A stretch of 64,000 nucleotides of DNA from Desulfocurvus sp. (GTDB lineage Bacteria > Desulfobacterota > Desulfovibrionia > Desulfovibrionales > Desulfovibrionaceae). The notes below the pieces were generated by a model. It was not told the origin of the DNA. It was given only the letters and a program-made list of their open reading frames with translations, and ran no database searches. This document shows positions 1 through 64,000 of this stretch, piece after piece. Numbering within the stretch: the stretch's first letter is position 1; each line of letters begins with the position of its first letter. Both the position numbers and the translations under genes were made by a program. Location: the NCBI GenBank assembly GCA_020692325.1, contig JAIMKR010000010.1:1-64000 (forward strand), in the 5' to 3' direction.

Positions 1-426
1 CTGCGCGACGAGCTCGGGGCCTTCGTCACCCTGAACCGGCAGGGCCGGCTGCGCGGCTGCATCGGCAACATCGTCGGCCAGGGACCGCTGTTCGTCACCG
101 TCTGGAACATGGCCCGCGCCGCCGCCTTCGAGGACCCGCGTTTTCCGCCCCTTTCGCACGCGGAGCTGGACGACCTGACCATCGAAATCTCCATTCTCGG
201 TCCCGTCACCCCCTGCCAGGACCTCGGCGAGATCGAGGTGGGCCGGCACGGACTCATCATGCGCCGCGGCCTACGCCAGGGCCTGCTGCTGCCGCAGGTG
301 CCCGTGGAATGGGGCTGGGACCGCGAGCAGTTCCTGGCCCAAACCTGCCGCAAGGCCGGCCTGCCCGCCACGGCCTGGCGCGACCCCGACACCATGATCT
401 ATTGGTTCGAGGCGGAATTCTTTTAG
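1..426 (+). CDS. AMMECR1 domain protein (C-terminal part, 5' truncated by window)
   Basis: Open in frame 1 from base 1; LRGCIGNI...AFEDPRFPPLS...ELDDLTIEISILGP is typical AMMECR1. Confidence 0.88.
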   Translation: MRDELGAFVTLNRQGRLRGCIGNIVGQGPLFVTVWNMARAAAFEDPRFPPLSHAELDDLTIEISILGPVTPCQDLGEIEVGRHGLIMRRGLRQGLLLPQVPVEWGWDREQFLAQTCRKAGLPATAWRDPDTMIYWFEAEFF

Positions 427-558
427 CCTCCCGCCAGACTCGCCAAAAGTCGCAAAGCCTGTTGCGCTTTTCCCGCGCACGGAATAAAGTCCAGACATAT
501 CTCTCAATCGGACCAGATTCGGCGCCCCCCGCTCATCTTCTTGCCCGGAGGATTTCTC

Positions 559-2571
559 GTGCGACGAATGACGATCAAGGCGCTGCTCGCCATTCTTGGC
601 GGCGTCACCATTTCCGGATTCATCGTGACCCTCGCCCTTTTCGCGCTCCAGTCGCGACACATCGGCGACACCTTCGAGAACATCATCAATGTCGAGGAGG
701 CGCTGCTCGGAAACCTGCAGGAAATGTACGCCCAAGGGCTGCAAACGGAGCAGGCCACGCGCAACGTGGTGCTGAACCCCGCGGACGAGACGGCCAGAAA
801 GAACTACGAGAAGGCCGACGGGAAATTTCTCCAGGCCCTGGAGGCCGCGCGCGGGCTGGCCAAGGACGACATGGCGGCCTCCCTTGCGCCGCTGCCGCAG
901 ATGTGGCGCGAATCCGGCCAGCTCAAGCGGGAGGTCATGGAGCTCGCGGCGGCGGGGCGGACTCGTGATGCCACCGAGCTGCTGAACACCCGCGAGACGG
1001 GCATGTGGCGCAAAATCAAGGCAGTCATCCAGAAGGACATCGAAATCCAGGCCAAGACGAGCAAGGCCACCTATGCTGACTACAAGGCCAGCGAGCGCCT
1101 GTCGTTTTGGCTGGTGATCGCGACGGGGCTCGTTCTGCTGGCCGCCATGGCCGTGCTGATCACCCTCGGCGGCCGGATGATCCTGCGTCCCCTGCGTGAG
1201 ATTCAGGATTTCGCCCTGTGCCAGGCCCATGGCGATTTCGAGAACTGCCGGCTCGGCGAGTTCTCCGGCGAACTGCACAGCGTCTCCGAGGCGCTGCGGG
1301 CCATGGCGGTCAAGGTGCAGGAATCACTCGGCTTCACCCAGGGGGTGCTTGGCGGCATCGCCTCCCCCTTTGTTGTTGTGGATGAGCAAAGCCGGCTGAC
1401 GATGACCAACCAGCCCCTCATCGATCTCATCGAGCAGGACGGCGGCCCGGACGACCACAAGGGAGTGGATGCGGCCCGGTTCTTCTACGGCGTGGCCGCC
1501 CGCTCCACCGTGCTTGGCGAGGCCATGCGCGAAAACCGGACCGTCGTGCGCGAGGTGGACCTGACCGGCCACAAGGGTGGCCAGAAGCGCATCCATATCT
1601 CCGCCTCGCCGCTGTTCAACACCATCAATGGCAAGCTCATGGGAGCGCTTTGTCTGTACACCGACCTCACCGAGCTGCGCGCCAAGGAGGCGCAGGTGCT
1701 GGCCCAGAACCAGGCGGTGACCGAAGCGGCGCAAAAGGCCGAGGCCGTTGTCCACTCGCTGCTCGAATGCTCCGACCGGCTCACCGGGCGGATCTCCAAC
1801 GCCGAGGACGGCGCGGCCCAACAACGCGAGCGCGTGGGCTCCACGCAGCAGGCCATGGGCGACATGAGCGAGGCCATCCACGGCGTCGCGGAAAGCGCCG
1901 AGGTGGCCGGCGGCGGTGCGGAAAACGCCCGGGCCAAGGCCGGCGAGGGCGAGGGAGTGGTGCGCGAGGTCGTGACCTCCGTGGACGACGTGCGCACCCA
2001 GGCGCTGGCCCTCAAGGACAACATGGGCGAGCTGGGTCGGCAGGCCGAGTCCATCGGGCAGATCATGAACGTCATCACGGACATCGCCGACCAGACCAAT
2101 CTGCTGGCGCTCAACGCCGCCATCGAGGCGGCCAGGGCTGGCGACGCCAGACGCGGCTTCGCCGTGGTGGCCGACGAGGTGCGCAAACTGGCCGAGAAGA
2201 CCATGTCCGCCACCAAGGAGGTGGGCGCGGCCATCGGCAGCATCCAGCAGGGCACCCGCACCAACGTGCGGCAGGTGGATCAGGCCGCCCGCTCCATCGA
2301 GCGCGCCAACGAACTGGCCGGACGCTCCGGCACGGCGCTCTCCGAGATTGTGGGCATGGTCAACGACACAGCCCAGCGGGTGCGCGGCATCGCCACCGCC
2401 GTGGAGTTGCAGGCCAAGGCCAGCGAGCAGGTCAACGCCGCCGTCGACGAGATCAGCGAAATCGCCATGCAGACCTCCGCCGGCATGGACGAGGCCGCCC
2501 GCGACGTGGAGGAACTCAAAAAGCTGGCCGACCAGCTGCGCGAGGTCATGGACGTGATGGCCAAGGCCTGA
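559..2571 (+). CDS. Methyl-accepting chemotaxis protein with PAS-like domain
   Basis: GTG after GGAGG; N-terminal TM, HAMP region, signalling hairpin [40 protein letters not shown]. Confidence 0.95.
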
Positions 2572-2594
2572 GCGATTTCCTCGAAACGAACGCC

Positions 2595-2631
2595 AAAGGC
2601 CCGTGGAACCGATGCTCCACGGGCCTTTTTC
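2595..2631 (+). terminator. Rho-independent terminator after the MCP gene
   Basis: AAAGGCCCGTGGA-N-TCCACGGGCCTTTTT. Confidence 0.9.
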
Positions 2632-2941
2632 TGGTCCGCCGGGCTGCGGAGGAATCCCACGCCGAGGCGTCGTCCGCCCCCACGGCCGACGTCGCCCCCG
2701 TCCGAACCCGTCGTGACGCAGACAGGAGGACCGGGGCAACGCGTCCCATACGGCCCGCGACGCTTGCACTTACGGCCGGAGACGCAGCCCAGGCGATGCG
2801 CCGGCGTTCCGGGGAAGACACCTCCCCCCACACGGTCGGCGTCGCCCCGCCCCGGGTCCGTCGAGGCGCCAATGAGGGGACCGGCGGCCTCGTGCCGTCG
2901 CGACATTTTGACGCCCGGCCTCGCGTGCGGCGTATGCCCGG

Positions 2942-5059
2942 CTACGCCTCCACGCGCCGCACGCGCACGAAATTCTCCTGCATGGCCACGGCCCCGCCGG
3001 CCTTGTCCCAACGGGGAAAACCGCCGGGCATCAGCTCGTTGTCCGAAACGCCGCGCCCGCGCGCCCGGCTCTCCACCGGCAGCGTGTGGCCGAAGCCATG
3101 CACCGTGAACACACACTCGGGATGGATGAACTCCGTGACAAAGGCGCGCAGCCGGCCGGGCGTTCCGCCGCCAGCCGCCGGGGCCACCTCCACCATGTCC
3201 ATGTTGCCGATGCCCAGCGCCTTGGCCCGGGTCTTGTTGATCCACAACACGTTCTCGGGCATCAGCTCGAACAGCAACGGATTGTTCACCGTGTGCCCCT
3301 GGGTGTGCAGGCCGCAGCGTCCGAAAGCGAGGCGGAAAGCATCCTCGGGCGGACGGCGCGGCGAGACATAGGGCGGCAACGAGGGCAGGCCGTCCTTCTC
3401 CAGCCTGGGGGAGATCACCTCGATCTTGCCGGAGGCCGTCTTGAAGGACAGCGGCTTGTACGTGGGCTTGTCCGCCAGCTCCACGAACCCCTTGGCGTCG
3501 AAGTCGGCGATGGACACGCCGGTCCCCTCCAGCTGACGCTCCCACAGCTGCTCCACACGGTCCACGGCCAGCAGCTCCATGCCCAGGCGCTTGGCCAGTC
3601 CGGCGTAGATCTCCCAGTCAGCCTTGGTGTTGAAGCGCGGGGCCACCGCGCGCCGCCGCATGAAGAACTGCGGCTTGAGACCGCCCTTGCCGGCGATGAT
3701 GCTCTCGCGCTCCAGATAGGTGCTCAGCGGCAGCACCACGTCGGCGTTCCAGGCCGTGTCCGACCAGCTGAAGGTGACGGCCACGAGCAGCTCCAGCTTC
3801 TCCCACAGTTTTTTCACCGCCGCTTGGTCGGGGAAGGACATGAGCGGATCGTGCCGGTGGGCGATGTACGCGCGGATGGGGTACGGATCGTCGCTACCGA
3901 TGGCCTCGAAAGCCAGATTGACCAGTCCGGGACCGGCGTCGAAGTGCGTGCGGCCCTCGGCCCAGCCCACGCCGTCGGCGCGCCTGGCCGTGGGTTTGGG
4001 GAAAAGCTCCTGCAAGGACTTGAGCCCCTTGCGGCCCACGTCACCTGGCTTGCAGGCCAGCGGCAGCCCGCCCTTGGCCCCAATGGCCCCCATGAGCGCG
4101 TTGATGAGGTAGGCTGTGCGGCTGACGTAGAACGAGCCCTCATAGCGGGCGGTCATCCAGCCCGGATGCCAGACGACGCGCGGTGCCGCCTTGGCGAACT
4201 GCCGCACGAACTGGCGCAGGGCCTCGGCCGAGACGCCGGTCTCCTTCGCCGCGAACTCCGGCGTGTACGGCTCCACGAAGGCGCGCAACGCGTCGAGATC
4301 GGCGAACCACTCCTTCACATACTGCCGGTCGTGGAGGTTCTCGGCGAGGATGACGTTGATGACCGTGAGGTTGAAGGCGTAGTCCGTGCCAGGCCGCAGC
4401 AGGAAGAAGTTGTCGGCCTTGGCCCCGGGCACGTTGGCGCGGATGTCCACGACCGTGATCTTGCAGCCGGCATCGCGCGCGTCCATGAGGTCGTTGACCT
4501 CCTTGACGTTGATGGCCTCGAGGATGTTGCGGCTTTGCAGCACCACGTGCCGGGCGTTTTTCAGATCGTAGACGAGATCCGTGCGGCCGCCGCCGGTGAC
4601 CGACTGGGCGGCGTGCTGCACGTTGCGCGCGCAGGCGGCGTCGTGGTTGCAATAGTTGGGCGAACCAAAGCCGCGCAGAAAGGCGCGCTCCAGGTCGACG
4701 AAGGGACCGCCGCGGTCGGAGAGCAGCAGCGACTCCGGGCCGTGCTTGGCGCGAATGTCCGCCAGCTTGCCCGCCACGTAGTCGAAGGCCTCGTTCCAGG
4801 ACACGGCGCGCCACTTGCCCTCGCCACGCGCGCCGGCGCGGATGAGCGGTGTTTGCGGACGCTCGTCGTCGTAAAGCAGGGCCGGTCCAGCCGCGCCACG
4901 CGCGCAGAGCGCCCCCTTGAGCCCCGCGGCATGGGGATTGCCGAACACGGACACCACGCGCCCGTCCTCCACGTCCACCGCGATGGGGCACCCCACGGTG
5001 CACATTCCGCAAACGCTGTATATTTTTTCGCGAGCCATGAACGCCTCCTGCATCGTCAT
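2942..5059 (-). CDS. Molybdopterin-dependent oxidoreductase catalytic subunit (PhsA/PsrA-like), no evident Tat signal
   Basis: N-terminal CGMCTVGC...CARG 4Fe-4S motif, NHDAACARN, C-terminal molybdopterin dinucleotide-binding region; start could be internal MAREKIYS at 5038. Confidence 0.9.
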   Translation of the reverse strand: MTMQEAFMAREKIYSVCGMCTVGCPIAVDVEDGRVVSVFGNPHAAGLKGALCARGAAGPALLYDDERPQTPLIRAGARGEGKWRAVSWNEAFDYVAGKLADIRAKHGPESLLLSDRGGPFVDLERAFLRGFGSPNYCNHDAACARNVQHAAQSVTGGGRTDLVYDLKNARHVVLQSRNILEAINVKEVNDLMDARDAGCKITVVDIRANVPGAKADNFFLLRPGTDYAFNLTVINVILAENLHDRQYVKEWFADLDALRAFVEPYTPEFAAKETGVSAEALRQFVRQFAKAAPRVVWHPGWMTARYEGSFYVSRTAYLINALMGAIGAKGGLPLACKPGDVGRKGLKSLQELFPKPTARRADGVGWAEGRTHFDAGPGLVNLAFEAIGSDDPYPIRAYIAHRHDPLMSFPDQAAVKKLWEKLELLVAVTFSWSDTAWNADVVLPLSTYLERESIIAGKGGLKPQFFMRRRAVAPRFNTKADWEIYAGLAKRLGMELLAVDRVEQLWERQLEGTGVSIADFDAKGFVELADKPTYKPLSFKTASGKIEVISPRLEKDGLPSLPPYVSPRRPPEDAFRLAFGRCGLHTQGHTVNNPLLFELMPENVLWINKTRAKALGIGNMDMVEVAPAAGGGTPGRLRAFVTEFIHPECVFTVHGFGHTLPVESRARGRGVSDNELMPGGFPRWDKAGGAVAMQENFVRVRRVEA

Positions 5060-5224
5060 GAAAGTTCCATTGGATACCCCCCTACATGGAAATCGTGATT
5101 CTGACTAGGGGGATTACGCGGCAAAGCTTACAACCATGCGGATTTCCTGCGATCATTTTTCTCAAATGCATCAATCTATTATCTCTGATCGTCATGAGAA
5201 AAAAAGAACGAAAGTCGCCCGCTC

Positions 5225-5255
5225 TTGACATCATACTTCACGATATGGTTAGAAT
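5225..5255 (+). promoter_or_regulatory. Candidate sigma70-type promoter for the ferredoxin gene
   Basis: TTGACA (5225-5230), 19-nt spacer, TAGAAT (5250-5255) in the AT-rich divergent intergenic region. Confidence 0.35.
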
Positions 5256-5366
5256 TCCAAACTACGGGATACCTCTCCGGGGTTTCCGAACGAGCCGGAA
5301 TGGTGCGCGCGCGTCGTCCGGGGAGCGTTTCTCCGTAATATGACAGGGCAATGCGGGGGAAACTTC

Positions 5367-5822
5367 ATGAGTCTGTATCGAATCGCGCTCAATCCGAACA
5401 GATGCATCGGCTGCAAGGCCTGCCTCGTCCATTGCAACATCAAGAACAAGCTGCCGGCCGGGCTCTCGCTCAACCGGCTCAAAGTCCTGGGACCATTCAC
5501 CGGACCCGACGGACGGCCACGCATGGAGTTCGTCTACCAGAACTGCATGCAGTGCGACGATCCCTTTTGCGTCAAGGCCTGCCCCGCGGGGGCGCTGGCC
5601 AAGAGACCCGAGGACGGGCTCGTCTGGCTGGATCAGGACGCCTGCATCGGCTGCCACCGCTGCACCGAGGCCTGCCCCTGGGAGGTCCCCGTCTTCGTGG
5701 AGACCCGGGGCAAAACCATGAAGTGCGACTACTGCAAGGACCGCGTCGACCAGGGGCTGGACCCCGCATGCGTCACCGGTTGCACGGCCAAGGCGCTCAC
5801 CTTCATCCGACCGGCCCCGTAA
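5367..5822 (+). CDS. 4Fe-4S dicluster ferredoxin subunit (PsrB/HycB-like)
   Basis: CIGCKACLVHC, CMQCDDPFCVKACP, CIGCHRCTEACP, CDYCKDRVDQGLDPACVTGC motifs. Confidence 0.92.
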   Translation: MSLYRIALNPNRCIGCKACLVHCNIKNKLPAGLSLNRLKVLGPFTGPDGRPRMEFVYQNCMQCDDPFCVKACPAGALAKRPEDGLVWLDQDACIGCHRCTEACPWEVPVFVETRGKTMKCDYCKDRVDQGLDPACVTGCTAKALTFIRPAP

Positions 5823-5910
5823 CATCCTCACAATCGCGACTGTGGCCCCGCGTGTGCGGCGCGGGGCAATCAATACAGCCAACCACAATCTTCGGAGGAG
5901 TACTGCGCTT

Positions 5911-7170
5911 ATGAAAAAACGTCACATGATCGCCCTCGCCATCGCCACCCTGGCGCTCAGCCTGTGGTTCGGCGCGGCCATGGCCCAGCAGGCGCCCGAC
6001 CCGGCGGTGAACGCCACAGCGACGGAAGCCAAGCCGGCCGCCGCCCCGGCCAACGCCACGGACGCCGCCGCCAAGCCCGCCCCCACCAGCGCCAGCGGCA
6101 AGCTCGCCGACGCCATCGCCAAAGCCCCGCGCGGCACCGGCCCCGGCCAGATCGACGAGACCAAACCAGCAGGATTCCTTGGCATTCCCGGCGCGCCCAA
6201 CACCAACATCATCCTGGCCCTGGTCTGGGCCGTGTGGGTTGGCTGGATCTTTTCCACCGTGGGCGCCTTCGGCGGCGTCATGGCTGGCGTGGGGCACATG
6301 AGCGTCTTCGGCTTCGGCTCCTACGCCGGCGGCCTCAAGAAGACCGCACCGGACCTCGGTAAAATCGTCACCGACTCCATCAAGGTGTCCAACCAGTTCC
6401 TGGTGGGCACCTCGGCGGCCATCAGCTCCTTCAACTACCTCAAGATGAAGCGCCTTGTGCTGCCGCTGGCCATCAGTCTGGGCCTGGGCTCGCTCATTGG
6501 CGCGTGGGGCGCCGCCACCCTTTCCGCCGGCAAGCTCGACTTCAAGTCCTACCAGGGCTACTTCGGCCTGTTCGTGCTCTTCCTGGGCTGCTGGCTGTTC
6601 TACCAGACCACCGAGAAGGCCCGCGCCAAGCAGAAGACGGCCAAGGCGGCCGCCAAGGCCTTCGAGGACGCCATCCAAAAGCAGAAGTGTGGTGAAAAGG
6701 TCGAGGAATGCAACGTCGGCCTGCGCATCAACCGCTTCAACATGAGCGCCTGCGACTTCACCTTCTACGGTGTGCCCTTCCACTTCAATCCGCTGGTTCC
6801 GTTCCTCGGCGGCGTGGTCATCTCCGCCGTCGCGGCATTCCTGGGCGTCGGCGGCGGCTTCCTGCTGGTGCCCTTCCTCACCAGTGTGACCCAGCTGCCC
6901 ATGTACCTGGCCGCCGGCACCAGCGCGCTGGCCGTGCTCGTCAGCATGGTCACCAGCATCATCACCCTCATCAGCAAGGGAACCCCCATCGAATGGCACT
7001 TGGTGGGCGTCGAGCTCATCGGCATCGCCATCGGCTCCATTATCGGCCCCAAGACCTCCAAGTACCTGTCCGACTCGCTGATGAAGCGCATCTTCATTCT
7101 GCTGTCCCTGTACATCGGCATCGGCTACACGCTGGCCGGCTTCGCCGGAATCAAGATCCCCGGCGTGTAA
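5911..7170 (+). CDS. TauE/SafE family permease with large Ala/Pro-rich N-terminus
   Basis: GGAGG RBS before ATG; GVGGGFLLVPFLTSV and multiple TM segments typical of TauE/SafE. Confidence 0.88.
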   Translation: MKKRHMIALAIATLALSLWFGAAMAQQAPDPAVNATATEAKPAAAPANATDAAAKPAPTSASGKLADAIAKAPRGTGPGQIDETKPAGFLGIPGAPNTNIILALVWAVWVGWIFSTVGAFGGVMAGVGHMSVFGFGSYAGGLKKTAPDLGKIVTDSIKVSNQFLVGTSAAISSFNYLKMKRLVLPLAISLGLGSLIGAWGAATLSAGKLDFKSYQGYFGLFVLFLGCWLFYQTTEKARAKQKTAKAAAKAFEDAIQKQKCGEKVEECNVGLRINRFNMSACDFTFYGVPFHFNPLVPFLGGVVISAVAAFLGVGGGFLLVPFLTSVTQLPMYLAAGTSALAVLVSMVTSIITLISKGTPIEWHLVGVELIGIAIGSIIGPKTSKYLSDSLMKRIFILLSLYIGIGYTLAGFAGIKIPGV

Positions 7171-7229
7171 CGAAAACAAACGATGGGCGGCCCCTCCCCG
7201 CAAGGAGAGGGACCGCCCCTTGCCAAGCA

Positions 7230-7700
7230 ATGACACCCTTCGACATCCTCGACGCCCTGCTCATCGCCCCATTCCGTCTGTTCGGCCCGCCGGCGGCCGG
7301 CTTTCTCTTCGGCGAACTCTTCCTCGCCTTCGTCGGCGCGGCCCTCGGCCGCGGCACGGACGCCCTGGTGGCCCGCTCCCAGCGCGCCCGGCGCGACGAA
7401 CAGGAACGCGAGACCCGCCGGCGCAGCGAACTCTCCGAGCAGGCCCTGCGCCAGGGCGACAAGAAGGCCTACCTCGTCCAGAACGACCTGGCGCAACAGG
7501 CCTACGGCAACACGCTGGCGCTGGCGGCCGGTCGCGGCGCGGCCCTGCTCTGGCCTGGCTGCGCGCTGCTGGCCTGGCTGTCCTGGCGCTTCGATGGCGC
7601 GCCCATGCCACTGTTGTGGAGCAGCGCCGGTCCCGCTTGGTATTTCATCCCGTTCTATGCCGGAGCCCTGTGGTTCCTGGGACGTATTTTTAGAAAATAG
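7230..7700 (+). CDS. Hypothetical small membrane protein with central charged helix
   Basis: ORF in the 6708..7700 frame starting MTPFDILDALLIAPFRLFG; hydrophobic-charged-hydrophobic organisation. Confidence 0.65.
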   Translation: MTPFDILDALLIAPFRLFGPPAAGFLFGELFLAFVGAALGRGTDALVARSQRARRDEQERETRRRSELSEQALRQGDKKAYLVQNDLAQQAYGNTLALAAGRGAALLWPGCALLAWLSWRFDGAPMPLLWSSAGPAWYFIPFYAGALWFLGRIFRK

Positions 7701-7848
7701 CAGTATTTCCGCACAGATACCGTTTAAAACGCTCGACACGTTTATGCGTTCCGGTTACGTTATGCGAGCTGGTCGCCACGCCCCGGGTCGCGAACAAGCC
7801 TCCGCGTCCGGACCCCGTGAAATTCGGCGGCCACCCGAGGCGCGAAGA

Positions 7849-8676
7849 ATGTTCGAGAAAATCTGCACCGGCCTGCTGGCCTTCTGTCTGCTGCTCATCA
7901 CCCTGCAAAACGCCCCCTACCTCGCCCACGGCTACATGCTGCACATCGCGCCCATGCTCGTGCTGTGCTGGCTCACCTGGGCCATTCTGCGGCAGCCCGG
8001 CCCTCCGGCCACGAGCACCGTGTTCTGGACCCTGGCCGCCTGCTGCGTGGTCGGCGTGGCCATGGAGCTGGGCTTCGGCATGTACAAACGCAAGCCCTTC
8101 GACGAGAACGGGGTGGCCACCATCACGTCCTTCGCCCAGCTGCTCGCCTCCAGCTTCACCGCCTTCGCCATCTGGTGCAAACGGCGCAAGCCCGGCCGCT
8201 TCCACCTCACGGACATGGCCACCATCTGGCTGCTCATCGCCATCGGCTTCCTCTACCTCGCCACGGATGAGGAAATTCTGCTGCACGAGGGCATTGGACG
8301 CGACATAAAAAGACTGCTGCACCTCGCCACCAACGCCTGGAGCGTGCGCCTGGACGACATGCTCATCGGCGTCTACGGGCTCATCGGGCTGGGGGCGCTG
8401 TGGGCCTATCGCGCGGAGCTCAAACTTTTCCGCGCGTGCGATGTGCTGCTCGCGGTGGGATTTTTCTGGCTGGCCGTCTCCGTCGCGGCGGACATGGCCT
8501 CGCACCGGCCGGATTTCTTCGTCTGGCTGCTGGGGCCGGAGCGCGGCATGGTGGCCTACGACCTCGGCGAAGACGCTGACGAGATCGCCAAACTCATCGC
8601 CGAGGTGTTCTTCCTTTCCGGCTTCTCCAGCGCGCTGGGCCAGACGCGAAGGCGCAACGTCAAGCGCCCCGCCTAG
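7849..8676 (+). CDS. Multi-pass membrane protein, unknown function
   Basis: MFEKICTGLLAFCLLLITLQ...; about seven hydrophobic segments; internal start in ORF 7594..8676. Confidence 0.75.
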   Translation: MFEKICTGLLAFCLLLITLQNAPYLAHGYMLHIAPMLVLCWLTWAILRQPGPPATSTVFWTLAACCVVGVAMELGFGMYKRKPFDENGVATITSFAQLLASSFTAFAIWCKRRKPGRFHLTDMATIWLLIAIGFLYLATDEEILLHEGIGRDIKRLLHLATNAWSVRLDDMLIGVYGLIGLGALWAYRAELKLFRACDVLLAVGFFWLAVSVAADMASHRPDFFVWLLGPERGMVAYDLGEDADEIAKLIAEVFFLSGFSSALGQTRRRNVKRPA

Positions 8677-8685
8677 GAACGACGG

Positions 8686-9396
8686 TCAGGCCTCGCGTCC
8701 AGGGGCGGGAGATCTCGTCTCGGCCAGACCCGAAAGGCCAGCCGCGTCGAAGGCGCGCAGGCAGCCGGCGGAAAATCCGCGCAGCCGCACGGTCACCCCG
8801 ACCTGACGCGCCTCGCGCAGCAGGCGGACGAGCACGGAGAGGCCTGCCCCGTTGGCGCTGGCCCCGCGCGTGAAATGCAGCACCACGCAGGCCCGTTCCA
8901 GCGCCCGCGCCCGCAAGAGCGCCCGGGCGAGGAATGGTTCGGACTGGGCGGTGACGCCCCCGAGCAGGCGCAGCACCGCCGCGCCTGGTTCCTCCGACAA
9001 CTCGATGTCGCGCCCTCGCAGCAGGGCCGACGCCAAACGCGCCTCGACCCTGGCCAGCGCCCGGCGCAGCGCCCCGATTCCCAACGGTTTGGCCAGCAGA
9101 TCGGCCGCGTCCAGGTTCAACGCCCGCGCGGCCACCCCGTCGGAGACGCCGTCGCACAGCAACACCACCTCGACGTGCGGATCGAGCGCCTTGACGCGCC
9201 GCAGCGCCTCCACGCCATCCAGCACCGGAGCGGCCGCTTCGGCCAACACGATGTCCGGGCGCCTCCGCGCGAAGGACTCCAGCCCGCGCGCGCCGTCGGG
9301 CTCGGCGAGCACATCGTAGCCCATGGCCGAAAGCTGCCGCAGCAGCCTGTCCCGCGGGATCGATTCGTCGTCGATGACCAGGATGCGCTTGTTCAT
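8686..9396 (-). CDS. Response regulator receiver fused to a STAS-like domain
   Basis: MNKRILVIDDESIPRDRLLRQL...; C-terminal ...SANGAGLSVLVRLLREARQVGVTVRLRGFS resembles STAS. Confidence 0.8.
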   Translation of the reverse strand: MNKRILVIDDESIPRDRLLRQLSAMGYDVLAEPDGARGLESFARRRPDIVLAEAAAPVLDGVEALRRVKALDPHVEVVLLCDGVSDGVAARALNLDAADLLAKPLGIGALRRALARVEARLASALLRGRDIELSEEPGAAVLRLLGGVTAQSEPFLARALLRARALERACVVLHFTRGASANGAGLSVLVRLLREARQVGVTVRLRGFSAGCLRAFDAAGLSGLAETRSPAPGREA

Positions 9397-9614
9397 GAAA
9401 ACTCCTTGTGGCCGCGCGCGCACGGCTCCGAACGGCCGTCGCGGCCGCCGGTCAGTGCCGGAATCCGGGGGGAGGAGCCTCATGTGTAGCGCATCGGGCG
9501 AGGGAATCAAGGGGGCGGCGGAAAGTTCCCCCTCTTCCGACGCGCCGGAAATCGCCCGCGCGGGTTGGCACGACGCGCCGATCATGGTACGGGCCGGAGA
9601 GAGGTCTTCCGCCC

Positions 9615-10769
9615 ATGTTCCAACCGACGGATCGATCCGGCCCGGCGTCCGACCCCGACGCCGAGGCTAGGCGGACGCTGCTGGCCCTGTGCTGGCCCGA
9701 GGGACGCAAAAGCTGCCCGCGCTGCGGCGCGGGTGCGCCCTATCAGCTGGCCGGCGGCAGGCTGCGCTGCGGCGGCTGCCGATACACCTTTCACGACTTC
9801 ACCGGCCGCTGGCTCAACGAGGCCGGCCTTTCCCCGCGCCAATGGATCGCCCTCGCCCGGGCCTTCGCGCGCGAGGCCACCGCGCGCGAGGCGGCGGCCG
9901 AACTCGGCATCGCCTACAACACGGCCTACAAGGCGCTGACAGTGCTACGGCTGGCCCTGCTCGCCCAAGAGCCGGACGCCCCACAATTGCTGGCCCCCGG
10001 CGCGCCGCTGGCCCCCCTCGCCCCCGGTGGCGACGGGACCCTCGCCCCGCGCGGGGCGGACCTGCCGGTGTACGGCATCCTCACCGGACCGGCCGAAGTT
10101 TTCGTGGACCTGCTGCCCGAGCTGACGGCGGCAAGCGTGCTGCACTTCATGCGCAACTTCCGGCTGGGCGTGGCGCGGCATGGCGGCGTCATCATCACCG
10201 ATCGCTACAAGAGCTACGACGCCCTGATCCTGTGCGCCGACGAGACCCTTCCCTGGAACGAACCACCGCGCCGCCGGGACGTGGTCTACGCTGAAAGCGG
10301 GGCCTGCCCGTTCTGGGATTTCGCCCGGCCACGCCTGCGACGGTTCAAGGGACTCTCGTGTCTGCGTTTTCCGCTGTACATGAAGGAGCTGGCCCTGCGC
10401 TTCAACATGCGGGGAGCCGACCTGCTCCCCGTGGCGCTGACGGCGCTTTGCGCGCCGACGCCCCACTTCGCCCCGTCGCCGGCCGGCGCGTCAACGCCGG
10501 AACAACGCGAACAGGAGCGAGAGCACGACGCTGACGATCAGACAGGTGACGATGGGAAAGGCGAGGGTGAAGCCACCCCGGCGGATGAAGATATCGCCGG
10601 GCAGACGGAACAGCGGAAAACGCGCCAAACCAAGACGAGCAAACAGCGCTCGCGCGGCCGGCGCGTCCGCCAGGACGAGCAGCAATCCCACGAGCGCCAT
10701 GCCCAGGCCAAGGAAAACCAGAGTGCGCCCCAGTCCAGCCATGCGCCGATTCCTCCTTCCACCGACTAG
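9615..10769 (+). CDS. IS1595/ISXO2-like transposase-family protein (zinc ribbon + DDE-like core)
   Basis: CPRCG...LRCGGCRYTFHDFTG zinc ribbon, HTH-like segment, GVIITDRYKSYD; frame stays open through the antisense DUF2905 gene. Confidence 0.7.
   Translation: MFQPTDRSGPASDPDAEARRTLLALCWPEGRKSCPRCGAGAPYQLAGGRLRCGGCRYTFHDFTGRWLNEAGLSPRQWIALARAFAREATAREAAAELGIAYNTAYKALTVLRLALLAQEPDAPQLLAPGAPLAPLAPGGDGTLAPRGADLPVYGILTGPAEVFVDLLPELTAASVLHFMRNFRLGVARHGGVIITDRYKSYDALILCADETLPWNEPPRRRDVVYAESGACPFWDFARPRLRRFKGLSCLRFPLYMKELALRFNMRGADLLPVALTALCAPTPHFAPSPAGASTPEQREQEREHDADDQTGDDGKGEGEATPADEDIAGQTEQRKTRQTKTSKQRSRGRRVRQDEQQSHERHAQAKENQSAPQSSHAPIPPSTD
10491..10742 (-). CDS. DUF2905 family small membrane protein
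   Basis: MAGLGRTLVFLGLGMALVGLLLV...RFPLFRLPGDIFIRRGGFTLAFPIVTCLIVSVVLSLLF. Confidence 0.88.
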   Translation of the reverse strand: MAGLGRTLVFLGLGMALVGLLLVLADAPAARALFARLGLARFPLFRLPGDIFIRRGGFTLAFPIVTCLIVSVVLSLLFALFRR

Positions 10770-11197
10770 CATCGCGGCCGCCACGGTTCAAGTGTGGCAT
10801 GGCTCGCCGAACTGCCGCAAGAAACTCTCCGCCCCGGAATCAACGCGGGAATAACGCCTTCAGACGCAAGGTCTTCACGCCACCGCCGCTCGGCCTCCCC
10901 CGCGCGCTGACGGTCGTTCACGGCGTTCGCCGCCATGCCCAGGCCGACGATCTCAGCGACGCCATGGTGAAATCCGCCTTCGCGTTCGACGTGGTCCAAT
11001 GCCCCGGCCTGCCCCTGGGCGCGAGCGCCGCATGTCGCCAATCGACGCCGATGCCCTGGTTGTGGAGAGCGACAACCTGCGCCGCCCCATTCCGCCAGCA
11101 TGAGGCGCGCTCGATGACGTGGTCTTCGAGCGGCTCCCGGCCGGCCCCGCCCCGGCCGGTTGACGCGTCGCCACACCGGGGGTACAAGGCATCCCGC

Positions 11198-11346
11198 TTG
11201 TTCTCAGGGCGGGGTGCAATTCCCCACCGGCGGTATCCCGGCGTGCGCGCGGGGGAGCCCGCGAGCGCTCGCTCCATGGGGAGCGGGGTCAGCAGATTCC
11301 GGTGCGAAGCCGGAGCCGACGGTTACAGTCCGGAGGAAAGAGAATG
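11198..11346 (+). ncRNA. FMN riboswitch (RFN element)
   Basis: TTCTCAGGGCGGGGTGCAATTCCCCACCGGCGGTA...AGCCCGCGAGCG...GTCAGCAGATTCCGGTGCGAAGCCGGAGCCGACGGTTACAGTCCGGAGGAAAGAGAA matches the RFN consensus. Confidence 0.96.
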
Positions 11347-11347
11347 A

Positions 11348-11384
11348 GGCAGTCGACCCGCCGGTCCATGGCGGGCTGCCGTTT
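11348..11384 (+). promoter_or_regulatory. Expression-platform hairpin of the FMN riboswitch
   Basis: GGCAG-tcga-CCCGCC-ggtccat-GGCGGG-CTGCC-gttt: bulged helix directly after the aptamer. Confidence 0.5.
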
Positions 11385-11450
11385 GGCGCTCGCCGGCGGC
11401 GTCTGTCCCACGCCCTGATTCTGGCCCAAGCTGCCTGAAGGAGGCACGCC

Positions 11451-12095
11451 ATGAATCAGTCCCTGCTTGATCGTTTCGGAACCCCCAAAACCCGTGTCGA
11501 ACGCGCGCTGGACAGCCTGCGCGAGGGAAGCGGCGTTCTCGTCGTGGACGACGAGAACCGCGAGAATGAGGGCGACCTCATCTACCCCGCGCAAACGCTG
11601 AAGCCGGAGCAGATGGCTCTGCTCATCCGCGAGTGCAGCGGCATCGTCTGCCTGTGCCTCACCGACGAACAGGCCGACCGGCTGAACCTGCCCCCCATGG
11701 TGGAGCACAACACCAACCGCAACAAGACCGCCTTCACCGTCACCATCGAGGCCGCCGAGGGCGTGACCACGGGCGTCTCCGCCGCCGACCGCGTGACCAC
11801 AGTCCAGGCCGCCGTGGCCGAGAACGCCAAGCCCGCCGATCTGCACCGGCCGGGGCATGTGTTCCCCCTGCGGGCCAGGTCGGGCGGAGTGCTGGAGCGC
11901 GGCGGTCACACCGAGGCCACAGTCGACCTCATGCGTTTGGCCGGGCTCGCCCCCGCCGGCGTGCTCTGCGAGCTGACCAACCGCGACGGCACCATGGCCC
12001 GTTTGCCCCAGGTGGCGGCCTTCGCCGAGCTGCATGGCCTGCCCCTCATGGCCGTGGCCGACCTGGTGAGCTACCGCAAGGAATTCCGCGACTAG
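11451..12095 (+). CDS. ribB: 3,4-dihydroxy-2-butanone-4-phosphate synthase
   Basis: [45 protein letters not shown]; downstream of RFN element. Confidence 0.96.
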
Positions 12096-12119
12096 GCCAT
12101 CGACCGCCGCGACAACGCG

Positions 12120-12158
12120 AAAGGGCCGTCGGGAATTCGCTCCCGGCGGCCCTTTTCG
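12120..12158 (+). terminator. Rho-independent terminator after ribB
   Basis: AAAGGGCCGTCGGG-aattcgc-TCCCGGCGGCCCTTTT. Confidence 0.88.
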
Positions 12159-12265
12159 TCGTGGTCCTCGTCACTGCAGGTTGCGGCGCCATCGACGCCC
12201 AAGCGCCGGATCGCCACGCCCGCGTTTTCGTCGCGATGGCCCTTTGCGGGGCGCGACGGCGCGGC

Positions 12266-13606
12266 TCAGCGCTCCGCGCCCGTCATGCCCTGCGGCGTCG
12301 CGCCACCCTGCCCGTCGCCCGCCGGCTCCTGCTCCAGGGCGGGCAGCGCCCGGCGGCTCACCAGCAGGTTCAACGCGCCGGGATTCTTCATCCGACCGGA
12401 AACATACTCGGCGTAGGTTCCGCTGCCGCAGAACAGGTCCACGTGGTTGCCCACGATGGCGCCGCCCGTGTCCTGGGCCATGACCAGCCCGGAAAGGCTC
12501 GTCGGCCCGCCGCTCTGCGGCGCGGGCAGGGGCACGCTCATAGCCAGCGCCGCGCCCAGCGGCACGCGCGAGCGGTCCACCGCCACGGAGGCCATGGGCG
12601 TGAGCAGCTTGCCCATGCTGCCGAAGGGCCCGTTGTCGGCCAGCTTGAAGAACACGTAGCTCTTGTCCGCGGCGAGCAGGCTCTTGGTCAGATCCGGGTG
12701 CTCGCGCACGAACTCACGGATGCGCGGCATACTGGCCTCGCTGGGTTTGAGGTAGCCACGGTTGATGATGGTGCGGCCAAGCATGTTGAGTTCGCGGCCG
12801 TTCTTGTCGGCATAGAGCACGTGCTTCACCTCGCCATCGGGCAGAATGAGCCGGCCGGAGCCCTGAATCTGCAGGAAATACAGTTCGACGCGGTCCCTTA
12901 CCCAGGCCAGCTCGTCGCCCTTGCCCCTGAGTGAGCCGGTGAAATCGATGTCCTCGCGCGAGTAGTAGGGCTTGATGCCGTTTTTCTGCATCCTGTAGCG
13001 CAGCACCTGCCCACGCCAACGCGGATGAAACTCGCCGAGGTCCACCTCCATCATGTCCGCGGGGCGGCCATACAGAGGATAGGGGTAGGCGGGATCAGGC
13101 TTGAGACTGGCCTCGAGATAGGGCTCGTAATAGCCGGTGACGAGCGTGTCCTGTTCCAGGGGATACCAAGCGAAGACCTGGGCCAGCAGGGCCGGGTCGT
13201 CGTCCAGGTAGGGCAACGCGGCGATGAGGTCCTCCAACGTCTGGCGCATGGCTCCCCAGGTGATGGAGAGGCCCGGCCGGCTGAAGGCCGTCGCCCCGGC
13301 CGGCTTTCTGCGCACGTAGGCCAAGCTGGCCTTGAGGCCGGGCTCCAGGTCGCGCCAGGAGCGCAGTCCCTGCGTGGCGGGCGACATGCGCCGGGCCTGC
13401 GCCAGGGCCTCCTCGCGCGGGAGGGGCTCCCAGCTTGGCGCCTGGACCACGGGCGGCCGCACCGGCGGCGCGGGAGGCGGCGGGGTGGGCGGCAGAGGGG
13501 CCCGGGCGCAGCCCCAGGCAAACAGAGCGAGACAGCAGAGCAGGCCGCACAGGCGGCCGGTGAAGCGCGTCCGGAACTTCCGGCGCGACGCGGCGGATGG
13601 GATCAT
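12266..13606 (-). CDS. mltA: Membrane-bound lytic murein transglycosylase A, lipoprotein-like signal
   Basis: TGYYEPYLEAS, YFLQIQGSGRL, MAQDTGGAIVGNHVDLFCGSG motifs. Confidence 0.93.
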   Translation of the reverse strand: MIPSAASRRKFRTRFTGRLCGLLCCLALFAWGCARAPLPPTPPPPAPPVRPPVVQAPSWEPLPREEALAQARRMSPATQGLRSWRDLEPGLKASLAYVRRKPAGATAFSRPGLSITWGAMRQTLEDLIAALPYLDDDPALLAQVFAWYPLEQDTLVTGYYEPYLEASLKPDPAYPYPLYGRPADMMEVDLGEFHPRWRGQVLRYRMQKNGIKPYYSREDIDFTGSLRGKGDELAWVRDRVELYFLQIQGSGRLILPDGEVKHVLYADKNGRELNMLGRTIINRGYLKPSEASMPRIREFVREHPDLTKSLLAADKSYVFFKLADNGPFGSMGKLLTPMASVAVDRSRVPLGAALAMSVPLPAPQSGGPTSLSGLVMAQDTGGAIVGNHVDLFCGSGTYAEYVSGRMKNPGALNLLVSRRALPALEQEPAGDGQGGATPQGMTGAER

Positions 13607-14739
13607 GGTTCGTTCCTGTATTCGTGGTAACCGGTGCGCGAGGAAAGCACGTCCTTGTACTCCTCGCCGTAGATCTTGAGCATGACCATGATGAAGGTCA
13701 GAATAAGCGGACCGTAGAAGATGCCCAGCGGCCCGAAGGCGTGCATGCCGCCGAGGATGGACAGGAAGATATAGAAGGGCGAGACCTCGGCCGCGCGCCG
13801 CATGAGCAGCGGACGCAAAATGGTGTCGATGTTGGTGACGATGAGCACGTTGTACAGCAGGAAGAACAGCGCCCACTGCCATTCGCCGAAGAAATACAGG
13901 TACGCCGCGGCGGGAATCCAGACGAGCCCGGTGCCGATGACCGGGATGAGCGAGGACAACCCCATCATGGTGCCCCAGAACAGCGGATTGATGCCCACGA
14001 TGTACAGGCCAAGCGACCCGAACACCCCCTGCAACACCGCGATGAGCAGGCTGCCGAGGAACACCGCGCGCGAAACGCGCTGCAGGCTCTCGATGATGCT
14101 GTCCTCCTGGTGCGTGCGCAGCGGCGCGAGGTACTTCAGCTTCTGCACGATGCCGCGCCCCTCGCGCAGGAAATAGAACATCATGAAGATCATGAGGAAG
14201 AAACGCAGCACCAGCCTGGCCATGTTGCCCACCAGCGTCGCGCTGGCGTCGAGCATGGATTGCGATAATTTGCGCGCGAAATCCAGGATGTAGGCCTGGA
14301 TGTTCGCCTCATCGAGCGGCAGGAACGGAAACCGCACCCGCATCCAGTCCAGCACGGGATCGAGCCGGTGTCCGCGCAGCAGCTCGGCGAAATCGTTGCG
14401 ATTGGCCCAGGCGATGATGGACGTCATGGAGTCCAGCCCCTCCGAGACCAGCCCCCATATGAGAAAGGCCGTGGGCAGCATGATGAGCACCACGATGAGC
14501 AGCGAGGTGATGCCGGCGGACAGATTGGCCCGCCCGCCCAGCTTTTGGAACAGTTTGGCGTTCACTGGCGAGAAGATTATGGCCAGCGCGGCCGAAAGAA
14601 TGATGGTGTTCAGGAAGGGCTCGGCGAGGATGAAGCCGAAGCACAGCGACACCACCAGGAAGAACAGCATGAAATAGGCGAAAATCTTGTTGGAGTGCGG
14701 CAGCGGCGTGTCGAACGTCTCCTTGACTTTGTCGTCCAT
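13603..14739 (-). CDS. AI-2E family transporter (PerM/YhhQ-like permease)
   Basis: Polytopic; GINPLFWGTMMGLSSLIPVIGTGLVWIPAA, GGMHAFGPLGIFYGPLILT; 4-nt overlap with mltA. Confidence 0.9.
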   Translation of the reverse strand: MDDKVKETFDTPLPHSNKIFAYFMLFFLVVSLCFGFILAEPFLNTIILSAALAIIFSPVNAKLFQKLGGRANLSAGITSLLIVVLIMLPTAFLIWGLVSEGLDSMTSIIAWANRNDFAELLRGHRLDPVLDWMRVRFPFLPLDEANIQAYILDFARKLSQSMLDASATLVGNMARLVLRFFLMIFMMFYFLREGRGIVQKLKYLAPLRTHQEDSIIESLQRVSRAVFLGSLLIAVLQGVFGSLGLYIVGINPLFWGTMMGLSSLIPVIGTGLVWIPAAAYLYFFGEWQWALFFLLYNVLIVTNIDTILRPLLMRRAAEVSPFYIFLSILGGMHAFGPLGIFYGPLILTFIMVMLKIYGEEYKDVLSSRTGYHEYRNEP

Positions 14740-15161
14740 GGTGCGTCCACTCCCTGCGGCGTTGTTGTGTGCTGCGGGACCACGTCTCGTCGCCCGCCCG
14801 TCGCCCGCATTATCCGAACGGATGCGACGCGGCGTGATTGAAACGGCGCGTAACGTCCTGCCCCCTCTCCAGCGAGAGGCGCGGCGGCGGGAAATCCGCG
14901 TCCCACCTGCCTCGCGGCAGCTTACCGGGCCTGTGTAAGCTCCGGCGCTGGCGCGGTCAAGGGCGGACGCGCACGCTACCCGGGCACGGGCGAATGCTTC
15001 TTGTTTTTTCCGTGGGATGTGTCTAAAGGGAAATCAGCACCGTGCGGGAAAGGGTTTGGCCGCTCGGGGGCAGCAGCTTTCCCGACCCTGCGTTGGCAAC
15101 ACGCGCGGTCGGGAATTTGTGGTGGTCTTGTGTGCAAAAAATTTCAACTGGAGGAATTTGG

Positions 15162-15962
15162 ATGAAACGCCTGTTCAAATCCATCATCATCGCCGCCGCC
15201 ATGAGCGTGCTCGCCCTGGGCGTGGTCGGTTGCGGCAAAAAGGATGAGCAGAAGCCCGCGGACAACGCCACTGCGGCCGCTTCCGGTCCGAAGACCATCG
15301 TCTTCGCCTCCGACGCCACCTACCCCCCCATGCAGTACATGGATGAAAGCAAGAACATCGTCGGCTTCGAAGTCGATGTGATCAAGGCCGCCGCCGAGAA
15401 GGCCGGCTTCAAGGCCGAGTTCAAGAACGTCGCCTGGGATGGCATTTTCGCCGGTCTGGCCGCAGGCAAGTACGACGCCATTTCGTCCTCCGTGTCCATC
15501 ACCGATGAGCGCAAGGCCGCCATGGACTTCTCCGACCCGATCATGCCCATCGAGCAGATCCTGGTCGTCCCCACGGACAGCAAGGCCACCTCGCTCGCCG
15601 ACCTGAAGGACAAGACCGTGGGCGCGCAGATCAGCACCACCAGCGCCCTGGTGCTGAAGGACGCCAAGGGTCTCAAGGCCGCGAAGACCTACGATGAGGT
15701 CGGTCTCGCCATGGAGGATCTGGTGAAGGGCACCATCCAGGCCGTCCTGGCCGACAGCCCGGTCGCCGTGGAGTACACCTCCCACAAGTACCCGGACAAG
15801 ATCAAAATCGCCGGCGTGGTCAAGAGCGACAAGGTCGAGAACATCGGCATCGCCGTCAAGAAGGGCAACAAGGACGTGCTCGACCTGGTCAACAAGGGCC
15901 TGGCCGCCATCAAGGCCGACGGCACCTTCGACAAGATCAAGGCGCAGCACAACATGAAGTAA
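15162..15962 (+). CDS. Polar amino-acid ABC transporter substrate-binding lipoprotein
   Basis: LGVVGCGKK lipobox; YPPMQYMDESKNIVGFEVDVIKAAAEKAG; GGAGG RBS. Confidence 0.93.
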   Translation: MKRLFKSIIIAAAMSVLALGVVGCGKKDEQKPADNATAAASGPKTIVFASDATYPPMQYMDESKNIVGFEVDVIKAAAEKAGFKAEFKNVAWDGIFAGLAAGKYDAISSSVSITDERKAAMDFSDPIMPIEQILVVPTDSKATSLADLKDKTVGAQISTTSALVLKDAKGLKAAKTYDEVGLAMEDLVKGTIQAVLADSPVAVEYTSHKYPDKIKIAGVVKSDKVENIGIAVKKGNKDVLDLVNKGLAAIKADGTFDKIKAQHNMK

Positions 15963-16059
15963 GCACGGCCGCTCGTCGGTCCGTCTCTTTCGCTTCCATC
16001 GCCTGGGGGCCGTCCATCGGCGGTCCCCAGGCATTCCTCACAAGCAAGGGCCTGCACAA

Positions 16060-16828
16060 ATGACCAATAGACAAAAAATCGACGTGGGCGAAGGGGCGGC
16101 CATTCCCACCCGAAACGACTGGGGACTCTTCAACGCCTGGATGATCAGCCTCGTCGGCGCCGTCGCCTCCATCCTCTATCTTCTCATCGCCCACCCGGAG
16201 CCGTATCGCCGCCTGCTCGTCTACCTCGGCGACGGCATCGTCATCACCTTCAAGGTCACCATCGCCTCCATCCTCTGCGCCTGTTGCATCGGGCTCATCA
16301 CGGGTCTGGGACGCGTGTCGAAGAACAAGGTGATCAACCTGATCGCCTCCACATACGTGGAGATCATCCGCGGCATTCCGCTGCTGGTGCAACTTTTCTA
16401 CATTTACTACGCCCTGGGACGCTTCCTCAACGTGCCCGACCTGACGGCCGCCGTCATCGCCATGAGCGTGTGCTACGGCGCCTACATGGGCGAGGTGTTC
16501 CGCGCGGGCATCACCGCCATCGACAAGGGCCAGACCGAGGCCGCCCGGTCCCTCGGGTTCAACACCCGGCAGACCATGTTCCTGGTCATTCTGCCCCAGG
16601 CATGGCGCACCATTCTGCCGCCCGTGGGCAATGAATTCATCGCACTGTTGAAGGACACCTCGCTCGTGTCCATCCTGGCCGTGGCCGATTTGCTGCGCCG
16701 CGGACGCGAGTTCTCCAGCGAGACCTTCCTGTACTTCGAGACCTATACAATGGTCGCGCTCGTCTATCTCGTCATCACGCTCATTCTCTCCAAGGGAGTG
16801 AGCTTCATGGAAGCGAGGCTCAGCCACT

Positions 16829-16842
<14 letters not shown>
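16060..16842 (+). CDS. Polar amino-acid ABC transporter permease
   Basis: [21 protein letters not shown] and [24 protein letters not shown]. Confidence 0.94.
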
Positions 16843-17575
<733 letters not shown>

Positions 17576-17592
17576 CCCGGCAAGGGCGTTCG

Positions 17593-17632
17593 GCGGGGCG
17601 CCTCCCGGGAGGCACCCCGCGATCCTTTTTCC
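17593..17632 (+). terminator. Rho-independent terminator after amino-acid ABC operon
   Basis: GCGGGGCGCCTCCCGGGAGGCACCCCGC followed by CTTTTT. Confidence 0.85.
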
Positions 17633-17691
17633 CCACGTTCTTGCGCCAGCCGGCGCACCGGCGTGAGACGGCAGACACCCCGGAGGCCCTC

Positions 17692-19113
17692 ATGCGCGCA
17701 CTCGTCCGTTTCGCCACCCCCATTCTTCTCCCCACCCTGCTCTGCGCCTGCACGCTGCGAGGGGCGACCGCTCCGGCCCCCGCACCACAGCAGGCGGCCG
17801 CGCCCGCCGCTCTCCTCGGCGAGGCCGAGGTCTGCGCCGCCCTCAACACGCTGGTGAACGACACCATCCCCGGCTCCACGGACGACGCCGCGCGCCGCGC
17901 CGCGCTCGCCAAGGATCTGAAGGGCGGCCGCGTTCCCGAATCGCTGTCCTGGACCGTGAGCCAGACCGTCGCCTTCAACCCGCCGCAGCTGGCGCGGATC
18001 TGGAGCGAACGGCAGAAAGCCGAGGGAAACGCCGCTGCTGGCTACACGGCGGCTCCGCCCCAGAATTACGCCCAGCTCAAGGGCGGCGTTGTGGAGCGCC
18101 GGCTGGGGCCCGAACTGTATCTCGTGCGCATGACATCCGGTGAATCGGCGCTGCTTAGCACCTCGCGCAAATTGCGCGACGGCGCGCGCCTGAACAAGCT
18201 GCTCGCCGCCGAGCAAAGCTCGCCACGGCCGGACAAGCACAACAACGATCTTGTGGACGAGCTTTCCGCCGACCAGTTCCGCCGGTTCGTGGAAATTTCA
18301 CGCGATGAGGCGCGCCGCCGCGAGACCATGCGCTCCCCCGCCCTGGCCGGCCTGCGCGCCCTGCGTGGTCAGGACGACGCTTCCGAACGCGCCATGGCCG
18401 CCGATCTGGCCCGGGTGGACACACTCACCCGCGAGGTCAACGCCGTCATCAGCCCACGGCTGCTGCCCCAGGGAACTGCGCCCACGGTCTTCATCCACAA
18501 TGTGCGGCGCATGGCCAAGACCTTCAGCCAGCATCAGTACTACCGCTACGCCCTGCCCGTCACCGACGCGCCCCAGGTGGACGCGGTCCTGCAAGGCTAC
18601 CTGAACGAGCGCCGGGACGACGTGCAGCACCTGCTGCGCAGCACCGGCGTCGGGCACGGCCGGACGCGGACCAACACCGACCGCATCATCTTCACGACCT
18701 ACACGGCATCGCCACGCCTGCTGTCCATCCGCTTCCAGGAACTGCGCGACACCGGCGGCGCGCATCCCAACACCACCTTCGCGTCCTTCGTCTTCGACAT
18801 GCGCACGCACAGACTTCTGAGGCTCGCCGACCTGTTCACCGACGAGCCGACGGCGCTCAAGCTGCTCTCCGAGCTGGCCACGCGACGCCTGGAGATGGCG
18901 CTGGATGGAACGACGTTCCCCGAAGGCTACGCGCCCAGGGCCGAGAACTTCTCCGTGTTCGTGCTGGACGGCGCGGATCTCGTGTTCACCTTCCCACCCT
19001 ATCAGGTGGCCAGCTACGCCCAGGGCCCGCAGACGCTGCGCGTGCCGCTGTGCCATCCGCGACTCCTGCCCCTGCTCTCGCCCGCGCTGCGTGAGGCGCT
19101 GGCCACCAAATAG
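17692..19113 (+). CDS. Lipoprotein with DUF3298/RsiV-like C-terminal domain
   Basis: LLCACTLRG lipobox; C-terminal GAHPNTTFASFVFDMRTHRLLRLADLF...FPPYQVASYAQGPQTLRVPL. Confidence 0.78.
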   Translation: MRALVRFATPILLPTLLCACTLRGATAPAPAPQQAAAPAALLGEAEVCAALNTLVNDTIPGSTDDAARRAALAKDLKGGRVPESLSWTVSQTVAFNPPQLARIWSERQKAEGNAAAGYTAAPPQNYAQLKGGVVERRLGPELYLVRMTSGESALLSTSRKLRDGARLNKLLAAEQSSPRPDKHNNDLVDELSADQFRRFVEISRDEARRRETMRSPALAGLRALRGQDDASERAMAADLARVDTLTREVNAVISPRLLPQGTAPTVFIHNVRRMAKTFSQHQYYRYALPVTDAPQVDAVLQGYLNERRDDVQHLLRSTGVGHGRTRTNTDRIIFTTYTASPRLLSIRFQELRDTGGAHPNTTFASFVFDMRTHRLLRLADLFTDEPTALKLLSELATRRLEMALDGTTFPEGYAPRAENFSVFVLDGADLVFTFPPYQVASYAQGPQTLRVPLCHPRLLPLLSPALREALATK

Positions 19114-19190
19114 CCCCGGCGTCGCCGGCCGCGCGCGGGCACTCCGGCGAACCTCGCCACCGCGTCGCGCATTGAACTCATCGCCCCTTA

Positions 19191-19228
19191 GGAGCCGGCC
19201 GGTCGATTCCCGCCGGCTTCTTTTTTAC
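19191..19228 (+). terminator. Rho-independent terminator
   Basis: GAGCCGGCCGG-N7-CCGCCGGCTTCTTTTTT. Confidence 0.8.
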
Positions 19229-19348
19229 GGTTCCGCCAGCCGCCGGGCGGGGGCATTCCCGCGACCTTGCCGCCCGGGGCGCGACGTGGCATGGAATGAA
19301 CAGGGTGGCGCGAGTGACCGCGCGGGCCCATGCAGCAGGAGGCCAACC

Positions 19349-20503
19349 ATGTCGCAGCCGGCCGCTCCCAGCGTTCCGCCCGGTCCCTTCGATCCCTTCG
19401 TCATCAAATCCCTCGCGCTGCCCAACCGCTTCGTGCGCTCGGCCACGTGGGAGGGGCTCGCCACCGATGCCGGCAATGTGACGCCAGGACTTTGCGAACG
19501 CATGGCCGAGCTGGCGCGAGGCGACGTGGGGCTCATCATCAGCGGCCACGCCTATGTCCGGCGCGACGGCCAGGCGGGATTCCGGCAGCTCGGCGTCCAC
19601 GACCCGGCGCAGGAGGAGGGGCTGGCGGCCATGGCCCGGGCCGCGCACGCCGCAGGCGGCCACATGGCCCTGCAGCTTGCCCACGCGGGAATGCAGGCGG
19701 GCACGGCGCGCACGGGGCTACCCGCGGTGGACCCCGGCGATCTGTCGGCCGAGGGGCTGCCGCCCTGCCAGGCGCTCACGGCCGGAGGCATCGCCGACTT
19801 GGTGGAGGCCTTCGCCCGCGCGGCGCTGCTGGCGAAAAACGCCGGCTTCGACGCCGTGCAGATCCACGCAGCCCACGGCTACCTGCTCAGCCAGTTTCTC
19901 TCTCCGGCCTGGAACCGCAGGACCGATGTCTACGGCGGCGCATTGGCCAACCGGGCACGCATGGCGGTCGAGACGGCGCGAGCCGTGCGCGCGGCCGTGG
20001 GACCGGACTATCCCGTGCTGGCCAAACTGAACGCCGAGGACTTCGTGTCCGGCGGGCAGACGCCGGCCGACGCCGTGGAGGCCGCGCGGCTGCTCGCCCA
20101 GGCCGGAGTGGACGCCATCGAGATTTCCGGCGGCTGCCGGCAGGGGGGCGAGACTCGGATGCCCGCGCGCAGGGGCCGCATCAAAAACCGCGAGGCCGAG
20201 GTCTACTACCGGGAGGCCGCTCGGCTGTACAAAAAACGCCGCGTGCCAGCCCCCCTCATCCTCGTGGGTGGCATCCGCTCCATCGAGACGGCCGAGGAGC
20301 TGCTCGCTTCGAGCGAGGCGGACCTCATCGCACTCTCCCGTCCCCTCATCTGCGAGCCGGACCTCGTGCACCGCTGGCGCAACGGCGACCGCCGGCCGGC
20401 GCTCTGCGTGTCGGACAACGCCTGCTATGGCCCCGCGAACGCTGGCGAGGGCGTCAGCTGCGTCACCTTCGCCAAGCGCCTCGCCACGACAAGGATGTCC
20501 TGA
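19349..20503 (+). CDS. NADH:flavin oxidoreductase / Old Yellow Enzyme family
   Basis: LPNRFVRSATWEG, ALQLAHAGMQ, FDAVQIHAAHGYLLSQFLSPAWNRRTDVYGG. Confidence 0.94.
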   Translation: MSQPAAPSVPPGPFDPFVIKSLALPNRFVRSATWEGLATDAGNVTPGLCERMAELARGDVGLIISGHAYVRRDGQAGFRQLGVHDPAQEEGLAAMARAAHAAGGHMALQLAHAGMQAGTARTGLPAVDPGDLSAEGLPPCQALTAGGIADLVEAFARAALLAKNAGFDAVQIHAAHGYLLSQFLSPAWNRRTDVYGGALANRARMAVETARAVRAAVGPDYPVLAKLNAEDFVSGGQTPADAVEAARLLAQAGVDAIEISGGCRQGGETRMPARRGRIKNREAEVYYREAARLYKKRRVPAPLILVGGIRSIETAEELLASSEADLIALSRPLICEPDLVHRWRNGDRRPALCVSDNACYGPANAGEGVSCVTFAKRLATTRMS

Positions 20504-21069
20504 GTCCGCCGTTCCGCGCGCTTCCTTCCCGGTGGAACACTCCCATATGCGAGGATTCCCGTCGCATAGTTCCTATTTTATGGGAATATACGCAGTCTCT
20601 CACCTGGACAAAACAGCCATCCTTGCGGAATCATTACATCGCAATGCGTATCAGGCCCTGGCACGATTGTTGATGATGTGAGGGCATGAATGCAAACGGC
20701 CAAACCCCAAACGGCTTTCCCTTCCGCGAAACGCAGCGACGCGCACGCCATGAGCGGCCGACCGAACAAAACGACGGCTTAGGCGTGACCTCGGCGGCGC
20801 GCATCCGCCGCGCGCGGGGCCGGGCTCTTGCGCCCGCGGCGCCGGCAGGCCGGATGGACACGCCGGAGCATGGCGAATGTCCCGGTTTGACCGGGCTCAT
20901 CGAAATGGCGCCCGGTACGCACAAGCCGACTAAATCGCCCATGGGCGCGCCGAAGCGCGACCGGGGCATGCCGCTCGTTGGGGCGGGACCGGATGCGGAG
21001 CATTGCGGTTGGACGCGGAAACGCCAACCCGCCGGCGACGACGGCGGGCGGGCAGCCTGAGGAGCGACG

Positions 21070-21432
21070 ATGTCCACTGCGGAAACCGTGCCCGAGGAAT
21101 GTCAGGGCCTGGATTTCGACAAAACGCTGGCGGGGCTGCCGGACCGATTGGGGGAGATGTTCTTCACCGAGGGGGAGCAGCGGCTCCTCGATCTGGACCG
21201 GGCCATGGCCGGCCACGACGCCAAGGCGGTGATGGACGCAGCCCACTCCCTGGCGGGGCTCACGGGGCTTTTGCACATCCAGGCGCTGCCCGGCTATGCG
21301 CAGGAAATTTACGCGGCGGCCGAACGCCGCGATCTGGAAGCGGCGCGACCCGCCCACGAACGTTTACGGATCGTTTTCAACTGGGCGCTGGAACGCCTGC
21401 GGCCAAACCAAAGGCAAGGCGCGCGGAACTGA
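21070..21432 (+). CDS. Histidine phosphotransfer (Hpt) domain protein
   Basis: AHSLAGLTGLLHI Hpt motif; located directly before response regulator gene. Confidence 0.78.
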   Translation: MSTAETVPEECQGLDFDKTLAGLPDRLGEMFFTEGEQRLLDLDRAMAGHDAKAVMDAAHSLAGLTGLLHIQALPGYAQEIYAAAERRDLEAARPAHERLRIVFNWALERLRPNQRQGARN

Positions 21433-21506
21433 CGTTTGCCTGATTTCCTGGGCTTGGCTATGCTGGAGCGAATTCCCCCACAGGCGACCCCCCAACGAGG
21501 CATATT

Positions 21507-23033
21507 GTGATCAAGGCCTTAATCATAGACGACGACGATTTCTTCGCCCAACTGCTCGCGTCCATGCTCACCGGACCGGACGTCGAGGCCGTGCTCGCCA
21601 GCAGCCTTTCCCAGGCGCGGGAGCAGCTCGACGCCGATGCCTTCGACGTGGTGTTTCTGGACGTGCGCCTGCCCGACGGCAACGGTCTGGACCTCGTTCC
21701 GCGCATCAGGGAGCAGGCGGGCGCGCCGGAACTCATCATCATGACCGGCCTGGGCGATCCCGACGGCGCGGAACTGGCCGTGCGCAACGGCGCGTGGGAC
21801 TACATCCAGAAGACAGGCTCGCCCGAGGGCTTGCAGCTCTCCTTCCGGCGCGCGCTGGAATACCGGCGCAAAAAGCAGTCCGCCCAGCCCGTGGAGCGCC
21901 GGGGCATCGTGGGCGGCAGCCCGCGGCTGACCGAGGTCATCGATCAGATGGCCCGAGCGGCGAGAAGCTCGGCCAACGTGCTCATTCTGGGTGAAACGGG
22001 CACCGGCAAGGAGGTGTTCGCCCGCGCGGTGCACGCCAACAGCCAGCGCAGCCAGAAAAACTACGTGGTGGTGGACTGCGCCTCGCTGCAGGAGGCGCTG
22101 GTGGGCAGCGATCTCTTCGGCCACCGGCGCGGGGCCTTCACCGGCGCGGTGTCGGACAAGGCCGGCGTGCTTCAGCGGGCCGACGGCGGCACACTCTTCC
22201 TCGATGAGATCAGCGAACTTTCCCTGGAGATGCAGAAAAGCTTTCTGCGCCTGCTGGAGACGCGCACCTTCCGCCCTCTGGGCGACACGCGCGAGGTGCG
22301 CCTGGACTTCCGCCTTGTGTGCGCCAGCAACAAGGGCCTGGCCGACATGGTGGAGGCCGGCACCTTCCGCGAGGACCTGTTCTACCGCATCCGCTCCGCC
22401 GTGCTGCAACTGCCCCCCCTGCGCGAGATCAAGGACGATGTGCTCCCCATCGCCCAGCACCACCTGGAGCGCATCTGCCAGGACAGCCGGCTGAGTCAAA
22501 AAACGCTCTCCGGCGAACTCAAGTCCTTCCTGCGCGAGTATTCCTGGCCGGGCAACGTGCGCGAGCTCGTCCACGTGCTGGAGGCCATGGTGGCCTGCGC
22601 GCCGGACGAGGAGATGCTGCTGCCGGCGCATCTGCCCCAGGAGTTGCGCATCCAGCTGTTGCGCGCCCGCGTGGGCAGAACGGGCGGTCTGGCCTGCGCC
22701 CCGGCGCGGCCCGATGCAGCTGTCGCCCCCGACGGTGGTCTGGCCAGCTGGAACGCCTACAAAAAGCGAGAGCAGGAGCGCGTGGAGTGCGCCTATCTGG
22801 ACAATCTGGTCCAAGCCAGCGGCGGCGACCTCAAGCGCGCCATGCACATCTCCGGTCTGAGCCCCTCGCGCCTGTACGGCCTGCTCGGCAAGTACGGGCG
22901 TTCGCTCAGCGGCGGCGTCGCGCGCGGATCCCGCCGGGGCGGCCACGACGGCCATGGGGCCGGTGCCGAAGGGCGCGGCGGGACCGGAACCTCCAGCGAG
23001 ACGCCGCCAGGCGCCGCCACGGAGAAACGATGA
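21507..23033 (+). CDS. Sigma-54-dependent response regulator (NtrC family)
   Basis: REC (ALIIDDDDFF...DVVFLDVRLPDG), AAA+ GETGTGKE and GAFTGA, Fis-like C-terminal HTH. Confidence 0.97.
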   Translation: MIKALIIDDDDFFAQLLASMLTGPDVEAVLASSLSQAREQLDADAFDVVFLDVRLPDGNGLDLVPRIREQAGAPELIIMTGLGDPDGAELAVRNGAWDYIQKTGSPEGLQLSFRRALEYRRKKQSAQPVERRGIVGGSPRLTEVIDQMARAARSSANVLILGETGTGKEVFARAVHANSQRSQKNYVVVDCASLQEALVGSDLFGHRRGAFTGAVSDKAGVLQRADGGTLFLDEISELSLEMQKSFLRLLETRTFRPLGDTREVRLDFRLVCASNKGLADMVEAGTFREDLFYRIRSAVLQLPPLREIKDDVLPIAQHHLERICQDSRLSQKTLSGELKSFLREYSWPGNVRELVHVLEAMVACAPDEEMLLPAHLPQELRIQLLRARVGRTGGLACAPARPDAAVAPDGGLASWNAYKKREQERVECAYLDNLVQASGGDLKRAMHISGLSPSRLYGLLGKYGRSLSGGVARGSRRGGHDGHGAGAEGRGGTGTSSETPPGAATEKR

Positions 23034-23349
23034 TGCGGGCTCGAGCCGCGCGGCGCGGCGAAGCCGGCGACGAAATTTCCCGTCCGACGGAGGGGCATTG
23101 GCTTCCAATCCCCCACCGTCGGCTCCGGGAGAGGCAACGCGCGTGGACAGTCCGGACGACGGAGTGGGGGTTGAGTGGTGGCTCCCTCTCCGTGAATAGG
23201 CCCATCCTCATATCGTCCGGACGTCCAGCGTGCGGGAGCGACTCCCCAGAAACACGCGCGCGCCTCCTCTTTGTCCCCCCCCGGCGGCTCTTGTTGTCCG
23301 CCGGGGGCCGGGATGGGGAGTTTTTTCCCAGCCCGACGCGGAGCGGACG

Positions 23350-25551
23350 GTGAGAAACATCTTTTTCAGCTCCCTGCGCAACAGCCTCATCACCCTGGTG
23401 ACACTGGCCGTTCTGCCCGCGCTGGCGGTTATTCTGCACTCCAGCCTGGAAAACCGCGAGCGCGCCATCGCCGACGCCCGCGGCGACGCCCTGCGCGTGG
23501 CGCAAATCCTGGCCCGCGAGCAGCAACTCATCACCATGCGCGCGGAACAGCTGCTGACCCTGCTGGCGCAAATGCCGCAGGTGCGCGGCATGGACGGACA
23601 TGCCACCACGGCGCTGCTGCGCCGGCTCAAAACGCACAGCTCCGTGTTCATCAACATCATCGCGACCGACGCCAAGGGCCGCGTCTTCGCCTCGGCCCTG
23701 CCCATGCAGCACCCGCAGGAACTCAAAATCGGCTCCAACCTGGAAGATACCCTGGAAAACGGCGAATTCGCCGTGGGCGGACGCGAACTGGGACTGCGCG
23801 GCATCGCGCGCGAGCCGCTCATCCACTTCGCCTACCCCATCGCCGACGGGGACGGCCAGACCATCGGTCTGCTCACCACCGCGCTGCGGCCCGACCGTTA
23901 CGACCAAGTCTTCAACGTCGCCTCGCTGCCGCCAGGTTCGGTGCTCTCCATAGCCGATCGCGACGGCAACCGGCTCTACCGTTACCCCGCGTCCGAATCG
24001 GCCTCCAACGGCCGCAAGCTCGTCATGGAGCTCTGGGACCTCATCAGCGGACCCGTCCCCACGGGCGCGGCCACCGTGACCCAGGCCGACGGAGTGCGAC
24101 GCATCGTGGCCTACGCCCAGCTGCGCCTGCGGCCGGAGGATAAACCCTATCTCTACATCGCCGTGGGCATTCCCGAAAAGCAAGCCCTGCGCGGCGCCAT
24201 CGACACCCTGCGCCGCGACCTGCTGCTGCTGGCCGCCTCGGCCTTGCTGGCCGTACTGGTGGCCTGGGGCGTGGGCGGCATCGTCATCGGCCGGCCGGTG
24301 CAGCGCCTGACGGCCGTGGCGCGCCGACTGGGCGGCGGCGATCTGGACGCGCGCAGCGGCGGACCCGAGGAATTCGGCGAGCTGTCCTTGCTGGCCAAGA
24401 CCCTGGACAACATGGCCGACGCTCTTTCCGAGGACATCACCGCGCGCGAGGCGGCCGAGCACGAGCTGCGCAAAAGCGAGGCGCTGCTGCGCATGATCCT
24501 CGACGGTCTGCCCGTGGGTGTGTGGATGTCCGACCCGGATGGCCGCGTGCTTTACGCCAACCAAGTCAGCCGCGACATATGGGGCGCGGACGAAAACGGC
24601 CTGCCCGTTCTTGGCGCGGGGTTCCTGGCCTGGCGACACGCCACGGAGGAGCCGCTGCCCTACGCCGATTTCGTCCTGCCCAGGGTCATCGCCACGCACA
24701 CCCCCCAGCCGCAGCAGGTGCTGGAGGTGGAGGCTCCCGTCCGACACGGCCGGCTCATCGTCAACTGCTCGGCCATTCCCCTTCTCGCCGAGGAGGGCGG
24801 CCTGCGCGCGGTCATCGTCGTGCTTGAGGACATCACCGAGCGCACCCAGCGCGAGCAGGCGCGGGAAAGCATCGAGCACATGATGCGCCACGACCTGCGC
24901 AGCCCGCTCATTGGCTTCGTGAGCCTGCCGCAGCTGTTGCTCACGCAGCCGAACCTCACGGAGGAGCAACGCGACTGGGTCACCCGGCTGCAAGTCTCCG
25001 CCCAGAACATGCTGCGCATCATCGACGCCTATCTCAAACTCTCGCGCATCGAACGCGGCAGCCTCGCGCTGGAGACCGAGCAAACCGACCTCGTGCGCAC
25101 GGTCCACGCCGTGCGCCAAAGCCTGGAGCCGCTGCCGCAGTGCTCGGGCTGCCACGTGCTCATCACGCTGAACGGCGCGCCGCAGCTGCCTGGCCAGCGC
25201 TTTCCCCTGGACTGCGAGCCGACGCTCGCCGCCACCATGCTCTCCAATCTGCTGAAAAACGCCATGGAGGCCGCGCCCGAGGGGGGCATCATCGGCATCG
25301 ATCTCACCGACCTCGGCGAGACGGCGCGCATCACCATCACAAATCCCGGCGAGGTTCCCCGCGCCATCCGGCCGCGCTTCTTCGAGAAGTACGTCACCAC
25401 CGGCAAGCCCACCGGGACAGGCATGGGCACGTATTCCGCCAAGCGCATCGCCGAATTCCACGGCGGCTCAATCTCCCTCGACGTCTCCATACCCGGCCAG
25501 ACCTCCGTGAGCGTGGTGCTGCCCAAAAATCACGCGAGGCCGGCTCGATGA
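23350..25551 (+). CDS. Membrane sensor histidine kinase (Cache-like, HAMP, PAS, HisKA, HATPase)
   Basis: GTG start MRNIFFSSLRNSLITL; MMRHDLRSPLIGF H-box; TGTGMGTYSAKRIAEFHGG G-box. Confidence 0.93.
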   Translation: MRNIFFSSLRNSLITLVTLAVLPALAVILHSSLENRERAIADARGDALRVAQILAREQQLITMRAEQLLTLLAQMPQVRGMDGHATTALLRRLKTHSSVFINIIATDAKGRVFASALPMQHPQELKIGSNLEDTLENGEFAVGGRELGLRGIAREPLIHFAYPIADGDGQTIGLLTTALRPDRYDQVFNVASLPPGSVLSIADRDGNRLYRYPASESASNGRKLVMELWDLISGPVPTGAATVTQADGVRRIVAYAQLRLRPEDKPYLYIAVGIPEKQALRGAIDTLRRDLLLLAASALLAVLVAWGVGGIVIGRPVQRLTAVARRLGGGDLDARSGGPEEFGELSLLAKTLDNMADALSEDITAREAAEHELRKSEALLRMILDGLPVGVWMSDPDGRVLYANQVSRDIWGADENGLPVLGAGFLAWRHATEEPLPYADFVLPRVIATHTPQPQQVLEVEAPVRHGRLIVNCSAIPLLAEEGGLRAVIVVLEDITERTQREQARESIEHMMRHDLRSPLIGFVSLPQLLLTQPNLTEEQRDWVTRLQVSAQNMLRIIDAYLKLSRIERGSLALETEQTDLVRTVHAVRQSLEPLPQCSGCHVLITLNGAPQLPGQRFPLDCEPTLAATMLSNLLKNAMEAAPEGGIIGIDLTDLGETARITITNPGEVPRAIRPRFFEKYVTTGKPTGTGMGTYSAKRIAEFHGGSISLDVSIPGQTSVSVVLPKNHARPAR

Positions 25552-26978
25552 AGTCGACGACACGCTCCCGGCGCCTGAAGCTCTTGGTGCTGCTGCTGGG
25601 GCTGATGCTCTTCATCCTGTGCAGACCGGCGGACGGCGCGAAGACGTCCAAGGCCTCCGGCGGCTCGACCGCCGCCGCCACAACCGGCAAGACCAAACGC
25701 GCGGCCACGGTCAACAAGCCGCACGCGCGCAAAAAAACACACGCGGCCCAAACGCGCCGCGTCCGCGACGCGAAAACGCGCAAGGCCAAAACGGGAACGA
25801 AGGCCGCGATCAAGACGCGCAGGGCAAAGACCGGGAAATCCGCCAAGGCCGGGGTGGCGGCGACCGGCAAACCCGTCGGCGGCGCGGCCAAAACATCCGT
25901 CCAACCGCTCCATTCCCCCTTCCAAACGAGCAAGGGCGCGACGGGCAAAATGGCCAGGGAATCCGCTCAGACCCGGCCCATCCTCCTCTCCAGCCCCGTC
26001 AGGCGGGACAACGCCTCCAGCCCGTCCCCCGGCGCGCGTTGGGTTGAACCGCGCACGGGCATGGCCTTCCGCTGGATTCCAGCCGGGTGCTTCGTCATGG
26101 GCAGCCCCAAAACCGAGCACGGCCGGGAGCGCGACGAGGGGCCGCAACACAAGGTCTGCCTCTCCGGATTCTGGATGGGCGAAACCGAGGTCACCCAGGG
26201 CCAATGGACCGCCATCATGGGCGGCAACCCCTCGCTCATCAAAAACGGCAACGACCATCCCGTGGACATGATTTCCTGGAAGATGGCGCGCGACTACGCC
26301 CTTGCCCTCGACCAGGGCTCGGAGGACAGCTACCGCCTGCCCACCGAGGCCGAATGGGAGTACGCCTGCCGCGCCGGCACCGACACGGCCTATTTCTTCG
26401 GCGACAAGGCGACCAAGGATCAGGCCACCTTCGACAAGCCCTTCGTGCTGCCGCTGCCGCCCCTCTCGCCCGGCGGAACCCGGCGCAGCCATGCCCGCAA
26501 GCCCGCGCCCGCCAAAATCTGGCCCAACATGCACACCACTGTGGTGGGCAGCTACCCGGCCAACGCCTTCGGCCTGTTCGACATGCACGGCAACCTTTGG
26601 GAATGGTGCGAGGACGTGTACGACGCCGGATTCTACGCCTGCTCCCCGCGCGACAACCCACTGCGCCTTGGCGAGGGCAAGTCGCGCGTCATCCGCGGCG
26701 GCTCCTGGGTCACGCGCGCGGAATCGCTGCGCTCGGCCAACCGGGGCTATGGCTGGCCGGACATGCGGACCGCGTTCTACGGTCTGCGTCTCGTGCGCAT
26801 TGCCAAACCGGAAGCCCCGCAGCCCCCGGCGAACGTCGGGACCCCCACCGCCAACAACACGACCGTCCCCTCCCCCGCGCCGTCCGAGTCGAAAGCCCCC
26901 CCAATCGCCACCGACAAGCCGGCTCCGGCCGCTTCCGGTCCTGACAAGCCGGCCGCCGCGCGCCTGCCCGGCACGTGA
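25548..26978 (+). CDS. Formylglycine-generating enzyme (SUMF1) family protein with Lys/Arg/Ala-rich N-terminal tail
   Basis: FRWIPAGCFVMGSPKTE...VTQGQWTAIMGGNPS...YRLPTEAEWEYACRAGTDT...GLFDMHGNLWEWCED...RVIRGGSW; ATGA overlap with kinase. Confidence 0.93.
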   Translation: MKSTTRSRRLKLLVLLLGLMLFILCRPADGAKTSKASGGSTAAATTGKTKRAATVNKPHARKKTHAAQTRRVRDAKTRKAKTGTKAAIKTRRAKTGKSAKAGVAATGKPVGGAAKTSVQPLHSPFQTSKGATGKMARESAQTRPILLSSPVRRDNASSPSPGARWVEPRTGMAFRWIPAGCFVMGSPKTEHGRERDEGPQHKVCLSGFWMGETEVTQGQWTAIMGGNPSLIKNGNDHPVDMISWKMARDYALALDQGSEDSYRLPTEAEWEYACRAGTDTAYFFGDKATKDQATFDKPFVLPLPPLSPGGTRRSHARKPAPAKIWPNMHTTVVGSYPANAFGLFDMHGNLWEWCEDVYDAGFYACSPRDNPLRLGEGKSRVIRGGSWVTRAESLRSANRGYGWPDMRTAFYGLRLVRIAKPEAPQPPANVGTPTANNTTVPSPAPSESKAPPIATDKPAPAASGPDKPAAARLPGT

Positions 26979-27013
26979 CGCCGCGCGCACACGCCCGCAA
27001 CCAAAGGAACCGG

Positions 27014-28273
27014 ATGAATCCGACGACCATGGAAATCATCGGCGCGGGTCTGTTCGCCCTGGCCATCGTCCACACCTTCGCCACCAAGGCCTTCGAACGC
27101 CTAGCCCGCGCGCGGCCCACACACGCTGGTGTGTGGCATCTGCTCGCCGAGGTGGAGGTGGTCTTCGGATTCTGGGCGCTCGTGCTCGCCGTGTGCATGT
27201 TCGGCGTGGAGGGCAGACAGGCCGCCACCGACTACCTGGACTCCCGCGACCTCACCGAGCCGCTCTTCGTCTTCGCCATCATGGTCATCTCCGGCACGCG
27301 GCCCGTGCTCGGCACCGTCCACGGCGCGATCCTGCGTCTCAGCGGCATCCTGCCCCTGCCCGGCAGCCTCGCCTTCTACTTCGCCACCCTCGCCATCGTC
27401 CCGCTTCTCGGCTCCCTCATCACCGAACCCGCCGCCATGACCCTCGCCGCCATGCTGCTTTCCGACGGCGTGTTCTCCCGCAACGCATCGCCAAAGCTCA
27501 TGTACGTCACCCTCGGCGCGCTCTTCGTCAACGTCTCCATCGGCGGCACGCTCACGCCCTTCGCCGCCCCCCCCGTGCTCATGGTGGCCGACAAGTGGGG
27601 TTGGGACCTTGGCTTCATGCTCACCAACTTCGGTCTCAAGGCCGCTCTCGCCGTGACCATCAACGCCGCCGCCGCCACCCTCCTCTTCCACCGCGAGCTC
27701 GCCGCCATGCCCCTGGCCGAATCGGCCGACTCCCGTCCGCCCGTGCCGCCAACCCTCGCCCTCGTCAACTTCGCCTTCCTCGCCGGCGTCGTCGTCTTCT
27801 CCCACCATCCAATCATCTTCATGGGTTTGCTGCTTTTCTTCCTCGGCGTCGCCCAGGCCTACAAGCGTCATCAGGACCGGCTCATCCTGCACGAGGGGCT
27901 CCTCGTCGCCTTTTTCCTCGCCGGGCTCGTGGTGCTCGGTGGAATGCAGCAATGGTGGATTGAACCGTTGCTGCTCGGCATGAGCGAGCGCGCCGTCTTC
28001 TTCGGCGCGGCGGGCCTCACAGCCTTCACCGACAACGCGGCCCTCACCTACCTGGGCTCGCTCGTCCCCACCCTGTCCGACGGCTTCAAGTATGCCCTCG
28101 TCGCCGGAGCCGTCACCGGCGGCGGACTCACCATCATCGCCAACGCACCCAACCCCGCCGGGGCGTCCATCCTGCGCGAACACTTCGAGGACGAAGCCAT
28201 CAACCCCCTCTGGCTCCTCGCCGCCGCCCTGCCGCCCACCTGCGTCGCAGCTCTGGCGTTCCTGTTCTTGTAG
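27014..28273 (+). CDS. Putative Na+/H+ antiporter-like membrane protein
   Basis: Polytopic; GSLITEPAAMTLAAMLL, ISIGGTLTPFAAPPVLMVADKWGWD-like segment, TDNAALTYLGSL, IIANAPNPAG. Confidence 0.82.
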   Translation: MNPTTMEIIGAGLFALAIVHTFATKAFERLARARPTHAGVWHLLAEVEVVFGFWALVLAVCMFGVEGRQAATDYLDSRDLTEPLFVFAIMVISGTRPVLGTVHGAILRLSGILPLPGSLAFYFATLAIVPLLGSLITEPAAMTLAAMLLSDGVFSRNASPKLMYVTLGALFVNVSIGGTLTPFAAPPVLMVADKWGWDLGFMLTNFGLKAALAVTINAAAATLLFHRELAAMPLAESADSRPPVPPTLALVNFAFLAGVVVFSHHPIIFMGLLLFFLGVAQAYKRHQDRLILHEGLLVAFFLAGLVVLGGMQQWWIEPLLLGMSERAVFFGAAGLTAFTDNAALTYLGSLVPTLSDGFKYALVAGAVTGGGLTIIANAPNPAGASILREHFEDEAINPLWLLAAALPPTCVAALAFLFL

Positions 28274-28280
28274 AGAAGCC

Positions 28281-28425
28281 GGGGGCTTCGCCCCCACACC
28301 CCGCTCAGGGGCGCTGCCCCTGAGAACCCCACCAAAGGGCATTCGATCAATGCTGTCGTCGGCCGTAAGATTCGCGGGAGACCGCTCACCTAACGGCCGA
28401 CGCCTTTGGAATCCCATAAAGGGAA
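28281..28425. repeat. Palindromic GC-rich intergenic repeat, copy A (interrupted)
   Basis: GGGGGCTTCGCCCCC-ACACCCCGCTCAGGGGCGCTGCCCCTGAGAACCCCACCAAAGGGCAT ... GCCTTTGGAATCCC; matches copy B. Confidence 0.75.
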
Positions 28426-28684
28426 GCCCCAGCGCTCAGTGATGCGGGGGGCAAGGGACACGCGCCCCCCCCAAAGGGGACCCTGGCCGCCGGGACATAA
28501 TATAGATGACGGCTCGGCGACGAGGGGCGAAACCTTGCGCCAAACGCAAACGAACACGGACGAATCACGCAAGTCCTGGGAAAGGCAAATGCGGCCTGCA
28601 CATTCATAGGCAGCTATACAACACCAATTTTTTGGCCTAGCATTGATTGAAACGCTGCACAAAAAAACAGATTAGGAAATAAAA

Positions 28685-31492
28685 ATGCGCACCAACCGCC
28701 CCCAACCGCGTGACCCATCTTGCCGCTTTCGCCAGTTCCGACGTTTCCTCTTGGTGCTTCGCACCCATCTCGCGCTCGCTATTCTGATAGCCGCCCTGAC
28801 CTGCCCCGCCTATTCCCTGGCTATGCAGATTACAAAGGAGGGCCAGATCGTGGTGAACACCACGATCGCAAGCGGCGACGAATGGGTCGTGTCCTCCACC
28901 AAATCGCTGGACAACTTCGCACATCTAACGAATTCAAACGGTGCAACCTTAACCGTCAATGGAGATGTCATAAATGACGATGGGATAATAGATAACAATG
29001 GTGCTATAGATATTAACCACGCTCTAAATAACTTTAGTCAGTTCATCAATAATACTGCAGGGATTCTCAATAATCATGCAACAATTTACAATGGTTCCAG
29101 TACGTCGGATAATTTTACGTTAATATCTATTGAGAACAACGGAACGATAAATAACTTATCAAATTCTATATTTTACAATTTTGCTTCAATAAGCAACGGT
29201 GCTTCAGCACACTTTAACAACAATGGCACACTGTACAATCGCAGTCCCGCTACATTTGATAACAGTGGAGTCGTTACAAACTACGGAAACATATATAACG
29301 AAGGAACATTTAATAACCATTATCCAGGTTTTTTAAATAATTTTGGAACATTCACAAATAGTGGGACACTAAACAGCGAAACGTCCTTATTCAATGAATC
29401 TGGAGGTAGACTGATAAACAATGGCACGATCAACAACTCTCAGGCATTTCATAATTTTGCAGATGCGACCATAACCAATAACAGTTCTTTTTATAATACG
29501 AACAGTGGTGTTTTTGCCAATTCCGGCACATTCACGAACGAGAAAAGTGGTAAAGTACAAAATGCTGGCAAGGTACAAAACACATCATATGGTACGTTGA
29601 TAAATAATGGTGATTTTACTAACTATGGGAGAACAATAAACGACAATAATGCTATCCTGATAAATAACGATTTAATCAATGCTAGAGATGGGTCACTTGA
29701 AAATAGTGGCACAGTTACAAATAATAAAGGCTGTTCAATAGAAAATTATAACAATTTTATAAACGAATCTGGTGGAACCATTAATAATTATGGCACAATA
29801 ACCAGCGCTGGTTATATGTTAAACGCCTCATCCGCGACATTAAATAACCTAGCTTTTCTGTCCAATGAGTCCAACCACACCATAGAGAATCAAGGCATCT
29901 TAAACAACAAGGGCACACTGGACAACAAAGGTAATTTCATAAACACGTCTGGCGTGCTGAATGTGCAAAATGGCGGTGAGTACATTGGCCGCGCCAACTC
30001 CCAGTTCAGCGGCGGCGAGCTGAATGTGCAAAATGGCGGCAAGCTGACCGTGGGAACGGACCTCACTGTGGACAGGCTATCCCTGTCCGCCCTGGGACAA
30101 TACTTCACCAGTGGAATGAGCAGCTCCACTGTGACGATTTCGACAAGGACGGGGCTGACCCTGACGGACACCAACGCGACCACACTGGATATGACAAGCG
30201 TTTTGGCGCTGCAATCCGCACACATTTATGCCGAAGCCGGGGCCAATAACGCCACAATAACCTCCACGGTCAAAACACTGGCGAGCGTGAGCGGCGGTAA
30301 CGGGGCGGCGCTGGACACCGTGTGCGCCAGCGCCGCTCCCGGATCAGCCGTGGCCGGCTTCTTCACTGCGCTCTACTCCGGCCAAAGTCTGGGGCAAGTG
30401 CAAACCGCCGTGCGACAGGCCCTGGGTGAAGGAGTGGTGGGCAGCACACAACTCGTTCTGGGCCAGACCATGGTCTTCCACGGAGCCATTGGCCAGCAGC
30501 TCGGGGCCGTTGGTTTCGGCGCGCGCCCAACCACGCTGAGCGCCGGATTCTGGTCCACGGCCGGGCAGGCGGAGGGACAGCCCGACGGCGATGCCGGTTT
30601 GATGGCTGCGCTGGCGCAGATCGCGTACATGAACGGAGTCCAGACCAACACGCCGAGTGCGCAAAATGGCTTGAACGCCCTGGGTATGCGGGGGCAGGCC
30701 CAATGGATGCACCAAGGAGCGCGCGGCGGTCGCGGCGGTTACGACGCCGACATGGGCCTCGCCGCCCTGGGCTACGACACGCCGCTCTCCGACAACGCGC
30801 GCATCGGCATTGCCGGAGGCTTCAGCTCTGGCCAATCACGCGCCACGGGCGTCAAAACCGATGTCCGCTCCTGGTTCATCGGCCCTTACGGCACGTTGCG
30901 CGTCGGGCCCGTCACCTTGGATGCGGACGCCGCCTACACTTACAGCCACGGTTCCATGAAAGGCAGCTACAGCTTCCCCTACGTCGATTCCACCTCCGGC
31001 GACTTCGACGCCAACACCCTTTCCACCAACCTCAAGGCCTCACACACTTTCGGCTTCGCCGACGACACGATCCGGCTCACCCCTTCCGTGGGCGTCGAGG
31101 TCGTGTACTCCGCGCGCGACGCCTTCACCGAATCCGGCAGCGCCATCACCCGCCACTACGCCGCCGGCGACACGACCAGCGTTGGCGTGCCCGTCGGCGC
31201 GGCCCTGCAACGCGACTTCGTCATCGGCAACATCACCGTGACGCCGGAGCTCTCCGCCTACTACGTGCGCGAACTGGCCGACACCGCCCCCACCGCGCGC
31301 GTGACCCTTCTGGACAGCACCGTATCCTCCACCACCAAGGGCGCGGACGCCGGCCGCGATCTCTGGCGCGCCGGCTTCGGCGTCCACGCCGATCTCGGCG
31401 ACGGTTTCAACGCCTCCGCCAACTACAAAGGCGAATTCGGCGACCGCTACGCCAACAACGGCGCGGAGCTGCTCCTTCAATACGCCTTCTAA
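28685..31492 (+). CDS. Autotransporter: Asn/Gly-rich repeat passenger plus C-terminal beta-barrel
   Basis: Extended signal peptide; repeated NNGTINN/NSGTFTN-type units; C-terminal autotransporter barrel ending ELLLQYAF. Confidence 0.9.
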   Translation: MRTNRPQPRDPSCRFRQFRRFLLVLRTHLALAILIAALTCPAYSLAMQITKEGQIVVNTTIASGDEWVVSSTKSLDNFAHLTNSNGATLTVNGDVINDDGIIDNNGAIDINHALNNFSQFINNTAGILNNHATIYNGSSTSDNFTLISIENNGTINNLSNSIFYNFASISNGASAHFNNNGTLYNRSPATFDNSGVVTNYGNIYNEGTFNNHYPGFLNNFGTFTNSGTLNSETSLFNESGGRLINNGTINNSQAFHNFADATITNNSSFYNTNSGVFANSGTFTNEKSGKVQNAGKVQNTSYGTLINNGDFTNYGRTINDNNAILINNDLINARDGSLENSGTVTNNKGCSIENYNNFINESGGTINNYGTITSAGYMLNASSATLNNLAFLSNESNHTIENQGILNNKGTLDNKGNFINTSGVLNVQNGGEYIGRANSQFSGGELNVQNGGKLTVGTDLTVDRLSLSALGQYFTSGMSSSTVTISTRTGLTLTDTNATTLDMTSVLALQSAHIYAEAGANNATITSTVKTLASVSGGNGAALDTVCASAAPGSAVAGFFTALYSGQSLGQVQTAVRQALGEGVVGSTQLVLGQTMVFHGAIGQQLGAVGFGARPTTLSAGFWSTAGQAEGQPDGDAGLMAALAQIAYMNGVQTNTPSAQNGLNALGMRGQAQWMHQGARGGRGGYDADMGLAALGYDTPLSDNARIGIAGGFSSGQSRATGVKTDVRSWFIGPYGTLRVGPVTLDADAAYTYSHGSMKGSYSFPYVDSTSGDFDANTLSTNLKASHTFGFADDTIRLTPSVGVEVVYSARDAFTESGSAITRHYAAGDTTSVGVPVGAALQRDFVIGNITVTPELSAYYVRELADTAPTARVTLLDSTVSSTTKGADAGRDLWRAGFGVHADLGDGFNASANYKGEFGDRYANNGAELLLQYAF
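29957..30039 (+). repeat. 20-bp direct repeat CTGAATGTGCAAAATGGCGG (29957-29976 and 30020-30039)
   Basis: Identical 20-mers encoding LNVQNGG twice near the AT/GC composition boundary. Confidence 0.85.
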
Positions 31493-31539
31493 CATCGCCC
31501 CTCGCACTCCGCCGGGGCGATCCCCCCGGACACCTGCGC

Positions 31540-31612
31540 GGGGCTCCGCCCCTGCACCCCGCCGGGGCGCTGCCCCGGACCTCGCCAAAGGGCATGCGCC
31601 CTTTGGAATCCC
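31540..31612. repeat. Palindromic GC-rich intergenic repeat, copy B
   Basis: GGGGCTCCGCCCCTGCACCCCGCCGGGGCGCTGCCCCGGACCTCGCCAAAGGGCATGCGCCCTTTGGAATCCC. Confidence 0.75.
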
Positions 31613-32024
31613 TCATTCGCGGATGTTTGCCGCCGCGATGCCGGCGGAAGACATCCGCGACAAGTGCGGGGGCGAAATGTGGTGGTGGCGGCAAAAGACT
31701 CGGCACGGCATATGGAAAAAAATTTCCTTAGCGCGGGGTTCCAGGGGACGCGTCTGAACCCCGAAGGGACCCCTGGTCGCCGGAGGCATCACCCAACCAC
31801 AGCGGCGTGGCAGGGGAACACACTTGGCAGACCTTTCCGCCCGTGAGGGAATCGACGGAACAGCAGATAACGCCAGGGCGACGGCGGCACGGCGGAGGCG
31901 TCCGAAAACGGCGCGAAAACGCGGGCCATGCCCGTGTCACCGATAAAAGCCTTTGGAAGGGGGGAACGGGGAGAGGACCTTCCCAGCGGAAAGGTTCCCC
32001 TCCGATTGGTTCACTCTTTTAAAT

Positions 32025-32297
32025 TCAGCGACGCCGCTTGCGGTCGGCGCGGCATTTCATGGTGATGCCGGCGAGGCAGCCGCACAAAAGGCCGAGGCCG
32101 AGCATCCGCCCCATCTCCACGCCGGGAATGACCCAGGCGGCGATGACGCCGAGCGACCCGCCGATGATGATGCCCCGGGCGAGATGGTTCAGGGTTCCGG
32201 CGAACCGCTTGTCCTCATCCGAAAAGCCGCCGGCGGCCTCGTTGGCGGCCAGCCTGGCCTGTTCGTCCTTGCGTTCGCGCTTGGCCTGTTTGCCCAT
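32025..32297 (-). CDS. Small two-TM membrane protein, unknown function
   Basis: MGKQAKRERKDEQARL...LARGIIIGGSLGVIAAWVIPG...; GGAGGA RBS upstream. Confidence 0.65.
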   Translation of the reverse strand: MGKQAKRERKDEQARLAANEAAGGFSDEDKRFAGTLNHLARGIIIGGSLGVIAAWVIPGVEMGRMLGLGLLCGCLAGITMKCRADRKRRR

Positions 32298-32409
32298 GGG
32301 TCCTCCTCGTCGTTGCGGCAGTGCGGACGGATACAATCATAAAAACGTCCGCCGCTCAAGCCTTGGCGGGATTGTTGACGGGGACGGAGATATTTTCACA
32401 CCGACCTTA

Positions 32410-32439
32410 TTGACATTGGTTTTCAATTTCACTACATAT
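32410..32439 (+). promoter_or_regulatory. Promoter with overlapping Fur-like operator upstream of feo operon
   Basis: TTGACATTGGTTTTCAATTTCACTACATAT: -35 TTGACA, 17-nt spacer, TACATAT; TTGA-N9-TCAA inverted repeat resembling a Fur box. Confidence 0.5.
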
Positions 32440-32494
32440 CCGGGTGACGGCGCAGGCCCGCGTGGGCGCGTCGAAACGACAAGGAGTTTTAGAC

Positions 32495-32713
32495 ATGTTG
32501 TGGCAGAACATCATCGTTGTTTTCATCGTTGCGCTGGCGGCGGGACTGACGCTGTGGCGCTTTTACAGAAACTTCACGGGCAAGTCCTCCTGCTGTGGCG
32601 AGGGGGGCTGTTCCGGCTGCGGCGGGACCTGCGGAGGCTGCGGCTCCGGCGGGGACAAGGGACGGAATCATCTCGAGGACATGCGCAAGGGCGGCGGCTG
32701 TTGTTGCCACTAA
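32495..32713 (+). CDS. FeoB-associated Cys-rich membrane protein
   Basis: One TM then CCGEGGCSGCGGTCGGCGSGG...GGGCCCH; directly upstream of feoA. Confidence 0.85.
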   Translation: MLWQNIIVVFIVALAAGLTLWRFYRNFTGKSSCCGEGGCSGCGGTCGGCGSGGDKGRNHLEDMRKGGGCCCH

Positions 32714-32768
32714 TCTCAACAGATTGAGGAACGCACCAACAATCGTCAACGAGCAAGGAGACCGCCCA

Positions 32769-33008
32769 ATGAATTCGTGCCTTACGCTGCGCCGCGCCCA
32801 GGTCAATCAGAAACTGCGTATCTGCTCCATCGACGCCAAGGGGGAACTGGGGCGCAGGATTCGTGACATGGGGCTCATCCCCGGCGTGGAACTCTCCGTC
32901 GTGGGCAAGGCTCCGCTCAAGGATCCCGTGGCCCTGCGCCTGCGGGACTTCACCCTCACCCTGCGCAACAGCGAGGCCGACCACATCGTCGTGGAGCCCG
33001 TGGAGTAG
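32769..33008 (+). CDS. feoA: Ferrous iron transport protein A
   Basis: GRRIRDMGLIPGVELSVVGKAPLKDPVALRLRDFTLTLR. Confidence 0.94.
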   Translation: MNSCLTLRRAQVNQKLRICSIDAKGELGRRIRDMGLIPGVELSVVGKAPLKDPVALRLRDFTLTLRNSEADHIVVEPVE

Positions 33009-33012
33009 ACGC

Positions 33013-35283
33013 ATGCAACAGAGTTACACGATTGGCCTTGCAGGCAATCCGAACTGCGGCAAGACCACCATGTTCAACGCCCTCACCGGCTCCCACCAGC
33101 ACGTGGGCAACTGGCCGGGCGTCACAGTGGAGAAAAAAATTGGCAAGATTCACGCCGAGGACGTGTCGCTGGACATCGTCGACCTGCCCGGAACCTATTC
33201 GCTCACCGCCTACTCCGAGGAGGAGAAGGCGGCGCGAAATTTCCTCACCGACGACCATCCCGACGCCGTCATCAACGTTCTGAACGCCGACTGCCTGGAA
33301 CGCAACCTGTATCTGGCCATTCAGATCATGGAGCTGGGCGTGCCGCTCATTCTCGCCCTGAACATGATGGACGAGGTGCGCAAGGCCGGCAAAGACATCG
33401 ACGTGCCCCTGCTGACGAAGCTCATGGGCTGCCCGGCCGTCGAGACAGTCGCCCGCGCCGGCGTGGGCAAGCGCGAACTCATCGCCGAGGCGCTGCGCGT
33501 GGCCAGCGAAAAAGGCGGGCACGCGGAACCTCTGCGCATCACATACGGGCCGGACCTGGACCCCGTGCTCGCGGAGATGGAGCAACTCATTGCCGACGCG
33601 CGCTTCCTGGCCGAGAAAGGCCCCGCCCGCTGGGTCGGCATCAAGTATCTGGAGGGCGACGCCTCCGTGGTGCGCCACGGCCGCGAGCGTGACACCGGGC
33701 TCTCCCGCAAGCTGGAGGCCTTGGTGGAGAAGGTGTCACAACATTTGCAGGCGACACTCGGGGCCTCGCCGGAAGGCATCATCGCCGACTACCGCTACGG
33801 CTATCTCATGGGCATCGCCAAGAAGGTGGTGCGCTACCCGAACATCAACGCCGAACGCATCCGCCTTTCCGACCGCATGGACCGGGTGCTGACGCATCAG
33901 CTGGCCGGCCCGGTCATCATGGCGCTGGTCATCTACCTTCTGTACATCATAACCTTCGCCCTGGGCAAATTCCCCATGGACTGGCTGGACGCCGGCTTCG
34001 GCTGGCTTGGCGACACGGTCAAAAGCACCATGAGCGACGGCCTGCTGCGCTCGCTCATCGCGGATGGAGCCATCGCCGGCGTGGGCGGCGTCATCGGCTT
34101 CGTGCCGCTCATCATGATCATGTTCTTCCTGCTCTCCGCCCTGGAGGACTCCGGCTACATCGCGCGCATGGCCTACATGCTCGACCGTGTGTTCCGCATC
34201 TTCGGCCTGCACGGCACGAGCGTTTTGCCGTTCATCATCTCCGGCGGCATCGCCGGCGGCTGCGCGGTGCCAGGCGTCATGGCCACGCGCACCCTGCGCA
34301 GCCCCAAGGAAAAGCTGGCCACCCTGCTCGTCTCGCCCTTCATGACATGTGGGGCCAAGGTGCCGGTGTTTCTGATGCTGGCGGCGGCCTTCTTCCCCGG
34401 AGCCGAGGCCAGGGTGATGACCCTGGTGACGCTGGCCGCCTGGGTGGCCGCCATGCTGGTGGCCAAGCTGCTGCGCAGCACCGTGATCAAGGGCGAAAGC
34501 ACACCCTTCGTCATGGAACTGCCGCCCTACCGCATGCCCACCCTGCGGGGCCTGTGCATCCACACCTGGGAACGCTCCTGGCAGTATATCCGCAAGGCCG
34601 GCACGGTGATTCTGGGCATCTCCATCCTGCTATGGGCGGGCATGACCTTCCCCAGCCTGCCGGCCGACCAGGCCCGGGGCTTCGCGGACCGCATCGCCCG
34701 GGCGCAGGCTCTTGAGACAGCCCCTGCGGATGCAGCCCCTGCGGATGCAGCCCCTGCGGATGCAGCCCCTGCGGGTGGTTCTAAGGCGACGGCCGCCGCG
34801 CCAGCCGTGTCGAAGGACGCCAAGGGCGATGAGAAGGCCAAGAGCCCGGCGGTCCAGACCATCGAGGCCGAGCAGTCCGAGGCCCAGCTGCTCAACTCCT
34901 ACGCCGGCCGCGCCGGCATGGCTCTGGGCGCCATCACGTCTCCCGCCGGCTTCAACTGGCGCACGAACATCGCACTGCTCGGCGGCTTCGCGGCCAAGGA
35001 GGTCATCGTCTCCACGCTGGGCACGGCATACTCCCTGGGCAAGGTGGACGCCGAGGAATCGACCCCGCTTTCGGAAAAGATCGCCAAGGACGACAGCTTC
35101 AGCAAGGCGGCGGCCATCGCGCTCATCGCCTTCGTCATGCTCTACTCGCCCTGCTTCGTCACCCTCGTGGCCATGGGGCGGGAGGCCGGCTGGAAGTGGG
35201 CGGCCTTCGCCATGGGCTTCAACACGCTCCTGGCCTACGTGGTGGCCGTCTTCCTCTTCCAGATATCGCGCCTGCTGATCTGA
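33013..35283 (+). CDS. feoB: Ferrous iron transport GTPase FeoB
   Basis: GNPNCGKTTMFNALTG, NWPGVTVEKK, DLPGTYSL; GCAVPGVMATRTL membrane core. Confidence 0.97.
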   Translation: MQQSYTIGLAGNPNCGKTTMFNALTGSHQHVGNWPGVTVEKKIGKIHAEDVSLDIVDLPGTYSLTAYSEEEKAARNFLTDDHPDAVINVLNADCLERNLYLAIQIMELGVPLILALNMMDEVRKAGKDIDVPLLTKLMGCPAVETVARAGVGKRELIAEALRVASEKGGHAEPLRITYGPDLDPVLAEMEQLIADARFLAEKGPARWVGIKYLEGDASVVRHGRERDTGLSRKLEALVEKVSQHLQATLGASPEGIIADYRYGYLMGIAKKVVRYPNINAERIRLSDRMDRVLTHQLAGPVIMALVIYLLYIITFALGKFPMDWLDAGFGWLGDTVKSTMSDGLLRSLIADGAIAGVGGVIGFVPLIMIMFFLLSALEDSGYIARMAYMLDRVFRIFGLHGTSVLPFIISGGIAGGCAVPGVMATRTLRSPKEKLATLLVSPFMTCGAKVPVFLMLAAAFFPGAEARVMTLVTLAAWVAAMLVAKLLRSTVIKGESTPFVMELPPYRMPTLRGLCIHTWERSWQYIRKAGTVILGISILLWAGMTFPSLPADQARGFADRIARAQALETAPADAAPADAAPADAAPAGGSKATAAAPAVSKDAKGDEKAKSPAVQTIEAEQSEAQLLNSYAGRAGMALGAITSPAGFNWRTNIALLGGFAAKEVIVSTLGTAYSLGKVDAEESTPLSEKIAKDDSFSKAAAIALIAFVMLYSPCFVTLVAMGREAGWKWAAFAMGFNTLLAYVVAVFLFQISRLLI
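34718..34777 (+). repeat. In-frame 15-bp tandem repeat in feoB (CAGCCCCTGCGGATG x4, last with one mismatch)
   Basis: Encodes (PADAA)n in a cytoplasmic/linker region between FeoB membrane segments. Confidence 0.95.
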
Positions 35284-35345
35284 CGTGAACCCCCATCCCC
35301 CCTATGCCCGGTATCCGGTCCCCCCACGGGGCCGGTGCCGGGTGC

Positions 35346-35386
35346 GAAAGGCCGAAGGCGAACGCCTCTCCGGCCTTTCTTTTTGG
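35346..35386 (+). terminator. Rho-independent terminator after feoB
   Basis: GAAAGGCCG-N16-CGGCCTTTCTTTTT. Confidence 0.85.
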
Positions 35387-35512
35387 CCACAAAGCGGTTA
35401 CGCAGGGCGATCGAGTCGTTTATCCGGCGCATTTCACGCCCCCCCGGTCTTCCCCGCCCCCGCGCGGGGAACCCGTCTTTTCGCCGGGGCCACCCGCAAC
35501 AGAGGAGAGCTC

Positions 35513-35902
35513 ATGTTCCTTGACCCGAAAGCCGTCCACACAGACGCCGCCCCCGCCGCCATCGGCCCATACAGCCAGGCCGTGACGAGCGCGGGGCTGA
35601 CCTTCGTCAGCGGCCAGCTTGGCGCCGACCCCGGGACCGGGGTTATTTCCGAGGATTTCGCCGAGCAGGTCCGGCAGGCCCTGACCAACCTCAAGACCAT
35701 CGTGGAGGCCGCGGGATCGGACATGACCCGTGTCGTCAGCGTGGACGCCTTCCTGCTCGACATGGGGAACTTCCAGGCGTTCAACGCGATCTACGCCGAA
35801 TTCTTCAAGGACCACCGCCCGGCGCGCGTCGTCGTGGCCGTCGCCGCGCTCCCGCGCGAGGCACAGGTGGAGGTCCGCTGCGTGGCCGCCCAAAGGGGCT
35901 AG
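35513..35902 (+). CDS. ridA: RidA family (YjgF/UK114) deaminase
   Basis: AIGPYSQAVTSAGLTFVSGQLG...PARVVVAVAALPREAQVEVRCVA. Confidence 0.95.
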   Translation: MFLDPKAVHTDAAPAAIGPYSQAVTSAGLTFVSGQLGADPGTGVISEDFAEQVRQALTNLKTIVEAAGSDMTRVVSVDAFLLDMGNFQAFNAIYAEFFKDHRPARVVVAVAALPREAQVEVRCVAAQRG

Positions 35903-35920
35903 GCCCGCCGTCTTCCGCAC

Positions 35921-35963
35921 AAAAAAACGGCCGTCCCGGATGCTCTCCAGGGCGGCCGTTTTT
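35921..35963 (+). terminator. Rho-independent terminator after ridA
   Basis: AAAAAAACGGCCGTCC...GGGCGGCCGTTTTT. Confidence 0.88.
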
Positions 35964-36192
35964 CGACTACGGCCCATCCGCTCCCAAGGGAGGGACGGAA
36001 GGACTCGCAAAGATGATGACGGGGACAGGCCCGGGGAAAAACGGGAAGAAAGGGAAATGCCCGCGATGAACGCGCGGAACACGTACCGTCCGCAAGACCG
36101 CTGACGGCGAACGCCAGTCGCCCGGACCCCGGACGGGGATCAGGCCGAAGGCCCGATCCGCCGCCCGAAGTCATGAACCGGCTGGAACCGGG

Positions 36193-36525
36193 CTAACAGC
36201 AGCAGCTGCCGCTGGACTCACCGCCGCCGCAACCGCCGGAACCGCAAGAGCCGCCGCCGGAGATGGGGTTCTCGGAATCAACGCTGAAGCCGTATTCGGT
36301 CATGTCGATGGAGATGGTGCCGGTCGCCTCGAGCAGGGTTTTCTCGGCGATGAGGGTGTAGCCGTTCGCCTCGAAGGACGAGTCACCGTCCTTGGCGTCG
36401 TCCAGGGCCAGGGAGAGCCGGGGACCGCAGCACCCGCCGGAAAGAAACACACGGATGGGGGACTTTTCCTTGTCTGCGAAGTAGCCGTCCAACTGCTGCT
36501 TGGCGGAATTGCTCAACGTGATCAT
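36193..36525 (-). CDS. HesB/IscA-like protein with Cys-rich tail (Cys paralogue)
   Basis: MITLSNSAKQQLDGYFADKEKSPIRVFLSGGCCGPRLSLALDD...; tail GGGSCGSGGCGGGESSGSCCC. Confidence 0.88.
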   Translation of the reverse strand: MITLSNSAKQQLDGYFADKEKSPIRVFLSGGCCGPRLSLALDDAKDGDSSFEANGYTLIAEKTLLEATGTISIDMTEYGFSVDSENPISGGGSCGSGGCGGGESSGSCCC

Positions 36526-36687
36526 GGGAGACTCCTTTTTGCGCGTCGTCTGCGCGTGGTGTGGCGTGCGGCGTCGCCGTCGAACCGGCGGTCCCTCGCG
36601 CTCTCGCCCGGCGTCGCCCCGAAAAGGAAGGGGCGCCGCTCCGGTATGAAACGACGCCCCCATATGCTCTCGTGTCGCGCGGGGCTC

Positions 36688-37014
36688 TCAGCCGCCGCAG
36701 CTCCCCGAGCTGCAGCCGCCGCCGCAACCTCCCCCGCCGCCACCGGCGATGGGGTTTTCCGACTCGACGGTGAACCCGTAAGGGGTCATGTCGATGCGGA
36801 TGGTTCCGGTCTGCTCCCGCAGGGCCCGCTCCACAATGAAGCTGTAGCCCAGCACGTCATAGGTGTCATCGTTCTCACGCGGCTCGTCCAGAGCCAGCGA
36901 AAGCCTCGGTCCGCTTCAACCCCCGGCGGCCAGGAAAACCCGGAGCGGGGATTTCTCCTTGTCCGCGAAGTACCCATCCAGCTGGGCCTTGGCGGATTCG
37001 GTCAGTTCAACCAT
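36688..37014 (-). CDS. HesB/IscA-like selenoprotein (in-frame TGA at 36916-36918 = probable Sec33)
   Basis: Manual translation: MVELTESAKAQLDGYFADKEKSPLRVFLAAGG[U]SGPRLSLALDEPRENDDTYDVLGYSFIVERALREQTGTIRIDMTPYGFTVESENPIAGGGGGGCGGGCSSGSCGG; homologous to the adjacent paralogue on both sides of the TGA. Confidence 0.88.
36886..36915 (-). promoter_or_regulatory. Candidate bacterial SECIS hairpin just downstream of the UGA
   Basis: CC-GAG / CUC-U-GG pairing with a single bulged U and an 11-nt terminal segment, starting about 7 nt after UGA; hand-folded only. Confidence 0.4.
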
Positions 37015-37209
37015 GCAATGCCTCCTTGAACGCATTATGGGAAGGTCAGGCGAAAATAAGGGCCCCCCTGGGGTTTGTCAAATGAGTGAGGACCCGCACC
37101 ACCCGTTGACCCAGCTCGCGCTCTGGGCTACAACGCAGTGAAGCGGCAGGAGATTTTTTCGCCGCGTGGGGAATGTTCCCCCCCAGGCGTTTTTTCCGCG
37201 AGGCAGCTC

Positions 37210-37785
37210 ATGAGCACCAAGGATCTAATTCTCTCGACCGCCAAGGACATGATTTCCGAGGTCGGCTTCCACAAGATGACCACGGCCAATCTGGCCCGCC
37301 GCGCCGAAATTTCCGAAGGCACGATCTATCGCCACTTCGAGAGCAAGGAGGACATCCTCCAGCACATCCTCGACAACTTCGACGAAAAGTACCAGCAACT
37401 CGCGGGGCAGTGCCGCGCCCGCATGAGCCACAACGAACTGTCCATCGAGGACTTGCTGGGCAGCCACTTCGCCTTTGTGGACGCCAACTCGGCCGACATA
37501 AAGATCGTCCTCGGCACTTACAGCATCCTGGACCTCACGCGGCGCTCCATGGCCCGGTTCATCGAACGCATGCGCGGCCTGTTCGAGGAATTCCTCACCC
37601 GTGGCATGGCGCGTGGCACGGTGCGCGGCGTGGCCGTGCACGACACGGGCATGATCATCGCCAACATGTTTTTCGGCCTCATGCGCATCAAACTCTACTG
37701 GCCGGAATACCCCGATTTCTCCGCCGAGGCCGTGGACTTCTGCCGCCGAAGCCTCATCTTCGTCGAGGAGAAGGAGCGGTCATGA
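37210..37785 (+). CDS. TetR family transcriptional regulator
   Basis: N-terminal HTH: ILSTAKDMISEVGFHKMTTANLARRAEISEGTIYRHFESKEDIL. Confidence 0.94.
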   Translation: MSTKDLILSTAKDMISEVGFHKMTTANLARRAEISEGTIYRHFESKEDILQHILDNFDEKYQQLAGQCRARMSHNELSIEDLLGSHFAFVDANSADIKIVLGTYSILDLTRRSMARFIERMRGLFEEFLTRGMARGTVRGVAVHDTGMIIANMFFGLMRIKLYWPEYPDFSAEAVDFCRRSLIFVEEKERS

Positions 37786-38318
37786 GCGAACGCACGCTGC
37801 TCACCGCGAGCGAAATGTCCCGCACCCTGGAACGCCTGGCTTCCGAGGTGGTGGAACGCCGGGCCGAGGAGGCCCCCCTCGTGCTCGTGGGCATTCAGCG
37901 CCGCGGCGTCGATCTGGCCCACCGGCTCAAAACGCTGCTGGACGAACGCCTGCCCGCGCCAGTGATCCCGGGAATGCTCGACATCAACCTCTATCGCGAC
38001 GACTGGAGCAGCCTGGGAAAGACCCCGGCCATCAGCAGCACGAAAATTCCCGACGTCGAGGGCAAGACCGTCATCCTCGTGGACGACGTGCTTTTTTCCG
38101 GCCGCACCACGCGCGCCGCGCTGGAGGCCATCCTCGACTTCGGCCGGCCCCGGCGCGTGGAGCTGCTCGTGCTGGTGGATCGCGGTCACCGCGAGCTGCC
38201 CATCCAGGCAGACTACGTGGGCAAGCGCGTCAACACCTCCAGCGCGGAGCGGGTCGATGTGCTCATAAACGAACGCGACGGGCAGGATAAAGTCATCCTG
38301 CGCGGCCAGTCCGCCTGA
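37782..38318 (+). CDS. pyrR: PyrR family uracil phosphoribosyltransferase/regulator
   Basis: GIQRRGVDLAHRL...VILVDDVLFSGRTTRAALEAI...LVLVDRGHRELPIQADYVGK. Confidence 0.94.
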   Translation: MSERTLLTASEMSRTLERLASEVVERRAEEAPLVLVGIQRRGVDLAHRLKTLLDERLPAPVIPGMLDINLYRDDWSSLGKTPAISSTKIPDVEGKTVILVDDVLFSGRTTRAALEAILDFGRPRRVELLVLVDRGHRELPIQADYVGKRVNTSSAERVDVLINERDGQDKVILRGQSA

Positions 38319-38349
38319 CATCCCCCATCCCCTTACGAAGGTTCCCTCC

Positions 38350-38946
38350 ATGCTCCCGGAACAACACGCACCGCATTTCCTCGCGCCCGACGCGCCCCGA
38401 GACATCGACGCGGCCACCCCCCTGCCCCGCCTGTGGGAGGGGGGCTGCGTCAGCCTCATCGGCATGGCCGCGGCCGGCAAGAGCACCCTGGGCCGCCTGC
38501 TGGCCGAAAAACTCGGCTGGGCGCATTTGGACACCGACCACATGATCGAGGCCTTCTACGGCCTGCCCCTGCAGGAGGTCCTCGACGGCATGGGCCTCGA
38601 ACGGTTCATCAAGGCCGAGGAGGACATCGTCTCCCTGCTCGGCGTGCGCCGGGCGGTCATCTCCACCGGGGGCAGCGTGGTCTACGGCCCCAGGGCCGTG
38701 GCCCGGCTGAAGCTGCTGGGTCCCGTGGTGCACCTGGACGTGAGCCTGCAGAATTTTCTCAAGCGCGTGGGCGACGGCGGCAATCGCGGTCTGGCCATCG
38801 CCCCGGGTGCGACCCTGTCCGATCTGTACGAGGAACGTCAGCCGCTTTACCGCGCCGCCGCGGACTTCACTCTGAACACCGACTCGCCGGACCAGCACGA
38901 CACGCTCGCGCGCCTGCTGGCCTGGCTCACGGAGAATCCGGCATGA
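38350..38946 (+). CDS. Shikimate kinase-like P-loop kinase
   Basis: LIGMAAAGKSTLGRLLAEKLGWAHLDTDHMIE; VISTGGSVV. Confidence 0.82.
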   Translation: MLPEQHAPHFLAPDAPRDIDAATPLPRLWEGGCVSLIGMAAAGKSTLGRLLAEKLGWAHLDTDHMIEAFYGLPLQEVLDGMGLERFIKAEEDIVSLLGVRRAVISTGGSVVYGPRAVARLKLLGPVVHLDVSLQNFLKRVGDGGNRGLAIAPGATLSDLYEERQPLYRAAADFTLNTDSPDQHDTLARLLAWLTENPA

Positions 38947-39539
38947 AAAACAAACTCAAAAACCCGGTGCTGCGCCGCCTGCACGAACTCTACAAACGCA
39001 TGGACCAGGCCTACGTCGAAACCGCCGGGGCGCTCGGCCTCTCCTGCGCCGGCTGCACGGACAACTGCTGCGAGACGCCCTTCAGCCACCACACTTACAT
39101 CGAGTGGCTGGACCTGTCCCGGGCCATATCCGCCCTGCCAGAGGCCCGGCTGAACGAAGTGCGCCACAATGCCGAGGAGTGGCTGCGTGTCCAGCGCGGC
39201 AGTATGCCGGGCGTGATCCCGCGCGTGCCCTGCCCCCTTTCCGTGCCCACGGAGTCCGGGCTCGGCTGCGGGCTGTACGAGCACCGGCCCATGGTCTGCC
39301 GGTTGCATGGCGTGCCCACGTACCTCGTCCGACCGGACGGCGCGCGGCTGTCCTTCCCCGGCTGCGAGCACGCGCAGGAGCTGGCCAAGACCAAGCCGGA
39401 CGCCGCCCTCGACCGCACCATGCTGCTGGCCGACCTGGCCCGGCTGGAGATGGACCTCGCTGGCGGCGTGCGCGGCGGCAGGCCCAGGGTGAACCTGAGC
39501 ATCGCCGAGATCATCCTCGTGGGGCCGCCGACCCTCTAA
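38943..39539 (+). CDS. YkgJ-family cysteine cluster protein
   Basis: SCAGCTDNCCE...PCPLSVPTESGLGCGLYEHRPMVCRLHG. Confidence 0.8.
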   Translation: MKNKLKNPVLRRLHELYKRMDQAYVETAGALGLSCAGCTDNCCETPFSHHTYIEWLDLSRAISALPEARLNEVRHNAEEWLRVQRGSMPGVIPRVPCPLSVPTESGLGCGLYEHRPMVCRLHGVPTYLVRPDGARLSFPGCEHAQELAKTKPDAALDRTMLLADLARLEMDLAGGVRGGRPRVNLSIAEIILVGPPTL

Positions 39540-39639
39540 CCATCGGGGCGACACGAAGTTGTTCACGACTTGCCCTGATTCGGCCGATGGACGCTTTGTT
39601 GTGTAATTCCATGTGATTTCGACGGAAGTCGTCTTCATG

Positions 39640-39669
39640 AAGCCAGCGGGGCGACTCGCTGGCTTTTTT
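39640..39669 (+). terminator. Rho-independent terminator
   Basis: AAGCCAGCG-gggcgact-CGCTGGCTTTTTT. Confidence 0.92.
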
Positions 39670-39957
39670 CGTCCCGGCTGGACGGCTCCGTCGCCGATCC
39701 GGGCCTCGCGTCCCGGACGCGGGCCAGTCCCCCAGCCCTCGTCGGCGAACCCCGCCGAGCGACCGCGGAGGGGCGGTGCGGAGAACCAGAATCCGACCCG
39801 CCCACCGATCGAGGCCGATCGGAATCCACCACGACGCATCCACCTTTCCCATATAAATTGTTGAACACGCCGCCAGCTCGGTATATGGGTACAGGTAGCC
39901 TTTCCCCCTTGGCGAATAACGACGCGCGCCCCGGCGGCCTTCGATCAGGAGCCACAC

Positions 39958-45630
<5,673 letters not shown>

Positions 45631-45655
45631 GGCCCACCAAGGGCGAGGAGGAGAC

Positions 45656-46524
45656 ATGCGCAACCGACTGGCGCTGGGCGCGGTGCTGACCATCGCGGCG
45701 CTTCTGGCGGCCGGCTTTCTCGTCGCGCGTCTGTCCGGCGGCGACGACTCCCTCGAACGACTCAAGCGGGCGGACGTCATCCGCGTCGGATACGCGGTGG
45801 AGGCCCCGCACGCCTTCCTCACCCCCAAAGGACAGGTCACCGGCCAGTCGCCGGAACTGGCGCGGCTCGTGATCGCGCGGCTGGGCATCGGCCGCGTCAA
45901 CTGGAGGCTGATGGAATTCTCGCAGCTCCTCGACGCACTGGAGCGCGGCCACATCGACGTCATCGCCGCGGGCATGTACATCACGCCCGAGCGGGCGCAG
46001 CGCGCGACCTTCTCCGAACCCATCTTTCACGCCTCGCAAGGGCTGCTCGTGGCGCGCGGCAATCCGCATGGACTGCACTCCTACGAGGACTTGCGGACCG
46101 ATCCCACCCTGCGAGCGGCAGTGCTGGCCGGCGCGGTGGAGGAAAAAATGCTGCGACGCATGGGCGTTGCCGACCAGCAGCTGGTCGAGGTGCCCGACGC
46201 CTCCACCGGCAAGGTGGCCGTGGAGACCGGCATGGCCGACGCCCTGGCCCTTTCCGCACCCACCATCGCCTGGATGGCCGGCCGCGAGCAGCTCGGCAAG
46301 ACCGAACAGGCCGAGCCCTTCCGGCAGCCGGAGCCCGCCGTGCGGCGTGATTACGGCTACGGGGCCTTCGTCTTCCCAAAAAACGATCGGAAATTTGTGG
46401 ACGCCTGGAACAAGGAGCAACGCACGGTGATGGAACGACCGGAATTCAAGACGATAATGGACGCGTTCGGCTTTCTGCCCGCGGATTATCCGGGTGACGC
46501 GGCGACCAGCGAGATTCTGCACCA

Positions 46525-46528
<4 letters not shown>
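45656..46528 (+). CDS. Periplasmic solute-binding protein (SBP_bac_3-like), no transporter genes adjacent
   Basis: IRVGYAVEAPHAFLTPKGQVTGQSPELARLV...ALERGHIDVIAAGMYITPERAQRATFSEPI. Confidence 0.88.
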
Positions 46529-50277
<3,749 letters not shown>

Positions 50278-50330
50278 ACCCAAGGAAGATCATTCAACCC
50301 GAACGCCCCCATGAGGGAGGAGGAAGCCGC

Positions 50331-51755
50331 ATGCACACCAAAATCGTCGCCACCCTCGGCCCGGCCTCCAGCAACTACGAAACCATGCGGGCCATGGTGG
50401 AATACGGCGTCCGCATCTTTCGCCTGAATTTCTCGCACGCCAACGCCGCCGCCTTCGACCCCATCGTCAAGGACATCCGCCGCCTGGAAAGCCACCTCGG
50501 CCTGCCACTCACGGTCATGGGCGACCTGTGCGGACCCAAGGTGCGCATCGGCGAGGTGGCCGGCTCGCCCCTTTCCGTGCGCAAGGACCAGCGCCTGGCC
50601 CTCGGCCTGCCGGACGAGCGGGACGAGGCGGGCGACCTGCCCTTCGTGAACCTGGACATGCCCGAGCTCTTGCAGGGGCTTTCCGTGGGGATGCCCGTCT
50701 CGCTCTCCGACGGGATGCTTCAGTTCGACGTAGTGGAGGTGCGCGAGGCGAACAAACTCTTCGTCATCCAGTCACGCAACAGCGGCGTGCTCACCTCGAA
50801 AAAAGGCATCGCCTTCCCCGGCAAGTTCCATCCGCTGCCGGCCCTCACCGCCAAGGACCGCCGCGACCTGCACGAGGGCATGGACATTGGGCTGGACGCC
50901 GTGGCCATGTCCTTCGTGCAGACCATCGCCGACATCCGCGACATCCGCCAGGAGATGGCCGCGCACGGCCGCAGCATTCCCGTGGTGGCCAAGATCGAGC
51001 GGCAGAACGCCGTGGACAATCTGGAGTCCATTCTGAGCCTGACCGACGCCGTCATGGTGGCACGCGGCGACCTTGGCCTGGAATGCCCGCTCTCCGCCGT
51101 GCCGGTCATCCAGAAGCGCATCATCCGCGCCTGCCGCCATGCGCAGAAGGCCGTCATCGTGGCCACGCAGATGTTGCTCTCCATGGTCAACAACCCGCTG
51201 CCCACCCGCGCCGAGGCCGCCGACGTGGCCAACGCCATGCTCGACGGCGCGGACTGCGTCATGCTCTCCGAGGAGACCGCCATGGGCAGCTACCCGGTCG
51301 AGTCCGTCAAGTTCATGAGCGAAATCGCCAAGAACGCGGAACCCTACTACATCGAACGCATGAAGGGGCCATTCGCCCCCAAGCTGGAGAAGAACCCCGC
51401 GAAGTATCTGGCCTACGCCGCCTGTCTGCTGGCCCAGAACGCCGAGAGCGAGGGCCTGGTGGTCCACACGGAGTCCGGCACCACCGCGCGCTTTCTGTCC
51501 TCGCGCCGGCCGGAGCAGATCATCCATGCCCTCACGCCCGACCCGCAGGTGGTGCGGCACCTGAACTTCTTCTGGGGCGTGGAGCCCCGTCAGGTCGGCA
51601 CCACACTGGAAAGCCACGTGCAGCGCGCCGAGAAGTACATCCACGACTCGCCGCAGTTCACGCCCGGCAAGAGCGCGATCATCCTGGCCGGCCAGTTGAC
51701 GCCCGGTCAGGTGGAGCCGCACACCACCAACGAACTCAAAGTCTACTACAAGTAA
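50331..51755 (+). CDS. pyk: Pyruvate kinase
   Basis: TKIVATLGPASSNYE...VRIFRLNFSHAN...VMVARGDLGLECPLSAVPVIQKRII...LSEETAMGSYPVE. Confidence 0.97.
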   Translation: MHTKIVATLGPASSNYETMRAMVEYGVRIFRLNFSHANAAAFDPIVKDIRRLESHLGLPLTVMGDLCGPKVRIGEVAGSPLSVRKDQRLALGLPDERDEAGDLPFVNLDMPELLQGLSVGMPVSLSDGMLQFDVVEVREANKLFVIQSRNSGVLTSKKGIAFPGKFHPLPALTAKDRRDLHEGMDIGLDAVAMSFVQTIADIRDIRQEMAAHGRSIPVVAKIERQNAVDNLESILSLTDAVMVARGDLGLECPLSAVPVIQKRIIRACRHAQKAVIVATQMLLSMVNNPLPTRAEAADVANAMLDGADCVMLSEETAMGSYPVESVKFMSEIAKNAEPYYIERMKGPFAPKLEKNPAKYLAYAACLLAQNAESEGLVVHTESGTTARFLSSRRPEQIIHALTPDPQVVRHLNFFWGVEPRQVGTTLESHVQRAEKYIHDSPQFTPGKSAIILAGQLTPGQVEPHTTNELKVYYK

Positions 51756-51781
51756 CTTCCGTCCGACACGACGCGAAAAGA

Positions 51782-51822
51782 CAGGGCCCCGAGGGAACGA
51801 TCCCCCGGGGCCCTGCTTTTGC
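51782..51822 (+). terminator. Rho-independent terminator after pyk
   Basis: CAGGGCCCCGAGGG-N-CCCCCGGGGCCCTGCTTTT. Confidence 0.9.
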
Positions 51823-51892
51823 CAATCGCGCGGTCGCGCGGCAGTCTCGCGAAAGGCCAGTCCGCCGGCCCGCGCCTCGTCAGAAGGTCGGC

Positions 51893-53068
<1,176 letters not shown>

Positions 53069-53246
53069 GCGCTTTCCCCCGTTTGCTGCCAAAGCGTTAT
53101 CCCCGTCGACCGGGCACGGTTGCGCCGACTTGTCCGCGCCCGCCGTGGGGCCGAGTTGTACTGGTTCCCAAAAGTTTTTCAAGAGGCGGCGGCGCCCGGT
53201 CCCCGCGCCGCTTTACCCGCATGTCCGTTCGATGCTATGAACCATC

Positions 53247-56200
53247 ATGCGCCGCCCCACCACGACCGCGGCCCTGATTCTGGGCGTTCTGCTTCTGGCT
53301 GGCACGCTGTGCGGAGGCCTGCTTTATGGCGTGTTCATGATGGCCAGGCAGGAGGCCCTGAACAATCTCGACGCCCAACAGGAGATGCTGGCCCGCCAAG
53401 CGGCCAAGGGACTTCAGGACGATTTCGCCGGACTGCGCCATGTGGCCTGGGCCGCGGCCCAAAACTCCCATGTCGTCGATCTGGACGCCGATGGCGAACG
53501 ATATCTCGACAATGTGCTGGCCGAAAACGCGCGCGAAGTCATGGCCATAAGCCGCCTGACCCCCGACGGCCGCATCGTCTTTTCCACCCCGGACAGCGCG
53601 GTGATCGGCCACAACCTCAACGACCAGGCGCACGTGCGGCGCATTCTGACCACCCACGAACCGGTCGTCAGCGACCTGTTCGTCTCCGCCCAGGGCTACC
53701 GCACGGTCAGCCTGCACGTTCCGGTGTACAAAGAAGACAGGTTCGCGGGCACGCTCGGCCTGCTGCTCAATTTCGACGCCATCGCCCGCCGCTACCTCGA
53801 AGGAGTGGGCGGCGGCGCGTCCGGCTACGCCTTCCTGCTCAGTCAAAATGGCGTGCTGCTCTACAGTCCCGTGCCCGGTCTGGCGGGCAGGAGCCACGCC
53901 GAGATCACGCGCGGTTTTCCCGAAATGCGCGCGCTGGTGGATCGTATGCTCGCGGGCGAATCCGGCTCGGCCAGCTACGTGTTCAACCGCGTGCGCGACA
54001 TGCGCACCAATGATGAGCGCAAGCGGGCGGTGTTTTTGCCCATCCACCTGGGCGACACGTTCTGGTCCGTGTGCGTGGCCGCGCCGGAATCACATATCCT
54101 CGGCGGGCTCTCGCACCTTGCCCTGTATCTGCTGCCGCTGGGCGGGCTGGCCCTGCTCTTCATGGCCGCCATCGCCGGGCTGACCCTGCGCCACATGGCG
54201 CTCCAGCGCGAGATAGGCCTGCGGAAGGACACCGAGAACGCCCTGCGCGAAAGCGAGGCGCGCTACCGCTCCGTCATCGAGAACATTTCCGATGTGTTCT
54301 ACCGCACCGACACCGAGGGCCGGCTCGTCATGATCAGCCCAAGCGGACTGGCCATCGCCGGTTACAGCCACGATGAGCAACTCCTCGGCCGGCCGGTCGC
54401 CGAATTCTGGGCCCATCCGGAGCAGCGCGAGGAAATGATCAAAATCATCAAACGCGACGGTGTGGCCCGCGACTTCGAGGTCGAGATGCTGGCGAGCGGC
54501 GGCCGCGTCGTCCAGGTCGCCACCTCCTCGGGATTCTACCACGGCAATGACGGGGAGATTCTCGGCGTGGAGGGGATCTTCCGCGACATCACCCAGCGCA
54601 AAAGCGACGAGGCCGCGATCGAGGAGAACGCGCGGCGTTTTCTGACGCTGTTCCACAATATGCCAGAGGGCGTGGCCCTGTGCACACTCATGCGCGACAC
54701 GGCCGGCCGGCCCGTGAACTTCCGCGTCGAGGAGGTGAATCACGGCTTCGAGACCATTTTCGGCGTACGCGCGCGGGACGCGGCCGGCCGACTGGTGACG
54801 GAAGTGTTCCCCCAGCCGGAACCGCCGAATCTGTCCGACCTCGCCGGCGTGGTCGCCTCCGGCCGGCCCTTCTCCACGGAAATGCGTCTGGCCGCTCTGG
54901 GCAAGGAGATATCCCTCAACGCAGTGCCCTGGATGACCGACGGCTTCGCCGCCATCTTCGCCGACGAGACCGAGCGCAGGCACATGGAGGCCCAGCTGCG
55001 CTACCGCGCCCTGCACGATTCCCTCACCGGCCTGGCCAACCGCGTCCTGTGCCTGGACCGCATCGCCCTTGCCGGCGAGCGCGCCCAGCGACACTCGGGC
55101 GCGGACTACGCCGTGGTCTTCATGGACCTGGACCGCTTCAAGGTCATCAACGACAGCCTGGGGCACGAGGCCGGCGACATGCTTCTGCGCGAGGTGGCGG
55201 CCAGACTGCTGGCCTGCACCCGCCGCATGGACACCGTGTGCCGCTACGGCGGCGACGAATTCGCCCTCGTGCTGGAGGAACTCGCCCCACGCGAGGCGCT
55301 GCGCACGGTCCGGCGCATCCGCGAAAGCCTGCGGCGTCCCGTGGATCTAAACGGGCACGCCATTTTGCTGGAGGCCAGCTTCGGTGTGGCCTATCCGCCG
55401 GAGAACGCCATCGGACCGGAAGAGCTGCTGCGCAACGCCAACATCGCCCTGCACCGGGCCAAGCGCCTGGGCCGCAACCGCACCGTCGTTTACAAGCACG
55501 ACATGCATCTCGCCGCCATGGAGGCGCTGAGCATGGAGAACGACATCCGCGCCGGGTTGGCCGCCGGCGAATTCTTCATGCTCTATCAGCCCACTTTCGG
55601 TCTGGCCGACAAGTGGCTGGCCGGCTTCGAGGCGCTTTTGCGCTGGCGGCATCCCCAACGCGGCGCGGTGAGCCCATCCGAATTCATCCCCGTCGCCGAG
55701 GAATCCGGCTCCATCTTCGAGCTGGGCGGCTTCGCCCTCGACCGCGCCTGCCAGGACATGGCCGGTTTTCTACGCACCCATCCCGCTCTCGGTCCCCTGC
55801 GGTTGTCCGTGAACCTCTCGCCGCGGCAGTTCTCACGTCCCGGTCTTGGCGACCAGATCGGCCGGGCGCTGGCCGTTTCCGGTCTGCCGCCACGATCGCT
55901 GCTGCTGGAGATCACCGAGTCGTCCATCATGCAGCATCCCGAGACCTCGGCCAAGATCCTCACCCGCCTCAAGGCGCGCGGCGTGGGCGTGGCCATCGAC
56001 GACTTCGGCACCGGCTACTCCTCCATGAGCGCCCTGCAGCACCTGCCGCTCGACTGCCTCAAGATCGACCTGAGCTTCGTCTCACGCATCACCGAGAGCG
56101 CCGAGGACCGGGAGATCGTCCGGGCCATCATCACGCTGGCCAGGAGCCTGCGGCTGGACACCATCGCCGAGGGCATAGAACACGAGGAGCAGCGGCGCGT

Positions 56201-56324
56201 GCTGCGGGAACTGGGGTGCCAGCTGGGGCAGGGCTATCTTTGCGCGGCAGCCATTCCCCTCGCCGAGGCGCTGACCTCCGTGAACCCCGACGTGTGCCGG
56301 CTGCGCTTCACGAACGCGAACTAG
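53247..56324 (+). CDS. Cache/PAS GGDEF-EAL c-di-GMP protein
   Basis: CRYGGDEFALVLEE with upstream RRMD (I-site-like); GFEALLRWRHPQRG; IDDFGTGYSSM. Confidence 0.96.
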   Translation: MRRPTTTAALILGVLLLAGTLCGGLLYGVFMMARQEALNNLDAQQEMLARQAAKGLQDDFAGLRHVAWAAAQNSHVVDLDADGERYLDNVLAENAREVMAISRLTPDGRIVFSTPDSAVIGHNLNDQAHVRRILTTHEPVVSDLFVSAQGYRTVSLHVPVYKEDRFAGTLGLLLNFDAIARRYLEGVGGGASGYAFLLSQNGVLLYSPVPGLAGRSHAEITRGFPEMRALVDRMLAGESGSASYVFNRVRDMRTNDERKRAVFLPIHLGDTFWSVCVAAPESHILGGLSHLALYLLPLGGLALLFMAAIAGLTLRHMALQREIGLRKDTENALRESEARYRSVIENISDVFYRTDTEGRLVMISPSGLAIAGYSHDEQLLGRPVAEFWAHPEQREEMIKIIKRDGVARDFEVEMLASGGRVVQVATSSGFYHGNDGEILGVEGIFRDITQRKSDEAAIEENARRFLTLFHNMPEGVALCTLMRDTAGRPVNFRVEEVNHGFETIFGVRARDAAGRLVTEVFPQPEPPNLSDLAGVVASGRPFSTEMRLAALGKEISLNAVPWMTDGFAAIFADETERRHMEAQLRYRALHDSLTGLANRVLCLDRIALAGERAQRHSGADYAVVFMDLDRFKVINDSLGHEAGDMLLREVAARLLACTRRMDTVCRYGGDEFALVLEELAPREALRTVRRIRESLRRPVDLNGHAILLEASFGVAYPPENAIGPEELLRNANIALHRAKRLGRNRTVVYKHDMHLAAMEALSMENDIRAGLAAGEFFMLYQPTFGLADKWLAGFEALLRWRHPQRGAVSPSEFIPVAEESGSIFELGGFALDRACQDMAGFLRTHPALGPLRLSVNLSPRQFSRPGLGDQIGRALAVSGLPPRSLLLEITESSIMQHPETSAKILTRLKARGVGVAIDDFGTGYSSMSALQHLPLDCLKIDLSFVSRITESAEDREIVRAIITLARSLRLDTIAEGIEHEEQRRVLRELGCQLGQGYLCAAAIPLAEALTSVNPDVCRLRFTNAN

Positions 56325-57001
56325 GCGGACAGGCGCCCCAGAAAACGCACCCCGGCGCAGTTCCGGCCATCGGCCCGGCGAACGCGCCACCGCACCTCCG
56401 CCGCGAGACTCGACATGGGCCGGCATCCCGGCAGGGGACGCGCGGCCGCGGACAGGCGCAGGCGCAGCACCCCTCCCTCGGGCAGCGGTCCGGGGCCGGA
56501 GACGCGCGCGCCCGTGGCCGAAAGATCGAGCAGCATGAAGGGCCTCGGGTGAATGAAGGCCGCGTCGTCGCGGGAGGCTATCTCGGCCGGGCGCAGCATG
56601 GGCGTGCGCGGACTCAACCGCGCGGGACGCGGTTCGAAAGCCCTCGCCAGCGTGAGGAAACGTTCGGGATCGTCCAGCAGAAGCCGACCCCCATGGTCCC
56701 GGCGCACCCGCAGCAGAGGAAAGGCCTCGGCGAGCTGCCAGACGTTCTCGCGCCGCACACCACGCAAGGCCTGCACGCGATCCAGGTCGAGAATGAAGCC
56801 GCTCACCGCGCGCCCGCGCAGGGCCTCGGCAAGTTCCCCCACCTCCGTCACCGCGAGCGGGGTCAACCCCGCCGCCAAAAGCCCTGGCGCGAAATCCTCA
56901 GGACTATCAACCAGTACAGGAACCAAACGTTCGGGGCCTTGCCCCGCGCCCTTTCCCCCACGCACCGTGATGCCGCTTTGGCCCATGGCTGCCCTCCGCA
57001 A
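56321..57001 (-). CDS. PilZ domain protein
   Basis: C-terminal PFMLLDLSATGARVSGPGPLPEGGVLRLRLS...EVRWRVRRADGRNCAGVRFLG. Confidence 0.72.
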   Translation of the reverse strand: MRRAAMGQSGITVRGGKGAGQGPERLVPVLVDSPEDFAPGLLAAGLTPLAVTEVGELAEALRGRAVSGFILDLDRVQALRGVRRENVWQLAEAFPLLRVRRDHGGRLLLDDPERFLTLARAFEPRPARLSPRTPMLRPAEIASRDDAAFIHPRPFMLLDLSATGARVSGPGPLPEGGVLRLRLSAAARPLPGCRPMSSLAAEVRWRVRRADGRNCAGVRFLGRLSA

Positions 57002-57078
57002 TGATTTTCACGTATCATTACGTATAGCAGCTTTCACGACGTGCGCAAGAAAAACGCGCGCGGTGGGACGATTCGGGG

Positions 57079-58101
57079 TTATTTCCGTTTGCCGGTGGTC
57101 AGCACCAGGGCCTGAAGAGCGCGGGTCAGTTCCGGGTCGTAGCCGGGGTCTTGCATCAACGTCGCCATGGCCTTCATGGGTTCCATGGCCGGAGCGTAGG
57201 GCCGCTGCGTCACCATGGCGCAGTAGGAATCCACCAGACCGCACAGCCGAGCCAGGTGGCTGATGTCCGGCGCGATCTTGCGCTGTGGGTACCCGGAGCC
57301 GTCGAGGCGCTCGTGGTGGTCGCGCACGCACTCCTCCACCTCGGGGAAGCGCAGGTCCAGCTTGCCCAGCATCTCCACCCCGGCGGGCACATGGCGTTGC
57401 ACCTTGGCGCGCTCGTCCATGGTCAGGCCCTTGTCCTTGCCCAGGATGAATCCCGGCACCTTGGTCAACCCCAGGTCATGCACGAACAGGCCGCAGACCA
57501 GATGGTCCAGGTGCTTGCGCTTGACCTCGCCGCCCTCGTAGGCGGCGGCGTGGACCTTGGCGTGCAGGGCCAGGCCCAGCACCCCGCAGTCAAAGGAATG
57601 GTTCTCCAGGTTGTGCTCCGTGTGCAGGCGCTTTTGCAGGGCGCGCACGCGGTGGATATCCTGGAACAGATACTCGGTGAGGACCATGAGGTCCGTCCAC
57701 AACTTGGCGAAAACCAGCGGCACGGGCTGAGAGAAGAACTCCGCCAGCCGGCGCGTGATGGCCTGGGCAAAGATGTCGGCGATCTCGCTCTCGTGCAGGT
57801 TCTTGTCCACCAGCACAAGATCCAGCTGATAACTGATGTGCTTGACGTAGACCGGATGGTCGGCGCGGGAGACGAAAATGAGTCCCTCCTCCACCAGCCG
57901 GGCCAGCTCCTCCACCTGCTCATTGCTCAGGCGGTCGCCCGCGCGGCAGAAGAGCACCACCCGCGCCACGTCCTCACGGAAGCGGTACAGCGCCAGCGGT
58001 GGGCGGTATTTGCTGAAACTTTCCAGAATATCCAGATTGATCTGGTAAAACTGCTCGTCCAGGGCATCCGCGATGCCAGCCTTTTTCTCAGCCGCTGCCA
58101 C
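57079..58101 (-). CDS. HD-GYP-like phosphodiesterase domain protein
   Basis: FVHDLGLTKVPGFIL...RHVPAGVEMLGKL...VRDHHERLDGSGYPQ; GTG start after GGAG. Confidence 0.85.
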   Translation of the reverse strand: MAAAEKKAGIADALDEQFYQINLDILESFSKYRPPLALYRFREDVARVVLFCRAGDRLSNEQVEELARLVEEGLIFVSRADHPVYVKHISYQLDLVLVDKNLHESEIADIFAQAITRRLAEFFSQPVPLVFAKLWTDLMVLTEYLFQDIHRVRALQKRLHTEHNLENHSFDCGVLGLALHAKVHAAAYEGGEVKRKHLDHLVCGLFVHDLGLTKVPGFILGKDKGLTMDERAKVQRHVPAGVEMLGKLDLRFPEVEECVRDHHERLDGSGYPQRKIAPDISHLARLCGLVDSYCAMVTQRPYAPAMEPMKAMATLMQDPGYDPELTRALQALVLTTGKRK

Positions 58102-58324
58102 CTTCGCTCCTTTTTCCCGCCCGAGCCGGGGTGTTCCCCCCCCACGCGCGCCGCGCAAGGGGAACTCATCGCGGGCACGGCCATTCGCATGGGACAACTC
58201 GCGAACATCGTTCGTCATCCTGTCCGGCTGCATTTCCCCTGCCGGGGTTGCCCCGATTACTAACCGCATTTGTAATGGATGCAAATATTTTTTGTGTTGA
58301 CTTTCCCTCGGATTTCATAAAAAG

Positions 58325-58370
58325 GTGGGGCGAAGTGGTAATTCGTGGGAAATTGTGGTTTCCCTGGGGG
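58325..58370 (+). promoter_or_regulatory. MraZ operator array: GTGG-type repeats with 10-bp period
   Basis: GTGGGGcgaa GTGGTAattc GTGGGAaatt GTGGTTtccc TGGGGG immediately upstream of mraZ. Confidence 0.88.
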
Positions 58371-58375
58371 AGAAC

Positions 58376-58828
58376 GTGCGACTTCTCGGCCATGTCCACC
58401 GCAGTCTAGATCCCAAGGGGCGGCTCATGCTGCCTGGGGATTTCCGCGACCAATTTTTGGCCGCGTCTCCAGACGGGCGCTTGGTCCTGACCATCTTCCA
58501 GGGACAGATCATCGGCATCACCCCCACGCAGTGGGACCAGTTCGTGGCCGAGCTGGAGGAGAAACTCACCGCTCCCTCGATAACGCTGCAGCAACTCCGC
58601 CGCGTGGCCTTCGCCGGCTACACGGAGGTGGTTTTGGACAAACAGGGGCGCATCCAGCTGCCCGCCCACCTGCGCAAGAGCGGCAAGCTCGAACGCGACG
58701 TGGTGCTGGCTGGTGTGGGCCGCTGCTTCGAGATTTGGGACAAGGAGCGCTTCGAGGCCCTGCTTGAGCAGAGCAGCGAGGACGTCTCCGCCGAACTGGC
58801 AAGGGCCGACATCAAGCTGCCCTTCTAG
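58376..58828 (+). CDS. mraZ: Transcriptional regulator MraZ
   Basis: HRSLDPKGRLMLPGDFR...VVLDKQGRIQLPAHLRK...; GTG preceded by GGGGGAGAA. Confidence 0.95.
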   Translation: MRLLGHVHRSLDPKGRLMLPGDFRDQFLAASPDGRLVLTIFQGQIIGITPTQWDQFVAELEEKLTAPSITLQQLRRVAFAGYTEVVLDKQGRIQLPAHLRKSGKLERDVVLAGVGRCFEIWDKERFEALLEQSSEDVSAELARADIKLPF

Positions 58829-58842
58829 CGGAGAGGAACAAC

Positions 58843-59817
58843 ATGCCCGTTACGGACGCCACACCCCACATTCCGGTCATGCTGGATGAGGTGGTGGGCT
58901 ATCTTTCGCCCAAGCCCGGAGGCCGCTATCTTGACGGCACCCTTGGGCTGGCCGGGCACAGCCTGGGACTGCTGCGTGCAAGCGCGGGCGGGGCGGAACT
59001 CGTCTGCCTGGACCGCGACGGGGAGGCCCTCGGCCTCGCGCGCGCGCGGTTGGAGGAGTTCCCGGGCCGGGCGCACACGTTCCACGCGCCCTTCAGCCGC
59101 TTCGAGGACGCCCTCGCCAATCTGGGCTGGACCGAACTCGACGGGGCCACGCTGGACCTGGGCGTCAGCTCGCTACAGCTCGACGAGGCCGAGCGCGGCT
59201 TCAGCTTTTGCGCCGACGGGCCGCTGGATATGCGCATGGACGCCGCCAGCGGCATGGACTCCGCCAAGACGCTGGTGAACCGCGCACATTTCGAGGAGCT
59301 CAAGCGCATCATCCGCGACTACGGCGACGAGCCGCTGGCCGGCAGAATCGCCCGGGCCATCCTACGCACGCGCGAGCAGGCGGAGATCGCAACCACGTCG
59401 CGGCTTGCGGAAATCGTGGCCAGGGCGTACCCCCCCGACCGCCGCAGGGAGGCGCGCAACCACCCCGCCACCCGCACATTCATGGCCCTGCGCATGGCCG
59501 TAAATCATGAACTTGAGGAACTCGAAACGTTTCTGGAACGCATCGTGCGGTACCTGAAACCCGGGGCCCGCGTGGCCATCATTTCGTTTCATTCCGCGGA
59601 GGACCGCGAGGTCAAGGAAAGCTTCCGCTACTGGGCCAAGGGCTGCCGCTGCCCGGCCGAGCAGTTTGTATGCACCTGCGACCGCACGCCGGTTCTGCGC
59701 GTGCTGACGAAAAAGCCCCAGCTTCCCACCCAGGCCGAGGTGGACCGCAACCCCAGAAGCCGCAGCGCCAAACTGCGCGTGGCGGAACGCCTGCCCGGCG
59801 CGAAGGACGCGCAGTGA
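58843..59817 (+). CDS. rsmH: 16S rRNA (cytosine1402-N4)-methyltransferase
   Basis: HIPVMLDEVVGYLSPKPGGRYLDGTLGLAGHS...TLDLGVSSLQLDEAERGFSF...ISFHSAEDREVK. Confidence 0.97.
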   Translation: MPVTDATPHIPVMLDEVVGYLSPKPGGRYLDGTLGLAGHSLGLLRASAGGAELVCLDRDGEALGLARARLEEFPGRAHTFHAPFSRFEDALANLGWTELDGATLDLGVSSLQLDEAERGFSFCADGPLDMRMDAASGMDSAKTLVNRAHFEELKRIIRDYGDEPLAGRIARAILRTREQAEIATTSRLAEIVARAYPPDRRREARNHPATRTFMALRMAVNHELEELETFLERIVRYLKPGARVAIISFHSAEDREVKESFRYWAKGCRCPAEQFVCTCDRTPVLRVLTKKPQLPTQAEVDRNPRSRSAKLRVAERLPGAKDAQ

Positions 59818-60179
59818 GCCGTCTGCGCGGGCTGGTGCTGGCCTTCTTTTGCGCCATCATGGGCGCACTGCTGCTCGGACTGTCCAGCGTGTGGCTGAAC
59901 ATCGAGCGCATGGACCTGGCCTACGACCTGGACAAGCTGCAGAAGGAGCTGGACGCGCGCTCGGCGCTGGCGGCCAAGCTGGAGCTGGAGCGTAACAATC
60001 TTCTCTCGCCCTACCGGCTCAAAAGGCTGGCGACCATGTACGGACTGGTTCCCGTGGGTCCTGGGCAGATGCGTTTGATGAACGGTCAACGCCCGGCTAC
60101 CGTCGTGGTTCCCGCCGCGGCCAACGCGACGGGCGCAATGGACGCCGGAGGCGCCACAAACGCCACGGGCGGCGAATAG
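59814..60179 (+). CDS. FtsL-like small bitopic division protein
   Basis: Between rsmH and PBP; one N-terminal TM then coiled coil; GTG overlapping rsmH stop. Confidence 0.75.
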   Translation: MSRLRGLVLAFFCAIMGALLLGLSSVWLNIERMDLAYDLDKLQKELDARSALAAKLELERNNLLSPYRLKRLATMYGLVPVGPGQMRLMNGQRPATVVVPAAANATGAMDAGGATNATGGE

Positions 60180-60194
60180 ACGACGGAGAGACGG

Positions 60195-62213
60195 ATGAGG
60201 ACGGCAGTGAGCAAAAGCCGCATCGAGCGCAAACGCCCCAAGCAGGAGCGTCGCGCCCAAACGGATCTCGGCAAGATCAAGCTTGTCGGGATCGCCTTCG
60301 TTTTCGCCATCATCTGGGTGGCGTTGTGGGGGCGCGCGGCCTACGTGCAGCTGTACCTCGGTCCCAAGCTGGCCGCAGCCGCGGGCAAACAGAACCTCGC
60401 CACGGAATTCGAGGTGGGCGAGCGCGGCCGCATTTACTCCAGCAACAACGCCATTCTGGCCACCAGCGTGGAGAGCAAGAGCGTGTACGCCTCGCCCGTC
60501 GAGGTGCAGAATCCGGCGCAGACGGCACAGACCCTCTCGCGGATTCTCGGCGTGCAGCGCCGCTGGTTGGAGCGCGAACTCGGCTCCAGCAAGGGCTTCG
60601 TCTGGCTCAAGCGGCAAATCGAGGACCGGGAGGCCGAGGCCATTCGGCAGGCCAATCTGCCCGGCGTGCACCTGACCACGGAATACCGCCGCATGTATCC
60701 TAACCGCAGTCTGGCCGGGCAGGTGCTCGGCTTCGTCGATGTGGACGGCAAGGGACTGGAGGGCATCGAGGCGCTCTTCGACGAGCGCATGGCCGGCGGC
60801 CGCGCCAAGTTCGTGGTCCAGCGCGACGCATCGGGCCGCAGGCTCTACCTGGACGCCCAGGGACACGAGATGAACATCCGTGGCCAGGACGTGCGCCTCA
60901 CCATCGACACCGTGGTGCAGGACGCGGCCGAGCAGGTCCTGGCCGAGGCCGTGACCAAGTACAACGGCCGTTCGGGCATGGCCATCGTCGTGCGCGTGGC
61001 CGATGGCGACATCCTGGCCCTGGCGCACTATCCGTTCTTCAACTGCAACATTCCGGCCGAATACAAGCCCGCCACCCGCCGCGACCGCGCCGCGCTGGAC
61101 ATCTTCGAGCCCGGCTCCACCATGAAGCCCTTCACCTTCGTGGCCGCGCTGGAGCAGAAGGTCATCAACCCGAACAAGATTTTCGACTGTGAGAACGGCA
61201 AGTGGAAGCTCAGCGGCAAGATCATCCGCGACACCCACCCCTACCGCTGGCTCTCGGCCAACCGCGTGCTGCGCTACTCCAGCAACATCGGCACCGGCAA
61301 AATCGGCCTCTCGCTCGGCGCCCAGCCGCTTTACAACTCCCTGCGCTCCGTGGGCTTCGGCGAGCGCACGGGGCTCTCCCTGCCCAGCGAGTCGCCCGGA
61401 ATGCTGCGCCAGCCCAAGGAGTGGAGCGAGTTCGACCTCGCCACCATCGCCTTCGGCCAAGGCATCGGCGTCACCGGCCTGCAGATGGCCAAGGCCTATC
61501 TCACCCTGGCCAACAAGGGCATGACCAAGCCCCTGCGCCTGGTTCTCGATCCCCTGCAGGAGGTCACCGACGAGCCGCGCCGCGTCTTCAGCGCGCAGAC
61601 CGCCAACTCCGTGCTCTCCATGATGCGCGAGGTGGTGGAGGAGGACGGCACCGGCAAGGTGGCCCGCATTCCCGGCGTGCCCATGGCCGGTAAAACCGGC
61701 ACCGCGCAGAAGTTCAGCGGACTTGCCGGCAAGGGATACGGCACCGGCATCGTGGCGTCGTTCGTGGGCCTCGTGCCCGCGAACAACCCGCAGTACCTGT
61801 TCTTCGTCGCCGTGGACGAGCCCACGCCGGTGTCTTTCGGCGGCGTGGTTGCCGCCCCGGCCGTGCGCGACATCGCCATCAAGACGCTTTCGTACTTCGG
61901 CCAGCTGCCCGAGTCCAAGGGACCGCCCGATCCCAACGCCCCGGAGCACACCATGCTGGCCAAGGCCACCCGCCCGCCCGTGGCGGAGAGCGCCGGCAGC
62001 GGCGTGGTGCCCAATCTGACGGGTCTTTCCGTGCGCCGCGCGCTGGAAGTGCTGGGCCGGCACGGCATCGTGCCCACGCTCAAGGGCAACGGCATGGAGA
62101 TCATCAATCAGAATCCCGCGGCAGGCGACCCCTGGCCGGAGGCGACCGAGGCCAGCCGGCCCGACGCCTTCACCCTATGGTTGGGTCACGCGGAGAAGGA
62201 GAGAAAGCAGTGA
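60195..62213 (+). CDS. Penicillin-binding protein (FtsI-type transpeptidase) with C-terminal PASTA-like domain
   Basis: EPGSTMKPFT (SxxK), YSSNIG (SxN), GKTGTAQK (KTG); C-terminal VVPNLTGLSVRRALEVLGRHGIVPTLKGNG. Confidence 0.95.
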   Translation: MRTAVSKSRIERKRPKQERRAQTDLGKIKLVGIAFVFAIIWVALWGRAAYVQLYLGPKLAAAAGKQNLATEFEVGERGRIYSSNNAILATSVESKSVYASPVEVQNPAQTAQTLSRILGVQRRWLERELGSSKGFVWLKRQIEDREAEAIRQANLPGVHLTTEYRRMYPNRSLAGQVLGFVDVDGKGLEGIEALFDERMAGGRAKFVVQRDASGRRLYLDAQGHEMNIRGQDVRLTIDTVVQDAAEQVLAEAVTKYNGRSGMAIVVRVADGDILALAHYPFFNCNIPAEYKPATRRDRAALDIFEPGSTMKPFTFVAALEQKVINPNKIFDCENGKWKLSGKIIRDTHPYRWLSANRVLRYSSNIGTGKIGLSLGAQPLYNSLRSVGFGERTGLSLPSESPGMLRQPKEWSEFDLATIAFGQGIGVTGLQMAKAYLTLANKGMTKPLRLVLDPLQEVTDEPRRVFSAQTANSVLSMMREVVEEDGTGKVARIPGVPMAGKTGTAQKFSGLAGKGYGTGIVASFVGLVPANNPQYLFFVAVDEPTPVSFGGVVAAPAVRDIAIKTLSYFGQLPESKGPPDPNAPEHTMLAKATRPPVAESAGSGVVPNLTGLSVRRALEVLGRHGIVPTLKGNGMEIINQNPAAGDPWPEATEASRPDAFTLWLGHAEKERKQ

Positions 62214-63667
62214 GCGGTCCGCGCTTCAACGAACTGCTGTCCATGGTCGGACGCGGCCTCATGGTCCGCACGGACTCCCGGGAAGTTCAGCCGGGCGAGG
62301 TCTTCGTGCTCATGCCCACCGCCGGCGACAAATCCGGCGACTTTCTGGGCGACGCCCTTTCCCACGGGGCCGGCTGGGTCGTTGTGGGCGAGGGACAGCC
62401 AGTGCCCGGGGACATGTCCGCCGGGCTGGTGCGCGTGCCCGACACCGCCGACGCCCTGGGCATGTTGGCCGAGGCGCACTTCCGCACGCGCGAGCAGGCC
62501 ATGCAGGTCATCGGCGTCACCGGCACCAACGGCAAGACCACCGTGGCCTACCTGCTGGAGGGGCTGCTCACCGCCTGCGGCCGCAACGTGGGCGTGCTGG
62601 GCACCGTGGCCTATCGCTGGCCGGGAACGGTGATCGAGAGCAACCTCACCACCCCGGGGTGCTGGCGGCTGCACGAGCTGTTCTCGCGGATGAGCGAGGC
62701 CGGTGTGGACACCGTGGTCATGGAGACCAGCTCCCACGCCCTGCATCAGAAGCGCGTGGCCGGGCTGGAGTTCGACGCCGCCGTGCTGACGAACCTCACC
62801 CAGGACCACATGGACTACCACCACGATTTCGAATCGTACTACCAGGCCAAGAACCTGCTTTTCGGCACGTATCCGCGCCTGGACAAGCACAAGGCCGCCA
62901 ACGCCGATGATCCCTACGGCCTGCGCCTGCTCTCCGAGTACCCGGACGCTCTGGGCTTCACCCTCAAGGGCGCGCGGCCGGCCGGCGGCAACCAGATGCT
63001 GCGCGGCGACTTGGTGGAGTGCACCCCGCGCGGGCTGACCCTGCGCATGGAGTGGGAGGGCAAGTGTTGGAGCCTCAAATCCGGTCTGGTGGGCGCGCAC
63101 AACGCCAGCAACCTGCTCGCCGCGCAGGCTGTGGCCCTGGGCATCGGCCTGGGCCCGGCGGACATGCAGCCCCTGGCCAGCTTCACCGGCGTGCCCGGCC
63201 GGCTCCAGCGCGTGGCCAACGAGCGCGACCTGGACATCTTCGTGGACTACGCCCACACGCCGGACGCGCTCATCAACGTGCAGCGCGCCCTGCGCGACGC
63301 CGGCTTCAAGCGGCTCATCACCGTGTTCGGCTGCGGCGGCAACCGCGACAAGACCAAGCGTCCCCTCATGGCCCGCGCCGTGGCCGAACAGGCCGACGTG
63401 GCCGTGCTCACGTCCGACAACCCGCGCTTCGAGGACCCGCTGGCCATCATTGCCGACGCCCGCCCCGGTCTGGCCGAGGCCAAACAGGTGGTGGAGAATC
63501 CCGACCGTTACGCCGCCATCCGCGAGGCGGTTTCGATCATGCGGCCCGGCGACGCCCTGCTCGTGGCCGGCAAGGGACACGAGCCCTACCAGCTCATCAA
63601 CGGCGTGAAACATCCGTTCTCCGACGTGGAGGCGGTTTCCCGCGCCATTCACGAGGTGCTCGGATGA
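62210..63667 (+). CDS. murE: UDP-N-acetylmuramyl-tripeptide synthetase
   Basis: GVTGTNGKTTVAYLLEGLL, MDYHHDFESYYQAKNLLF, DNPRFEDPLAIIADA, GKGHEPYQ. Confidence 0.96.
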   Translation: MSGPRFNELLSMVGRGLMVRTDSREVQPGEVFVLMPTAGDKSGDFLGDALSHGAGWVVVGEGQPVPGDMSAGLVRVPDTADALGMLAEAHFRTREQAMQVIGVTGTNGKTTVAYLLEGLLTACGRNVGVLGTVAYRWPGTVIESNLTTPGCWRLHELFSRMSEAGVDTVVMETSSHALHQKRVAGLEFDAAVLTNLTQDHMDYHHDFESYYQAKNLLFGTYPRLDKHKAANADDPYGLRLLSEYPDALGFTLKGARPAGGNQMLRGDLVECTPRGLTLRMEWEGKCWSLKSGLVGAHNASNLLAAQAVALGIGLGPADMQPLASFTGVPGRLQRVANERDLDIFVDYAHTPDALINVQRALRDAGFKRLITVFGCGGNRDKTKRPLMARAVAEQADVAVLTSDNPRFEDPLAIIADARPGLAEAKQVVENPDRYAAIREAVSIMRPGDALLVAGKGHEPYQLINGVKHPFSDVEAVSRAIHEVLG

Positions 63668-64000
63668 GACTCGCCCTGCGCGACATAGCCCTGGGCCTCA
63701 CCGGCTCGCCCCTCGACGCCCCGTCCGGCGACGTCGTGGCGACCACCGTGCGCACGGACAACCGTGAGGTTGCCCCCGGCGATCTCTTCCTCTGCCTCCG
63801 GGGCGAACGCTTCGACGGGCACGACTTCGCCGCCCAGGCGGCCGAAGCCGGGGCCTGCGCCATCGTTGCGGAACGCGATCTGCCCAAACTGCCCTGCCCG
63901 GTCATCCGCGTTGACGACACGCGGGCCGCCCTGGGCCGGCTGGCGCGCATCTGGCGCGACGCCGTGTCCGCAAAGGTGGTGGCCATCACCGGCACGGCCG
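63664..64000 (+). CDS. murF: UDP-MurNAc-tripeptide D-alanyl-D-alanine ligase, truncated by window end
   Basis: TVRTDNREVAPGDLFLCLRGERFDGHDFAAQAAEAGA...VVAITGTA; ATGA overlap with murE. Confidence 0.92.
   Translation, partial: MRLALRDIALGLTGSPLDAPSGDVVATTVRTDNREVAPGDLFLCLRGERFDGHDFAAQAAEAGACAIVAERDLPKLPCPVIRVDDTRAALGRLARIWRDAVSAKVVAITGTA

Follow-up and report, generated by a model that had tools for sequence, protein, structure and literature searches.

The window, by which we mean the whole analysed stretch of 64,000 nucleotides from Desulfocurvus sp. (contig JAIMKR010000010.1, positions 1 to 64,000), carries on its minus strand a HesB/IscA-like frame that opens with an ATG at 37014, ends with a TGA at 36690-36688 (codon 109) and contains exactly one further in-frame TGA, at codon 33, within its 108 residues. 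The initial annotation had placed the start at 37014, the TGA codon 33 at 36918-36916 and the stop at 36690-36688, and direct reading of the minus strand proved these positions correct to the base. Under translation table 11, no open reading frame of 60 or more amino acids was found over 37014-36688. The gene had been described as missed, which holds for naive ORF calling, given that an NCBI model recognizing the subfamily (NF038090) already exists. The features of the locus are as follows.

36688-37014, minus strand: HesB/IscA-like putative selenoprotein gene, 108 amino acids with Sec33 in read-through translation, terminal stop TGA
36916-36918, minus strand: in-frame TGA, codon 33, presumed to be read as selenocysteine, at the site of the first Fe-S ligand cysteine in A-type proteins
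36881-36895, minus strand: upper stem-loop of the bSECIS, GGCTC-TGGAC-GAGCC, its apical loop lying 25 nt downstream of the UGA
37018-37026, minus strand: Shine-Dalgarno sequence, with AAGGAGG inside the stretch, by direct reading
37053-37081, minus strand: sigma-70-like promoter, TTGACA-17-TATTTT, a consensus match only (10/12 matches vs 0.1 expected in shuffles)
36629-36661, minus strand: terminator-like hairpin 3' of the Sec gene, weak (0.9 expected by chance)
36193-36525, minus strand: Cys paralogue ("twin"), 110 amino acids, TGC at the ligand site, without bSECIS (NF038090, 101.2 bits)
37138-37785, plus strand: TetR-family regulator gene (PF00440, 61.2 bits), divergent in 16 loci
37770-38318, plus strand: PyrR-like phosphoribosyltransferase gene, gene start approximate (PF00156, 73.4 bits)

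The family of the encoded protein was assigned by scoring it with Cys in place of residue 33. NCBIfam model NF038090 (IscA_HesB_Se) gave 109.4 bits against a curated cut-off of 85 and was matched by all 49 aligned relatives, and the window gene is typical of this family, with no notable difference. The classical model TIGR01911 (HesB_rel_seleno) gave 26.3 bits, below its curated cut-off of 66.35, although the similarity is detectable and the U-x-G-P motif tabulated for that family (PMC13188914) is common to both; the Sec protein thus belongs to NF038090 and lies outside TIGR01911. The scores for A-type Fe-S carriers (PF01521, Pfam gathering threshold 26.3 bits) were borderline, with the Sec copy below at 23.9 and the Cys twin at 26.4, and the Sec protein fell far below the cut-offs of the IscA, ErpA and SufA models. 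The predicted structure reached a mean pLDDT of 78, its C-terminal tail being of low confidence, and Foldseek returned ten significant PDB matches, all to IscA, SufA and related HesB-like proteins (E 1e-6 to 8e-4), with IscA on top (TM-scores of 0.68/0.75 against 1s98). DsrR and YneR are members of the IscA-type fold. A sequence profile built from the relatives also recovered IscA-like chains, and the Sec protein is accordingly predicted to adopt the A-type (IscA) fold.

Conservation was assessed through a family search across 199 genomes of the order, which gave a match in 194, and 100 distinct TGA genes were extracted from this order as the comparison set. Every one of them starts with ATG and carries exactly one TGA, which occupies residue 32 or 33 inside the domain in the context G-U-x-G-P, and an SD-like motif lies 5' of the gene in 99. 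The initial annotation had recognized that both flanks of the TGA are homologous to the neighbouring HesB/IscA-like gene, which is borne out by 66% identity to 36525-36193, and that the TGA sits at the conserved Fe-S cysteine position, where the same column holds TGA in the 100 Sec relatives and TGC or TGT in 65 Cys paralogues. It had also named random additional stops in homologues as a mark of decay, and none occurred in the 100 relatives. Among genus members, dN/dS was 0.07-0.24 and identity was similar on both sides of the TGA, which indicates purifying selection and makes pseudogene decay very unlikely. Scanning GTDB contigs with the single window protein recovered six loci only, and a plasmid search for homologues yielded distant ones only.

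The source genome is equipped to decode selenocysteine. Its selA (592 bits) and selB (376 bits) lie close together on one contig, selD scored above its cut-off and itself contains one in-frame TGA, and a tRNA-Sec (selC) with a TCA anticodon was found, so that all four genes which had been proposed for searching are present. In selD (L018:1501-1600), an 8-bp hairpin, GCTCCAGG-GGA-CCTGGAGC, was found by eye with its loop 20 nt after the selD UGA; the GGA of this loop is like the TGGAC of the Sec-gene hairpin, a likeness judged by eye. Across the 49 genomes with all family matches listed, the weak TGA matches in genomes G142 and G188 being uncounted, a TGA copy was present in 38/42 genomes with selA versus 2/7 without it (Fisher p = 0.001). 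Both selA-less genomes with a TGA gene are incomplete assemblies (94% and 85% completeness) in which selB is present.

Published rules for bSECIS elements specify a loop of 3-9 nt, an upper stem of 4-16 bp, a G in the first two loop positions, a spacing of 16-37 nt after the UGA and an MFE of at most -7.5 (PMC13188914). An RNA element had been guessed at 36880-36918, and the upper stem-loop was located at 36895-36881, where the hairpin agrees with these rules through its 5-nt loop TGGAC, an upper stem 5 bp or longer and a spacing of 25 nt; the MFE was -16.9 for a 49-nt stretch. The folding energy of the window sequence alone was unremarkable (z -0.68 and -0.5), and an Rfam search found no element at the Sec gene. 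Single-sequence folding energy was not significant and was dropped as proof of a bSECIS, and the case therefore rests on conservation.

The apical loop reads TGGAT or TGGAC and lies 25 nt after the UGA in each of the 100 Sec genes, and the five stem pairs are formed in 99-100% of them. When 57-nt folds were compared with synonymous-codon shuffles, a valid hairpin, defined by a G in the first two loop bases and a 16-37 nt spacing, was obtained for 94% of Sec genes vs 30% of shuffles, the corresponding values for Cys paralogues being 33% vs 31%; the mean folding-energy z was -1.44 for Sec genes and -0.25 for Cys paralogues. Codon choice followed the same division: the stem Ala codon is GCT in 99/100 Sec genes versus 5 of the 63 Cys paralogues that have Ala at this site (p = 5e-37), and the following Leu codon is CTG in 100/100 versus 39/63 (p = 5e-12), p-values that are overstated because related sequences are not independent events, the same-genome paralogues serving as the fair control. 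The outer stem pair covaries among the Sec genes (G-C 82, T-A 15, C-G 1). In the sole Sec gene without GCT (L071), GCC is accompanied by a GAG-to-GGG change that turns the T-A pair into C-G and restores the pairing, at the price of converting an otherwise invariant Glu to Gly. The stem is broken in the Cys copies. The hairpin that had been suggested as a check is thus present and is under strong synonymous constraint across the 100 Sec genes, as expected of a bSECIS.

Sequence evidence shows Sec decoding capacity, the bSECIS, purifying selection, the family and the predicted fold, and leads us to regard 36688-37014, with high confidence, as a genuine NF038090 (IscA/HesB, A-type) selenoprotein gene and not a pseudogene, in line with the selenoprotein reading of the initial annotation, which the Sec machinery, the constrained bSECIS and the homologues without extra stops favour. 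Since Sec insertion by SelB at a hairpin is established bacterial Sec biology, SelB carrying Sec-tRNA(Sec) would bind the hairpin with its TGGAC loop 25 nt after the UGA of codon 33, selenocysteine would be inserted in the cell, and the final UGA at codon 109 would serve normal termination. Were the TGA a true stop, as table 11 has it, the locus would encode a pseudogene or a 32-residue peptide only, and the intact Cys copy that adjoins it fits such a picture; against this stand the 100 relatives, which share this one TGA and have no further stop, the purifying selection acting before and after the codon, and the conservation of the bSECIS at synonymous positions, and we consider a true stop highly improbable. 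Less probable still is decoding of the TGA as a different amino acid or its nonspecific read-through, for which the open frame is the only argument: genes, including the Sec gene, normally end in TGA, and the full Sec machinery with tRNA-Sec(TCA), the Cys in the paralogue and the bSECIS geometry all speak for selenocysteine.

What the selenoprotein does is suggested by its predicted fold and ligand positions, from which we infer that it is probably an Fe-S carrier. A-type Fe-S carriers have three ligands in the arrangement C-Xn-C-X-C (PMC7144353), to which the Sec protein conforms only in part. With IscA, ErpA and SufA the Sec protein shares the fold, the first ligand position and the C-terminal cysteines; it differs in carrying Sec for Cys and in a relaxed spacing of the tail cysteines. 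The tail of the window protein is flexible and Gly/Ser/Cys-rich and includes Cys97. Every Sec copy keeps at least three tail cysteines, 3-5 in number and variable in spacing, mostly two to four residues apart, and the first pair is C-X-C in only 7/100. Folded like IscA, the protein would transiently ligate an Fe-S cluster or iron through Sec33 and tail cysteines (Cys97 and others) and hand it to client proteins, and the adjacent Cys twin would probably do a similar job without selenium, perhaps as a back-up.

The scarcity of C-X-C as the first tail pair makes a redox or metal-handling role a serious rival, in which the protein is equally a selenoprotein but its selenol, instead of serving Fe-S carriage, acts in redox or metal/metalloid chemistry, for example as a thiol-selenol oxidoreductase or in the handling of heavy metals or selenide. 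The 3-5 variably spaced tail cysteines, which depart from the strict C-X-C pattern found in A-type carriers, would suit such chemistry, thiol oxidoreductase relatives are common among selenoproteins (PMC13188914), and the conserved neighbour is not isc/suf but the PyrR-like phosphoribosyltransferase gene, the divergent upstream neighbour in 67/100 Sec loci. The fold and the closest solved relatives are nevertheless those of Fe-S carriers, and the first ligand position together with at least three tail cysteines is kept in all Sec copies, and we consider this role the less likely of the two.

Of the 100 Sec loci, 67 have a nearby HesB-like copy lacking Sec on the same strand, downstream in most cases. 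For the 25 genomes having both Sec and Cys copies, a tree of both kinds of copy, built on 84 columns only, needed 13 Sec/Cys label changes, at least seven of them on well supported branches, and a single clade of all Cys copies was rejected (log-likelihood 216 lower, AU p = 0.0002). As the Cys twins do not form one clade, either they arose several times over or the pairs are kept alike within lineages by gene conversion. SECIS remnants, sought in the Cys twins as proof of direction, were limited to a GCT-CTG-GAY core in a few (L061, L064, L093, L128). We tentatively suggest that within one order the Sec gene repeatedly yields, or stays in step with, lineage-specific adjacent Cys twins, via duplication plus Sec-to-Cys change or via gene conversion, and that the pairs may act as a selenium-responsive switch for Fe-S assembly.

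Pairing of Sec and Cys copies within lineages was seen in the window (36193-37014) and in loci L021-L138. In one genus, a third HesB-like paralogue adjoins the Sec/Cys pair (L034, L036, L037, L038, L040, L041, L044 and L138), and its ligand site is neither Cys nor Sec (S-E-S-G-P-R-L and similar). In genome G188, nine HesB-like copies are spread over several contigs; TGA occurs in some of the weak ones, and the strongest is a Cys form.

HesB-like selenoproteins had been named in the initial annotation as a family reported in bacteria, and Zhang et al. (2006, PMC1794560) indeed listed them in Desulfovibrio vulgaris and D. desulfuricans, giving two Sec-to-Cys events and three losses for the family. 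Family name, related bacteria and Sec in a HesB-like protein are shared with the window gene, a likeness drawn from the published description, and the window gene comes from a genus other than Desulfovibrio. It adds a well-supported example to a selenoprotein family known since 2006, for which an NCBI model exists. A gene that looks stop-broken yet is very probably intact makes a clean case of standard ORF calling missing genes, and the constraint on its bSECIS can be measured here with a Cys copy of the same genome as the control. The Sec/Cys pairs further offer a natural experiment on the contribution of selenium at an Fe-S ligand position, and no paper measuring that contribution was found in the literature searched.

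Elsewhere in the window, genes for ferrous iron uptake, feoA/feoB, lie at 32444-35283, separated from the HesB pair by a few genes, and are preceded by a gene for a small Cys-rich protein. An FMN riboswitch was detected at 11196-11349 (95 bits), and 39958-45630 encodes a hybrid protein of 1890 aa that combines CheB, CheR, several PAS, histidine kinase and receiver domains.
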